A stretch of 43,818 nt of DNA, taken from positions 1 to 43,818 of the forward strand of contig JAFRNY010000039.1 of assembly GCA_017429945.1 (NCBI GenBank), written 5' to 3'. Of the stretch, positions 1-43,818 are shown in pieces. The notes under the pieces were generated by a model. The model was given only the letters and a program-made list of their open reading frames with translations, had not been told where the DNA came from and ran no database searches. A program made the position numbers and the translations under genes. Each line of letters begins with the position of its first letter. Within the stretch, counting starts at the first letter, position 1. The DNA is from Bacteroidaceae bacterium (lineage in GTDB: Bacteria > Bacteroidota > Bacteroidia > Bacteroidales > Bacteroidaceae).

Positions 1-203
1 ACGCTGGAAGCGTCATCGCTCAATAACCGGGGTGTGCGCAGCACCCCCGGATGACAGCCAGCATCGGAATCGACCCTGGAGGGGTCGCCCTCTTGGAATG
101 ATGGGGCACTCTTCCAGAGTGCATATTCCACGATTGTATGCTAACCGGGGGTGCTCGCTACGTTCGTACCCTCGGTTATTAAGCGAAGACCGCGTTGCGG
201 TCT
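1..203. repeat. Multi-hairpin intergenic repeat array (left end truncated)
   Basis: At least six short inverted repeats follow each other: 1-13 (acgct/agcgt), 27-50 (imperfect), 71-87 (cgaccc/gggtcg), 106-122 (gcactct/agagtgc), 142-178 (11-base stem with one G-T pair) and 187-203 (agaccgc/gcggtct). Loops are 3 to 15 bases. The short open frames across it simply translate the stems and are not believable genes. The arrangement resembles dispersed hairpin repeats seen between genes in Bacteroidetes; that family link is from memory. The window begins inside the first hairpin. From 204 to 418 I see no gene, and only weak promoter-like sequence near 372-405. Confidence 0.7.
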
Positions 204-418
204 CTTTGGTGGTAAGATTGCGGATTATCATAAAAATTTTTTTGAAGCGCCGGACGTTCTCTTGGCCTTCTGCAGAGGCTGGGTTTAGCTTCTTTTATTC
301 GCTCAACTTGGATAGTCATCAGCAGTCGTCTGATGAAATTTTGCGCGAGTCTTAAACCTTATTGTAACAGCTTTGTCATAAAAGTACACGAACATTCTAA
401 TTTAACAGAGCTTCTCCG

Positions 419-3400
419 ATGGATTCTTCCCACAGAGTTTTAGCGGTGGCCCTCTCGCTCATCGCTTTATTTTTTTTAGTCGCACCCGCTGCAGCGCAGT
501 GGTTCAACGTCCGTGGCACCGTCTATGAGAGCTCTACTCTCAAGGGTCTGCCAGGGGCCAGCGTCGTGGTGAACGACAGCACGGGCAAGCTCGTGGCCGG
601 CCGGCAGACGCAGGCCAACGGTCAGTTTATGATTCCCGGCGTGCCCGTGGGCAAGTACACGCTGAAGGTGTCGTTCATGGGCTTCAAGACTCAGCAGTTT
701 GCACTGAATCTTAGCGGCAAGGGCGGCAACAAGAAGGTCAACGACATACTCTTGAAGGAAGATGCTACGATGATGAAGGAGACCGTCGTCGAAGGCAAGA
801 TGCCAGAGATGACCGTCGTCGACGACACCGTGATGTACAATGCCGCCGCTTTCTCGCTGCCGCCCGGCGCCATGGTCGAGGAGCTTATAAAGAAACTGCC
901 CGGCATCGTCATCGACGAGAGCGGCAAGATAACGCACAACGGCAAGCAGGTGCAACAGATCCTGGTCGATGGCAAGGAGTTCTTCGGCAACAACCAGCAG
1001 CTGGTGCTCAAGAACATCCCGGCCGAAATCGTCGACAAGGTGAAAGCCTACGACAAGCAGAGCGACCTGGCGCGCATCACCGGCATCGACGACGGCGAGG
1101 AGCAGACGGTGCTCGACCTCGAGATAAAGAAAGACCGGCGCCGAGGCTGGTTCGGCCGCGTCACGGCAGGCTATGGCACCGAGGAGCGCTATACGGCCCA
1201 TGCCGACGTCTACCGCTTCCTCGACAAGCAGAAGGCCGGCATCGTGGGCAATGCCGACAATACGCGCGGCAACGGCATGCAGGAGAATCAGGACGTGGCG
1301 GCCAGCCTCAACCTCGAGTGGGACAAGCTGGAGCTCAACGGCGGAGCCTCGGGACGCTTCAACCAGTCGTCGGGGCGCTCGTGGAGCAACTCGCAGAACT
1401 TCGAGAATCGCAACGCCGCCTACAGCAATCGCATGAGCAGCAACGGCAGCCACAGCAATTCGTTCGACACCAACTGGCGCATAGAGTGGAAGCCCGACAC
1501 GATGACCAACATTCTCCTACGCCCCCAGTTCAGCATCAACGGCAATCGCAGCCACTCGCGCAGCGAGAGCGCCACCTTCAACGACGACCCCTACACCCTC
1601 GTCACCGATCCTCTGAAACAGCTGGAAGAGCTGCGCAGCATAGGCGTAAACCACAACCTGGGCGCCAACCGCAATGCCTCTGATGCCATCAGCGGCTCGA
1701 TGTCGGTGCAGGTGAACCGCCGCCTGCAGAAGCCAGGGCGCAACATGACGCTCAATGTCAACGGCGGCCTCAATCAGAACGACGGCAACAGCAGCTCATT
1801 CTCGCAAATCGATTACTACCAGATTCTCGCCATCACGGGCGAAGACTCCATCTATCACAAGATTCAGTACGACGACTCGCGCAACATAGGACGTAACATC
1901 TCGACGCGCTTCTCCTACACCGAGCCCATTGCCACAGGACAGTTCCTGCAGTTCTCATATAACTACAGCTATCGCTACAACGACCGCGACCGCACCGTGG
2001 CCAGTATCTTCGACCCGTTTGTCGACCTGCACTTCCTCGGTATCGACAACTACGACGGCCACCTCGACTGGGCCACGCCCGACACTGCGCAGTGCAACTA
2101 CACCGAGAACCGCTATCAGAACCACGACATCCGCCTGCAGTACCGACTCGTGAACTCGAAGGTGCGCTTCAACCTGGGCGTGAACCTGCAGCCACAGGTC
2201 AATGCCGTCGACTACACTAAGGGATGGAAGCACTACGACCTCAGGCGCACGTTCTTCAACTGGTCGCCGACGGTGAACTTCCGCTACCGCTTCACGCGTC
2301 AGCATCAGGTGGAGGCACGCTACGGCGGACAGACGGGGCAACCCTCAATCACCGACCTCATACCCGACACACTCTCCAACGCCAACCCACTGGCCATACG
2401 CCTGGGTAACCCCGAGCTGAGCCCCTCGTTCAACCACAACGCACGTGTGGAGTGGCGACTCTCGCAGCCCGACTACCAGCGCTCCTACAACTTCAACTCC
2501 TCGTTCAACACCACGCGCAACGCCACGGCCAGCCGCACGGAGTACAACGAGGTGACGGGCGGTCGCGTGACTATGCCCGTGAACATCAACGGCAACTGGA
2601 ACGCAAGCACCAACTTCAATTTCAACACAGCCTTCAAGGACCAGCGCTTCCGCATAAACACCAACACTTCATATAACCATACCACAGCAAATGGTTACGT
2701 CTATCAGACCTCTAAGGCAGAGGACATTGCCGCCGGCGCACCCGCGGGCATCACGGTGAAGAACGTTGTCAACTCCAACAACATGCGCCAGGGCCTGCGA
2801 CTGACCTTCCGCGACGAATATGATCGCAGCCGCGGTTTCGACGACGAAGGCAACAGCTACACCAAGGACAATTTCGAGATCAACCTCCATGCCAACTTCG
2901 GCTACCAGCGCAACCGCGCCTCGGCCACCGCGGCCTCGAACCTCGACACCTACAACTTCAGCTACGGCGTAAGCGCTAACTACAACTTCTGGTTCGGTCT
3001 CAACCTGTCGACCGACATCAACCAGAACAGTCGCCGAGGCTATGCTGAAGCCATCATGAACACCAACCAGTGGATATGGAACGCACAGGCCTCCTACTCC
3101 TTCCTCAAGCGGCGCCAGGCAATCCTCACGCTGCGCTGGAACGACATCCTCGGGCAGCGCGATATGGTCAACCGCAATATCTCTGCCACGGCGCGCACCG
3201 ACTCCGACAGCGAGCGCATAGTGTCCTACGGTATGCTCACGTTCACCTACCGTTTCAATATGTTCGGCGGGCGTAACGTTGGCGGCAATCGTGAGCGTAA
3301 CCGAGAGCGGGGCGAAGGCGGTGACGGCGAAGGCTCTCGCGACGGCGGCAACCGAGGCGGCGACCGTGGCGGCAACGGCGGCGGTGGCAACAGAGGCGGC

Positions 3401-3448
3401 AATGGTGGCGGCTTCGGCGGCGGTTTCGGTGGCGGCGGCCGGTTCTGA
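419..3448 (+). CDS. Outer-membrane beta-barrel (TonB-receptor-like) protein
   Basis: A 1009-residue protein of the Bacteroidetes outer-membrane beta-barrel family (OMP_b-brl_3 type). Domain order: signal peptide at about 1-26 (ending APAAA-Q); a carboxypeptidase-regulatory-like beta sandwich at about 29-115; a plug-like region at about 120-235 containing the family-typical stretch KLPGIVIDESGKI and QQILVDGKEFFG; then a long barrel rich in N, Y and R with alternating strands to about residue 955. It ends in a low-complexity Gly/Arg/Asn tail of about 50 residues (GGNRGGDRGG, GGFGGGFGGGGRF), which is unusual after the last strand. It probably acts in the outer membrane in transport or assembly; the substrate cannot be read from sequence. 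It stands alone; the leu operon starts about 100 bases downstream from its own promoter. Confidence 0.88.
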   Translation: MDSSHRVLAVALSLIALFFLVAPAAAQWFNVRGTVYESSTLKGLPGASVVVNDSTGKLVAGRQTQANGQFMIPGVPVGKYTLKVSFMGFKTQQFALNLSGKGGNKKVNDILLKEDATMMKETVVEGKMPEMTVVDDTVMYNAAAFSLPPGAMVEELIKKLPGIVIDESGKITHNGKQVQQILVDGKEFFGNNQQLVLKNIPAEIVDKVKAYDKQSDLARITGIDDGEEQTVLDLEIKKDRRRGWFGRVTAGYGTEERYTAHADVYRFLDKQKAGIVGNADNTRGNGMQENQDVAASLNLEWDKLELNGGASGRFNQSSGRSWSNSQNFENRNAAYSNRMSSNGSHSNSFDTNWRIEWKPDTMTNILLRPQFSINGNRSHSRSESATFNDDPYTLVTDPLKQLEELRSIGVNHNLGANRNASDAISGSMSVQVNRRLQKPGRNMTLNVNGGLNQNDGNSSSFSQIDYYQILAITGEDSIYHKIQYDDSRNIGRNISTRFSYTEPIATGQFLQFSYNYSYRYNDRDRTVASIFDPFVDLHFLGIDNYDGHLDWATPDTAQCNYTENRYQNHDIRLQYRLVNSKVRFNLGVNLQPQVNAVDYTKGWKHYDLRRTFFNWSPTVNFRYRFTRQHQVEARYGGQTGQPSITDLIPDTLSNANPLAIRLGNPELSPSFNHNARVEWRLSQPDYQRSYNFNSSFNTTRNATASRTEYNEVTGGRVTMPVNINGNWNASTNFNFNTAFKDQRFRINTNTSYNHTTANGYVYQTSKAEDIAAGAPAGITVKNVVNSNNMRQGLRLTFRDEYDRSRGFDDEGNSYTKDNFEINLHANFGYQRNRASATAASNLDTYNFSYGVSANYNFWFGLNLSTDINQNSRRGYAEAIMNTNQWIWNAQASYSFLKRRQAILTLRWNDILGQRDMVNRNISATARTDSDSERIVSYGMLTFTYRFNMFGGRNVGGNRERNRERGEGGDGEGSRDGGNRGGDRGGNGGGGNRGGNGGGFGGGFGGGGRF

Positions 3449-3488
3449 GATCATTTTGACGGCGTTGATAGAAAAACTGCCCTTTTTC

Positions 3489-3520
3489 TTTGCTTGTGTA
3501 AGCAGAATGCTGTATTTTTG
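3489..3520 (+). promoter_or_regulatory. Promoter of the leu operon
   Basis: TTTG at 3489-3492, a 20-base spacer and TATTTTTG at 3513-3520 match the Bacteroidetes primary sigma consensus exactly. The leuA start codon lies 27 bases downstream, so the leader is short. I see no leader peptide, T-box or attenuator in it. Confidence 0.75.
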
Positions 3521-3547
3521 TGCCGATTTTCTTAAATCATAAGCACA

Positions 3548-5050
3548 ATGAGCGACAGACTATTTATTTTCGACACGACACTGCGCGACGGCGAGCAGGT
3601 GCCCGGATGCCAACTCAACACCGTAGAAAAGATTCAAGTGGCCAAGCAGCTCGAGGCTCTCGGCGTTGACGTCATTGAGGCCGGGTTCCCCATCTCGTCG
3701 CCGGGCGACTTCAATAGTGTAGTAGAAATCTCAAAGGCAGTAACGTGGCCCACCATTTGCGCACTAACGCGCGCCGTGCCGCGCGATATTGACGTGGCCG
3801 TAGAATCGTTGCAGTATGCCAAGCACAAACGCATACACACTGGCATAGGCACGTCGGACTACCACATTAAATATAAGTTCAACTCCACCCGCGAAGAGAT
3901 AATCGAGCGAGCCGTGGCAGCGGTGAAGTATGCCAAGCGCTTCGTCGACGACGTGGAATTCTACGCCGAGGACGCCGGGCGCACCGACAACGAATACCTC
4001 GCACGCGTGATAGAGGCCGTGGTAAAAGCCGGGGCCACCGTATGCAATATCCCCGACACCACTGGCTACTGCCTGCCCGGAGAGTTCGGGGCGAAGATAA
4101 AATACCTCATGGAGCACGTCGATGGGCTGTCTGCAGGGAAGGCTATACTCTCCACTCACTGCCACAACGACCTCGGCATGGCTACGGCAAACACCATGGC
4201 CGGCATCATCGCAGGCGCCCGCCAGGCCGAAGTGACCATCAACGGTATAGGCGAGCGCGCCGGCAACACCTCGCTCGAGGAAGTTGCCATGATCTTGAAA
4301 TGCCACAAGGGCTTAGGCATAGAGACAAATATCAGCACGCAGAAGATCTATCCCACGTCGAGGCTGGTGTCGTCGCTCATGAATATGCCCGTGCAGCCCA
4401 ACAAGGCTATTGTTGGGCGCAACGCTTTCGCACACTCCAGCGGTATTCACCAGGACGGCGTGCTCAAGAACGTGGAGACATACGAAATCATTGATCCTAA
4501 AGACGTAGGCATCGACGACAACAGCATAGTGCTGACGGCACGCAGCGGTCATGCTGCGCTGAAGCACCGCCTGCAGACGCTCGGCATAGAGCTCTCCGAC
4601 GAGGCTCTCGACAAGACCTACGAAGCCTTCCTCCTGCTGGCCGACCAGAAGAAAGAACTCACCGACGACGACATTCTCATGCTGGCAGGAGCCGACCGCA
4701 CGGCATCGCATGCCATAAAACTGGAGTACCTGCAGGTGACGACAGGCAAGGGCGTGCGCAGCGTAGCGGCTATTGGCTTGAACATCAGCGGCGAACGCTT
4801 TGAGGCCTCGGCCAGCGGCAACGGACCTGTTGACGCTGCAATCAAAGCCCTGAAGACAATCATACGTCGGCAGATGACTCTCAAGGAATTCACTATACAG
4901 GCTATATCCAAAGGCTCTGACGACGTGGGTAAAGTGCACATGCAGGTGGAGTACGACGGCCACCTCTACTACGGCTTCGGAGCCAACACCGACATCGTCA
5001 CGGCATCCGTCGAGGCGTATATCGACTGTATCAATAAGTTTAAGAAATAA
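3548..5050 (+). CDS. leuA: 2-isopropylmalate synthase
   Basis: Condenses acetyl-CoA with 2-oxoisovalerate in the first committed step of leucine synthesis. The 500-residue length fits full LeuA with a C-terminal regulatory domain. The DRE-TIM barrel begins with [14 protein letters not shown] (metal-binding Asp9). [11 protein letters not shown] supplies His204 and His206, and [16 protein letters not shown] is the second family signature. The C-terminal LeuA dimer domain (about 370-500) contains [15 protein letters not shown], the usual leucine-feedback fold. It is first in the operon with a secreted esterase, leuC, leuD and cimA. The start follows a well-formed promoter, and [17 protein letters not shown] is the usual N terminus. 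Confidence 0.95.
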
Positions 5051-5060
5051 GCTTAAGACT

Positions 5061-5912
5061 ATGAAACGAACATTCCTGCTCGCAGCGCTTACCTTCGCTA
5101 GTGCGCTTACCTATGCCGGTCGCGTCGTCACCGACAGCATCCGCAGTCAAGTCCTTGGCGCCACCGTGCGCTACAACGTCTATCTGCCCTCGGGCTACGA
5201 AAAGACTACCGGCAAGTTGCCCGTGGTGTACTTGCTGCACGGCTTGACCGACACCTACACGGCCTGGGACCAGAAGGGACAGATGAGAGAAATCGCCGAC
5301 GAGCTTATCGAGAGCGGCGAGACGGTGCCCGTGGTCGTCATTATGCCTAACGCAGGAGGCCCCGATGTCAACAACACGCCCAACGGATATTTCAATATGG
5401 AAGGTTGGGCCTATGAGAACTTCTTCTTCAACGAACTCATTCCTGCGGCCGAACAGAAATACAGAGGCATTGGCGACAAGGCGCATCGAGCTGTCATGGG
5501 GCTCTCAATGGGCGGAGGCGGCAGCGTAGGCTATTGCCAGCGCCACCCCGACAAGTTCTCGTCGTGCTACGCCATGAGCCCGTGGCTCAACAGCGGCGAA
5601 GGGCGACCTGGCCCCAATGGCGAGAAGACGCGTATGTTCTACACAATGCAAGGCGTGCACGACAACTCGGCGCTCACCTTCATGGACAATGCCGACGACG
5701 CCGTGCGCCAGCAGCTTCGTACCGTGGCCTGGACCCTCGACTGTGGCGACGACGACGGTCTGCTGGGCGACACCTTCGAGCTCTACAAGAAGATGCGCCT
5801 CTCGGGCATCAAAGCTGAGTTCCGCGTGCGCAACGGAGTGCACAACTGGGAATATTGGCGCCACTCGCTGCGTCAGGCGCTGCCATTCGCGTCGCGCAAC
5901 TTTGCCAAGTAA
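5061..5912 (+). CDS. Secreted esterase D-like alpha/beta hydrolase
   Basis: A 283-residue putative esterase (PF00756 type). A signal peptide (about 1-19, ending LTYA-G) predicts a periplasmic enzyme. VVYLLHGLTDTYTAW forms the oxyanion strand, GLSMGGGGS carries the nucleophile Ser149, DCGDDDGLL the likely acid near Asp227, and GVHNWEYWRHSL the likely catalytic His261. Substrate is unknown; related enzymes hydrolyse acetyl or feruloyl esters on xylan, or act as acyl transferases. It lies 10 bases after leuA and about 50 bases before leuC on the same strand, so it is probably co-transcribed with leucine genes to which it has no obvious link. Confidence 0.85.
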   Translation: MKRTFLLAALTFASALTYAGRVVTDSIRSQVLGATVRYNVYLPSGYEKTTGKLPVVYLLHGLTDTYTAWDQKGQMREIADELIESGETVPVVVIMPNAGGPDVNNTPNGYFNMEGWAYENFFFNELIPAAEQKYRGIGDKAHRAVMGLSMGGGGSVGYCQRHPDKFSSCYAMSPWLNSGEGRPGPNGEKTRMFYTMQGVHDNSALTFMDNADDAVRQQLRTVAWTLDCGDDDGLLGDTFELYKKMRLSGIKAEFRVRNGVHNWEYWRHSLRQALPFASRNFAK

Positions 5913-5962
5913 GGCTGCTCGAATCACATCTTAATACTACTCACCCCACATAGCTCAACAGC

Positions 5963-7375
5963 ATGAAAACCCTCTTCGATAAGATATGGGATGCACACGT
6001 CATACAAAACATTGACGACGGCCCCACGCAACTCTACATAGACCGCCTCTACGTTCACGAAGTGACGTCGCCGCAAGCCTTCGATGTGCTGCGCGACAAG
6101 GGGCTCCAGGTCATGCGCCCGAAGCAGGTCATTGCCATGCCCGACCACAACACGCCGAGCACCGAAGAGCAGCCGTTGCCTATTGGCAAAAAGCAGATCG
6201 AGGCTCTCGAACACAACTGCAAGGACTTTGGCATCAGCTATTTCGCTCCCGGTTCGAAAGACAATGGCATCATACATGTAGTAGGTCCCGAAAAGGGGCT
6301 CTCGCTGCCGGGTATGACAATCGTCTGCGGCGACTCACACACCTCGACTCACGGCGCCGTGGGAGCCATTGCCATAGGCATAGGCACCAGCGAAGTGGCG
6401 CAGGTGCTGGCATCGCAGTGCATTCTTCAGCAGAAGCCCAAGACGATGCGTATAAACGTAGAAGGCACACTGGCACCGGGCGTCACAGCGAAGGATGTGG
6501 CACTCTACCTGATGGCACAGATGACTACAGGCGGCGCTACGGGCTATGCCGTGGAATATGCCGGCTCGGCAATCCGTTCGATGTCGATGGAAGGCCGGCT
6601 CACGCTCTCGAACCTCTCAATCGAGATGGGTTCGCGTGCTGGACTGATAGCCCCCGACGAGGTCACGTTCGAATATCTGCGTGGACGTGAGTGTGCGCCA
6701 ACGGGCGAAGCGTGGGATCGTGCCGTGGAGCAGTGGCGCTCGCTGCGCTCCGATGACGATGCCGTGTTCGACCGTGAACTCACCTTCCGTGCCGAAGATA
6801 TCACGCCACGCATAACTTACGGCACTAACCCGGGAGCGGGCATAGCAGTGGATGGGCGCATACCAACGCTCGAAGAAGTGGCTGCGGCTGCAGACTCATC
6901 GGAGAGTGCGGCACAGGCCATAAGCCAGTTGCAGGCGCAACTGCAATATATGGAGTTCCAACCCGGGCAAGAGCTTATGGGCACTCCCGTGGACTACGTC
7001 TTCCTCGGAGCATGCACCAATGGGCGCATTGAGGATTTCCGCGCATTCGCCTCAATCGTTAAGGGGCGTAGGAAGGCGCAGGACGTGGTAGCGTGGCTCG
7101 TGCCGGGCTCGTGGGCTGTGCGAAGGCAAATTATTGACGAGGGCATAGACCGAGTGCTCGAGGAGGCCGGATTCGAACTGCGCCTGCCGTCGTGCTCGGC
7201 CTGTCTGGCCATGAATGCCGACAAGGTGCCGGCCGGAAAGCTATGTCTCTCGACGTCGAACCGCAACTTCGTCGGTCGCCAAGGTCCGGGCGCACGCACC
7301 ATTCTCGCTTCACCGATGACAGTAGCTGCCAGCGCGATAACAGGAGTTATTACCGACCCAAGAACGTTTATGTAG
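5963..7375 (+). CDS. leuC: 3-isopropylmalate dehydratase large subunit
   Basis: The aconitase-family large subunit that, with LeuD, isomerises 2- to 3-isopropylmalate; the pair also processes citramalate. At 470 residues it is normal length. [12 protein letters not shown] and MPDHNTPS are family N-terminal motifs, [13 protein letters not shown] is the substrate loop, and the [4Fe-4S] ligands are Cys351 (GACTNGR) and Cys411/Cys414 (CSACLAMN). [11 protein letters not shown] closes the active site. The leuD start is 2 bases after the stop, so the subunits are probably translationally coupled. Confidence 0.96.
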
Positions 7376-7377
7376 CC

Positions 7378-7989
7378 ATGAAAAAGGAATTCGATATCAT
7401 ACAGTCCTCTTGCATACCTATTGCAATAGATAACTGCAATACGGACCTGATTATTCCGGCCCGTTATCTGGCAAGCACGACTCGCGACCCACAGTTCTTC
7501 GGCGAGGCGTTCATGCACGACCTGCGCTTCGATGCCGAAGGGCGCCCTGTTGCCGACTTTGTGATGAACAGGCATCCCTTTGAGGAGGCTCCGCACGAGG
7601 GCGTGAACCAAATAATCGTGGCAGGACAGAACTGGGGCAGCGGCAGCAGTCGTGAGCATGCGGCATGGGCCATCGCCGGCTATGGCGTGCGCGTGGTCAT
7701 CAGCACCAGCTTTGCCGACATACATCGCAACAACTTGCTCAACTGCTTCGTGCTGCCAATAGAGGTGACGCCTGAGTTCCAGCAAGAGCTGTTCGGCACT
7801 ATCGACAACAATCCGCGGGCACAGGTGCGCGTGGACCTGCCGGCACAGACCGTCACAAACCTCACCACAGGCCGCTCCGAACACTTCAACATCAACGGCT
7901 ACAAGAAATACTGCCTCATGCACGGACTCGACGACATCGATTTCCTTCTGGCAACAAAAGATAAGATTCAGGCGTATGAACGGGGCTGA
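7378..7989 (+). CDS. leuD: 3-isopropylmalate dehydratase small subunit
   Basis: A 203-residue swivel-domain partner of LeuC. Visible motifs are NCNTDLIIPARYL at the N terminus and GQNWGSGSSREHAAWA, the conserved substrate-binding loop, followed by VVISTSFADIHRNNLLN. The frame is open upstream inside leuC, but the ATG at 7378, two bases after the leuC stop, gives the usual start (MKKEFDIIQSSCIPI). The 3' end overlaps the next gene by 14 bases. Confidence 0.95.
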   Translation: MKKEFDIIQSSCIPIAIDNCNTDLIIPARYLASTTRDPQFFGEAFMHDLRFDAEGRPVADFVMNRHPFEEAPHEGVNQIIVAGQNWGSGSSREHAAWAIAGYGVRVVISTSFADIHRNNLLNCFVLPIEVTPEFQQELFGTIDNNPRAQVRVDLPAQTVTNLTTGRSEHFNINGYKKYCLMHGLDDIDFLLATKDKIQAYERG

Positions 7990-9535
7990 AAGAGTGAGAA
8001 AAGTAGAGATAATGGACACCACGCTTCGCGATGGTGAACAGACGAGCGGCGTCAGCTTCATGCCACATGAGAAGCTGATGATCTGCCGTGCACTGCTCGA
8101 GGACCTCCATGTCGACCGCGTAGAGGTGGCCTCGGCACGCGTCAGCGACGGAGAACTCGAGGCCGTGCGGCGCATCACGCGATGGGCCGGGCCCAAAGGC
8201 TTGCTCCCGAGAGTGGAAGTGCTGGGATTTGTAGATAACGGCAAGAGCCTCGAATGGCTCACGCGTGCGGGCGCGCGTACAATTAATCTATTGTGTAAAG
8301 GATCGCGGCGCCACTGCGAAGGCCAGCTGGCCAAGACACCTGCAGAGCACTTGGCCGACGTCCGACGTAATGTGATAATGGCGGCTGAGCAGCAAGTGAC
8401 CGTGAACCTATACCTCGAAGATTGGAGTGGGGGAATGAAGACTGACGCGGAGTATGTGTTCAACTTCATCAACGGTATTCTTGACTTGCCTGTGGCGAGA
8501 ATTATGCTGCCCGACACGCTCGGCATACTTAACCCGTTGGAGACGCTGGACTTCACCAAGAAAATGGTCGCTCGATATCCCGACATACATTTTGATTTCC
8601 ATGCTCACAACGACTACGACCTTGCCGTGTCAAACGTAATGGCAGCAGTGTTCGGCGGAGCTCGCGGACTGCACACTGCCATCAACGGGCTTGGAGAGAG
8701 GGCCGGCAATGCGCCATTGGCAAGCGTTCAAGCTATTCTCAAAGACCACTTCAACGCTCAGACCAACATCAATGAGGAGGAACTCAATAAGGTGGCGCAC
8801 ATGGTGGAGAGCTACAGCGGCATCGCAATTCCACCTAATAAGCCTATTACCGGCAGCGCCGTCTTTACGCAAGTGGCCGGCGTTCATGCCGACGGCGATG
8901 AGAAGGACAGCCTCTACCAGAACGCCCTGAAGCCTGAGCGATTCGGCCGACGCCGCGAATATGCCCTCGGAAAGAGCAGCGGTCAGGCGAGCCTCAGACT
9001 CAATCTCGAAGAGCTCGGCCTCGACCTCAGCGACGAGGACATGAAAAAAGTCACCGACCGTATCACCGAGCTCGGCGACAAAAAAGAACATGTGACGCAG
9101 GAGGACCTGCCGTTCATCATTCGTGACGTGCTCCACCATAGCGAGATGAACGATAGCGTGTGCCTGATCTCATACATGGTGAGCACAGCCTACGGACTGA
9201 GGCCTATGGCGCAGGTGCGCCTGCAAGTCAACGGCGCCATCTACGAAGAGAGTGCGCAGGGCGACGGACAGTACGATGCCTTCGTGCGTGCCGTGCGCCA
9301 TATCTATCGCGACAGCCTCGGGCGGCAGTTCCCATGGCTCTCGAACTACACCGTGACAATTCCTCCCGGCGGACGAACCGACGCTCTCGTGCAGACGACC
9401 ATCGAGTGGGTGTTTGAAGAGAAAACGTATCGCACACATGCCCTCGATGCCGACCAGACTGAAGCGGCCATCAAGGCTACGATTAAGCTGCTTAACATCA
9501 TAGAACCTATATACGAAAAGAAGGCCGAAGGATAA
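7976..9535 (+). CDS. cimA: (R)-citramalate synthase / LeuA-like enzyme
   Basis: A second DRE-TIM synthase of 519 residues. [41 protein letters not shown] (His209, His211) and GLGERAGNAPL mark the fold. GVHADGDEKDSLY, PERFGRRREYALGK and a C-terminal LeuA-type regulatory domain (about 395-510) resemble the characterised Leptospira citramalate synthase more than LeuA does. It would condense pyruvate with acetyl-CoA, giving a threonine-independent route to isoleucine that reuses LeuCD. The resemblance is recalled, not computed; a second isopropylmalate synthase is the alternative. The 14-base overlap with leuD is needed because a start after it would remove the first strand. Confidence 0.75.
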   Translation: MNGAERVRKVEIMDTTLRDGEQTSGVSFMPHEKLMICRALLEDLHVDRVEVASARVSDGELEAVRRITRWAGPKGLLPRVEVLGFVDNGKSLEWLTRAGARTINLLCKGSRRHCEGQLAKTPAEHLADVRRNVIMAAEQQVTVNLYLEDWSGGMKTDAEYVFNFINGILDLPVARIMLPDTLGILNPLETLDFTKKMVARYPDIHFDFHAHNDYDLAVSNVMAAVFGGARGLHTAINGLGERAGNAPLASVQAILKDHFNAQTNINEEELNKVAHMVESYSGIAIPPNKPITGSAVFTQVAGVHADGDEKDSLYQNALKPERFGRRREYALGKSSGQASLRLNLEELGLDLSDEDMKKVTDRITELGDKKEHVTQEDLPFIIRDVLHHSEMNDSVCLISYMVSTAYGLRPMAQVRLQVNGAIYEESAQGDGQYDAFVRAVRHIYRDSLGRQFPWLSNYTVTIPPGGRTDALVQTTIEWVFEEKTYRTHALDADQTEAAIKATIKLLNIIEPIYEKKAEG

Positions 9536-9552
9536 TCCTCCGGCCTTCTTTT
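9521..9552 (+). terminator. Terminator of the leu operon
   Basis: An inverted repeat (aaggccgaagg / cctccggcctt, one mismatch, loop ataat) followed by ctttta. It overlaps the stop codon of the citramalate-synthase-like gene and lies next to the 3' end of the convergent DUF5020 gene, so it may serve both directions. Confidence 0.75.
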
Positions 9553-9562
9553 ATACTTGCCA

Positions 9563-10291
9563 TTAAAATGTCCATTTCATAGCCAGCGTGGGAATAACAT
9601 AGAACCTGTTGTTGATGCCATCAGCCGGCCACACCAGATTGTTGGATACCTCCAATTCGGTGCCTACGCTCCACTTGGCAGAGTCGTTGATGCGCGGCAG
9701 GCGGTAGAGGTTGAACCACAGCTGAGGCTCACTCATCAGTACGACCCGGCCCGATACTCCCTTGTCATACCATAGGTCGCAATAGCCGGAGAACGTCATC
9801 AGTCCCCGCGCAAACTGCAAGCCCCAGACCTCTGTGAGCTGAACGCTATGGCTCGTGCCTCCGTGGTTGCGTCTGTGGGCAAGGTATTTGTACATCAGTT
9901 GAACGGAAAACGTTCGCGAGAAATCCTTGCTGGCCCAGTTCCAGGCGGCACCGGCCAGGTAGGCATCGTCATAGCCATAGGCGGCGCGCTGCAGACCGCC
10001 ATTGTACTCAAGGTGCAGGGCGATGGGCGCTTTCCAGAACTTAAGCTCACGGGCTATCTCGCCGTAAGCGCTCTTCACCACGTTTCCGCCAAGGTCGGCG
10101 TCGATGAAGAAAAAGGTGCTACCCCAGGCATCGGGGGTGAAATTCTCAACGGTTGCTGTCAGACGAGGACGATTCGAGAGCTCGGAACCATACAAGTCAT
10201 GACCCAGGTCGTAATGTAACTGGACGTTGAGCTGGGCGGCTGCAACCGTAGCATAAGCCACGAAAGCAGCAAGAAGAAGTCTTCTTTTCAT
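9563..10291 (-). CDS. DUF5020 family outer-membrane protein
   Basis: A 242-residue protein with a signal peptide (about 1-19, ending TVAAA-Q) and amphipathic beta strands rich in W, Y and F, closing in a terminal aromatic (LAMKWTF), as expected of a small outer-membrane barrel. DFSRTFSVQLMYKY and GYCDLWYDKG fit the DUF5020 family of Bacteroidetes, which is thought to be related to Tsx-like nucleoside channels; that relation and any substrate are not shown here. It is transcribed alone, divergently from the tRNA operon. Confidence 0.75.
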   Translation of the reverse strand: MKRRLLLAAFVAYATVAAAQLNVQLHYDLGHDLYGSELSNRPRLTATVENFTPDAWGSTFFFIDADLGGNVVKSAYGEIARELKFWKAPIALHLEYNGGLQRAAYGYDDAYLAGAAWNWASKDFSRTFSVQLMYKYLAHRRNHGGTSHSVQLTEVWGLQFARGLMTFSGYCDLWYDKGVSGRVVLMSEPQLWFNLYRLPRINDSAKWSVGTELEVSNNLVWPADGINNRFYVIPTLAMKWTF

Positions 10292-10360
10292 TACTTTTGA
10301 TTTTAAGCTTTAAATTAAAAAATAAGTATAGAACACGTGCCAAATAGCGCTTTGGCGGTG

Positions 10361-10391
10361 CAAAAGTAGATATTTTTGCACAAAGAACAAA
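10361..10391 (-). promoter_or_regulatory. Promoter of the DUF5020 gene
   Basis: On the minus strand TTTG (10391-10388), a 19-base spacer and TACTTTTG (10368-10361) fit the Bacteroidetes consensus. It is back-to-back with the tRNA operon promoter, whose -33 element begins 17 bases away. Confidence 0.7.
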
Positions 10392-10407
10392 AAAAATCAT
10401 GAAAACA

Positions 10408-10439
10408 TTTGGTGGTTTCGCGAAAACGCCCTACCTTTG
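10408..10439 (+). promoter_or_regulatory. Promoter of the tRNA operon
   Basis: TTTG at 10408-10411, a 20-base spacer and TACCTTTG at 10432-10439 are an exact consensus match. The first tRNA begins about 53 bases downstream. Confidence 0.8.
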
Positions 10440-10492
10440 CACCCGCTTTCGAGAAAGAAAGACGATGCCTAACACATCAAGCTTACTCGAGA

Positions 10493-10567
10493 GGGCGCTT
10501 AGCTCAGCTGGTTCAGAGCATCTGCCTTACAAGCAGAGGGTCGGCGGTTCGAATCCGTCAGCGCCCA
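10493..10567 (+). tRNA. tRNA-Val (anticodon TAC)
   Basis: The acceptor stem GGGCGCT pairs with AGCGCCC (10560-10566). The anticodon stem TCTGC/GCAGA encloses CTTACAA, with TAC at 10528-10530. A T-loop TTCGAAT is present. CCA is not encoded. It is first in a five-gene tRNA operon. Confidence 0.95.
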
Positions 10568-10581
10568 CAAAAAATGGAGAC

Positions 10582-10655
10582 GGCTCCGTAGCTCAATTGA
10601 ATAGAGCATCTGACTACGGATCAGAAGGTTGTGGGTTTGAATCCCGCCGGAGTCA
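10582..10655 (+). tRNA. tRNA-Arg (anticodon ACG)
   Basis: The acceptor GGCTCCG pairs with CGGAGTC (10648-10654) with one G-T pair. The anticodon stem TCTGA/TCAGA encloses CTACGGA, with ACG at 10616-10618; A34 is expected to become inosine and read CGU, CGC and CGA. CCA is not encoded. Confidence 0.95.
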
Positions 10656-10684
10656 CTTCAATTCTTTGACAACATTGTTTGTCT

Positions 10685-10767
10685 GGGCGGATACCAGAGT
10701 GGCCAAATGGGGCAGACTGTAAATCTGCTGGTTTTTACCTTCGGTGGTTCGAATCCATCTCCGCCCA
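10685..10767 (+). tRNA. tRNA-Tyr (anticodon GTA)
   Basis: A class II tRNA with a long variable arm. The acceptor GGGCGGA pairs with TCCGCCC (10760-10766). The anticodon stem CAGA/TCTG encloses CTGTAAA, with GTA at 10719-10721. CCA is not encoded. Confidence 0.95.
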
Positions 10768-10779
10768 CTCAACAATTTT

Positions 10780-10855
<76 letters not shown>

Positions 10856-10858
10856 CAC

Positions 10859-10933
10859 GGTGCGTTAGTTCAGTCTGGTTAGAATACATGCCTGTCACGC
10901 ATGGGGTCACGGGTTCGAGCCCCGTACGCACCG
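10859..10933 (+). tRNA. tRNA-Asp (anticodon GTC)
   Basis: The acceptor GGTGCGT pairs with ACGCACC (10926-10932). The anticodon stem CATGC/GCATG encloses CTGTCAC, with GTC at 10894-10896. It is last in the operon. Its 3' part, from the T-loop onward, recurs downstream at 11052-11118. Confidence 0.95.
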
Positions 10934-10938
10934 CAACG

Positions 10939-10965
10939 GCCTCTCATATTGAGAGGCTGTTTTTG
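10939..10965 (+). terminator. Terminator of the tRNA operon
   Basis: A perfect hairpin, gcctctc / gagaggc with loop atatt, followed by tgtttttgttt, directly after tRNA-Asp. Confidence 0.8.
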
Positions 10966-11070
10966 TTTCCTGCGGGTCTCAAACCTCGTGCCCCTGGGGT
11001 CAGGGTTCTTTCTCCGCTCCGCTTCGAAAGCGTCTCCTTCGTCGCCGAGCGCGAGCCCCGTACGCACCGC

Positions 11071-11097
11071 AACAGCCTCTCATATGGGAGGCTGTTT
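11071..11097 (+). terminator. Second copy of the tRNA operon terminator
   Basis: A hairpin aacagcctc / gggaggctgtt followed by ttcg. It belongs to the duplicated block described at 10916-11118 and may act as a backup terminator. Confidence 0.55.
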
Positions 11098-11123
11098 TCG
11101 TTTCCTGCGGGTCTCAAAAAGCA

Positions 11124-11150
11124 AAAAGCCTTCCCGAGGGAAGGCTTTTG
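11124..11150. terminator. Bidirectional terminator between the tRNA and rhamnose units
   Basis: A nearly perfect palindrome with 12-base arms, aaaagccttccc / gggaaggctttt, separated by ga. T runs lie on both strands, so it can terminate the tRNA side and the convergent rhamnose operon that ends at 11194. Confidence 0.75.
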
Positions 11151-11193
11151 TCTGTACCTGTCAGTTACGTTGTGCTTGTCAGTTGGCTGACGT

Positions 11194-12027
11194 TTAGCGG
11201 CACTCTTTCAAAGCCTCTTTAACGTTGTTGATCGACAGCCTTGCAAAGTCTAACATATGTGGCGCTCCAAAGTGCTCCACGCAAAGCCAGCCATCATAGC
11301 CGCTGCGCACTAGCTCGCAAACTACATCCTTCAACGGCATAATGCCCGTGCCAATAGGCAACGAAGCATAGTCGTGCTCTGCCTTGCGGTCCTTAAGATG
11401 CACGTGATGGATTCTCTCTCTGAAATGGTGCAGAGCTGTCATCACATCGTCGCCGCAGAACAGGTAGTTGCCAGTATCGAATGCATGATTAAGCCGTGGT
11501 GAGGCTGCGAAGAGGTGATCCAAAGTCATAGTGTTATAGCAAGGCGACCGAGGATTATCGTAGTCCTCAACCATGACATCTATGCCTTCGCCGCTTGCTT
11601 CCTTTGCGAACGCGGCAATCCTGTTGCAGACGTCTTCCATCAACTGTGTCGAAGCATTTTCTGGCAGCAATCCAGGGATTACCAGCAAGCGCGTGTAGCC
11701 GTGCTTGTGCATAAAGTCAATAGCTTGCCGGCAACTCTCTCTCTGCTCTCCCCTTACGAAATTTATGTCGGCGATAGCTGAGGCGTTCTCGAACCCCAGA
11801 GAGTCCAGCATCCGCAAATCGGTGTCCTTCATATTCACACGGACATCGATGCCTTCATATCCGAGTTTGCGGACGCGCTCGCATGCCTCGCGAACTGATA
11901 TATTTTCCTGGCGGGCTATCTCTGCCACGTGGTCAAAGAAAATAGAGATGCGAGGCTGAGCAGCCAGGGTGGTGGCGCTCCAAAGGAGAGCCGCCGTCAT
12001 AAGCATTTTCTGTATGGTCGTGCGCAT
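11194..12027 (-). CDS. Secreted sugar-phosphate isomerase/epimerase-like TIM barrel
   Basis: A 277-residue protein of the xylose-isomerase-like TIM-barrel family (AP_endonuc_2 / PF01261 type). A signal peptide (about 1-23, ending TTLAA-Q) predicts a periplasmic protein. Metal-site motifs are VMVEDYDNP, HAFDTGNYL, HHVHLKDRK and WLCVEHFGAP. Substrate is unknown; the family includes hexulose and inosose epimerases. The frame is open upstream into the transporter gene, but the ATG at 12027 directly precedes the signal peptide. It is third in an operon with the sugar porter and rhamnose isomerase. Confidence 0.8.
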   Translation of the reverse strand: MRTTIQKMLMTAALLWSATTLAAQPRISIFFDHVAEIARQENISVREACERVRKLGYEGIDVRVNMKDTDLRMLDSLGFENASAIADINFVRGEQRESCRQAIDFMHKHGYTRLLVIPGLLPENASTQLMEDVCNRIAAFAKEASGEGIDVMVEDYDNPRSPCYNTMTLDHLFAASPRLNHAFDTGNYLFCGDDVMTALHHFRERIHHVHLKDRKAEHDYASLPIGTGIMPLKDVVCELVRSGYDGWLCVEHFGAPHMLDFARLSINNVKEALKECR

Positions 12028-12047
12028 AGACGTGGTTGAAAAAGGAA

Positions 12048-13409
12048 TTAGATGTTCCCGTAGCGTTCTTTGGTAATCTGGGCGAGAGTTTTGCCGCGGG
12101 TGTCGGGAGCTCCGATGATGCCTACGATGAGCGAGACAAGCAGCAGGGCGACCATGCACCAGGCGGCTAGGGTGAAGCCTTCGCCATTCTCGCCATAGAT
12201 ATAGGTGAAGACGAGGCCCCAGGCTGCGGAGAGACCGCGTACGATGAAGAACATCAGGCCCTGGGCACCGGCGCGGAACTTGGCAGGGAAGAGTTCGCTG
12301 CCCCAGAGAGCGTAGAAGACCTGCACGCTCAATCCGCCGTTGATGCCCCAGAGGATGGAGAATGCCCATAGACTGCCCACGCCCGTGACGCCTCGGATGA
12401 TGACCACCCATGTGGCGATAGCGGCTACGAGACCCAGTACGTAGAAAAGCTTATGCGGCAGGCGGTCGATCAAGAACGACAGGCCGAAGGTGACGACCAC
12501 CACTACGAGCCATCCCACGCAACTTAGCATGTTGGCATATTCGTTGCTCAGGCCGCCGGCCGTCTCGTAGATGTGCGGCTGGAAGAAGCCCATGACCGAG
12601 GCCACGAGGTTCCACGTCAGGTAGATTACGGCCAGGAAGGCAACGGTCTTGATGGCTGTCTTGTTGGTGAAGAGCGCTTTGATGTTGTCGATAATGGAGC
12701 TGCTGGCCCCCTTTTCGCCCTCCGAAGCAGTAAGGGTGACCTCACCATGGGTGGTTTTTGTAAACTCCTTACTCTCCTCCAACTGGCGCTGCAGTGTCCA
12801 GGCTATGAAGGCCACGACGAACAGTGTCAAGAAGACAACGCGCGAGGAGAAAACCTCCACGGCAGCCTGGGCGGCATCTGCTCCGATTATGGCATGAGCC
12901 AGTGATTCTACAAAACCATAGAGATAACCTCCAGGGGCAAACAACATCCCGAACAGCAGGATGATCATAGGTCCAAAGCCCCACGACATCTGCGAGATGC
13001 AGATATTGCGTCCGCGGTTGTTGGCCTCTGAGCTCTCGGAGATATATGTCCACGAGGCTGGCACGCCGACGCCTACCGAGATGCCCGTGATGAGGAAACC
13101 GCACAGGAGCATCGGGAAGTTTGTAGAGAGCATGACGATGAGCACGCCCAACATATAGACCAGCAGGTTGTAGGTGAAGATGAACTTGCGGCCGAATTTG
13201 TCGGCCAGGAAGCCGCCGATGATGGCTCCGATGGCAGCGCCCAGGGCGTTGGCGCTGATGGCGTTCAGCCATCCGAGGTGCATCTCGCTAAGGTCGAGGT
13301 AGTTCTTCCAGAGCGTGATGCCGCTGGCACCGGCCACGATGGCACCGGCATCGAGGTAGTTGTTCAGAGACACCGCGATGGTGCTCTTCAGGGATGATGT
13401 CTTACCCAT
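12048..13409 (-). CDS. MFS sugar porter, probable rhamnose transporter
   Basis: A 453-residue inner-membrane permease with about 12 hydrophobic segments. GGFLADKFGRKFIF is the family motif between helices 2 and 3, SELFPAKFRAGAQG follows the second-half pattern, and APDTRGKTLAQI matches the PETKGR-type C-terminal signature of the sugar porter family. It likely takes up a sugar by proton symport. Rhamnose is inferred from rhaA, whose stop is 14 bases upstream; inositol or xylose specificity cannot be excluded. Confidence 0.85.
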   Translation of the reverse strand: MGKTSSLKSTIAVSLNNYLDAGAIVAGASGITLWKNYLDLSEMHLGWLNAISANALGAAIGAIIGGFLADKFGRKFIFTYNLLVYMLGVLIVMLSTNFPMLLCGFLITGISVGVGVPASWTYISESSEANNRGRNICISQMSWGFGPMIILLFGMLFAPGGYLYGFVESLAHAIIGADAAQAAVEVFSSRVVFLTLFVVAFIAWTLQRQLEESKEFTKTTHGEVTLTASEGEKGASSSIIDNIKALFTNKTAIKTVAFLAVIYLTWNLVASVMGFFQPHIYETAGGLSNEYANMLSCVGWLVVVVVTFGLSFLIDRLPHKLFYVLGLVAAIATWVVIIRGVTGVGSLWAFSILWGINGGLSVQVFYALWGSELFPAKFRAGAQGLMFFIVRGLSAAWGLVFTYIYGENGEGFTLAAWCMVALLLVSLIVGIIGAPDTRGKTLAQITKERYGNI

Positions 13410-13423
13410 AGTCAGCTGTAGGG

Positions 13424-14674
13424 TTATCGTTTGCTTGTTACGTTCTTCTCATACTCCTGAATGGCGGGAATGAATTCCTCGCCGACGGGCACGTTGTTCT
13501 TGAGGTTGAAATAGTCGAAGACGGCGCCGAAGGGCAGGGACTTGGCTTCCTCGAGCAGTGCGAGGCGTTCGAAGTTCTGGCCGGCATCCTCGTATTCGCG
13601 CAGCTTGGCCAGCGGCTCGAGCAGTGCTTGCAGGAGGCACTTCTGTGTTGCACGCGTACCTATAATATAAGCTCCGATACGGTTGATCGAGGCGTCGAAG
13701 TAGTCGAGGCCGATGTGTGCGCGGTGGAGGGCATCGGCACGGATGAGTTCCTTGAAGAGGTCGAGCGTCTGGTCGTTCATGATGGTGACGTGGTCGCTGT
13801 CCCAGCGGATAGGACGTGAGACGTGCAGCATCAGTTCTGGCACGAAGAGGAGCAGCGAGGCCACCATGTCGCTGACGTTCTCGGTCTGTTCGTAGTGGCC
13901 GGTGTCGAGGGTGTACATCAGCTTTCGCGTTGCGCAGTAGCCGGCTACGAAGTCGTGCGAGCCCACGGTGTAGCTCTCGAGCCCGATGCCGAAGAGCTTG
14001 GCCTCGAGGCAAGTCTTCATTCCGGGCAGGTCCTCTGCGAGTATCTTGTCGAGGCTCTCGGCGAAGATCTCGCGATAGCGCTTGCGCTCTACGGTGAGGT
14101 CCTTCGAGCCGTCGTGCACCCAAATGTTCATGATTGCGGGGTCGCCCTGAGCCCGTCCCATGGCGTCGGCAATGCGTCGGCAGCGCTTCGTGTGCTCAAT
14201 CCAGAACTCGCGTATGGCGGGGTCGGGATTCGATAGCGTGAGGTTGCCGCTCTTGGGGTGCGAGAAGCTGGTGCTGTTGAAGTCGAGCTTCATGCCCTGC
14301 TCCTTGGCCCACTGAATCCAGCTTTCGAAGTGCTTGATTTCCACTTGGTCGCGGTCGACGAACTGTCCGCCGAAATCGCCGTAGATCTCGTGGAGGTTTA
14401 AGCGGTGGTTGCCGGCGAGCAGGCTCTTGGCGAATGCAACGTCTGCGCGAACCTCATCGATATTGCGTGCGCGGCCGGGGTAGTTGCCGGTAGTCTGGAT
14501 GCCTCCGCTCAGGGCATCGTTGCGCTCGAAGCCCACAACGTCGTCGGTCTGCCAGCAGTGGAGACTGATTGGTGTCTGTTCGAGTTGTTGAATAGCCTTG
14601 TCGGTGTCAACGCCGATGGCAGCGTAGCGCTCTCGTGCAATCTCGTAAGATTGCTTAATCAATGCTTCTTTCAT
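13424..14674 (-). CDS. rhaA: L-rhamnose isomerase
   Basis: Converts L-rhamnose to L-rhamnulose. The 416-residue product aligns by eye over its length with E. coli RhaA (419): [69 protein letters not shown] and [14 protein letters not shown]. The frame is open upstream, but the ATG at 14674 gives the normal N terminus ([20 protein letters not shown]). It is first in a three-gene operon with the porter and the TIM-barrel gene; kinase, aldolase and regulator genes are absent here. Confidence 0.93.
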
Positions 14675-14719
14675 GGGAATAATAGTAACAGTTATAGTTG
14701 TTTTTAGAGTTTTACGCCA

Positions 14720-14748
14720 CAAAAATACGTCTTTTTTTTTAATGGCAA
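14720..14748 (-). promoter_or_regulatory. Promoter of the rhamnose operon
   Basis: On the minus strand TATTTTTG (14727-14720) lies 18 bases after TTG (14748-14746). The start codon is about 45 bases downstream. No clear operator palindrome is visible. Confidence 0.55.
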
Positions 14749-14812
14749 GTGAAAAACTCCTTCTTTTAAATATCTTTATGTCATTAAATCTGCTGAAATC
14801 ATTTTTTTGTTG

Positions 14813-14820
14813 TACCTTTG
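14813..14820 (+). promoter_or_regulatory. -7 element of the lysS promoter
   Basis: TACCTTTG matches the Bacteroidetes -7 consensus and lies 44 bases before the lysS start. The -33 region is not well conserved. It rules out the longer open frame that begins upstream. Confidence 0.6.
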
Positions 14821-14864
14821 CAGCGGAAAGACAAGAATTAAACATAAAACAGCAAATATCTTAC

Positions 14865-16658
14865 ATGGATTTAAAAGTACTTGAGTTGAGCGAACAGGAG
14901 ATTGTTCGCCGCCAGAATATGCAGGCTTTGTGCGATATGGGCATCGAGCCTTACCCCGCAGCAGAGTTTCCCGTAACGGCCTGGAGCGCAGATATCGTGC
15001 GCGACTTCGTGGACCTGCCCATCGTAGGCAAGGACGAGGAGGGCAATGATGTCCGCGAGACAGCATCGCCCGAGAACAGCCCCGTGGTGAGCATCGCCGG
15101 CCGCGTCATGAGCAAGCGCATCATGGGCAAGGCTGCTTTTGCCGAACTGCAGGATTCGAAGGGAAGGATTCAAGTGTATGTGCAGCGCGATGCCATCTGT
15201 CCTGGCGACGACAAGGACCTCTATAATGTCGTATTCAAGAAGCTGCTGGACCTCGGCGACTTCATCGGCGTGAAGGGTTATGTTTTCCGCACTAAGACGG
15301 GCGAGATCTCGGTTCACGTAATGGAGATGAAGCTGTTGAGCAAGAGCCTGAAGCCTCTGCCCATCGTGAAGACCGATGCCGACGGTAATGTCTACGACTC
15401 GTTCGACGACCCCGAGCTGCGCTATCGCCAACGCTACGTCGACCTCATCGTCAACGCCGGTGTGAAGGAGACGTTCAAGAAACGCGCCGTAATCGTCCGC
15501 ACTATGCGCCGTATCCTCGACGAGGCCGGCTACACCGAGGTGGAGACTCCTATACTGCAGAGCATCGCCGGTGGCGCTTCGGCCCGTCCGTTCATCACGC
15601 ATTTCAATGCCCTCAATCAAGATATGTATATGCGCATCGCCACCGAGCTCTACCTGAAGCGCCTCATCGTGGGCGGCTTCGAGGGCGTCTATGAGATGGG
15701 CAAGAACTTCCGCAACGAGGGTATGGACAAGACGCACAATCCCGAGTTCACTTGTATGGAGCTCTACGTCTCGTATAAGGACTATAACTGGATGATGTCG
15801 TTCACCGAGCGGATGCTCGAAGAGATATGCACAGCAGTCAATGGTAAGCCGGAAGTGGAGATCGACGGCAACGTCATCTCGTTCAAGGCCCCTTACCGCC
15901 GTCTGCCAATCCTCGATGCCATCAAGGAGAAAACAGGTTTCGACTGCGACGGCAAGAGCGAGGACGAGATCCGCGCCTTCTGCAAGGAGAAAGGCATGGA
16001 AGTGGACGAGACCATGGGCAAGGGCAAACTCATCGACGAACTCTTCGGCGAGTTCTGCGAGGGCTCCTTCATTCAGCCTACTTTCATCACCGACTATCCT
16101 GTGGAGATGTCGCCCTTGACAAAGATGCACCGTTCCAAGCCCGGCCTCACGGAGCGCTTCGAGCTGATGGTGAACGGTAAGGAACTGGCCAATGCCTACT
16201 CTGAGCTCAACGACCCCATCGATCAGGAGGAGCGCTTCAAGGAGCAGATGCGCCTGGCTGCTAAAGGCGACGACGAGGCCATGATCATCGACCACGACTT
16301 CCTGCGCGCCCTGCAATATGGAATGCCCCCGACCTCGGGCATCGGCATCGGTATCGACCGCCTGACGATGCTCATGACGGGCAAGTTCGCCATCGGCGAG
16401 ATCATGCTCTTCCCGCAGATGAAACCTGAGAAGCGCATCCCCAAGGACAAGCCCGAAGCCTTCACGGCCCTCGGTTTCCATGAGGATCTCGTGCCCATCC
16501 TCAACAAGTGTGGCTACAACCTTGTCAGCGACCTTGCTGGCCAGAAGGCACAGAAGGTGCAGCAGCAGATTGGCGAGGTCATCAAGAAATATAAGCTGGA
16601 GATAGAGAAACCCAGTGTTCAGGAAATAGAAGACATCTTAAGTAAAGTAGAATGTTAG
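14865..16658 (+). CDS. lysS: Lysine--tRNA ligase
   Basis: A class II aminoacyl-tRNA synthetase of 597 residues that charges tRNA-Lys. The N-terminal OB fold contains [18 protein letters not shown]; motif 2 is [20 protein letters not shown]; motif 3 is [15 protein letters not shown]. It has a C-terminal extension of about 60-70 residues ([11 protein letters not shown] to [11 protein letters not shown]) beyond the usual bacterial length of about 505, a helical addition typical of Bacteroidetes LysRS. The start at 14865 is chosen over an upstream in-frame start because the promoter lies between. It overlaps gpsA by 7 bases. Confidence 0.96.
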
Positions 16659-17716
16659 GATTCTGGAGTCAAGACACGAAGGCAGCTTCGTCCACGCCAA
16701 AGGATGACGAAGGCGTCAGGACGTCTGGCGTCGGGCGCATCGCCGTCATGGGCGGCGGCTCGTGGGCGACGGCTATTGCCAAGATGATGCTCGAGAAGAA
16801 CGAGCGCATCTCTTGGTATCTTCGTCGCGACGACCGCATCGAGGACTTCAAGCGCCTGAGCCATAATCCCGCCTACCTGACGAGCGTGCACTTCGATGTC
16901 AGCCGCATAGATTTCTCTTCAGATATAAACAAAGTCGTAGAGAACAGCGATACGCTCGTGTGGGTGACGCCGTCGCCCTACCTGAAAGGGCACCTGAAGA
17001 AACTGAAAGTAAGGCTGCGCGACAAGTTTAACGTAACGGCCATCAAGGGCATCGTGCCCGACGAGAACCTCTGCGTCTCGGAATTCTTCCACCAGCTCTA
17101 TAACGTGCCCGATGAGAACTTGGCCGTCATCGCCGGCCCCTCTCATGCCGAGGAGGTAGCCTTGGGCCGCCTGACGTATCTCACCGTGGGGTGTAGCGAC
17201 GAGCAACGGGCTCAGGACTTCGCGGATATGATGGCTTCAAGCTACGTCAAGACCAAGACTTCGCGCGACGTCATAGGCATCGAATACGCCTCCGTGCTGA
17301 AGAATGTCTACGCCATAGCGGCCGGTATCTGCAAGGGCCTCAAGTATGGCGACAACTTCCAAGCCGTGCTCATGGCCAATGCCTTGCAGGAGATGAACCG
17401 TTTCCTCTCCACCGTGCACCCCATCAATCGCAGTATTTTCGAGAGCTGCTATATGGGCGACCTTATCGTCACGGGCTACAGCCAGTTCTCGCGCAATCGC
17501 GTCTTCGGCCAGATGATAGGGCAGGGCTACAGCGTCAAGAGCGCCCAGGTGGAGATGGAGATGATAGCCGAGGGCTATTTCGGCACTAAGTGCATGAAGG
17601 AGATCAACCGCCACCTGCACGTGAACATGCCCATCCTCGACGCCGTCTACAATATCCTTTACGAGCGTATAGCTCCAACGATAGAAATCAAACTACTTAC
17701 GGACAGCTTCCGCTGA
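16652..17716 (+). CDS. gpsA: NAD(P)-dependent glycerol-3-phosphate dehydrogenase
   Basis: Reduces dihydroxyacetone phosphate to sn-glycerol-3-phosphate for phospholipid synthesis. 354 residues. The Rossmann motif is [14 protein letters not shown] (Gly34-36); [14 protein letters not shown] and [18 protein letters not shown] (catalytic Lys) are family signatures. The ATG at 16652 overlaps lysS by 7 bases and gives about 28 residues before the first beta strand, a polar and low-complexity stretch longer than the few residues normal in relatives. An unrecognised non-ATG start nearer residue 25 is possible. Confidence 0.93.
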
Positions 17717-17725
17717 CCGCAGCCT

Positions 17726-17760
17726 GCCTGACGACAGAGGTCGTCGGGCTTCTTTGTTTT
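17726..17760 (+). terminator. Terminator after gpsA
   Basis: A hairpin gcctgacgac / gtcgtcgggc (10 pairs with one wobble, loop agag) followed by ttctttgtttt. It separates the lysS-gpsA pair from pgi. Confidence 0.8.
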
Positions 17761-17785
17761 GTAATGAACCAAAATATTATTAGAA

Positions 17786-19120
17786 ATGATTAAACTCGAC
17801 ATCACCAAGACCGCTCCTTTCGTGAGCGCAGAGACTATCAACGGGTACGCCGAGCGTGTGGCTGAAGCACAGAAGGCGCTGGAGGCTGGCACATGCCCCG
17901 GCAACGATTTCCTCGGCTGGCTGCACCTGCCCAGCAGCATCACCCCTGCCTTCCTCGACGAGATCAAGGCCACGGCAGCCACGTTGCGCAGCGAGTGCGA
18001 CGCCGTAGTAGTGGCCGGCATCGGCGGCAGCTACCTCGGTGCCAAGGCTGTCATCGAAGCTCTGAGCAATAGCTTCCAGTGGCTCGTTGCCGACGGCAAG
18101 AATCCTGTGATCCTCTTTGCCGGCAACAACATCGGCGAGGACTACCTGAGCGAGCTGACGGCTTACCTCAGCGGCAAGCGCTTCGGCGTCATCAATATCT
18201 CCAAGAGTGGCACCACCACCGAGACGGCCCTCGCTTTCCGTCTGCTGAAGAAGCAGTGCGAGGATCAGCGCGGCAAGGACGTGGCCCGCAAAGTCATCGT
18301 GGCCATTACCGACGCTAAGCGTGGCGCTGCCCGCACCTGCGCCGACAAGGAAGGCTACAAGAGCTTCGTAATTCCCGACAACGTGGGCGGCCGCTTCAGC
18401 GTGCTCACCCCCGTAGGCCTGCTGCCTATTGCCGTGGCCGGCTTCGATATCGACCAGCTCGTGCGCGGTGCTCAGGATATGGAGAAGACGGCAGCCGCAC
18501 CTTTCGCAGAGAATCCCGCAGCACAGTATGCCGCCACACGCTATGCCCTCTATGCCGCAGGCAAAAAGATAGAGATCCTCGCCAACTACCAACCCAAGCT
18601 CCACTTCATAGCCGAATGGTGGAAGCAACTCTTCGGCGAGAGCGAGGGTAAGGACGGCAAGGGCATCTACCCCGCCAGCGTAGATCTCACCACCGACCTC
18701 CACTCGATGGGACAGTGGATCCAGGACGGCGAACGCACGATCTTCGAGACGGTCATCAGCGTAGAGACACCTGAGCATGAGCTCCTCTTCCCCAGCGACG
18801 ACGAGAACCTCGACGGTCTCAACTTCCTCGCCGGCAAGCGCGTCGATGAGGTCAACAAGATGGCTGAGCTCGGCACTCAGTTGGCCCACGTCGACGGCGG
18901 CGTGCCCAACATCCGCATCGCCATCGACCGCCTCGATGCCTACCACCTCGGACAGCTCATCTATTTCTTCGAGCGCGCCTGCGGTATCCACTGCCAGCTG
19001 CTCGGCGTGAACGCCTTCAATCAACCCGGCGTAGAGGCTTACAAGAAGAATATGTTTGCCCTCTTGGGCAAGCCCGGCTACGAGAAGGAGACAGAGGCCA
19101 TTAGAAACAGACTAAAATAA
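17786..19120 (+). CDS. pgi: Glucose-6-phosphate isomerase
   Basis: Interconverts glucose-6-phosphate and fructose-6-phosphate. The 444-residue length is that of the short bacterial Pgi form. Visible motifs: [16 protein letters not shown], the phosphate-binding [29 protein letters not shown] (SIS/PGI signature), [13 protein letters not shown], and [14 protein letters not shown] with the catalytic Lys region. It stands between the gpsA terminator and a HAD phosphatase. Confidence 0.96.
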
Positions 19121-19137
19121 GATTTTAATCATGCAGT

Positions 19138-19194
19138 TTAGGGATTAGGGCTTTAACTATCAGACTCTAATCCCTAATCTTTAATCCCTAATCC
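19138..19194. repeat. TTAGGG-like inverted and direct repeat before a start codon
   Basis: ttagggattag (19138-19148) is the exact reverse complement of ctaatccctaa (19167-19177). A second copy of the right arm, taatccctaatcc (19182-19194), ends 2 bases before the next start codon. The left arm can pair with either right copy, so two exclusive hairpins are possible. Confidence 0.7.
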
Positions 19195-19196
19195 AA

Positions 19197-19874
19197 ATGC
19201 TGAAAGCATTCCTCTTTGACATGGATGGTGTGCTCTTCGACAGCATGCCCGGTCACGCCGTGGCATGGGTGAAGGCTGTGGAGCGCTATGGCCTGTCGAT
19301 GACGGCCGAAGAGGTCTATATGAACGAAGGCCGCACGGGTGCCGGCACCATCAATGCACTGGCGCAGCGCACTTGGGGCCGCGATGCTACGGCCGACGAG
19401 ATCCGTGATATCTATGCCGCCAAGAGCGAGGCGTTCAACAGCTATTTCCTTGCCAAGGGTGAGGCTCCTGTCATGCCTGGCGTCGCCGACGTATTAAATA
19501 ATGTACGCGCGCGAGGGCTCATGCGCGTCATCGTGACAGGGTCCGGCCAACATTCGTTGCTCGACAACCTCAATCGCCATTTCCCGGGCATGTTCTCGCC
19601 AGAGTTTATGGTCACGGCCTTCGATGTCAAACAGGGCAAACCCTTTCCCGAGCCTTATCTGATGGGGCTGAAGAAGGCCGGCATCAGCGCCGGCGAGGCC
19701 ATTGTCGTGGAGAACGCCCCGCTGGGCGTGCAGGCAGCCAAGGCCGCCGGCATCTTCACCGTGGCCGTCAACACCGGTCCGCTGCCTGACAGCGCGCTGT
19801 GGGATGCCGGGGCCGACAAGGTCTATGCCGATATGCGCGCCCTGCTCGAAGATCTCGACAACCTGTTGGCTTAA
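19197..19874 (+). CDS. HAD-superfamily phosphatase (beta-phosphoglucomutase-like)
   Basis: A 225-residue cytoplasmic subfamily IA HAD hydrolase. Motif I FDMDGVLFDS gives nucleophile Asp8 and acid/base Asp10; motif II is IVTGSGQ; motif III KQGKPFPEPYL; motif IV VVENAPLGVQAA. The cap domain at about 15-85 is of the phosphoglucomutase/phosphatase type. Substrate is unknown; sugar phosphates are usual, which fits the neighbouring pgi. The start codon is immediately preceded by TAATCCC repeats. Strong hairpins follow the stop. Confidence 0.9.
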   Translation: MLKAFLFDMDGVLFDSMPGHAVAWVKAVERYGLSMTAEEVYMNEGRTGAGTINALAQRTWGRDATADEIRDIYAAKSEAFNSYFLAKGEAPVMPGVADVLNNVRARGLMRVIVTGSGQHSLLDNLNRHFPGMFSPEFMVTAFDVKQGKPFPEPYLMGLKKAGISAGEAIVVENAPLGVQAAKAAGIFTVAVNTGPLPDSALWDAGADKVYADMRALLEDLDNLLA

Positions 19875-19879
19875 AAATA

Positions 19880-19965
19880 CAACCGGTCGCATAGCCGTGT
19901 GCGACCGGTTGAATTGGCTTATACGACCGGTCGAATCCGAGGATTCAACCGGTTGAATTTTTTTA
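19880..19965 (+). terminator. Tandem hairpins after the HAD gene
   Basis: Hairpin 1 at 19880-19911 has perfect 12-base arms (caaccggtcgca / tgcgaccggttg). Hairpin 2 at 19926-19953 has arms of 13 with one mismatch and is followed by a run of seven T. Both share the core ACCGGT(C/T)GAA, so the arms can also cross-pair. The second has the form of an intrinsic terminator. Confidence 0.7.
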
Positions 19966-20016
19966 TCTTCGTAGGTTCCGCTGAATCACGTCCTTGAGGC
20001 TTGGTCCAAAACCATT

Positions 20017-20052
20017 AAGGCCTTGAGCTGCAACCCTTGGGCTCATGGCCTT
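20017..20052 (-). terminator. Probable terminator of the DUF4230 pair
   Basis: aaggccttgag / ctcatggcctt pairs with one mismatch around a 14-base loop, just after the stop of the minus-strand gene ending at 20058. The T-rich tail on the minus strand is short (aatggtttt). Confidence 0.45.
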
Positions 20053-20057
20053 TCAGG

Positions 20058-20672
20058 CTACAGGTCATCGAAATCTATGCCTACACGCGTGAAACCGAAA
20101 GTCTGGAAGAGGGCGGTGAGCTCGGCGCGTGCGTTGGTCTCGGCTTGCTTCAGTGTCTGTGGAGTCACGCAGCGGTGGCGCATCTGCCGCGCGGCCTTGT
20201 AGTACATCTGCTCCTTGGCTCGTGCGCTCCACGTACCGCTCTCGTAGAAGGCTCTCGTGCGTGCCTCGTCGATGAAGCGCTCGGAGAGCAGGCGCACGGG
20301 CGGTAGCTGTAGGTGAACGCTGTCGCCCTCAGTCTGCACCCATCCTTCGCGTGCTTGGCTGAGGTCGATGCCCAGACGGAGCGTGCCGTGATAGATTCGC
20401 ACGAGGCGGTCGTCGCGCCCGAGTGTGCGGTGGCGCGTGGAGTCCACGAGTTCCTCGTCGGCGATGGCCAGGAATTCCCATTCTCCGATGTTCTCGATTG
20501 ATCGTATGTGAACGGGGGTGAAGTCAATGGAATCTGAATGTACCACCTCCACGTCGAGTATTTCGCGGTTCTCGTGGCAGCGGCGTACGCCGAGTGCGCA
20601 GAGGACCACGGCAGCAATGATGAGCAACGAATTGGAGAGTGTATGGTTGCTTTTGTCGGTCTGAAGTTTCAT
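20058..20672 (-). CDS. DUF4230 family membrane-anchored protein
   Basis: A 204-residue protein with one N-terminal transmembrane helix (about 14-28, LSNSLLIIAAVVLCALGV) and a soluble domain. The pattern of a beta-rich region (IGEWEFLAIADEELVD, RLVRIYHGTLRLGIDLS, VHLQLPPVRLL) followed by helices (YKAARQMRHRC, ARAELTALFQTFGF) matches DUF4230. Function is unknown. It lies 15 bases after a second DUF4230 gene on the same strand; the two probably form an operon and may interact. Confidence 0.75.
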   Translation of the reverse strand: MKLQTDKSNHTLSNSLLIIAAVVLCALGVRRCHENREILDVEVVHSDSIDFTPVHIRSIENIGEWEFLAIADEELVDSTRHRTLGRDDRLVRIYHGTLRLGIDLSQAREGWVQTEGDSVHLQLPPVRLLSERFIDEARTRAFYESGTWSARAKEQMYYKAARQMRHRCVTPQTLKQAETNARAELTALFQTFGFTRVGIDFDDL

Positions 20673-20687
20673 GTCAGGGTCTGATAT

Positions 20688-21395
20688 TCAGAATTTCACT
20701 ACGCTACGCTCGTTGTCGATGAGCTGAGGCAAATCTTTCTCTGTGAACTCTTTGCGGAAGGTGATGACGATGTCGCCCTCGGAATAGCCCATTGATGCGA
20801 TGAGGGGAATGAGCGTGCGCGCCGCGCTCTGGCGAGCCGTGGCGAGTATGCCGAGCTGTGGCACGGTCCTCAGTATCGAGCGCACGCCCTGCGAGGTGAA
20901 GGCCGTCATCTCTTCGTCGGTGAAATCGCTGCGGAGTATGTCGGTGTACTGTCGCGTGCGCTCGTGGTCGACCTTCGATGAAGTCACCACGACCTTGGGG
21001 TCGGGTAGTATGATGTGGATTTTCTGCCCGTCGTCCGACCGCTCTATCTGGCTCTCGTTGAAGCCCGAGAAGTCGATGTAGGCCTTCAGCGTCACGTCGA
21101 TGGGAATGGCAATCTTGCGGTCGCCCAGCGAGAGGCGGGTGTCGAGCGTGCGGCCGAGCACCGTCGTGCGCAGGAATTTCACGTCGGAGTGCGTCACGAT
21201 TTTGTGCACGTGATATTCCGCCGTGTGGAGCCGCGATGTGCGTGCTATGGCCATGACGAGGTCGAGGCTGTCGGCTACGCTCTCGTCGAGCGCCGCCTCA
21301 GCCGTCTGCTCGTTGACGGTCGCGCTGGTGCACGCTGTGCCTAAAAGCGTTGTCAGCGCCAGCGTAGCGATGAAAAAAAGTGCTTTTTGTTTCAT
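20688..21395 (-). CDS. DUF4230 family probable lipoprotein
   Basis: 235 residues with a signal sequence ending LLGTAC, a loose lipobox that suggests lipidation of Cys22. The body shares the order of its neighbour: a strand segment (HVHKIVTHSDVKFLRTTVLG, IAIPIDVTLKAYIDFSGF, IHIILPDPKVVVTS) then helices ending MGYSEGDIVITFRKEF. Two paralogous DUF4230 proteins with different anchors, one transmembrane and one lipid, are encoded side by side. I start at the ATG at 21395 (MKQKALFF) rather than the upstream TTG. A TATCTTTG box at 21412-21405 would leave a leader of only about 5 bases. Confidence 0.7.
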   Translation of the reverse strand: MKQKALFFIATLALTTLLGTACTSATVNEQTAEAALDESVADSLDLVMAIARTSRLHTAEYHVHKIVTHSDVKFLRTTVLGRTLDTRLSLGDRKIAIPIDVTLKAYIDFSGFNESQIERSDDGQKIHIILPDPKVVVTSSKVDHERTRQYTDILRSDFTDEEMTAFTSQGVRSILRTVPQLGILATARQSAARTLIPLIASMGYSEGDIVITFRKEFTEKDLPQLIDNERSVVKF

Positions 21396-21465
21396 TTCCG
21401 GCAGCAAAGATAGTGTTTTTTCATTTTTCTCGTTCTCTCTTTCCTAAATATTTAGAATAATTGAT

Positions 21466-21473
21466 TATTTTTG
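21466..21473 (+). promoter_or_regulatory. -7 element for the lipoprotein/rfbCB unit
   Basis: TATTTTTG matches the -7 consensus, 24 bases before the start at 21498. The -33 region is weak. It is divergent from the TATCTTTG box (21412-21405) of the DUF4230 pair. Confidence 0.5.
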
Positions 21474-21497
21474 CAGCGCAATTAGCTATTGAGAATT

Positions 21498-22055
21498 ATG
21501 AAAAAGACTTTTCTTGCCGTGCTAGCTACAGCGGCATGCGTTGTGGCCTGCACTCCTAAGCAGGCTGCCGCGCCCGAAGCCACGAGCTCTGGAGAATACG
21601 AGAGCGCAGCCTCGGCCACCGACGGCGTGCAGCGCATGCACGAGTATAATTTCAGCGACACGGTGGTTGTCGACGGGCGCCAGTATATCTATAAACTTCA
21701 CCGCGAGGCCTCCGACAGCCTGCCCGTCGTCACCGACGACGAAGGCACGCGCTATGCCGACAATATCTACACGTTGACCATCATGGCCGGAGGCCAGCAG
21801 TTCTTCCACCGCACGTTCACGAAGGCTGCCTTCGCTTCCTATCTGAGCAACGAGTTTCGCCAACAAGGCATCCTCGATGGCATGATGCTTGACACATCGT
21901 TGCCCGGGCTGGCCTTTGCCGTCAGTGTCTCTATGCCTCAGAGCGACATGCTCGAACCGCTACTCCTGCATGTCGACCGCCAAGGCGGCATTACGATAGA
22001 GCGCGACGAGCGCAGCGACGCCGACCTCGACGACAGCGCCGACGAAGGAGTGTGA
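21498..22055 (+). CDS. Lipoprotein, DUF4738-like
   Basis: 185 residues. The signal peptide ends AACVVACT, a lipobox with Cys18, followed by a Pro/Ala/Ser-rich tether (about 20-45). The folded part contains MHEYNFSDTVVVDGRQYIYKLHREASDSLPVVTDDEGTRY-type beta strands (about 47-85), a RTFTKAAFASYL helix and an acidic C terminus. I associate it with DUF4738 of Bacteroidales by general pattern only. Function is unknown. It is followed closely by rfbC. The ATG at 21498 is preferred over a TTG three codons upstream because it gives the standard MKKTF signal start. Confidence 0.65.
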   Translation: MKKTFLAVLATAACVVACTPKQAAAPEATSSGEYESAASATDGVQRMHEYNFSDTVVVDGRQYIYKLHREASDSLPVVTDDEGTRYADNIYTLTIMAGGQQFFHRTFTKAAFASYLSNEFRQQGILDGMMLDTSLPGLAFAVSVSMPQSDMLEPLLLHVDRQGGITIERDERSDADLDDSADEGV

Positions 22056-22086
22056 AAACGTAGTGTCAAATTCTTGCGGATTTATG

Positions 22087-22647
22087 ATGAATGTACTGAA
22101 AACAGAAATTGAAGGCCTGCTGGTCCTTGAGCCGCGCGTGTTTGCCGATGCTCGCGGCTATTTCTTCGAGAGCTTCTCGGAGCGCGACTTCGAGCAGGCT
22201 GTAGGCCCCGTTCATTTTGTGCAGGACAACGAGAGTATGAGCCAGCGCGGCGTAGTGCGCGGGCTTCATTTCCAGCGCCCGCCGTTCGCGCAGGCCAAAC
22301 TTGTGCGCTGCGTGCGCGGCGCCGTCCTTGATGTGGCTGTCGACCTGAGGAAGGGGTCGCCGACCTTCGGCCGGCACATGGCGGTGGAACTATCGGAAAC
22401 CAACCACCGCCAGCTGTTCATTCCCAAGGGCTTTGCCCATGGCTTCGCCGTTCTCTCCGACGTGGCCGTCTTCCAATACAAGTGCGACGAGTTCTATCAC
22501 CCCGAAGCCGACGGCGGCATACAACTTTGCGACCCCACGCTCGGCATAGACTGGCGAATACCTCTCGACCAGGCCATACGCAGCGAGAAGGACAAGCAGC
22601 TGCCTCTGCTCGCCGACTTCGAATCACCTTTCACCTTTAACGTTTGA
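22087..22647 (+). CDS. rfbC: dTDP-4-dehydrorhamnose 3,5-epimerase
   Basis: Epimerises dTDP-4-keto-6-deoxyglucose at C3 and C5 on the way to dTDP-L-rhamnose, a surface-polysaccharide precursor. 186 residues in a cupin fold. DARGYFFESFSERDF, VQDNESMSQRGVVRGLHFQ (catalytic His in LHFQ), CVRGAVLDVAVDLRKGSPTFG, FIPKGFAHGFAVLSD and YKCDEFYHPEADGGI are the family signatures. I start at MNVLKTEIEG (22087); an ATG one codon earlier and a GTG at 22063 are alternatives. It is 10 bases upstream of rfbB; rfbA and rfbD are not in the window. Confidence 0.95.
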   Translation: MNVLKTEIEGLLVLEPRVFADARGYFFESFSERDFEQAVGPVHFVQDNESMSQRGVVRGLHFQRPPFAQAKLVRCVRGAVLDVAVDLRKGSPTFGRHMAVELSETNHRQLFIPKGFAHGFAVLSDVAVFQYKCDEFYHPEADGGIQLCDPTLGIDWRIPLDQAIRSEKDKQLPLLADFESPFTFNV

Positions 22648-22657
22648 TCCAACGACT

Positions 22658-23881
22658 ATGCACAGCATCATTATCACCGGCGGCGCAGGCTTCATAGGTT
22701 CGCACGTCGTGCGCCTTTTCGTAAATAAATACTCAGACTACCGCATCATCAACCTCGACAAGCTGACCTATGCCGGCAATCTGGCCAACCTCAGCGATAT
22801 CGAGGACCGCCCGAACTATCGCTTCGTAAAAATGGACATCTGCGACTTCGAGGGCGTGCTGAAGTTAATGCAGGAGGAGAAGGTCACAGGTATCATCCAC
22901 CTGGCGGCCGAGAGCCACGTAGATCGTAGCATCAAGGACCCTTTCACCTTTGCGCGCACCAACGTCATGGGCACGCTCTCTATGCTTCAGGCCGCCAAGC
23001 TGTACTGGGAAAGCCTGCCCGAGCGCTACGAAGGCAAGCGCTTCTACCACATCAGCACCGATGAGGTCTATGGCGCTTTGGAGATGACACACCCCGAAGG
23101 CATTCCAGCCCCTTTCACCACAAAGGCCTCTTCATTCCACAAGGTCGCCCCGGCCCCCGAATCCGCCTCCTCTGACGAATCCTCCTCAGCCCCGGGTCGA
23201 GTTGACGGCGGTTCGTCCGCCGTCGCAGCCTCACATCTCGCCTACGGCACCACCTTCTTCACCGAGGACCTGAAGTACCAGCCCCACTCCCCATACTCCG
23301 CCGCCAAAGCGTCGAGCGACCACTTCGTGCGTGCCTATCACGACACTTATGGTATGCCCACAATCGTCACGAACTGCTCCAACAACTACGGCCCATACCA
23401 ATTCCCAGAGAAACTTATTCCTCTCTTCATCAACAATATACGCCACCGCAAGCCACTGCCCGTCTATGGCCGTGGCGAGAACGTGCGCGACTGGCTCTAC
23501 GTCGAGGACCACGCCCGCGCCATCGACCTCATCTTCCATCGCGGGAGCATCGCCGAGACATATAATATCGGCGGCTTCAACGAATGGAAAAACATAGATA
23601 TAATAAAAGTCCTCATTGCCACCACCGACCGTCTGCTCGGCCGCAAGGAAGGCGAGGACCTCGACCTCATCACTTACGTCACCGACCGCGCCGGCCACGA
23701 CCTCCGCTACGCCATCGACAGTCGCAAGCTGCAGCGCGAACTCGGTTGGGAGCCATCGCTGCAGTTTGAGGAAGGCATCGAGCGCACCGTGCGCTGGTAT
23801 CTCGACAATCAAGAGTGGATGGACAACGTCACCAGCGGCGACTACCAGCGCTACTACGAGTCGATGTACGCAAACCGCTGA
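22658..23881 (+). CDS. rfbB: dTDP-glucose 4,6-dehydratase with linker insertion
   Basis: Dehydrates dTDP-glucose to the 4-keto-6-deoxy sugar used by RfbC. An extended SDR fold: TGGAGFIGSHVV binds NAD, HLAAESHVDRS and STDEVYG are family motifs, YSAAK holds the catalytic Tyr/Lys, and NNYGPYQFPEKLIPL binds nucleotide sugar. At 407 residues it is longer than usual because about 33 residues (about 160-192) of Ala/Ser/Pro-rich sequence interrupt the loop between PFTTKASS and HLAYGTTFF, a loop already variable in relatives. The inserted DNA includes a perfect hairpin at 23204-23224. The catalytic parts are intact, so activity is probably kept. Confidence 0.94.
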   Translation: MHSIIITGGAGFIGSHVVRLFVNKYSDYRIINLDKLTYAGNLANLSDIEDRPNYRFVKMDICDFEGVLKLMQEEKVTGIIHLAAESHVDRSIKDPFTFARTNVMGTLSMLQAAKLYWESLPERYEGKRFYHISTDEVYGALEMTHPEGIPAPFTTKASSFHKVAPAPESASSDESSSAPGRVDGGSSAVAASHLAYGTTFFTEDLKYQPHSPYSAAKASSDHFVRAYHDTYGMPTIVTNCSNNYGPYQFPEKLIPLFINNIRHRKPLPVYGRGENVRDWLYVEDHARAIDLIFHRGSIAETYNIGGFNEWKNIDIIKVLIATTDRLLGRKEGEDLDLITYVTDRAGHDLRYAIDSRKLQRELGWEPSLQFEEGIERTVRWYLDNQEWMDNVTSGDYQRYYESMYANR

Positions 23882-23948
23882 CCATCAAAGGCTCCCAAGC
23901 CTTCTCCCCTTTACGCAAAGATATTGAAACTCAAATACTAACAGACAA

Positions 23949-25571
23949 ATGACACAAGCAATTCAAAAAACACTACGCGACAGCGCCGCCATGCGCTGGA
24001 CAGCTCTGTTGCTGCTGGCTCTGGCTATGTTCTGCAGCTACATCTTTATGGACATCCTCTCGCCCATCAAGGATTTGATGCAGGAGACCCGCGGCTGGGA
24101 CAGCACCGCCTTTGGCACGATGCAAGGCTCTGAGGTATTCCTCAACGTTTTTGCCTTCTTCCTCATTTTCGCCGGCATTATCCTCGACAAGATGGGCGTG
24201 CGCTTCACGATGGTGCTTTCGACGGCAGTCATGCTCATCGGCGCCATCATCAAATGGTATGCCGTGAGTGACACCTTTGCCGGTAGCGGCCTCGAGACTT
24301 GGTTCACCAACAATCTGAATTACATTCCACTCTTCGACGAGCTGGGCGTCTCGCCCTTCTATGCCGGCATGCCTGCCTCGGCCAAGTTTGCCGCCTGCGG
24401 CTTCATGATCTTCGGTTGCGGCTGTGAAATGGCCGGCATCACCGTCTCGCGCGGAATCGTCAAGTGGTTCAAGGGCCGCGAGATGGCGCTGGCCATGGGC
24501 TCTGAGATGGCCCTGGCCCGCCTGGGCGTTGCCACCTGCATGATCTTCTCGCCCTTCTTCGCACGCCTGGGAGGTCACGTCAGCGTCAGCCGCTCAGTGG
24601 CCTTCGGCGTAGTGCTTATGTGCATCGCTTTGATAATGGCCATCGTCTATTTCTTCATGGACAGCAAGCTCGACGCACAGACGGGCGAGGCCGAGGAGAA
24701 GGACGACCCGTTCAAGATCTCCGACATCGGTCAGATCCTCACTTCCAGCGGCTTCTGGCTCGTGGCATTGCTTTGCGTGCTCTACTATTCAGCCATTTTC
24801 CCCTTCCAGAAGTATGCCGTCAACATGCTCCAGTGTAACCTCACGCTTACTGAGCCTGCCGCCGACTCCTTCTGGGCTTCGAGCACCGTGACCATCGTTC
24901 AGTACGTCATCATGCTCGTGGTGGCCGCAGCCGGCTTTGCCAGCAACTTCCAGAAGAAAGCGGGCGCCAAGTACGGCCTGCTGGGCCTCTCCATCGTAGC
25001 CCTCATCACCTACTGCTACATGGGCTTCATGCGTCAGTCGGCAGAGAGCATCTTCGCCGTATTCCCCCTGCTGGCCGTGCTCATCACGCCCATCCTCGGC
25101 AGCTATGTCGACCACAAGGGCAAGGCCGCTTCGATGCTCATCCTGGGCTCGCTGCTCCTCATAGCCTGCCACCTGACCTTCGCCTTCGTGCTGCCCGCCT
25201 TCAAGGGGAATGCCGTTGGCGGCATCGCCATTGCTTACCTCACGATTCTCGTTCTCGGATCATCCTTCTCTCTCGTGCCGGCATCGCTATGGCCCAGCGT
25301 GCCTAAGCTCGTCGATGCCAAGGTCATAGGCTCAGCCTACGCCCTGATCTTCTGGATCCAGAACATCGGTCTCTGGCTCTTCCCCCTGCTCATCGGCAAA
25401 GTGTTGGACAAAACCAACCCCGGCGTTACTGACCCCACACAGTTCAACTACACTGCTCCGCTCGTCATGCTTGCATCGCTCGGCGTGGCAGCTCTACTGC
25501 TCGGATTGGTGCTCAAAGCAGTCGACCGCAAGAAAGGCTTAGGCCTTGAAGAACCCAACATCAAGGAATAA
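23949..25571 (+). CDS. MFS transporter
   Basis: A 540-residue inner-membrane permease with about 12 hydrophobic helices. LSPIKDLMQETRGWDSTAFG precedes helix 2; FAGIILDKMGVRFTMV is the motif between helices 2 and 3; GREMALAMGSEMALARLGVA is a typical helix 4 stretch; GSYVDHKGKAASMLILGS mirrors it in the second half. A charged central loop (about 237-252, KLDAQTGEAEEKDDPF) separates the halves. Cargo is unknown. It is about 70 bases after rfbB on the same strand; I see no functional link to rhamnose synthesis. A hairpin overlaps its stop. Confidence 0.85.
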   Translation: MTQAIQKTLRDSAAMRWTALLLLALAMFCSYIFMDILSPIKDLMQETRGWDSTAFGTMQGSEVFLNVFAFFLIFAGIILDKMGVRFTMVLSTAVMLIGAIIKWYAVSDTFAGSGLETWFTNNLNYIPLFDELGVSPFYAGMPASAKFAACGFMIFGCGCEMAGITVSRGIVKWFKGREMALAMGSEMALARLGVATCMIFSPFFARLGGHVSVSRSVAFGVVLMCIALIMAIVYFFMDSKLDAQTGEAEEKDDPFKISDIGQILTSSGFWLVALLCVLYYSAIFPFQKYAVNMLQCNLTLTEPAADSFWASSTVTIVQYVIMLVVAAAGFASNFQKKAGAKYGLLGLSIVALITYCYMGFMRQSAESIFAVFPLLAVLITPILGSYVDHKGKAASMLILGSLLLIACHLTFAFVLPAFKGNAVGGIAIAYLTILVLGSSFSLVPASLWPSVPKLVDAKVIGSAYALIFWIQNIGLWLFPLLIGKVLDKTNPGVTDPTQFNYTAPLVMLASLGVAALLLGLVLKAVDRKKGLGLEEPNIKE

Positions 25572-25606
25572 GAAGTGTTAAAAACACACTTCGCAAGCGT
25601 TTTTAG
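25572..25606 (+). terminator. Hairpin after the MFS gene
   Basis: gaagtgt / acacttc (7 pairs, loop taaaaac) begins directly after the stop codon. A short T run (gttttta) follows 8 bases later, so termination efficiency is uncertain. Confidence 0.4.
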
Positions 25607-25640
25607 CCATGCAATAGGCTGATAAACCGAAAAAACGTAG

Positions 25641-25648
25641 TACCTTTG
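25641..25648 (+). promoter_or_regulatory. -7 element of the CotH gene promoter
   Basis: TACCTTTG fits the -7 consensus, 56 bases before the start codon. The -33 element is weak. A 26-base palindrome begins on its last base. Confidence 0.6.
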
Positions 25649-25673
25649 CGGCGCAGACCATGGTCTGCGCCGC
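25648..25673. promoter_or_regulatory. Perfect 26-base palindrome over the transcription start
   Basis: The 13-base arm gcggcgcagacca is followed with no spacer by its exact reverse complement tggtctgcgccgc. It covers the expected transcription start just after the -7 box and would open the mRNA leader as a GC-rich hairpin, followed by atttcttt. It could be a dimeric repressor site, an mRNA-protecting hairpin or an early terminator. Confidence 0.7.
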
Positions 25674-25704
25674 ATTTCTTTGTAAACTAACATAATGACA
25701 AATA

Positions 25705-28700
25705 ATGAAACGGACAGTTCTCTTGGCTATCGTAGCTCTTGCTTATGCTGCCTTGACCCATGCTCAGACCTGGTATGACGTCACCGAAGACTTCGTCGCC
25801 AACCCCAACTTCAACGGCAATATCGATGGTTGGGAAGATAATTTCTGGGAAGCCTCGCAAAACCATGGCTTCCAATCGGCCAACTATCGCAATCAGAGCA
25901 TATTCATCTCGCAGTTTGCCGAGGCTTGGCGCCCTAACAACGACTGGTGGACGGGCGGCATACTCGGTGACGGATCCATCTCACAGCAGCTGACGGGTCT
26001 GCCCGCAGGCCGTTTCCGTCTGGAGGTAGATGCTATAGCCACTGACCAGGGCTATCGCAACGACCCTGTTTCTGGTGTACTTCTCTTCATCAACGACGGC
26101 ACTACGGAGGCCGTCACATCTATGTCCACCGGCAATGGCGCGCCCGAACATTTCAGCGTGGAATTGTCTTCTACGCAGAGTGAGGTCACCATCGGCGTGC
26201 GAACAGAGAATACCACGGCCAACTGGCTTGCCTTCGACAACGTAAAGCTTTCGTGGTCGGGCAACGAGGTGAAAGCCACAAGTCTGACCATCCCCGCTCA
26301 GGCCACTATAGGCTACGGAGAGACCATTCACCTCGACTACACTCTCCTCCCGGCCAACACCACCTTCAAGCGAGTGGCTTTTGAGAGCAGCGATCCAGGC
26401 ATCGCGAGCATCGATGCCGATGGCAATATCACAGGTGTAGGCGTGGGCAAGGTCACAATCACCTGCTACACTACAGGCGGAGGCAATAATCTCAGGGCTA
26501 CGTGTGACCTGACCGTCGAGCGCAATTTCGCTACGGCCGAACAGATCATTATCAACGAGGTGCAGCAGGCCAATGTCGACATGTTCATTGATCCTTCGTT
26601 CAACTATGGAGGATGGATAGAAATCTTTAACCCCACCAACCGCAGCGCATCGCTCGGAGGCTACTATCTCAGCGACGACCCTGCCAACCTCAAGAAAGCG
26701 CGCATCAACGTGCTCGCTGGAGCGCTGCCCGCCAACGGTTACCTCACGCTGTGGCTCGACCACTACTCGCGCTGGGCCCCCACGATGGTTAATATGAAGC
26801 TCGACTGCGACGGCGGCGCTGTTTATCTCTCCGATCCCGAAGGACAGCTCATTACGTCGTTCACTTATCCTCCGGCCATCACCCGCACATCGTATGCCCG
26901 CACCACCGACGGCGGCAGCACATGGCAGTACACCGACCAGCCTACGCCCGGAGCTTCAAACAGCACCGCAGCGTATGCTGCCACGCGCCTGCCGGCCCCC
27001 TCGCCCGACGTTGACGGATGCCTCTTCTCGTATCCCTTCGTCGTAAACGTCAACATTCCTGCAGGCGCCACACTGCGCTTCACCACCGACGGCAGCACAC
27101 CAACCCTCGAGAACGGCACGACAAGCGCCGACGGCAAGTTCCGCATCTCCGAGACTACCATTCTGCGCCTGCGCTTCTTCCAGGCTGGGCAGCTTGCCAG
27201 CCAAGTGATCACTCGCTCTTATATCCTCAACGATATGGACTACAGCCTGCCCATACTCTCGCTCGTCTCTGACGATGCCAACCTCTATGGCGAAGACTAC
27301 GGCATCTTCGTGCAAGGCAACGGCAACGGGCGCCCGGGCAACGGACAGAGTGTGCCCTGCAACTGGAATATGGAGTGGGACCGCCCGGCCAATATCGAAT
27401 ACTTCAACGACGGCCACGACGGCTTCAATCAGGAAGTGGGCATCGAGTCCTCCGGCGGTTGGAGCCGTGCCTGGTATCCGCACTCGTTCAACATCAAGGC
27501 CAACAAGATCTACGAAGGCGCTAATCGCATGGACTACCAGTTCTTTGCCGAGAAGCCTTTCCTCCGTCATAAGTCACTAAAGGTGCGCAACGGCGGTAAC
27601 AACGTCAATGACAATGGTGGCGGACGAATAAAGGATGCCGCAATCCAGCGTGTGATATCAACGTCAGGCCTCTATGCCGAGACGCAGAGCTACCAGCCCG
27701 TACACGTCTTCCACAATGGCGTGTACATCGGCGTCGAGAACCTTCGCGAGCCTAACAACAAGAACTACGGCCTCTCGAACTACGGAATGGAGACTGATGA
27801 CGAGTATATGGACCAGTGGAAGATGTCGCCCGACAGCGGCTACGTGCAGCAGGTGGGCACGCGCGACGTCTTCGACGAGTGGTACTCGCTCGCCCAGAAC
27901 GCAGCCGACTACAGCTGCTACGAGCGCATCAAAGAGATCGTTGATATCGAGCAGTATATCAACTACTGCGCCATAGAACTTTACCTCGCCGGCACCGACT
28001 GGCCCAAGAATAATATCAAGAGCTTCCGCGCGCGTGAGGAAGGTACAAGCAACAGCCGTTTCCGCTTTGTGCTCTTCGACCTCGACGGCGCATTCGCTAC
28101 GGGCAATTCCTTCACGTGGTTTGAAAGCACACGCTGGTGGACTTTCGACCAGCTCTATGGCTCAGAAATCCTTGCGCAGTACGGCAACCGTATAACCAAG
28201 GAAATCGAATTCACCACCTTGCTGCTCAATATGTGGCAGAACGAAGAGTTCAAGAAGCAGTTCATCGATCAGTTCTGCATCATCACCGGCAGCGTGTTTG
28301 AGCCTACGCGTGCGGCCAATATCATCAATGGCATCGTGAATGCCGTGAATCCCGCCATGGCACTCGAAGGCCGCTCAGCCACAAGCACCGGCAGCCATCT
28401 CACGAGCAACCTCTCGTCGTCGCGCCAGAGCACGTCCGTAACCAACATGCGCAACTACTTCGGACTCGCCACGCCCATGACCGCCAAACTCAGTTCCGAC
28501 CTGCCCGAAGCACGCCTGCTTATCAACGGCCTCGAGGTGCCGACGGCTAAATTCAACGGCCGGCTCTTCCATCCCATCACGCTTACGGCACAGGCGCCCG
28601 CGGGCTACGCGTTCAAAGGTTGGATTGCCGAGCAGGCACCATCGAGCGCTACGCTCATTGCCAAGGGAACAGCCTGGAAATATTACGATCAAGGTTCGCT

Positions 28701-30024
28701 CGACGGGCAAAACTGGCAGCAGAGCAGTTTCAGCATCGTCAGCTGGCAAAGCGGTCGCGCACCGCTTGGCTACGACACGGGCAACGCCACCAAGGCGGCA
28801 GCCTACGGCACGACGCTCGACTACGGCGGCAATGCTCAGAGCAAGAATCCAACCTACTACTTCCGTCGCAACGTTACGCTCTCTGAAGCACCAACCGATG
28901 ACCTTACTCTCGACTGGGTAGCCGACGACGGCTTCGTCATCTATGTCAACGGCACTGAGGCCGGCCGCTTCCTGATGAACAACACGCCGACTCCTACGTA
29001 TAATAGCTTTGCCGACAGCTATGCCGAAGCCAACCCCGAGTCAGGGCAGATGGCGCTCAGCGCATCGCTCTTCAAGAAAGGCAGCAACACCATCGCCGTG
29101 GAGCTCCACAACAACTCTGCCAGCTCAACAGATGTATATTGGGATGCCGCCCTCTACAACAATCAGGATGCTCCCGAAGTAGAGATCATCTCTACGGCAG
29201 AGACATACGAGGTGCCCGAACAGACGACGAGCCTCAAGCTGATAGCATCATATGAGCGCCTCCCTGAGGATGATGCCCAGGCATGGGACCGCCATCCCGT
29301 GAAGATCAACGAGGTGTCGGCCAGCAACGATATCTACGTCAGCGACCTCTTCAAGAAGAGCGACTGGATCGAGCTCTACAACACCACCGACAGCGACATC
29401 GACCTCGAGGGCTTCTTCATCTCTGATCATCTTGACCAGCCCGAGAAAGCCGTCATCACCGCAGGGGCTAACAACGTCAGCACAATCATCCCGGCCCACG
29501 GCCATAAGATCATTTGGGCAGACAAGAGCCAGGGCATCAGCCAGCTGCACGCCGACTTCAAGCTCAACAATGAGGACAGCAGCCTCGTCGTAATCACAGC
29601 GCCCGACAAGACTTGGGCCGACACGCTCGTCTACTGCCGCCACGACGGCTTCCACACCGTGGGCCTCTATCCCGACGGCAGCTCGCAGCTCTACGTCATG
29701 GAGCGACCCACCATCAGCCAGACCAACGTGCTGACAATGGCCGCCACCACTTGGGACGAACCCGCAATAGAGTCCACCATCTACGATAACATACGTCAGC
29801 AGGCAGCCGCCGACCTCATGCTCGCCTACGATGGACAGAGGCTGACGCTCATAGGCGCCGAGGCCGCGCGCCTCGATGTCTATAGCCTCTCCGGCCAGCT
29901 CGTGAAGACGGCGCGCATGACAGCCGCTTCGCCCGTCGGCGTGGCCGACCTCCCGCGTGGCATCTACGTAGCTCGTGCCGCGACCGATGCTGACGACATC
30001 ACTCTCAAGTTCATCCGACAATGA
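25705..30024 (+). CDS. Secreted CotH-kinase / lamin-tail multidomain surface protein
   Basis: 1439 residues. Domain order read from motifs: signal peptide 1-20; Trp-rich carbohydrate-binding-like region (about 22-188); Ig-like BIG2 domain (about 190-270, SIDADGNITGVGVGKVTITC); lamin-tail domain (about 281-418, IIINEVQQANVDMF, WIEIFNP); chitobiase-C-like domain (about 430-508, LRFTTDGSTPT); CotH domain (about 513-860) with the acidic motif FVLFDLDGAFATG; a beta region with a galactose-binding-like fold (about 960-1120, RAPLGYD, ADDGFVIYVNG); second lamin-tail domain (about 1197-1332, KINEVSASND, WIELYN); and a type IX secretion sorting domain (about 1370-1439, DVYSLSGQLVKTARM, LPRGIYVARA). CotH proteins are atypical kinases of secreted proteins. 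This predicts a surface-attached or released protein; its target is unknown. It overlaps the next gene by 4 bases. Confidence 0.88.
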   Translation: MKRTVLLAIVALAYAALTHAQTWYDVTEDFVANPNFNGNIDGWEDNFWEASQNHGFQSANYRNQSIFISQFAEAWRPNNDWWTGGILGDGSISQQLTGLPAGRFRLEVDAIATDQGYRNDPVSGVLLFINDGTTEAVTSMSTGNGAPEHFSVELSSTQSEVTIGVRTENTTANWLAFDNVKLSWSGNEVKATSLTIPAQATIGYGETIHLDYTLLPANTTFKRVAFESSDPGIASIDADGNITGVGVGKVTITCYTTGGGNNLRATCDLTVERNFATAEQIIINEVQQANVDMFIDPSFNYGGWIEIFNPTNRSASLGGYYLSDDPANLKKARINVLAGALPANGYLTLWLDHYSRWAPTMVNMKLDCDGGAVYLSDPEGQLITSFTYPPAITRTSYARTTDGGSTWQYTDQPTPGASNSTAAYAATRLPAPSPDVDGCLFSYPFVVNVNIPAGATLRFTTDGSTPTLENGTTSADGKFRISETTILRLRFFQAGQLASQVITRSYILNDMDYSLPILSLVSDDANLYGEDYGIFVQGNGNGRPGNGQSVPCNWNMEWDRPANIEYFNDGHDGFNQEVGIESSGGWSRAWYPHSFNIKANKIYEGANRMDYQFFAEKPFLRHKSLKVRNGGNNVNDNGGGRIKDAAIQRVISTSGLYAETQSYQPVHVFHNGVYIGVENLREPNNKNYGLSNYGMETDDEYMDQWKMSPDSGYVQQVGTRDVFDEWYSLAQNAADYSCYERIKEIVDIEQYINYCAIELYLAGTDWPKNNIKSFRAREEGTSNSRFRFVLFDLDGAFATGNSFTWFESTRWWTFDQLYGSEILAQYGNRITKEIEFTTLLLNMWQNEEFKKQFIDQFCIITGSVFEPTRAANIINGIVNAVNPAMALEGRSATSTGSHLTSNLSSSRQSTSVTNMRNYFGLATPMTAKLSSDLPEARLLINGLEVPTAKFNGRLFHPITLTAQAPAGYAFKGWIAEQAPSSATLIAKGTAWKYYDQGSLDGQNWQQSSFSIVSWQSGRAPLGYDTGNATKAAAYGTTLDYGGNAQSKNPTYYFRRNVTLSEAPTDDLTLDWVADDGFVIYVNGTEAGRFLMNNTPTPTYNSFADSYAEANPESGQMALSASLFKKGSNTIAVELHNNSASSTDVYWDAALYNNQDAPEVEIISTAETYEVPEQTTSLKLIASYERLPEDDAQAWDRHPVKINEVSASNDIYVSDLFKKSDWIELYNTTDSDIDLEGFFISDHLDQPEKAVITAGANNVSTIIPAHGHKIIWADKSQGISQLHADFKLNNEDSSLVVITAPDKTWADTLVYCRHDGFHTVGLYPDGSSQLYVMERPTISQTNVLTMAATTWDEPAIESTIYDNIRQQAAADLMLAYDGQRLTLIGAEAARLDVYSLSGQLVKTARMTAASPVGVADLPRGIYVARAATDADDITLKFIRQ

Positions 30025-30617
30025 AAACCATACTCTATCTGCACGGCTTCGCCGGAAGCGGAGCCAGCGGAACGGCCACCTACCTGAGAAACGCCCTCTA
30101 TGAGCAAGGCGTACAGGTCGTGGCGCCAGACATTCCGGTGTCGCCAGTCGAAGCAATGGCCTTCCTTCGCAGGCAGGCCGATGAGCTGCAGCCCGACCTG
30201 ATTGTCGCCACCTCGATGGGAGCTATGTACGCCGAGCAGCTGCGAGGCCACTTGCGCATACTCGTGAATCCCTCATTCTGCATGGCACGATTGCTGACCT
30301 TCGGAGGCATGGGCCGCAAGCCTTTCCGCAACCAGCGGCAGGACGGCGCCAAAGACTTCAAGGTAGATAAAGAACTTATAAGTCAATTTCGCGAAGTGGA
30401 GAAGAATAGCTTCCGTGGCATCACCGACGCCGACCGCGAACTCGTCTATGGCTTGTTCGGCCTGCACGACAAGCGCGTGAATTGCCAGTCCGACTACAAA
30501 AAGGCCTACGGCGCAGCGCATTTCTCCACTTTCGACGGTGAACACTATCTCAATGACACCATAGCCAAGCGCGATGTTCTGCCACTCGTAAGAGCGCTTT
30601 TAGGCATAGAAAGGTGA
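30021..30617 (+). CDS. YqiA/YcfP-type alpha/beta hydrolase
   Basis: 198 residues without a signal peptide. MKTILYLHGFAGSGASGTA is the N-terminal oxyanion strand, LIVATSMGAMYA supplies the nucleophile Ser in the elbow, LVNPSFCMAR follows as in YqiA/YcfP proteins, GLHDK is near the expected acid, and FDGEHYL gives the likely His. The substrate is an unknown ester or thioester. Its ATG overlaps the stop of the CotH gene (ATGA), so the two are probably translationally coupled although one product is exported and the other cytoplasmic. Confidence 0.85.
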   Translation: MKTILYLHGFAGSGASGTATYLRNALYEQGVQVVAPDIPVSPVEAMAFLRRQADELQPDLIVATSMGAMYAEQLRGHLRILVNPSFCMARLLTFGGMGRKPFRNQRQDGAKDFKVDKELISQFREVEKNSFRGITDADRELVYGLFGLHDKRVNCQSDYKKAYGAAHFSTFDGEHYLNDTIAKRDVLPLVRALLGIER

Positions 30618-30678
30618 CCTCGAGCAAAAAAAGAGCGTTAAAAATAATTAAATCCGCTTACGTATAATATAAAAGATG

Positions 30679-30686
30679 TACCTTTG
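30679..30686 (+). promoter_or_regulatory. -7 element of the YjbH-like gene promoter
   Basis: TACCTTTG matches the -7 consensus. It overlaps an in-frame ATG at 30676, which therefore cannot be the natural start of the gene that follows. Confidence 0.6.
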
Positions 30687-30711
30687 CACAGGATATTGTA
30701 GACGTGTAATC

Positions 30712-31947
30712 TTGAAAAAGCTCGGAAAGATAGTTGTGGCAAGGAGAATAAGCGCCGTCATAGCAGCGATGATGCTCGCGCAAGGCATTAGCGCACAGCA
30801 ATATGACCAACGGGAAGACCTCGCCGCACAAATACTGAAAGAGCAAGGATTCGAGGACATACGTCTGCAGATTCGCAACGACACCCTGGTGGCTTCGCTC
30901 GAGGACCATGCCTACAGAGGCACATTCCGCGGAGCGGCCAAGGCAATACAAAGCGTCAACGAGAAGATGCCGGAACTGCGAAGTTTCGAAATCCTCCTCA
31001 CTGATTATCAGATGCCGCAAGTCGTTGTCCATGCCTTCAAGCGTGAAGGACTCTGGGACATCGCCGTAGATCGGGAGATGGAGCATGCGAAAGCCGTAGT
31101 CGCGCACCAGAAGCCTCTGGCAAGCTCTACGGGCAAGATAGACATCACCGTGGTGCCCATGGTGTCGCTCATCAACAACAAGCTCGACCACCTCTTCGAC
31201 TACGCAATCAGAATAGCTCCGGCCATTGCCATAACACCGTGGAAAGGCGGACGGATTACGCTGCAGCCTATAATACCTATATCATACAGGTTGACCAAAG
31301 GCGACACCAAGCACTACGTGCAGATGGGATCTACGAACATTAGTCAGCAGTTCCTAGCCACCAAGCGATGGCAGCTGACAGCCGCAGCAGGATTCTTCCA
31401 CATGGAGCGAATGGGCGTTCAGGCCAATCTCACGTTCCACGCCACCAGGCAACTCGACCTGTCTCTCGAGGCAGGGCAGACAGGAGAGACCTACGTGCAT
31501 AAGGGCGGCATACACTTCGGACGGTGGAAGCAGACAAACATCATGGCCAAAGCCGATTTCTACGAGCCCCACTCCAAGCTGCAAATCGAGCTCCAGGGAG
31601 GGCGGTTCCCCTACGGCGACTGTGGCGGGCGGCTCGACGTTACGCGCCACTTCAGCGAATATGCCATCGGCGTCTATGGCATCCTCACCGGCGGCGAGAA
31701 GAATGCCGGCTTCCATTTCGCAATACCCTTCGGGGGTAAGCGCCAGCGCCGGACAAAGTTCGTGCGACTGCGGCTGCCGGAGTATTACGCCATGGAATAT
31801 TCGATGAGCGCCTTCTTCCGCTACACGCAGGAGAAAATGGGACGCAGCTACGTGACGCAGCCCGACCAGAACCGCGCAGCACACTACTGGGAGCCACGCT
31901 TCATCGAAGAGTACATAGCCAAGATCCTCAACGGGAATTTCAAATAA
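30712..31947 (+). CDS. YjbH-like outer-membrane protein, probable exopolysaccharide role
   Basis: About 411 residues. I start at TTG 30712 because it yields a standard signal peptide (MKKLGKIVVARR then a hydrophobic run to ISA-Q); GTG 30736 is the alternative, and the ATG at 30676 lies in the promoter. After a small alpha/beta segment (about 30-110, FEDIRLQIRNDTLVASLED) come beta-strand-rich repeats such as VHKGGIHFGRWKQ, QGGRFPYGDCGGRLDVTRHF and AGFHFAIPFGGKRQ, which recall the C-terminal part of YjbH (PF06082), an outer-membrane protein linked to exopolysaccharide export in Proteobacteria. It is followed by a very small lipoprotein. The family call is by motif memory. Confidence 0.65.
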   Translation: MKKLGKIVVARRISAVIAAMMLAQGISAQQYDQREDLAAQILKEQGFEDIRLQIRNDTLVASLEDHAYRGTFRGAAKAIQSVNEKMPELRSFEILLTDYQMPQVVVHAFKREGLWDIAVDREMEHAKAVVAHQKPLASSTGKIDITVVPMVSLINNKLDHLFDYAIRIAPAIAITPWKGGRITLQPIIPISYRLTKGDTKHYVQMGSTNISQQFLATKRWQLTAAAGFFHMERMGVQANLTFHATRQLDLSLEAGQTGETYVHKGGIHFGRWKQTNIMAKADFYEPHSKLQIELQGGRFPYGDCGGRLDVTRHFSEYAIGVYGILTGGEKNAGFHFAIPFGGKRQRRTKFVRLRLPEYYAMEYSMSAFFRYTQEKMGRSYVTQPDQNRAAHYWEPRFIEEYIAKILNGNFK

Positions 31948-31993
31948 GATAAACTAAAAACAATATTATTCATCCACTTAAACTTTAAGCAAA

Positions 31994-32122
31994 ATGAAAA
32001 AGTTCCTTTTCTCTCTCACCATGGTCGTCGCTCTCGTCGGCGTATGCATGATGACTTCTTGCAAAGACGATGACGAGCCCGTCGATCCCATTGAGCAGCA
32101 CGACGGCGGTCAGATCAACTAA
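31994..32122 (+). CDS. Small lipoprotein (42 residues)
   Basis: The ATG at 31994 opens MKKFLFSLTMVVALVGVCMM followed by TSCKDDDEP. The lipobox MTSC places the lipidated Cys at residue 23, and the 19-residue mature peptide is acidic (DDDEP, then IEQHDGGQIN). It is 46 bases after the YjbH-like gene and followed by a hairpin, so it is probably the last gene of that unit. Small lipoproteins accompany YjbH-type genes elsewhere (YjbF/YmcC systems), but this one is far shorter. It could also be the leader remnant of a larger lost lipoprotein. Confidence 0.7.
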   Translation: MKKFLFSLTMVVALVGVCMMTSCKDDDEPVDPIEQHDGGQIN

Positions 32123-32148
32123 GAATGACAGTCAATTCTGTTATAGAT

Positions 32149-32177
32149 AAAGGCGGACTCACGCAGAGCCCGCCTTT
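32149..32177 (+). terminator. Hairpin after the small lipoprotein gene
   Basis: aaaggcgg / ccgccttt around a 13-base loop, followed only by a mixed T-containing stretch (gtcgttgct). From 32178 to 32359 I see no gene and no convincing consensus promoter, though the next operon must start here. Confidence 0.55.
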
Positions 32178-32359
32178 GTCGTTGCTATAAGTGAATTGTC
32201 TAAGGAACAAGCGCTCTTGAAGGGCGTATGAGATAGAATCAGGCACTGCGGTTCGTGGCGTAAAGAGGACCGCTGTACAGGCTGTTCGTCATATCAGCTT
32301 TAAGGGATTTATGCTTTTTTAACGTTGAATTTTCTTCTTTTCTGCGTGTTATTGGTGTA

Positions 32360-32887
32360 ATGCAAGACCACGAATACCTCCTGCTCATTCCCCGCCTGCG
32401 CCCGATAGCTCAGAGCATTGGACGACGCTTCTTCGGCAATGTCGAGGACGCAGAAGACGTGGCACAGGACACGATGCTGCGCCTATGGGCCGCGCGCACA
32501 AACATCGACACGACGCAGCCATTGGAAACGTTGGTGACAAGAGTGGCGAAGAATGTGTGCGTGAGCATATGGCGCAAGAGAAAAGCCCTTCACAACAGCG
32601 AACGCCAAGACACTCGGGAACATGCTTGTCAAGAGAGTGGGGGAGTGGCAGCAGCAGGCACATCTGACCCTCAAACGCTACTTGAAGAGCGCGAGGATGC
32701 CGTGTGGCTCGAACACCGACTACGGGCATTGCCCGAATACCTCCGGCGTGTGCTGCGCATGAGGCAGGAAGAAGGCCTCACCGCCCAACAGATAGCCGAC
32801 ATCATCGGCACCGACCCTCGCTCCGTACAAACCCTCATCAGCAAAGCAAGGAAACAACTCATGAACGACCTCAAACGACGCAAGTAA
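32360..32887 (+). CDS. ECF-type sigma-70 factor (first pair)
   Basis: 175 residues. Region 2 includes GRRFFGNVEDAEDVAQDTMLRLW (about 22-44; the DAEDVAQD core is the polymerase-binding helix) and VAKNVCVSIWRKRK. Region 4 (about 115-170) has LPEYLRRVLRMRQEEGLTAQQIADIIGTDPRSVQTLISKARKQL-type helix-turn-helix sequence. The linker between them is longer than usual and polar. It probably directs transcription of an envelope-response regulon. The stop is one base before the start of the membrane anti-sigma gene, so they are coupled. Confidence 0.9.
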   Translation: MQDHEYLLLIPRLRPIAQSIGRRFFGNVEDAEDVAQDTMLRLWAARTNIDTTQPLETLVTRVAKNVCVSIWRKRKALHNSERQDTREHACQESGGVAAAGTSDPQTLLEEREDAVWLEHRLRALPEYLRRVLRMRQEEGLTAQQIADIIGTDPRSVQTLISKARKQLMNDLKRRK

Positions 32888-32888
32888 G

Positions 32889-33761
32889 ATGAAAGATATT
32901 AGTCACATCCCCCCCGCCACGGCAGCGCCCGGCGCTTTCGTCGCCGATACCATTGACCGCTATCTCGACGGCCTCACCACTCCAGCCGAAGAGCAACAGC
33001 TACTCTCCGTCCTTGAAACCCGCGAAGCCCAAGGCACCATCCTCAACGATGACGAGCGTGCGGCCCTCGCCCTGCTGCGCCTCACCTTCCCGGAAGAGGA
33101 CACGGTCGCCCTTCTCACCGAGGATTGCAGCATTGAGTATGAGGAATTGAGTGGCGCAAACAAGCAAGCATCAGCCAGACTCGCTGGCAGCGGTCACCAA
33201 TCCAGAAGCAGAAATGCCCTTGCGCTACGCGGCCATATCCGTCGCATCGCCGCAACGGTAGCAACAGTTGCCGCTGTTCTCGCTCTCGTGCTGATGACTG
33301 TCATAGGAAAGAGAAACCGAGAAGATGTCCTCACCGCACAAACTAGCCAATCCTCATCGAGGACAAACCATGCGCCATCAGCCCTTGACGAAAGGGCAGC
33401 CCCATCCTCCGCCCTCCAAGCCCCATCCCCCGCATACTCTCCCCCAACCGTCCCTGTCAGTGAGGGAACGGTTGCCTTTGAGAATGGAAGAAAACAGCCT
33501 TCAAAACATTCCACTCCCTCCCTCACAGGGAGGGCTGTGGGTGAGTCTGTCGGGACTGTGTCTGCCGAGAACAAACCGATGACACCTTCACTGCCCAAGG
33601 AGGATGCCGTGACGCCTGCTTACGAAGACCCTGATGGCGCCGCCATTCTCGCGACCGAACAGCAACGTATCCTCGAGGTAGAACAGGCAGCCCGCCAACG
33701 CGCCATTGCCGTGACGCAGGAAAACACACTGGCATGCGTCACTGCCGCCTCGCCATCATAA
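32889..33761 (+). CDS. Membrane anti-sigma factor-like protein (first pair)
   Basis: 290 residues. The N-terminal cytoplasmic part (about 1-115) contains FVADTIDRYLDGLTTPAEEQ, which looks like an anti-sigma helix bundle. One transmembrane helix (about 118-138, IAATVATVAAVLALVLMTVI) is followed by a Pro/Ser-rich extracytoplasmic linker and a short helical end (ILATEQQRILEVEQAARQRA). The role is inferred from position after the sigma gene and from the single membrane span. About residues 175-222 are encoded by a palindromic repeat (R1, 33413-33560) also found in two other sensor genes here. The stop falls inside an 8-base tandem repeat. Confidence 0.75.
   Translation: MKDISHIPPATAAPGAFVADTIDRYLDGLTTPAEEQQLLSVLETREAQGTILNDDERAALALLRLTFPEEDTVALLTEDCSIEYEELSGANKQASARLAGSGHQSRSRNALALRGHIRRIAATVATVAAVLALVLMTVIGKRNREDVLTAQTSQSSSRTNHAPSALDERAAPSSALQAPSPAYSPPTVPVSEGTVAFENGRKQPSKHSTPSLTGRAVGESVGTVSAENKPMTPSLPKEDAVTPAYEDPDGAAILATEQQRILEVEQAARQRAIAVTQENTLACVTAASPS
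33413..33560. repeat. Intragenic palindromic repeat R1
   Basis: Inside the first anti-sigma gene lie two hairpins: aaccgtccct / agggaacggtt (33447-33474, one bulge) and ctccct around caca with agggag near 33512-33532. On the opposite strand the second reads ccctccctgtgagggaggga then gtggaatg, closely matching repeat R3 at 43640-43670 (ccctccctgatagggaggga then gcagaatg). The reading frame stays open through it and encodes Pro/Ser/Thr-rich linker. Confidence 0.7.
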
Positions 33762-33804
33762 CCTCGTAACCTCATAACCTCATAACCTCACAACCTCATA
33801 ACCT
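33757..33804. repeat. Six-copy 8-base tandem repeat (cataacct)
   Basis: Six tandem units cataacct, cgtaacct, cataacct, cataacct, cacaacct, cataacct fill the gap between the anti-sigma stop codon, which lies in the first unit, and the next start codon two bases later. A related cataacctcaca occurs at 36400-36411. Confidence 0.9.
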
Positions 33805-33806
33805 TT

Positions 33807-36149
33807 ATGAAACCATTACGCAATCTCCTTCAAGCCACCCTCGTCCTTGCTCTCTGCCTGCCCCTGACAGCCTGGGCACAGCCCACCCATGTGGAGCGCG
33901 CCTACAACGCCCTGCTTCAGGTCTCCCCCGAGGCCCCTTCGATGAAGTGGACCACCCACGTCGATGCACAGACAGGTGCCCGCACCAAGCAAGCCAGCTT
34001 CAGCTTCCGCATCCCTGCGGACAAGCGCTCGCTCATCGATGACTTCTATGCGGCTTTCGAGGCCGACCAACATCTCTGCACTCAGTACGAGCGTGACGAT
34101 GCCCATTCGGCCCATACCTGGCCCGTAGAGATCAATGTGCCGGGCACCACCTTCAAAGCCTCCGTGGATGCCAATACCAATTACCTCCAAGGAGGCTTCA
34201 TCGACCCCAGCACCACGCCCACCTCCTACACCTATTATGTCCTCACGTGGAGAACAGCAGCCGACGGAAAGAGCCTCTTCGGGCGCGCCCATATCTTCAG
34301 CATCGACGCCACCACGCAGCATCCGGCTATCCGACAGCCATCGACGCCATCTTACGGCGAGCTGCTCACGGCCATCAACGCCTTCACTTCAAGTGCCAAG
34401 AACAATGTCTCACGCAGCTTCCACTGGGCACGTGCCGCAGCTACCGGGCAGTGGATCCGGCGCTACAACACCTGGGGCTTCAACTTCCCCCTCGACCGCG
34501 AGGACGAACTCCTCTCGCCCCTCTACCGCGCCTTCGAGGCCGAGCGCACACGCGCCTACCGCTTCCTGAACAAACCCGCAGGACAGACGGCAGAGAACGT
34601 CAGCATCATCGTCGATAACCAGGGGGGCAACCTCGGCCTGGGCAGTCAGACCGACTGGAACATCATCTACGCCTACTTCACCGACGAGGACTTCCCCGAG
34701 AACCGCTACGTCTATGCCCTCTGGTACAAGGCCGACGTGCCGCGACAGCGCATCGTGGGCGAACTCATGGAAATCAACACCGTGCGCCCCAACGGAGGCA
34801 TCATCAGCAACCCCTTCATCCAGCGCTCCGTGCCTGATTATCTCTGGCACATAGGCGAGACAGCACAAGGGGCAACGGACACCTTTGTCGAATATCACAC
34901 ACAATCCTTGGTCAGCCCAACCATAAAGGGAACTCACGGAGAGAATGTGATTCTGAATATCGGGGAAAAGATCAACAGTGCATCCTCGCCGGAACTGAAG
35001 ATGCTTCGTGACGTGCTCTCATCTGCAGAATACGTCACCTATAAGCCGAGTCCGTCATCCTCCGCAACGACCCAGGTGGACTGCGCCAGCGGTCTGCGTG
35101 CCCGAGGAATGGATCTCGACGCACTCCGTGAGGAACTGGACAGCCACGCCCGCGATTTCGGCCTCAATCGTTCGCTCTATAACGAAGCCATGACTGTGTA
35201 TGCCCGGATGTACAATGAGACGAACACCAGCCTCCGCCAGCACTTAGAGGCGCAGACCAACCAGGCCACCCTCGACCGCGAGCAAGATCTGGACAGGCTG
35301 ATGGAGGCAAGAAAGCAGCTATCCAAAGCCGAGTATGACAAGCAGCTATCTGCGCTCAACGACAAGTATGCCACCACACTCCGCCAGCTCTCCACGGAAT
35401 ACAGCCAAGGCCTGCAAGCCTCCAACGCCGACTACGAAGGCCAGCTGCGTCAGCTCGCCGAGGACTATCAGAGCAAGATGAGCTTCTTCGGCGCGGACGG
35501 CACGCCCGACAAGTTCGTCCATCGCATCTTCGACCACCTCATCACCGCCTACCACGCCGACGGCACGCTCCTCGACGTAGCCGTGGCAAAGAAGATGAGC
35601 ACCATGACCACGCTCATGAACGAGTTGGCAGATGCCAAGACGAAAGCTTTCTACCTCAACCGCCTGCAGCTTTTACAGAATATGCGCCGCGGCACCTTGG
35701 CCGATGCCGCCTTGGCCGACGCCGTCGTACAGCTCGGGGGCGAACGCGGCACGCCGGGCATCACCACAGCTAAGCAGTTCCGCCGGCAGTTCAACAAGCA
35801 CTTCAGCGCCACGGCATCAGCCGTCAAACGCTACGGCCGTGGGAAGAATGCCAACATACGCACCGTCAGCTACTACCTCTCGCAGCTCGCCACCTTCTGC
35901 CAGAACTCTGCCAGCCTGGCCGAACGGCCAGCCGAATACATCGACCGGCTCAACAAGCTCCGCACCGACTTCGCCGAGGCCAACACCCGCTACTACACCC
36001 GCCGCTACCATCACGTCGTGGAGGACGTGACGCCCATCCACGCCCTCTTCGACCAAGCCATCGAGGCCTTCAGCCGCCATCTGCCCGATGCCTTGTCGTG
36101 GGATGTGACTCAATCCAAAGCACACATTGAATATGAGATAAAGAAGTAA
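33807..36149 (+). CDS. Large secreted protein with duplicated N-terminal domain and coiled coil
   Basis: 780 residues; I do not recognise a named family. Signal peptide 1-24 (PLTAWA-Q). Residues about 29-168 and 187-320 are diverged copies of one domain: FSFRIPADKRSLIDDFYAAF matches WGFNFPLDREDELLSPLYRAF, and the blocks ending GRAHIFSI and VGELMEIN also correspond. The centre (about 430-560) is a charged helical coiled coil (LREELDSHARDFG, REQDLDRLMEARKQLSKAEY), and the rest is helical with repeated AAL/LAD segments. It is third after the sigma and anti-sigma genes, so it is a likely partner or target of that circuit, perhaps a periplasmic sensor. The start lies two bases after the tandem cataacct repeat. 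Confidence 0.75.
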   Translation: MKPLRNLLQATLVLALCLPLTAWAQPTHVERAYNALLQVSPEAPSMKWTTHVDAQTGARTKQASFSFRIPADKRSLIDDFYAAFEADQHLCTQYERDDAHSAHTWPVEINVPGTTFKASVDANTNYLQGGFIDPSTTPTSYTYYVLTWRTAADGKSLFGRAHIFSIDATTQHPAIRQPSTPSYGELLTAINAFTSSAKNNVSRSFHWARAAATGQWIRRYNTWGFNFPLDREDELLSPLYRAFEAERTRAYRFLNKPAGQTAENVSIIVDNQGGNLGLGSQTDWNIIYAYFTDEDFPENRYVYALWYKADVPRQRIVGELMEINTVRPNGGIISNPFIQRSVPDYLWHIGETAQGATDTFVEYHTQSLVSPTIKGTHGENVILNIGEKINSASSPELKMLRDVLSSAEYVTYKPSPSSSATTQVDCASGLRARGMDLDALREELDSHARDFGLNRSLYNEAMTVYARMYNETNTSLRQHLEAQTNQATLDREQDLDRLMEARKQLSKAEYDKQLSALNDKYATTLRQLSTEYSQGLQASNADYEGQLRQLAEDYQSKMSFFGADGTPDKFVHRIFDHLITAYHADGTLLDVAVAKKMSTMTTLMNELADAKTKAFYLNRLQLLQNMRRGTLADAALADAVVQLGGERGTPGITTAKQFRRQFNKHFSATASAVKRYGRGKNANIRTVSYYLSQLATFCQNSASLAERPAEYIDRLNKLRTDFAEANTRYYTRRYHHVVEDVTPIHALFDQAIEAFSRHLPDALSWDVTQSKAHIEYEIKK

Positions 36150-36218
36150 ACGCTGTTAAGAGAAAAGCCTAGGCAACAAGCCGCCACAGACTGGCGACTT
36201 AGGTAAATTTTCTTCAAC

Positions 36219-36248
36219 CCCCCGCTGCGTCGTGAGATGCGGCGGGGG
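36219..36248. repeat. GC-rich hairpin after the first sigma operon
   Basis: cccccgctgc / gcggcggggg (10 pairs with one wobble, loop gtcgtgagat). No T run follows, so it is not a standard terminator. It shares the pattern CCCGCTnCGTCG-n-GATG...GGCGGG with the hairpin at 42090-42122, which sits at the same place after the second anti-sigma gene. Confidence 0.65.
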
Positions 36249-36290
36249 TCCATATAATTGTAGTTGTGTGAGATTATAATAAATTCCAGC

Positions 36291-36383
36291 TTACATATCC
36301 CACATACTATCGTGCCAGCCGATCACGGGAGGAGTGCTACCGCGCGCTTCTTCTTTCTCTTCCGCGCGCTTCTTCTGATAAGA
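36291..36383 (-). pseudogene. Gene remnant sharing its C terminus with YraN
   Basis: A minus-strand frame with no start codon encodes about 30 residues: QKKRAEEKEEARGSTPP then VIGWHDSMWDM and a stop. Its last 40-odd bases match the end of the YraN gene (38386-38430) at most positions (PPEIRWHDSMWDL there). It is probably the decayed tail of a related gene. A 15-base direct repeat (ccgcgcgcttcttct at 36340 and 36362) lies inside it. The rest of 36150-36606 holds only the hairpin at 36219 and a promoter. Confidence 0.55.
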
Positions 36384-36506
36384 TTATGAGGTCTTAATGT
36401 CATAACCTCACAATTTGCAGTTGCCGGTTGGATTCCCGCTAAGGCTCTAATTGTTAAAAAGGGGGTTATATGCGGGACTTTATGATTGTTTAACACTGAT
36501 TATTTA

Positions 36507-36535
36507 TTGTTTTTCGATAAATATATCTACTTTTG
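36507..36535 (+). promoter_or_regulatory. Promoter of the DUF2975-HTH pair
   Basis: TTG at 36507-36509, an 18-base spacer and TACTTTTG at 36528-36535. The start codon lies 71 bases downstream, so the upstream in-frame start at 36451 is ruled out. Confidence 0.65.
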
Positions 36536-36606
36536 CGGCGTCGGAAGAGGAAGCGCGCCCTCTGCTTCGACGAAGTATCACGTTAAACAAAAGAAAGATT
36601 ATTGCT

Positions 36607-37086
36607 ATGTCAGAACCACAACCCACTAAAGCCTTGCGTTGCATCTGTTATGCTGCGCTGGTCTTCTGCCTGCTGCTCATCGTGGCTTACTGCTTTCAGG
36701 CATTTCATCGTTATGCTCAGATTGTACCGACAGACAACGCGGATCTGCGAACCACCTTCCTCACGCTGTTCTTTGGACACATTGTGACGAAGGTTGTTTT
36801 ATTACTGCTGTGCGCGCTGTTCGCCATCTTCCAGTTGGGAGGCTTGCGACAAGGCGACCTGTTCCCGCGGCGGAATGTAGGCATCATCGTCGCTGCCGGT
36901 ATCATGGCTTTCCTCTCCTCCATCTTCGAGGCGAATGTCGGGCAGATCTATAAGCCTGTCATAGATAATTCCACTGTCATCGAGATCAAAGACGGAGCTA
37001 TTGCCATCCTGCTCCTGCTGCTCGTCTTCGCACAGGTCTATCGAATCGGCGGCAACGCAGCCCGCGAAAACCAGTTGACAATATGA
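36607..37086 (+). CDS. DUF2975 four-helix membrane protein
   Basis: 159 residues with four hydrophobic helices at about 10-28, 50-72, 90-108 and 130-148. The loop GLRQGDLFPRRNVGIIVAAG and the arrangement fit DUF2975 (YoaS-like) proteins. Function is unknown, but such genes are very often paired with a small YozG-type helix-turn-helix gene, as here. The 4-base ATGA overlap with that gene indicates translational coupling. The membrane protein may control the regulator. Confidence 0.75.
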   Translation: MSEPQPTKALRCICYAALVFCLLLIVAYCFQAFHRYAQIVPTDNADLRTTFLTLFFGHIVTKVVLLLLCALFAIFQLGGLRQGDLFPRRNVGIIVAAGIMAFLSSIFEANVGQIYKPVIDNSTVIEIKDGAIAILLLLLVFAQVYRIGGNAARENQLTI

Positions 37087-37304
37087 TTATCGTGAACCTC
37101 GACGTCGTGATGGCTCGTCGGAAGATGAGCCTCAACGAACTCTCGGAGCGGGTGGGCATCACGCTGTCAAACCTCTCCATCCTGAAGACGGGCAAGGCCA
37201 AGGCCATCCGCTTCTCCACGCTCGACGCCATCTGTAGGGTGCTGGAATGCTCGCCCGGTGAGATCCTGGAATATAGGGCCGACGAAGAGTGCGCTCGGTC
37301 TTAG
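37083..37304 (+). CDS. Small YozG-like HTH transcriptional regulator
   Basis: 73 residues, almost entirely one XRE/Cro-type helix-turn-helix: LDVVMARRKMSLNELSERVG (helices 1-2), ITLSNLSILKTGKAKAI (recognition helix region), and FSTLDAICRVLECSPGEILEY, the usual C-terminal half of YozG proteins. It is coupled to the DUF2975 gene and probably autoregulates the pair; no operator can be assigned. Confidence 0.85.
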   Translation: MIIVNLDVVMARRKMSLNELSERVGITLSNLSILKTGKAKAIRFSTLDAICRVLECSPGEILEYRADEECARS

Positions 37305-37332
37305 TCGCTTGTTACTTCAAGAATAACGCATC

Positions 37333-38367
37333 ATGAGACACCTCCTGACAGCAGCGCTACTTGCGCTGCCAGCCTTGACTATGGCGCAAGGCGCAGACAG
37401 CAGTTTTCAGATAGCGCACGTACGCACGATGCAAGAAGTGCTGGTGCGTGCCGACGAACCCACTTGGATTCGCGCTAAGCTCAAACGATTCATCAAGGAG
37501 CGGGCGAAGAACTATCAGACGGAGCCGCGCTTCGGCGAGTATTCTTTCCGATATCGGGATATGGGCTCGGACCTGCAATGCGGTGACAAGCGTTTGGTTA
37601 CAGACTCCGTGACTTCCAATCGTTTCGAGAGCCACGGCCTCCTGCTCGTGCCGTCGATGGCGCAGCTGCAGGCCGACAGCCTCTTCCAGATTGTGCCTGA
37701 GCAGAACATCATATATGGGTCGGACTCTGCGCTCACGAGCAAGCCCGACAGCGTTTATCTCCACTGGACGCATTTCAATGATATGCTCTACGACAACCTC
37801 ATTCAGACCTTCGACAGCCGTTTCCTGCGCCAGCACCGCTTCGCTGTGAACGAGCAGTTTGAGCATCGGAATCGCAATGTCGTTCAGCTCATCTTCTGGT
37901 CAAAGCGATATAACCTCGACCGTGGCTTCCTGAACCTCGACACGGCTCGCTGCGTGGTACTTGAGGCCGAGCGCCACAGCGGGCTGGAGTGTGTAAAGGC
38001 TGAATATGGCAGTCGCTTTGCACTCGGCCTGCTCCACCTCTTCCTGAAAACCGAGCTGAAGGACTGGACGGTCAACCTGCGCGCTGCCTACGATGACGAG
38101 GGACAGCCTCGCGAGTTTCGCTATCAGAGTAGCCGGCATTTCACCACATGGAGCGATACCAAGAAGAAGCGTCGAGAATGGATTGACAGCAAGAGCAGCG
38201 TAGAGACAACGCTCATGATCCGTCCGACGGCCCGTACTGCCAGCTCCGACGCGCTCATTGACATTTATCCCACCAAGCACGTGGAAATCGTTAATTCCAA
38301 GAGCCGTAAGTACAAGATGCAACAACGGTTGGGCGCGGTGCCACGAGCGTACAGGCTGGTGAGATAG
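37333..38367 (+). CDS. Secreted protein of unknown function
   Basis: 344 residues with a signal peptide (1-18, LPALTMA-Q). I do not recognise the family. Visible elements: a basic segment (about 45-60, RAKLKRFIKERAKNYQTEP), LVPSMAQLQADSLFQI, HFNDMLYDNLIQTFDSRFL, FLNLDTARCVVLEAERHSGLECVKAEYG-type beta strands (about 198-225) and a basic C terminus. The strand content in the second half suggests a periplasmic beta-structured domain. It stands 28 bases after the HTH gene on the same strand, so it may be co-transcribed. Confidence 0.6.
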   Translation: MRHLLTAALLALPALTMAQGADSSFQIAHVRTMQEVLVRADEPTWIRAKLKRFIKERAKNYQTEPRFGEYSFRYRDMGSDLQCGDKRLVTDSVTSNRFESHGLLLVPSMAQLQADSLFQIVPEQNIIYGSDSALTSKPDSVYLHWTHFNDMLYDNLIQTFDSRFLRQHRFAVNEQFEHRNRNVVQLIFWSKRYNLDRGFLNLDTARCVVLEAERHSGLECVKAEYGSRFALGLLHLFLKTELKDWTVNLRAAYDDEGQPREFRYQSSRHFTTWSDTKKKRREWIDSKSSVETTLMIRPTARTASSDALIDIYPTKHVEIVNSKSRKYKMQQRLGAVPRAYRLVR

Positions 38368-38385
38368 GCTGTGCGCTCTGTCGGC

Positions 38386-38745
38386 CTACAGATCCCACAT
38401 GCTGTCGTGCCAGCGGATCTCGGGCGGCATGTCGGGGTCATGGATGACGATGGCGATGACGGGATAGCGGACGGGCATGAGCGAGGGATGCTGCAGCTTC
38501 CAGGCCATCATAGCACGCCAGAGCAAGGTACGCTTTTTGGCATTGACAGCCTGCTCGGCATTCCACTCCTCGCCGTGGCGCGTCTTCACTTCAACGAAGT
38601 ACAGCGTCCCCTCCTTCTGGGCAATGATATCCACTTCCTTGCGCTCATGCCGCCAGTTGCGCGCCAGTATCTCGAAGCCCCGCTCCGCCAGATACCTGGC
38701 TGCCAGGTCCTCGCCCCATTTGCCAAATTCGTTGTGCCGTGCCAT
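38386..38745 (-). CDS. YraN / UPF0102 family endonuclease-like protein
   Basis: 119 residues of the restriction-endonuclease fold. GKWGEDLAARYLAERGFEIL, NWRHERKEVDIIAQ and LYFVEVKTRHG give the PD-(D/E)xK-like motifs (Asp in EVDII, Glu and Lys in VEVK). Cellular role is not established; links to DNA processing have been suggested for the family. Its C terminus, PPEIRWHDSMWDL, departs from what I expect of YraN and matches a decayed fragment at 36291-36383. It is followed on the same strand by no other gene and lies 13 bases after the lipocalin gene. Confidence 0.88.
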   Translation of the reverse strand: MARHNEFGKWGEDLAARYLAERGFEILARNWRHERKEVDIIAQKEGTLYFVEVKTRHGEEWNAEQAVNAKKRTLLWRAMMAWKLQHPSLMPVRYPVIAIVIHDPDMPPEIRWHDSMWDL

Positions 38746-38758
38746 GGTGTCTGCTTTG

Positions 38759-39262
38759 TCAGTTGTGCTTCACCCAGATGAGCTTGCCCGTATCATAACC
38801 GCGGCGCTGCGCTTCCTTCAGAATCAGTTGCTTCGTTTCCTTGGTGAGCTGCGGCTTGCGCGAGAGGATCCAGAGGTAGCTGTCGCTGCTGCTGCCGACG
38901 AGGGCATACTGGTAGTCCTTGTCGATGAGGAGGATGCGGTAGTCAGAGTAGAACGGTCCGAAGAACGAGACGCGCAGCAGACCCGCGGTGTCCGTGGTCT
39001 TCGCCTTGCCCTTCGATTCCTTCGGTTTGTCGTTCTTGATGCCCGTGTTCAGCACTTCGATCTTGCCATCGGTGCGCAGCTTGTAAGCGGCCTTCGTCTG
39101 CTCCATCCCTCGTTCGAACCAATGGTCGTAGCGCGCCACCTCGTACCAGCTGCCGAGGAAGCGTTGCAGGTCAAACGACTTGACCGGGGTGTTGTCGATG
39201 TCGCCAGCCTTGCAGCCCAAGGCAAGGCAAATAGCAGCCAAAAAGAAGATAATCCGTTTCAT
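38759..39262 (-). CDS. blc: Lipocalin lipoprotein
   Basis: 167 residues. The signal peptide ends LALGCKAGD, a lipobox with Cys17, so it is probably anchored to the outer membrane. FLGSWYEVARYDHWFERG is the lipocalin GxW motif, DYRILLIDKDYQYALVGSS the second signature, and YLWILSRKPQL the third. Bacterial lipocalins bind lysophospholipids or fatty acids and respond to envelope stress. It is upstream of yraN in a two-gene unit. Confidence 0.92.
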   Translation of the reverse strand: MKRIIFFLAAICLALGCKAGDIDNTPVKSFDLQRFLGSWYEVARYDHWFERGMEQTKAAYKLRTDGKIEVLNTGIKNDKPKESKGKAKTTDTAGLLRVSFFGPFYSDYRILLIDKDYQYALVGSSSDSYLWILSRKPQLTKETKQLILKEAQRRGYDTGKLIWVKHN

Positions 39263-39325
39263 AAGAGAGGTCTTTAGGTTTCCGAAAGCAACATCACCTT
39301 GCGTGACTTATCGCTTTTCATGGTG

Positions 39326-39359
39326 CAAAGATACAAAATTGTTAAGACCGCACAGCAAA
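39326..39359 (-). promoter_or_regulatory. Promoter of the lipocalin-yraN unit
   Basis: On the minus strand TTTG (39359-39356), a 22-base spacer and TATCTTTG (39333-39326). The spacer is at the long end of the known range. From 39263 to 39562 there is no gene; the space holds this promoter and the divergent one for the second sigma factor. Confidence 0.5.
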
Positions 39360-39427
39360 AACCACTCGTTTTTGTCTCCTGATGCCAACAAACAGCGTCC
39401 TTTTATGGTCGTTAACTCAAAAAAGTG

Positions 39428-39435
39428 TACCTTTG
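39428..39435 (+). promoter_or_regulatory. -7 element of the second sigma operon
   Basis: TACCTTTG matches the -7 consensus; an imperfect -33 (TATG, 39404-39407) lies 20 bases upstream. The leader to the start at 39563 is about 120 bases, unusually long here, with no strong structure seen. Confidence 0.55.
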
Positions 39436-39562
39436 CAGCACATTACTCCCAGTCTCAGTACAAACTTTTTTGCAAAGAGGGGTATTTGATTTCGCCTCCC
39501 GTGGGTCTTATAGGTGATTTGGAATTCCAACCAGCATCTACTGAAACCCAGAAAAGACATTT

Positions 39563-40054
39563 ATGGATTACACGAAACCAACGTTCGAACGCCTGTTCAA
39601 GGACAACTATCCGCACATGTATCGCATGGCATTCTCTATGGTAGAGGACGCCGACGATGCCAAGGATGTGGTCAGCCAGGTGTTCACACAGATGTGGCGA
39701 AGCAAGCCCCAGGTGAGCGACGGCAGCTTGAGAGGCTACCTCCTGGCCGCCACCCGCAACCAATGTCTCCACCTGTTGCGGCAGCGGCAACTGCAGCGCG
39801 AGATGGAGGCCGAGTTGCAGCTGGCGGCGCAGGACAGCGTCGATGAAGAGCGCGAGGAACTGATGAGGCAACTGCAGCAGGTCATCGACGAGAACCTGAC
39901 AGAGCAGGACCGCCGCGTGCTCAGCCTCCACTACGACGAGGAGAAGACCTACAGCGAAACAGCTACCATCCTCGGCATCAGCACGGCAGCCGTGAACAAA
40001 CATATCACGCGCTCGCTGGCCAAAATCAGATCAACCCTTAACATTGCAAAGTAG
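39563..40054 (+). CDS. ECF-type sigma-70 factor (second pair)
   Basis: 163 residues. Region 2 (about 8-75): FKDNYPHMYRMAFSMVEDADDAKDVVSQVFTQMW-type sequence and GYLLAATRNQCLHLLR. Region 4 (about 105-160): LTEQDRRVLSLHYDEEKTYSETATILGISTAAVNKHITRSLAKIR-type helix-turn-helix. It resembles Bacteroidetes ECF sigma factors that work with membrane anti-sigma factors in nutrient or envelope sensing. The stop is one base before the next start, the same spacing as in the first sigma pair. Confidence 0.92.
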   Translation: MDYTKPTFERLFKDNYPHMYRMAFSMVEDADDAKDVVSQVFTQMWRSKPQVSDGSLRGYLLAATRNQCLHLLRQRQLQREMEAELQLAAQDSVDEEREELMRQLQQVIDENLTEQDRRVLSLHYDEEKTYSETATILGISTAAVNKHITRSLAKIRSTLNIAK

Positions 40055-40055
40055 T

Positions 40056-42035
40056 ATGAAGACTGAAGATATTGACAAGAAGATTGGAATGCCCGACGTG
40101 AATGAGGAGTGGGCACGCTTTGAGCGCGAAGTCATCAATAAGGAGAGTGCACGACCTAAGCGCGCAGCTGCATGGGCGGCAGGCATCGGCATCGCAGCCT
40201 CCATAGCGCTGATGGTGGTCTTGGGCGTTCAAGACAAGACCCAGACCCCCCTCCCGTCCCCCCTGAAGGGGGGAAGTGGTTACCTAACCAGAACAGAAGG
40301 GGAAGCATCCAGTCTGACGCATTCCACTTCCCCTCTTCTTGAGGGACCAAGCGTCTCTTCGAGCCGAGCGGAGGGGGGACGGGAGAGGGGCCTTATTGAC
40401 ATTGAAAGCCTCCAGGATGATTCTGAGGGAACAAGTTGGAGCACTCCCTTGGATCAGCAGCTGGCAGGCTTGACAATTGTCTCCAGCTCATCCAGCTTAG
40501 GACCAGGCAATACCATGCGCCTCGGAGGAACCTGCATTAAAGATTCTGATAGGATTGAAGGCAGGGATTTCGACCCCAGCACTCCCTTGGATCCGCCGAT
40601 CAAGGGGCTGACAATCGTCTCCAGCTCATCTGAATTAGGACCTGGCCATACCATGCGGCTTGGGCCTACGTGTCCAAAGGTGGTGGAACCTAACGCCATG
40701 CGCCCCTCGCTCCAGGGGCAGATAGCAGGGCTCCCGGACTCCATTGTGTTCATTCCCAGCGACTCCATACGTCAAGGAGCAAGCGCGAGCGACTCCATAC
40801 TCTATATGGTCAACGGACGAGTGGACCCAGACTTCAATGCGTTCCAAAGGGAGAAGGGCAAACGTGTGGCTTCAGACTTCAACTTCGCGACAAGCGCATA
40901 CCTCTTCGACAAGAATCAACTCCTCATCCATTATGAGAAGACTGAATTGCAGCAGGACTCGACCTGGGATGAATCCACGACCAAAGAGAGGGCCATCAAG
41001 CTGGTGCTGAACGCACAGACCGTGCCATTCAAGCCCACACGGGAAATGACGCCGTCGGAAATCAAGTCCCGCCAGACGGCCTACCTCCAGAAGACCTATC
41101 GCGCCCGCCTCAAGGGGGACACTCACAGCGACACTTACTTCTCTCCCGACCTGTTTGGCTCTACCGCAGAAGAACGCCTGTTCGGATTGCTCACCCTCCA
41201 GTGTGGGAACAACTATGTCCACGAAGCTTTTGGCCCCATGGCCAGCGACAGTCATGGCATCTATGTTCCCCTGGTTCGCGACGTGACACTGCGAGGCGGC
41301 GACCGGGCTTGGTACGACAAAGGCCGGCTGTGGGCGGTCAAGGACGATCCCCAGTGCGATGCCGTCATCAGCGAGCTCCGGCAGGCTGCCGGGCTTGCCG
41401 ATTCGCACGTAGAACTCAACGACAGCGTCGTCAAGCTGGCCATGATGAGCGGCGGACGAGTGACGGCGGGCGAGCCCCATCCCTTCAACACCCACATGCA
41501 GAGCGCCATGGCATCATCTTATCTGAACAAGAAATACAGTTCTTTGGATCAAAGCGTCTTCTACTTCAAGCCCGAGGCCGACGCGCCCTCCTACTGGTGG
41601 GCCGAAGCCTACTATTCCACTCGGTCACGGAGGGGCGTGGCCGTGCATCTGCATGCCGTCTATAAGCTCTACGCAGACGACTGCCCCGACCTCCTCGCCA
41701 ATCGCAGGCTCGTAGAGGGTAGGGTGATGAACGAGCAAGGCCAGCCGCTGGCTGATGCTCGCGTGAGCTTCGGCACTTTAGGTTCCTCTGGCCCCGAGAC
41801 CTCTGCACGGGCAGATGCCGATGGTCGCTTCTCGTTCTGGATGCCCTTCCGCGATGCTCCCGTCTGGGTGCTATGTCCGGGCTACAAGATCGTGAGGGTC
41901 CAGCCCGCAGATTCCTCCATGACCATCCGTATGAAAGCCTTCTCGCTCATAACTCCTGGACTCAGGCGATACCTCAACGCCAAGGACTACAAAGGACTCA
42001 AAGGAAAGAAGGAGTTGAAAGGAATCATAGACTGA
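40056..42035 (+). CDS. Membrane anti-sigma-like protein with plug-like repeats
   Basis: 659 residues. A short cytoplasmic segment (1-35, DIDKKIGMPDVNEEWARFE) and one transmembrane helix (about 36-56) precede a large extracytoplasmic part. Residues about 63-113 are encoded by palindromic repeat R2. Residues about 130-160 and 176-206 are tandem copies of GLTIVSSSSxLGPGxTMRLGxTC, and about 219-226 repeats the related LQGQIAGL, followed by ILYMVNGRVDPDF (about 249-261). These resemble the plug domain of SusC/TonB receptors. A large middle domain (about 300-540) is unrecognised. A carboxypeptidase-regulatory-like domain lies at about 551-630 (VEGRVMNEQGQPLADARVSF). The anti-sigma role is inferred from position and topology. 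Start at 40056, one base after the sigma stop. Confidence 0.75.
   Translation: MKTEDIDKKIGMPDVNEEWARFEREVINKESARPKRAAAWAAGIGIAASIALMVVLGVQDKTQTPLPSPLKGGSGYLTRTEGEASSLTHSTSPLLEGPSVSSSRAEGGRERGLIDIESLQDDSEGTSWSTPLDQQLAGLTIVSSSSSLGPGNTMRLGGTCIKDSDRIEGRDFDPSTPLDPPIKGLTIVSSSSELGPGHTMRLGPTCPKVVEPNAMRPSLQGQIAGLPDSIVFIPSDSIRQGASASDSILYMVNGRVDPDFNAFQREKGKRVASDFNFATSAYLFDKNQLLIHYEKTELQQDSTWDESTTKERAIKLVLNAQTVPFKPTREMTPSEIKSRQTAYLQKTYRARLKGDTHSDTYFSPDLFGSTAEERLFGLLTLQCGNNYVHEAFGPMASDSHGIYVPLVRDVTLRGGDRAWYDKGRLWAVKDDPQCDAVISELRQAAGLADSHVELNDSVVKLAMMSGGRVTAGEPHPFNTHMQSAMASSYLNKKYSSLDQSVFYFKPEADAPSYWWAEAYYSTRSRRGVAVHLHAVYKLYADDCPDLLANRRLVEGRVMNEQGQPLADARVSFGTLGSSGPETSARADADGRFSFWMPFRDAPVWVLCPGYKIVRVQPADSSMTIRMKAFSLITPGLRRYLNAKDYKGLKGKKELKGIID
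40246..40390. repeat. Intragenic palindromic repeat R2
   Basis: Nested inverted repeats inside the second anti-sigma gene: outer arms ctcccgtcccccc (40251-40263) and ggggggacgggag (40373-40385) are exact reverse complements; inner arms gggaagtgg (40271-40279) and ccacttccc (40324-40332) also pair; and cccccc-tgaa-gggggg forms a small hairpin. On the opposite strand it reads aagtggaatgcgtcagac, t, ggatg, matching R3 (gaatgtattagacaggatg). The frame remains open across it. Confidence 0.75.
40442..40673. repeat. Tandem repeat coding for plug-like motifs
   Basis: A 94-base unit (40442-40535) recurs at 40580-40673, starting cactcccttggatc in both and ending after the MRLGxTC codons. The offset is 138 bases (46 codons), so the frame is kept. 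The copies differ at scattered, partly synonymous positions, which suggests an older duplication. Confidence 0.8.
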
Positions 42036-42089
42036 AAGATAAATCAGCCAGACAAGAAGTATAAATCAATTATAGGAAACACTTGAAGG

Positions 42090-42185
42090 CCTCCCGCTAC
42101 GTCGCGATGACGTGGCGGGAGGAGAACATGCTCGAGAATCGACGTGGCGGGAGACGAATTTGCTTGAGAATTGACGTGGCGGGAG
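42090..42185. repeat. Strong hairpin plus three-copy 32-base tandem repeat
   Basis: cctcccgctacgtc / gacgtggcgggagg (42090-42122, 14 pairs with one wobble, loop gcgat). Its right arm begins a series of gacgtggcgggag at 42109, 42141 and 42173, exactly 32 bases apart, with similar intervening sequence (agaacatgctcgagaat and gaatttgcttgagaat). It fills the gap between the second anti-sigma gene and the BlaI promoter. No T run follows the hairpin. Confidence 0.8.
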
Positions 42186-42233
42186 GTGTTGTGATGGAAG
42201 AACTGTTTACGTGACTCGGTAAAAGATATTATT

Positions 42234-42326
42234 CAACGGTATTTATAGTTAAATAATATGAATTTATTTGTCTGAATCACCAAAAACCTCTTCCTTTGCG
42301 GCAGAATTAAACGATAAATACCGTTG
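42234..42326. promoter_or_regulatory. Inverted repeat flanking the BlaI promoter, probable operators
   Basis: caacggtatttat (42234-42246) and ataaataccgttg (42314-42326) are exact 13-base reverse complements, one before the -33 box and one between the -7 box and the start codon. Autoregulation of BlaI-type pairs from such sites is typical; binding here is inferred. Confidence 0.6.
42267..42298 (+). promoter_or_regulatory. Promoter of the BlaI-M56 pair
   Basis: TTTG at 42267-42270, a 20-base spacer and TTCCTTTG at 42291-42298, a -7 box with one departure (TT for TA). It lies between the two arms of the inverted repeat. Confidence 0.6.
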
Positions 42327-42329
42327 TTT

Positions 42330-42686
42330 ATGGTCAAATTAACTGCAAAGGAAGAAGAAGTGATGGAGTGGATCTGGCAGCTCGGACCCTGCTCCCCGAA
42401 GGATGTCGTGGCACAGTACGACGAGCCGCGCCCGCACATCAACACTATAGCCACCGCCTTCCAGGCGCTGGAGAAGAAAGGCTATCTGGCGCATCGCGCC
42501 CAGGGACGCGGCTACATCTATGAGCCCGCCGTGGAGCAAGAGACCTACGGGCGCTCTAAACTGACGTCGTTCGTGAACCGTTACTTCGGCAACTCCTACA
42601 TGCGCGTCGTGTCGGCGTTCGTGAACGAAGAGAAGGTTACCGAGGGCGAACTGCTGCAATTCCTGGCCGACCTGAAAAAGAAGTAA
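42330..42686 (+). CDS. BlaI/MecI-family transcriptional repressor
   Basis: 118 residues. The N-terminal winged helix starts VKLTAKEEEVMEWIWQLGPC, with SPKDVVAQYDEPRPHINTIATAFQALEKKGYLAHRAQGRGYIYEP, the classic BlaI/MecI/CopY pattern (given here in two overlapping family blocks, about 20-65). The C-terminal helices (YFGNSYMRVVSAFVNEEKVTEGEL, about 87-110) form the dimerisation and cleavage region. It represses its own operon until the M56 partner signals. The ATG at 42330 is chosen over a TTG two codons upstream, which would lie in the downstream repeat arm. The sensor gene starts 5 bases after the stop. Confidence 0.92.
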   Translation: MVKLTAKEEEVMEWIWQLGPCSPKDVVAQYDEPRPHINTIATAFQALEKKGYLAHRAQGRGYIYEPAVEQETYGRSKLTSFVNRYFGNSYMRVVSAFVNEEKVTEGELLQFLADLKKK

Positions 42687-42691
42687 ATGCT

Positions 42692-43818
42692 ATGACTGCC
42701 AGCATCGTCATATACCTGTTGAAGTGGTCGCTCTGCCTGACGCTGTTCTATTCGCTGTTCCGGCTCTGCCTGCGCAGCGAGACCCTGCATCGGCTCAACC
42801 GTGCGGTGCTGCTGACGATACTCGTCGCCAGTATGGTCCTGCCCCTGTGCAGGTTGAGGACAGCGCGCCCGACCATCACGTCTGCAGGCGTCCAACACGC
42901 CGAAGCGGTCATCACGTCGCAGTTCAAGCAGCCTGCGCCTGTAATGCCGCTACCCGCAAGGTCGCAAACGCAGGCCTCGACGCCATTCCCATGGCTGCGG
43001 CTGACCGTTTATATTTATATAATAGGTGTAGTCGTGTTCTTCGGCGTTTATGTGTATAGCCTCTTGGGACTGCTGCTGACGTTGCGTGCCGGGCGACGCG
43101 TGCAGATGAACGGCGTGCCGTCGGGCGTCCGCCTCATCTGCTACGAACAAGTGCAATCGCCATGCAGCTGGATGCATTGGATTCTCGTTCACCCCAAGGA
43201 CATGCAGATGCCTATTATTCGTCATGAGCTGTCGCACATCCGTCACGGCCACTCATGGGATATGTTGCTCAGCGAGTTCACGGCACGCATGCTGTGGTTC
43301 CTGCCCTTTGCATGGATGCTGAGGCAGGACCTGGCCGACGTTCACGAGTACGAAGCCGACCGCGACGTGTTGCGCTCGGGCATCAACGAGGACGAGTACC
43401 AGCATCTGCTGATCGCCAAAGCCACTCGCGCTCGGCTGCGTCCCGTGGTGAATGCCCTCACGCAGAGCTCCGTCAAGAAACGTTTCATGATGATGTGCCG
43501 CCGTCCGAGCCATCGCGCCAGCGCCATCAAAGCCCTTTACTTGCTGCCCTGTGCCGGCATGGCGCTCACGGCCTTTGCCCGCCCGGCTTGGGTGGAAGAA
43601 GTAAGAAACCAGTTACAGGCTGAGGACTTGGACTCTCCCCCCGCCCTCCCTGATAGGGAGGGAGCAGAATGTATTAGACAGGATGAAAGAATGCAGTCCT
43701 CGAAGGTGACCGCTCCCTCCCTCCCGGACTCTCCCCCCGAGGATCCGGACTCTCCCCCCGCCCTCCCTGATAGGGAGGGAGCAGAATGTATTAGACAGGA
43801 TGAAAGAATGCAGTCCTC
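42692..43818 (+). CDS. M56 (BlaR1/MecR1-like) sensor peptidase, 3' end beyond the window
   Basis: At least 375 residues, open to the window edge. Hydrophobic helices at about 4-22, 33-50 and 108-130 form the N-terminal membrane part. The zinc peptidase motif is RHELSHIRHGHSWD (His178, Glu179, His182) with the third ligand in HEYEADRDV (Glu219 or Glu221). A fourth helix at about 283-300 (IKALYLLPCAGMALTAFA) leads to the extracytoplasmic side. After it comes VEEVRNQLQAEDL and then two identical in-frame copies of repeat R3 (DSPPALPDREGAE, CIRQDERMQSS). In this family signal sensing leads to cleavage of the BlaI partner. The sensor domain itself is not in the window. Bacteroidetes members often carry TonB- or plug-like C termini. 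Confidence 0.88.
   Translation, partial: MTASIVIYLLKWSLCLTLFYSLFRLCLRSETLHRLNRAVLLTILVASMVLPLCRLRTARPTITSAGVQHAEAVITSQFKQPAPVMPLPARSQTQASTPFPWLRLTVYIYIIGVVVFFGVYVYSLLGLLLTLRAGRRVQMNGVPSGVRLICYEQVQSPCSWMHWILVHPKDMQMPIIRHELSHIRHGHSWDMLLSEFTARMLWFLPFAWMLRQDLADVHEYEADRDVLRSGINEDEYQHLLIAKATRARLRPVVNALTQSSVKKRFMMMCRRPSHRASAIKALYLLPCAGMALTAFARPAWVEEVRNQLQAEDLDSPPALPDREGAECIRQDERMQSSKVTAPSLPDSPPEDPDSPPALPDREGAECIRQDERMQS
43630..43818. repeat. Intragenic palindromic repeat R3, two identical 72-base copies
   Basis: 43630-43701 and 43747-43818 are identical over 72 bases; the offset of 117 keeps the frame. Each contains ccctccctgatagggaggg and gaatgtattagacaggatg. Between them lies gctccctccctcccggactc, a third partial copy of the C-rich part. 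The window ends exactly at the last base of the second copy. Confidence 0.9.

Follow-up and report, generated by a model that had tools for sequence, protein, structure and literature searches.

Gene order and domains at the locus

The window, that is the whole stretch of 43,818 nucleotides analysed here, comes from a draft genome of 92 contigs that is 82% complete. At one of its ends, a gene for an ECF sigma factor is directly followed by a gene for a predicted anti-sigma-like protein in which several pieces resemble parts of SusC receptors. The features are as follows.

39563..40054, + strand: ECF sigma-70 factor gene, its stop codon lying one base before the anti-sigma ATG
40056..42035, + strand: gene of the anti-sigma-like protein with SusC-receptor pieces (659 aa), one of a family of 44 members (A7)
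40056..40166, + strand: predicted cytoplasmic sigma-binding segment, residues 1-37, the most conserved part of the family
40173..40229, + strand: single transmembrane segment, residues 40-58 (hydropathy 2.19, no other such segment)
40240..40395 (ends approximate), + strand: putative periplasmic linker encoded by an in-frame palindromic repeat element (similar pieces in the genome, hairpin)
40449..40535, + strand: half-plug 1, residues 132-160 (SusC-only HMM, iE 1.6e-6)
40587..40673, + strand: half-plug 2, residues 178-206, a tandem copy of half-plug 1 (SusC-only HMM, iE 0.0017)
40710..41024, + strand: apparent eroded full-length plug, residues 219-323, beginning with LQGQIAGL and stopping before TVPF (recognised via the relative L262)
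41046..41699, + strand: conserved central domain, residues 331-548 (family alignment)
41712..41900, + strand: CarboxypepD_reg-like domain, residues 553-615 (PF13620, 3.9e-6)

The 659 residues are counted from the ATG of the frame 40056-42035 (+); the ORF list starts this frame at a TTG four codons earlier. The sigma gene product matched the Pfam models Sigma70_r2 (1.3e-10) and Sigma70_r4_2 (1e-11), and its best NCBIfam model was TIGR02985 (2.5e-33, under the curated cut-off of that model). Downstream of the anti-sigma-like gene lie a BlaI-like repressor gene and an M56 peptidase gene interrupted by the contig end; we take BlaR1-like M56 peptidases to work with BlaI-type repressors. A donor receptor adjoining the anti-sigma-like gene was considered and set aside, as a Pfam scan of six genes at this window end revealed no receptor gene. 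Two SusCs of the same genome that have this type of plug sit on other contigs, where their neighbours are presumably SusD-like and fasciclin-like genes.

Within the predicted sigma-binding segment, 15 positions are invariant across 20 family members. We infer that the N-terminus is cytoplasmic and the remainder of the protein periplasmic. The repeat element of the linker has similar pieces at other sites of the genome, and its hairpin scored a z of -3.85. Searched alone against Pfam, NCBIfam and PHROGs, the window protein gave the CarboxypepD_reg match and three weak Pfam matches over that same domain, which forms its C-terminal end; a SusC model matched there as well (E 0.025). The PF13620 match, at 27.6 bits, is below the curated cut-off of 32.3. 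A profile of 14 family members matched the SusC N-terminal structures 9hfj and 6ytc, and judged by these matches the domain is of the type of the SusC N-terminal extension. The central domain gave no Pfam match and no confident structure model. About 335 residues follow the plug, the central and CarboxypepD_reg domains included. An outer-membrane barrel was not recognised: the best listed stretches of the SusC model TIGR04056 in the anti-sigma members fall within positions 2-205 of 981. Neither the window protein nor the 9 Pfam families matched across the 44 members included a known anti-sigma domain, and Pfam detected no FecR domain in any of these proteins.

Half-plug repeats and an apparent eroded plug

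The initial annotation had described two tandem repeats, followed by a third piece (LQGQIAGL...ILYMVNGRV), as resembling the plug of SusC-type receptors. All are present. The repeats, GLTIVSSSSSLGPGNTMRLGGTC and GLTIVSSSSELGPGHTMRLGPTC, start 138 nt (46 codons) apart, and their copies are 79% identical in DNA over 86 nt. HMMs built from SusCs alone recognised the window protein: an HMM of 23 SusCs of the genus, nearly identical to each other, gave an E of 6.8e-14 (whole protein), whereas the best of 2000 shuffled window proteins reached 1.3. With HMMs of 34 SusCs and of 11 own-genome SusCs the values were 6e-10 and 4.4e-6, respectively, against 3.1 and 1.8 for the shuffles. The reverse search was made with profile A3, which comprises 13 anti-sigma repeats, two of them from another anti-sigma scaffold. 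It found own-genome SusC genes at 5.1e-16 and 4.6e-6 in addition to the window. It matched 91 of 91 genomes of the genus, the matches listed being mostly in receptor-sized open frames, and the 23 of these genus matches that were read are SusC plugs. Alignment of A3 with a profile of 13 SusC plugs (hhalign) gave 98%, E 3e-13 and 59% identity over 29 columns. When the 14-member family profile was compared with solved structures, 8ypt was the best match (1.9e-9) and BT_2264 (5fq6) was also matched (1.6e-6), both over the plug. The proposed likeness to plug families is therefore borne out at the level of profiles, and by this comparison the half-plug repeats are homologous to SusC receptor plugs. 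The Pfam Plug model (PF07715) and the NCBIfam models detected no plug in the window protein itself; its plug was detected via the SusC and family profiles built in this analysis.

The two half-plugs are unlikely to make a whole plug fold by themselves, because each has about 30 residues and a plug roughly 105. AlphaFold2, run on an alignment of 8 rows (A4), gave a mean pLDDT of 35.7. Over residues 61-300 the mean was 18-27 per ten residues, and 21-31 over the plug stretches of this low-confidence model. The sole well-modelled part was the CarboxypepD_reg domain (69-87 per ten residues, apart from a single drop to 48).

The third piece proved plug-like as described, and appears to start an eroded full-length plug spanning residues 219-323 rather than to be a loose fragment. 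This reading rests on relatives with a better-preserved plug. One of them, L262, aligns with the window protein in a single alignment over residues 219-628 (40% identity, E 7e-81), and its residues 302-400 match positions 113-203 of TIGR04056 (protein E 2.8e-15). The eroded-plug region aligned with nearly the full plug when the bridging relatives were included (hhalign 83%, E 8.7e-6), and with the first 41 columns only when the rows of L262 and L015 were removed (38%, E 3.4e-4). A profile of this region matched nothing among solved structures.

We compared the seven full plugs found in anti-sigma-like proteins with 16 SusC plugs. For six of the seven the best match lay in a single SusC subfamily, whose proteins have about 1160-1220 aa, with 56-62% identity in three cases and 37-40% in the rest, while the L264 plug was nearest to another SusC (33%). 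In a tree the seven plugs cluster beside that subfamily (support 84/82, 82% of bootstrap trees). This grouping, of modest support, does not prove a single origin.

The dN/dS ratios were estimated from five close orthologues and are rough, as single regions are short. They were 0.20 for the N-terminus, 0.69 for half-plug 1 (residues 128-160), 1.01 for the spacer between the repeats, 0.40 for half-plug 2 (residues 177-209), 0.39 for the eroded plug, 0.36 for the central domain and 0.35 for CarboxypepD_reg. The plug pieces appear to be retained by selection, half-plug 1 least firmly.

A family with a common N-terminus and variable modules

Relatives of the window protein (E<=1e-5) were found in 31 of 150 relative genomes, its own included and a few by fragments only. 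Eight related loci came from named MAGs, mostly from rumen, among them L015, which does not encode an anti-sigma. A profile built from the N-terminal 60 residues matched 53 of 251 genomes of the bacterial family, in 14 of 30 genera (E<=1e-3); the best E was below 1e-10 in seven genera, and the matches in the remaining genera were weaker and partial. At the level of the order, two of 295 genomes were matched at E<=1e-4, one of them being the own genome. In the members read from seven genera, the N-terminus was common to all and the sets of modules varied.

The 44 members retained for counting have an intact start and frame; close orthologues are among them, so that they are not independent. Of the 42 members with >=300 bp of upstream sequence, the window included, 41 are immediately preceded by an ECF sigma gene, and the gap between the two genes is mostly one base, as in the window. 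Exactly one hydrophobic segment, N-terminal, was found in 42 of 44. CarboxypepD_reg was matched in 37 of 44, TIGR04056 in 34 of 44 (via the plug, CarboxypepD_reg or both), Pfam Plug in 8 of 44 and TonB_C in 6 of 44, all at E<=1e-3, many of these Pfam and TIGR04056 matches lying under the curated cut-offs. The SusC-only half-plug HMM recognised 28 of the 44 at E<=1e-3, the best of 880 shuffles reaching 0.026. The family can do without plug pieces, since the 16 other members had no half-plug at this threshold and a few (L267-L269, L272) have quite different periplasmic parts. In 16 of 44 members the CarboxypepD_reg domain is succeeded by a Ton-box-like end of the LREVKV type, where shuffles expect 0.3, with a pattern composed after examples had been seen; a scan with this pattern found no such motif in the tail of the window protein. 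In one member, L261, an assembly chimera is an unlikely source of the combination of receptor and anti-sigma parts, because its genome is a single contig and the protein scores above the curated cut-off for the SusC signature TIGR04057 (48.1 vs 46.2 bits). A second anti-sigma-like scaffold (L068, L069, L072) also carries half-plugs.

Possible roles of the receptor pieces

TonB-dependent receptors normally signal by way of an anti-sigma factor that is a separate protein; in cell-surface signalling by a FecR-type anti-sigma factor and an STN-bearing receptor, the two are likewise apart. The initial annotation had suggested that here the anti-sigma-like protein itself holds plug pieces, which could mimic or compete with a receptor plug. 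The homology of the pieces and the position of the gene, next to that of an ECF sigma factor and coding for a single hydrophobic segment near the N-terminus, support the first part of this idea; the anti-sigma character remains a prediction, and mimicry or competition hypothetical. The window protein probably restrains the adjoining ECF sigma factor, and the copied receptor pieces on its outer side suggest a one-protein sensor of receptor activity. The account that we tentatively prefer, as possible rather than probable, is that of a single-pass inner-membrane anti-sigma factor carrying a barrel-less SusC/RagA surrogate, which would report engagement of TonB or a receptor and release the sigma factor by proteolysis. 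It draws on the order of the genes, the homology of the domains, dN/dS ratios indicative of purifying selection and the variation of modules. We favour a surrogate receptor because the SusC parts are here attached to a membrane anchor, are rearranged in order and come with no barrel that could be recognised.

In such a scheme the periplasmic part would consist of the soluble parts of SusC/RagA, namely half-plugs, a full plug (here eroded) and the SusC-type N-terminal domain, with no barrel; relatives have a Ton-box-like end, a TonB C-terminal domain or both in addition. The N-terminal segment would hold the sigma factor until the receptor-like part is engaged, either by TonB or by a receptor that exposes its Ton box or plug in the course of transport. 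The periplasmic part would then be pulled or unfolded, allowing proteases to free the sigma factor. The window copy may sense by partner binding instead of pulling, since it has no Ton-box-like end and its plug is eroded. Several observations speak against the surrogate: no anti-sigma Pfam domain was detected, the window protein has no Ton-box-like motif, its plug is missed by Pfam, half-plug 1 is weakly constrained, and 16 of the 44 members lack a half-plug at E<=1e-3, a few of them having quite different periplasmic parts. By uniting a receptor plug, an N-terminal domain and sometimes the C-terminal domain of TonB, a family of this kind would shorten the signalling route to one protein, and would make testable both the role of the SusC N-terminal domain and whether cells monitor plug ejection.

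The nearest idea already described is that of the Dma proteins, in which one anti-sigma protein reaches across the envelope (PMC13088901). As presented there, Dma proteins share with the window protein their occurrence in Bacteroidota, the adjacent ECF sigma gene, the N-terminal anti-sigma segment, the one transmembrane helix and the long periplasmic part. They differ in ending with a beta-barrel on a disordered tether, whereas the window protein holds plug parts together with a domain of the SusC N-terminal type, and no barrel was recognised in it; their sigma partner is of the ECF21 type, whereas the window sigma factor was compared with Pfam and NCBIfam only, TIGR02985 being the best model. 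FecR/STN signalling, in part as outlined in PMC7782687, also links an ECF sigma/anti-sigma pair to TonB-dependent receptors; there, however, the receptor is separate and signals by its STN domain, whereas here receptor parts lie within the anti-sigma-like protein and no FecR domain was found. PMC7782687 describes SusC as having an N-terminal CarboxypepD_reg domain, then a Ton box, then the plug on which TonB acts; the Ton box of Bt1763, DEVVVTG, comes after its N-terminal domain, and deletion of the SusC N-terminal domain has a dominant-negative effect. With SusC/RagA (TIGR04056, TIGR04057, PF07715, PF13715) the family shares the plug and a CarboxypepD_reg domain like that of the N-terminal extension, to which relatives of the window protein add the Ton-box-like motif; unlike SusC/RagA it has an inner-membrane anchor and no recognised barrel, and its order is plug, CarboxypepD_reg, Ton-box-like end instead of CarboxypepD_reg, Ton box, plug, barrel. 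A literature search, outside which most subscription journals fall, found no paper describing an anti-sigma factor or a macroglobulin with a plug, nor one on reuse of the same segment ahead of the A2M domain of macroglobulins; in a text search of PMC8999054 the words 'plug' and 'TonB' were absent.

An alternative that we consider unlikely, while taking it seriously, is that the plug pieces serve as bait: a putative protease of the periplasm that acts on exposed or ejected SusC plugs would also cut the anti-sigma-like protein and so free the sigma factor. Plug sequence is indeed reused in protease inhibitors. Among 30 A2M loci, the best-scoring ones of the genus and not a random draw (A2M occurs in 87 of 91 genomes), 8 encode a SusC-derived segment some 50 to 10 residues ahead of the A2M domain, with matches at iE<=1e-3 and down to 3.4e-16. 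This position is presumably that of the bait region, as expected from knowledge of the family. Three plug-bearing proteins were scanned, two full and one partial: all three have A2M and bMG10 domains, both full ones have MG2, and one of the three also has a GH18 domain. This anti-sigma family occurs together with a plug-bearing A2M in 6 of 8 cases, and with an A2M lacking the segment in 3 or 4 of 22 (Fisher P 0.003-0.007, from a hand tally in the inspected set of incomplete genomes, phylogeny not controlled). A serpin of L015 has LQGRISGLDVV in its reactive loop. PMC7782687 reports that in vitro, in closed states, the SusC plug comes out of the barrel, and that cleaved plug is seen. The other 22 of the 30 A2Ms, however, have no segment at iE<=1e-3, and baits and linkers tolerate insertions anyway. 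LQG was absent from all 36 serpin loops, pattern-picked from 29 of 30 genus loci; the idea of reuse in serpin loops was accordingly taken no further than the L015 serpin.

Passive recombination, to which we give the same low probability as to the bait, would have copied multicopy SusC plug DNA into linkers and loops tolerant of length, with no role in sensing. The pieces do occupy linkers, baits and loops, the linker adjoining them is itself an in-frame repeat element, the modules vary among members and half-plug 1 has a dN/dS of 0.69. Yet there are signs of constraint in half-plug 2 and in the eroded plug and none in the spacer, as far as such short regions tell. SusC-type parts recur in the 34 members matched by TIGR04056, and Plug, CarboxypepD_reg and TonB_C are parts of one functional system.

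It seems rather improbable that cell-surface signalling runs here in the usual way, through a separate receptor to which the pieces would merely aid docking. SusCs encoded at ECF-sigma/anti-sigma loci do bear signalling STN domains, according to PMC7782687, but the six genes scanned here include no receptor and no FecR-type domain was detected. Finally, a chance resemblance of low-complexity Ser/Gly stretches has practically nothing left to it, for although the window repeats are Ser-rich and missed by Pfam, the reciprocal profile matches and the shuffles contradict it.

A broader and decidedly doubtful proposal, which we rank slightly lower still than docking to a separate receptor, is that half of one SusC plug (its first half and the preceding linker) may serve in rumen Bacteroidales as a portable receptor-integrity module, by which anti-sigma and M56 proteins would sense TonB pull or plug proteolysis and which A2M, and occasionally a serpin, would use as protease bait. 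If it were true, the cell would sense and defend the weak point of its receptors with copies of the same sequence. The own genome encodes a BlaR1-like M56 metallopeptidase (L114:3085-5127) with the second half of a plug and a TonB_C domain (6.1e-14); its SusC-signature match (1.4e-8) is under the cut-off. It resembles the anti-sigma-like family in being a membrane protein with such matches; unlike that family, it would act with a peptidase domain and a BlaI-type repressor and not with a sigma factor.

Palindromic repeats in the linker and in the M56 gene

A long palindromic repeat supplies the coding sequence for the linker between the transmembrane segment and the first half-plug of the anti-sigma-like protein, and a second repeat lies in the M56 gene.

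Window 40240-40395: linker-encoding long palindromic repeat (hairpin z -3.85)
Window 43622-43818: second palindromic repeat, core CCCTCCCTGATAGGGAGGG, two 80-nt copies, in frame within the M56 gene

When relatives were aligned, the linker repeat was absent from the relative L074/L014, and pieces 71-94% identical to it were found at other places in the same genome (L003-L006). Since it is missing from this relative and similar pieces occur elsewhere, the linker repeat looks like a repeat element that has inserted in frame. The copies in the M56 gene extend as far as the contig end, and an extra copy of their core, with one mismatch, is present at window 33516.

Plug pieces in other proteins

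Pieces of the SusC plug were also detected in proteins of other types.

L114:3085-5127: M56 (BlaR1-like) peptidase from the same genome as the window, carrying a TonB C-terminal domain and a partial SusC plug (its second half)
L015:2278-5511: protein combining a plug remnant, the central domain of the window protein, CarboxypepD_reg domains and a serpin

The L015 product is secreted-looking, and the reactive loop sequence of its serpin is LQGRISGLDVV. A SusC plug-derived segment was also observed shortly N-terminal of the A2M domain in alpha-2-macroglobulins (L152-L159, L161, L171, L175, L177, L179, L180, L182, L188 and L189, several of these loci being duplicates in which a gene is represented twice). 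One of those scanned for domains, L155, is a GH18 fusion.

Other scaffolds, variant members and a gene remnant

One or two half-plugs are borne by an anti-sigma-like scaffold distinct from that of the window protein (L068, L069, L072); these proteins have a C-terminal tail in common and other ECF-like sigma genes nearby. Among family members, L261 carries an additional DUF4419 domain, and L057 additional BspA-type leucine-rich repeats, identified from its sequence (one member counted in the domain scan). In a related genome, a 72-aa frame containing the C-terminal end (L078:3360-3575) is all that remains of the anti-sigma-like gene, and it precedes the BlaI and M56 genes of that genome.
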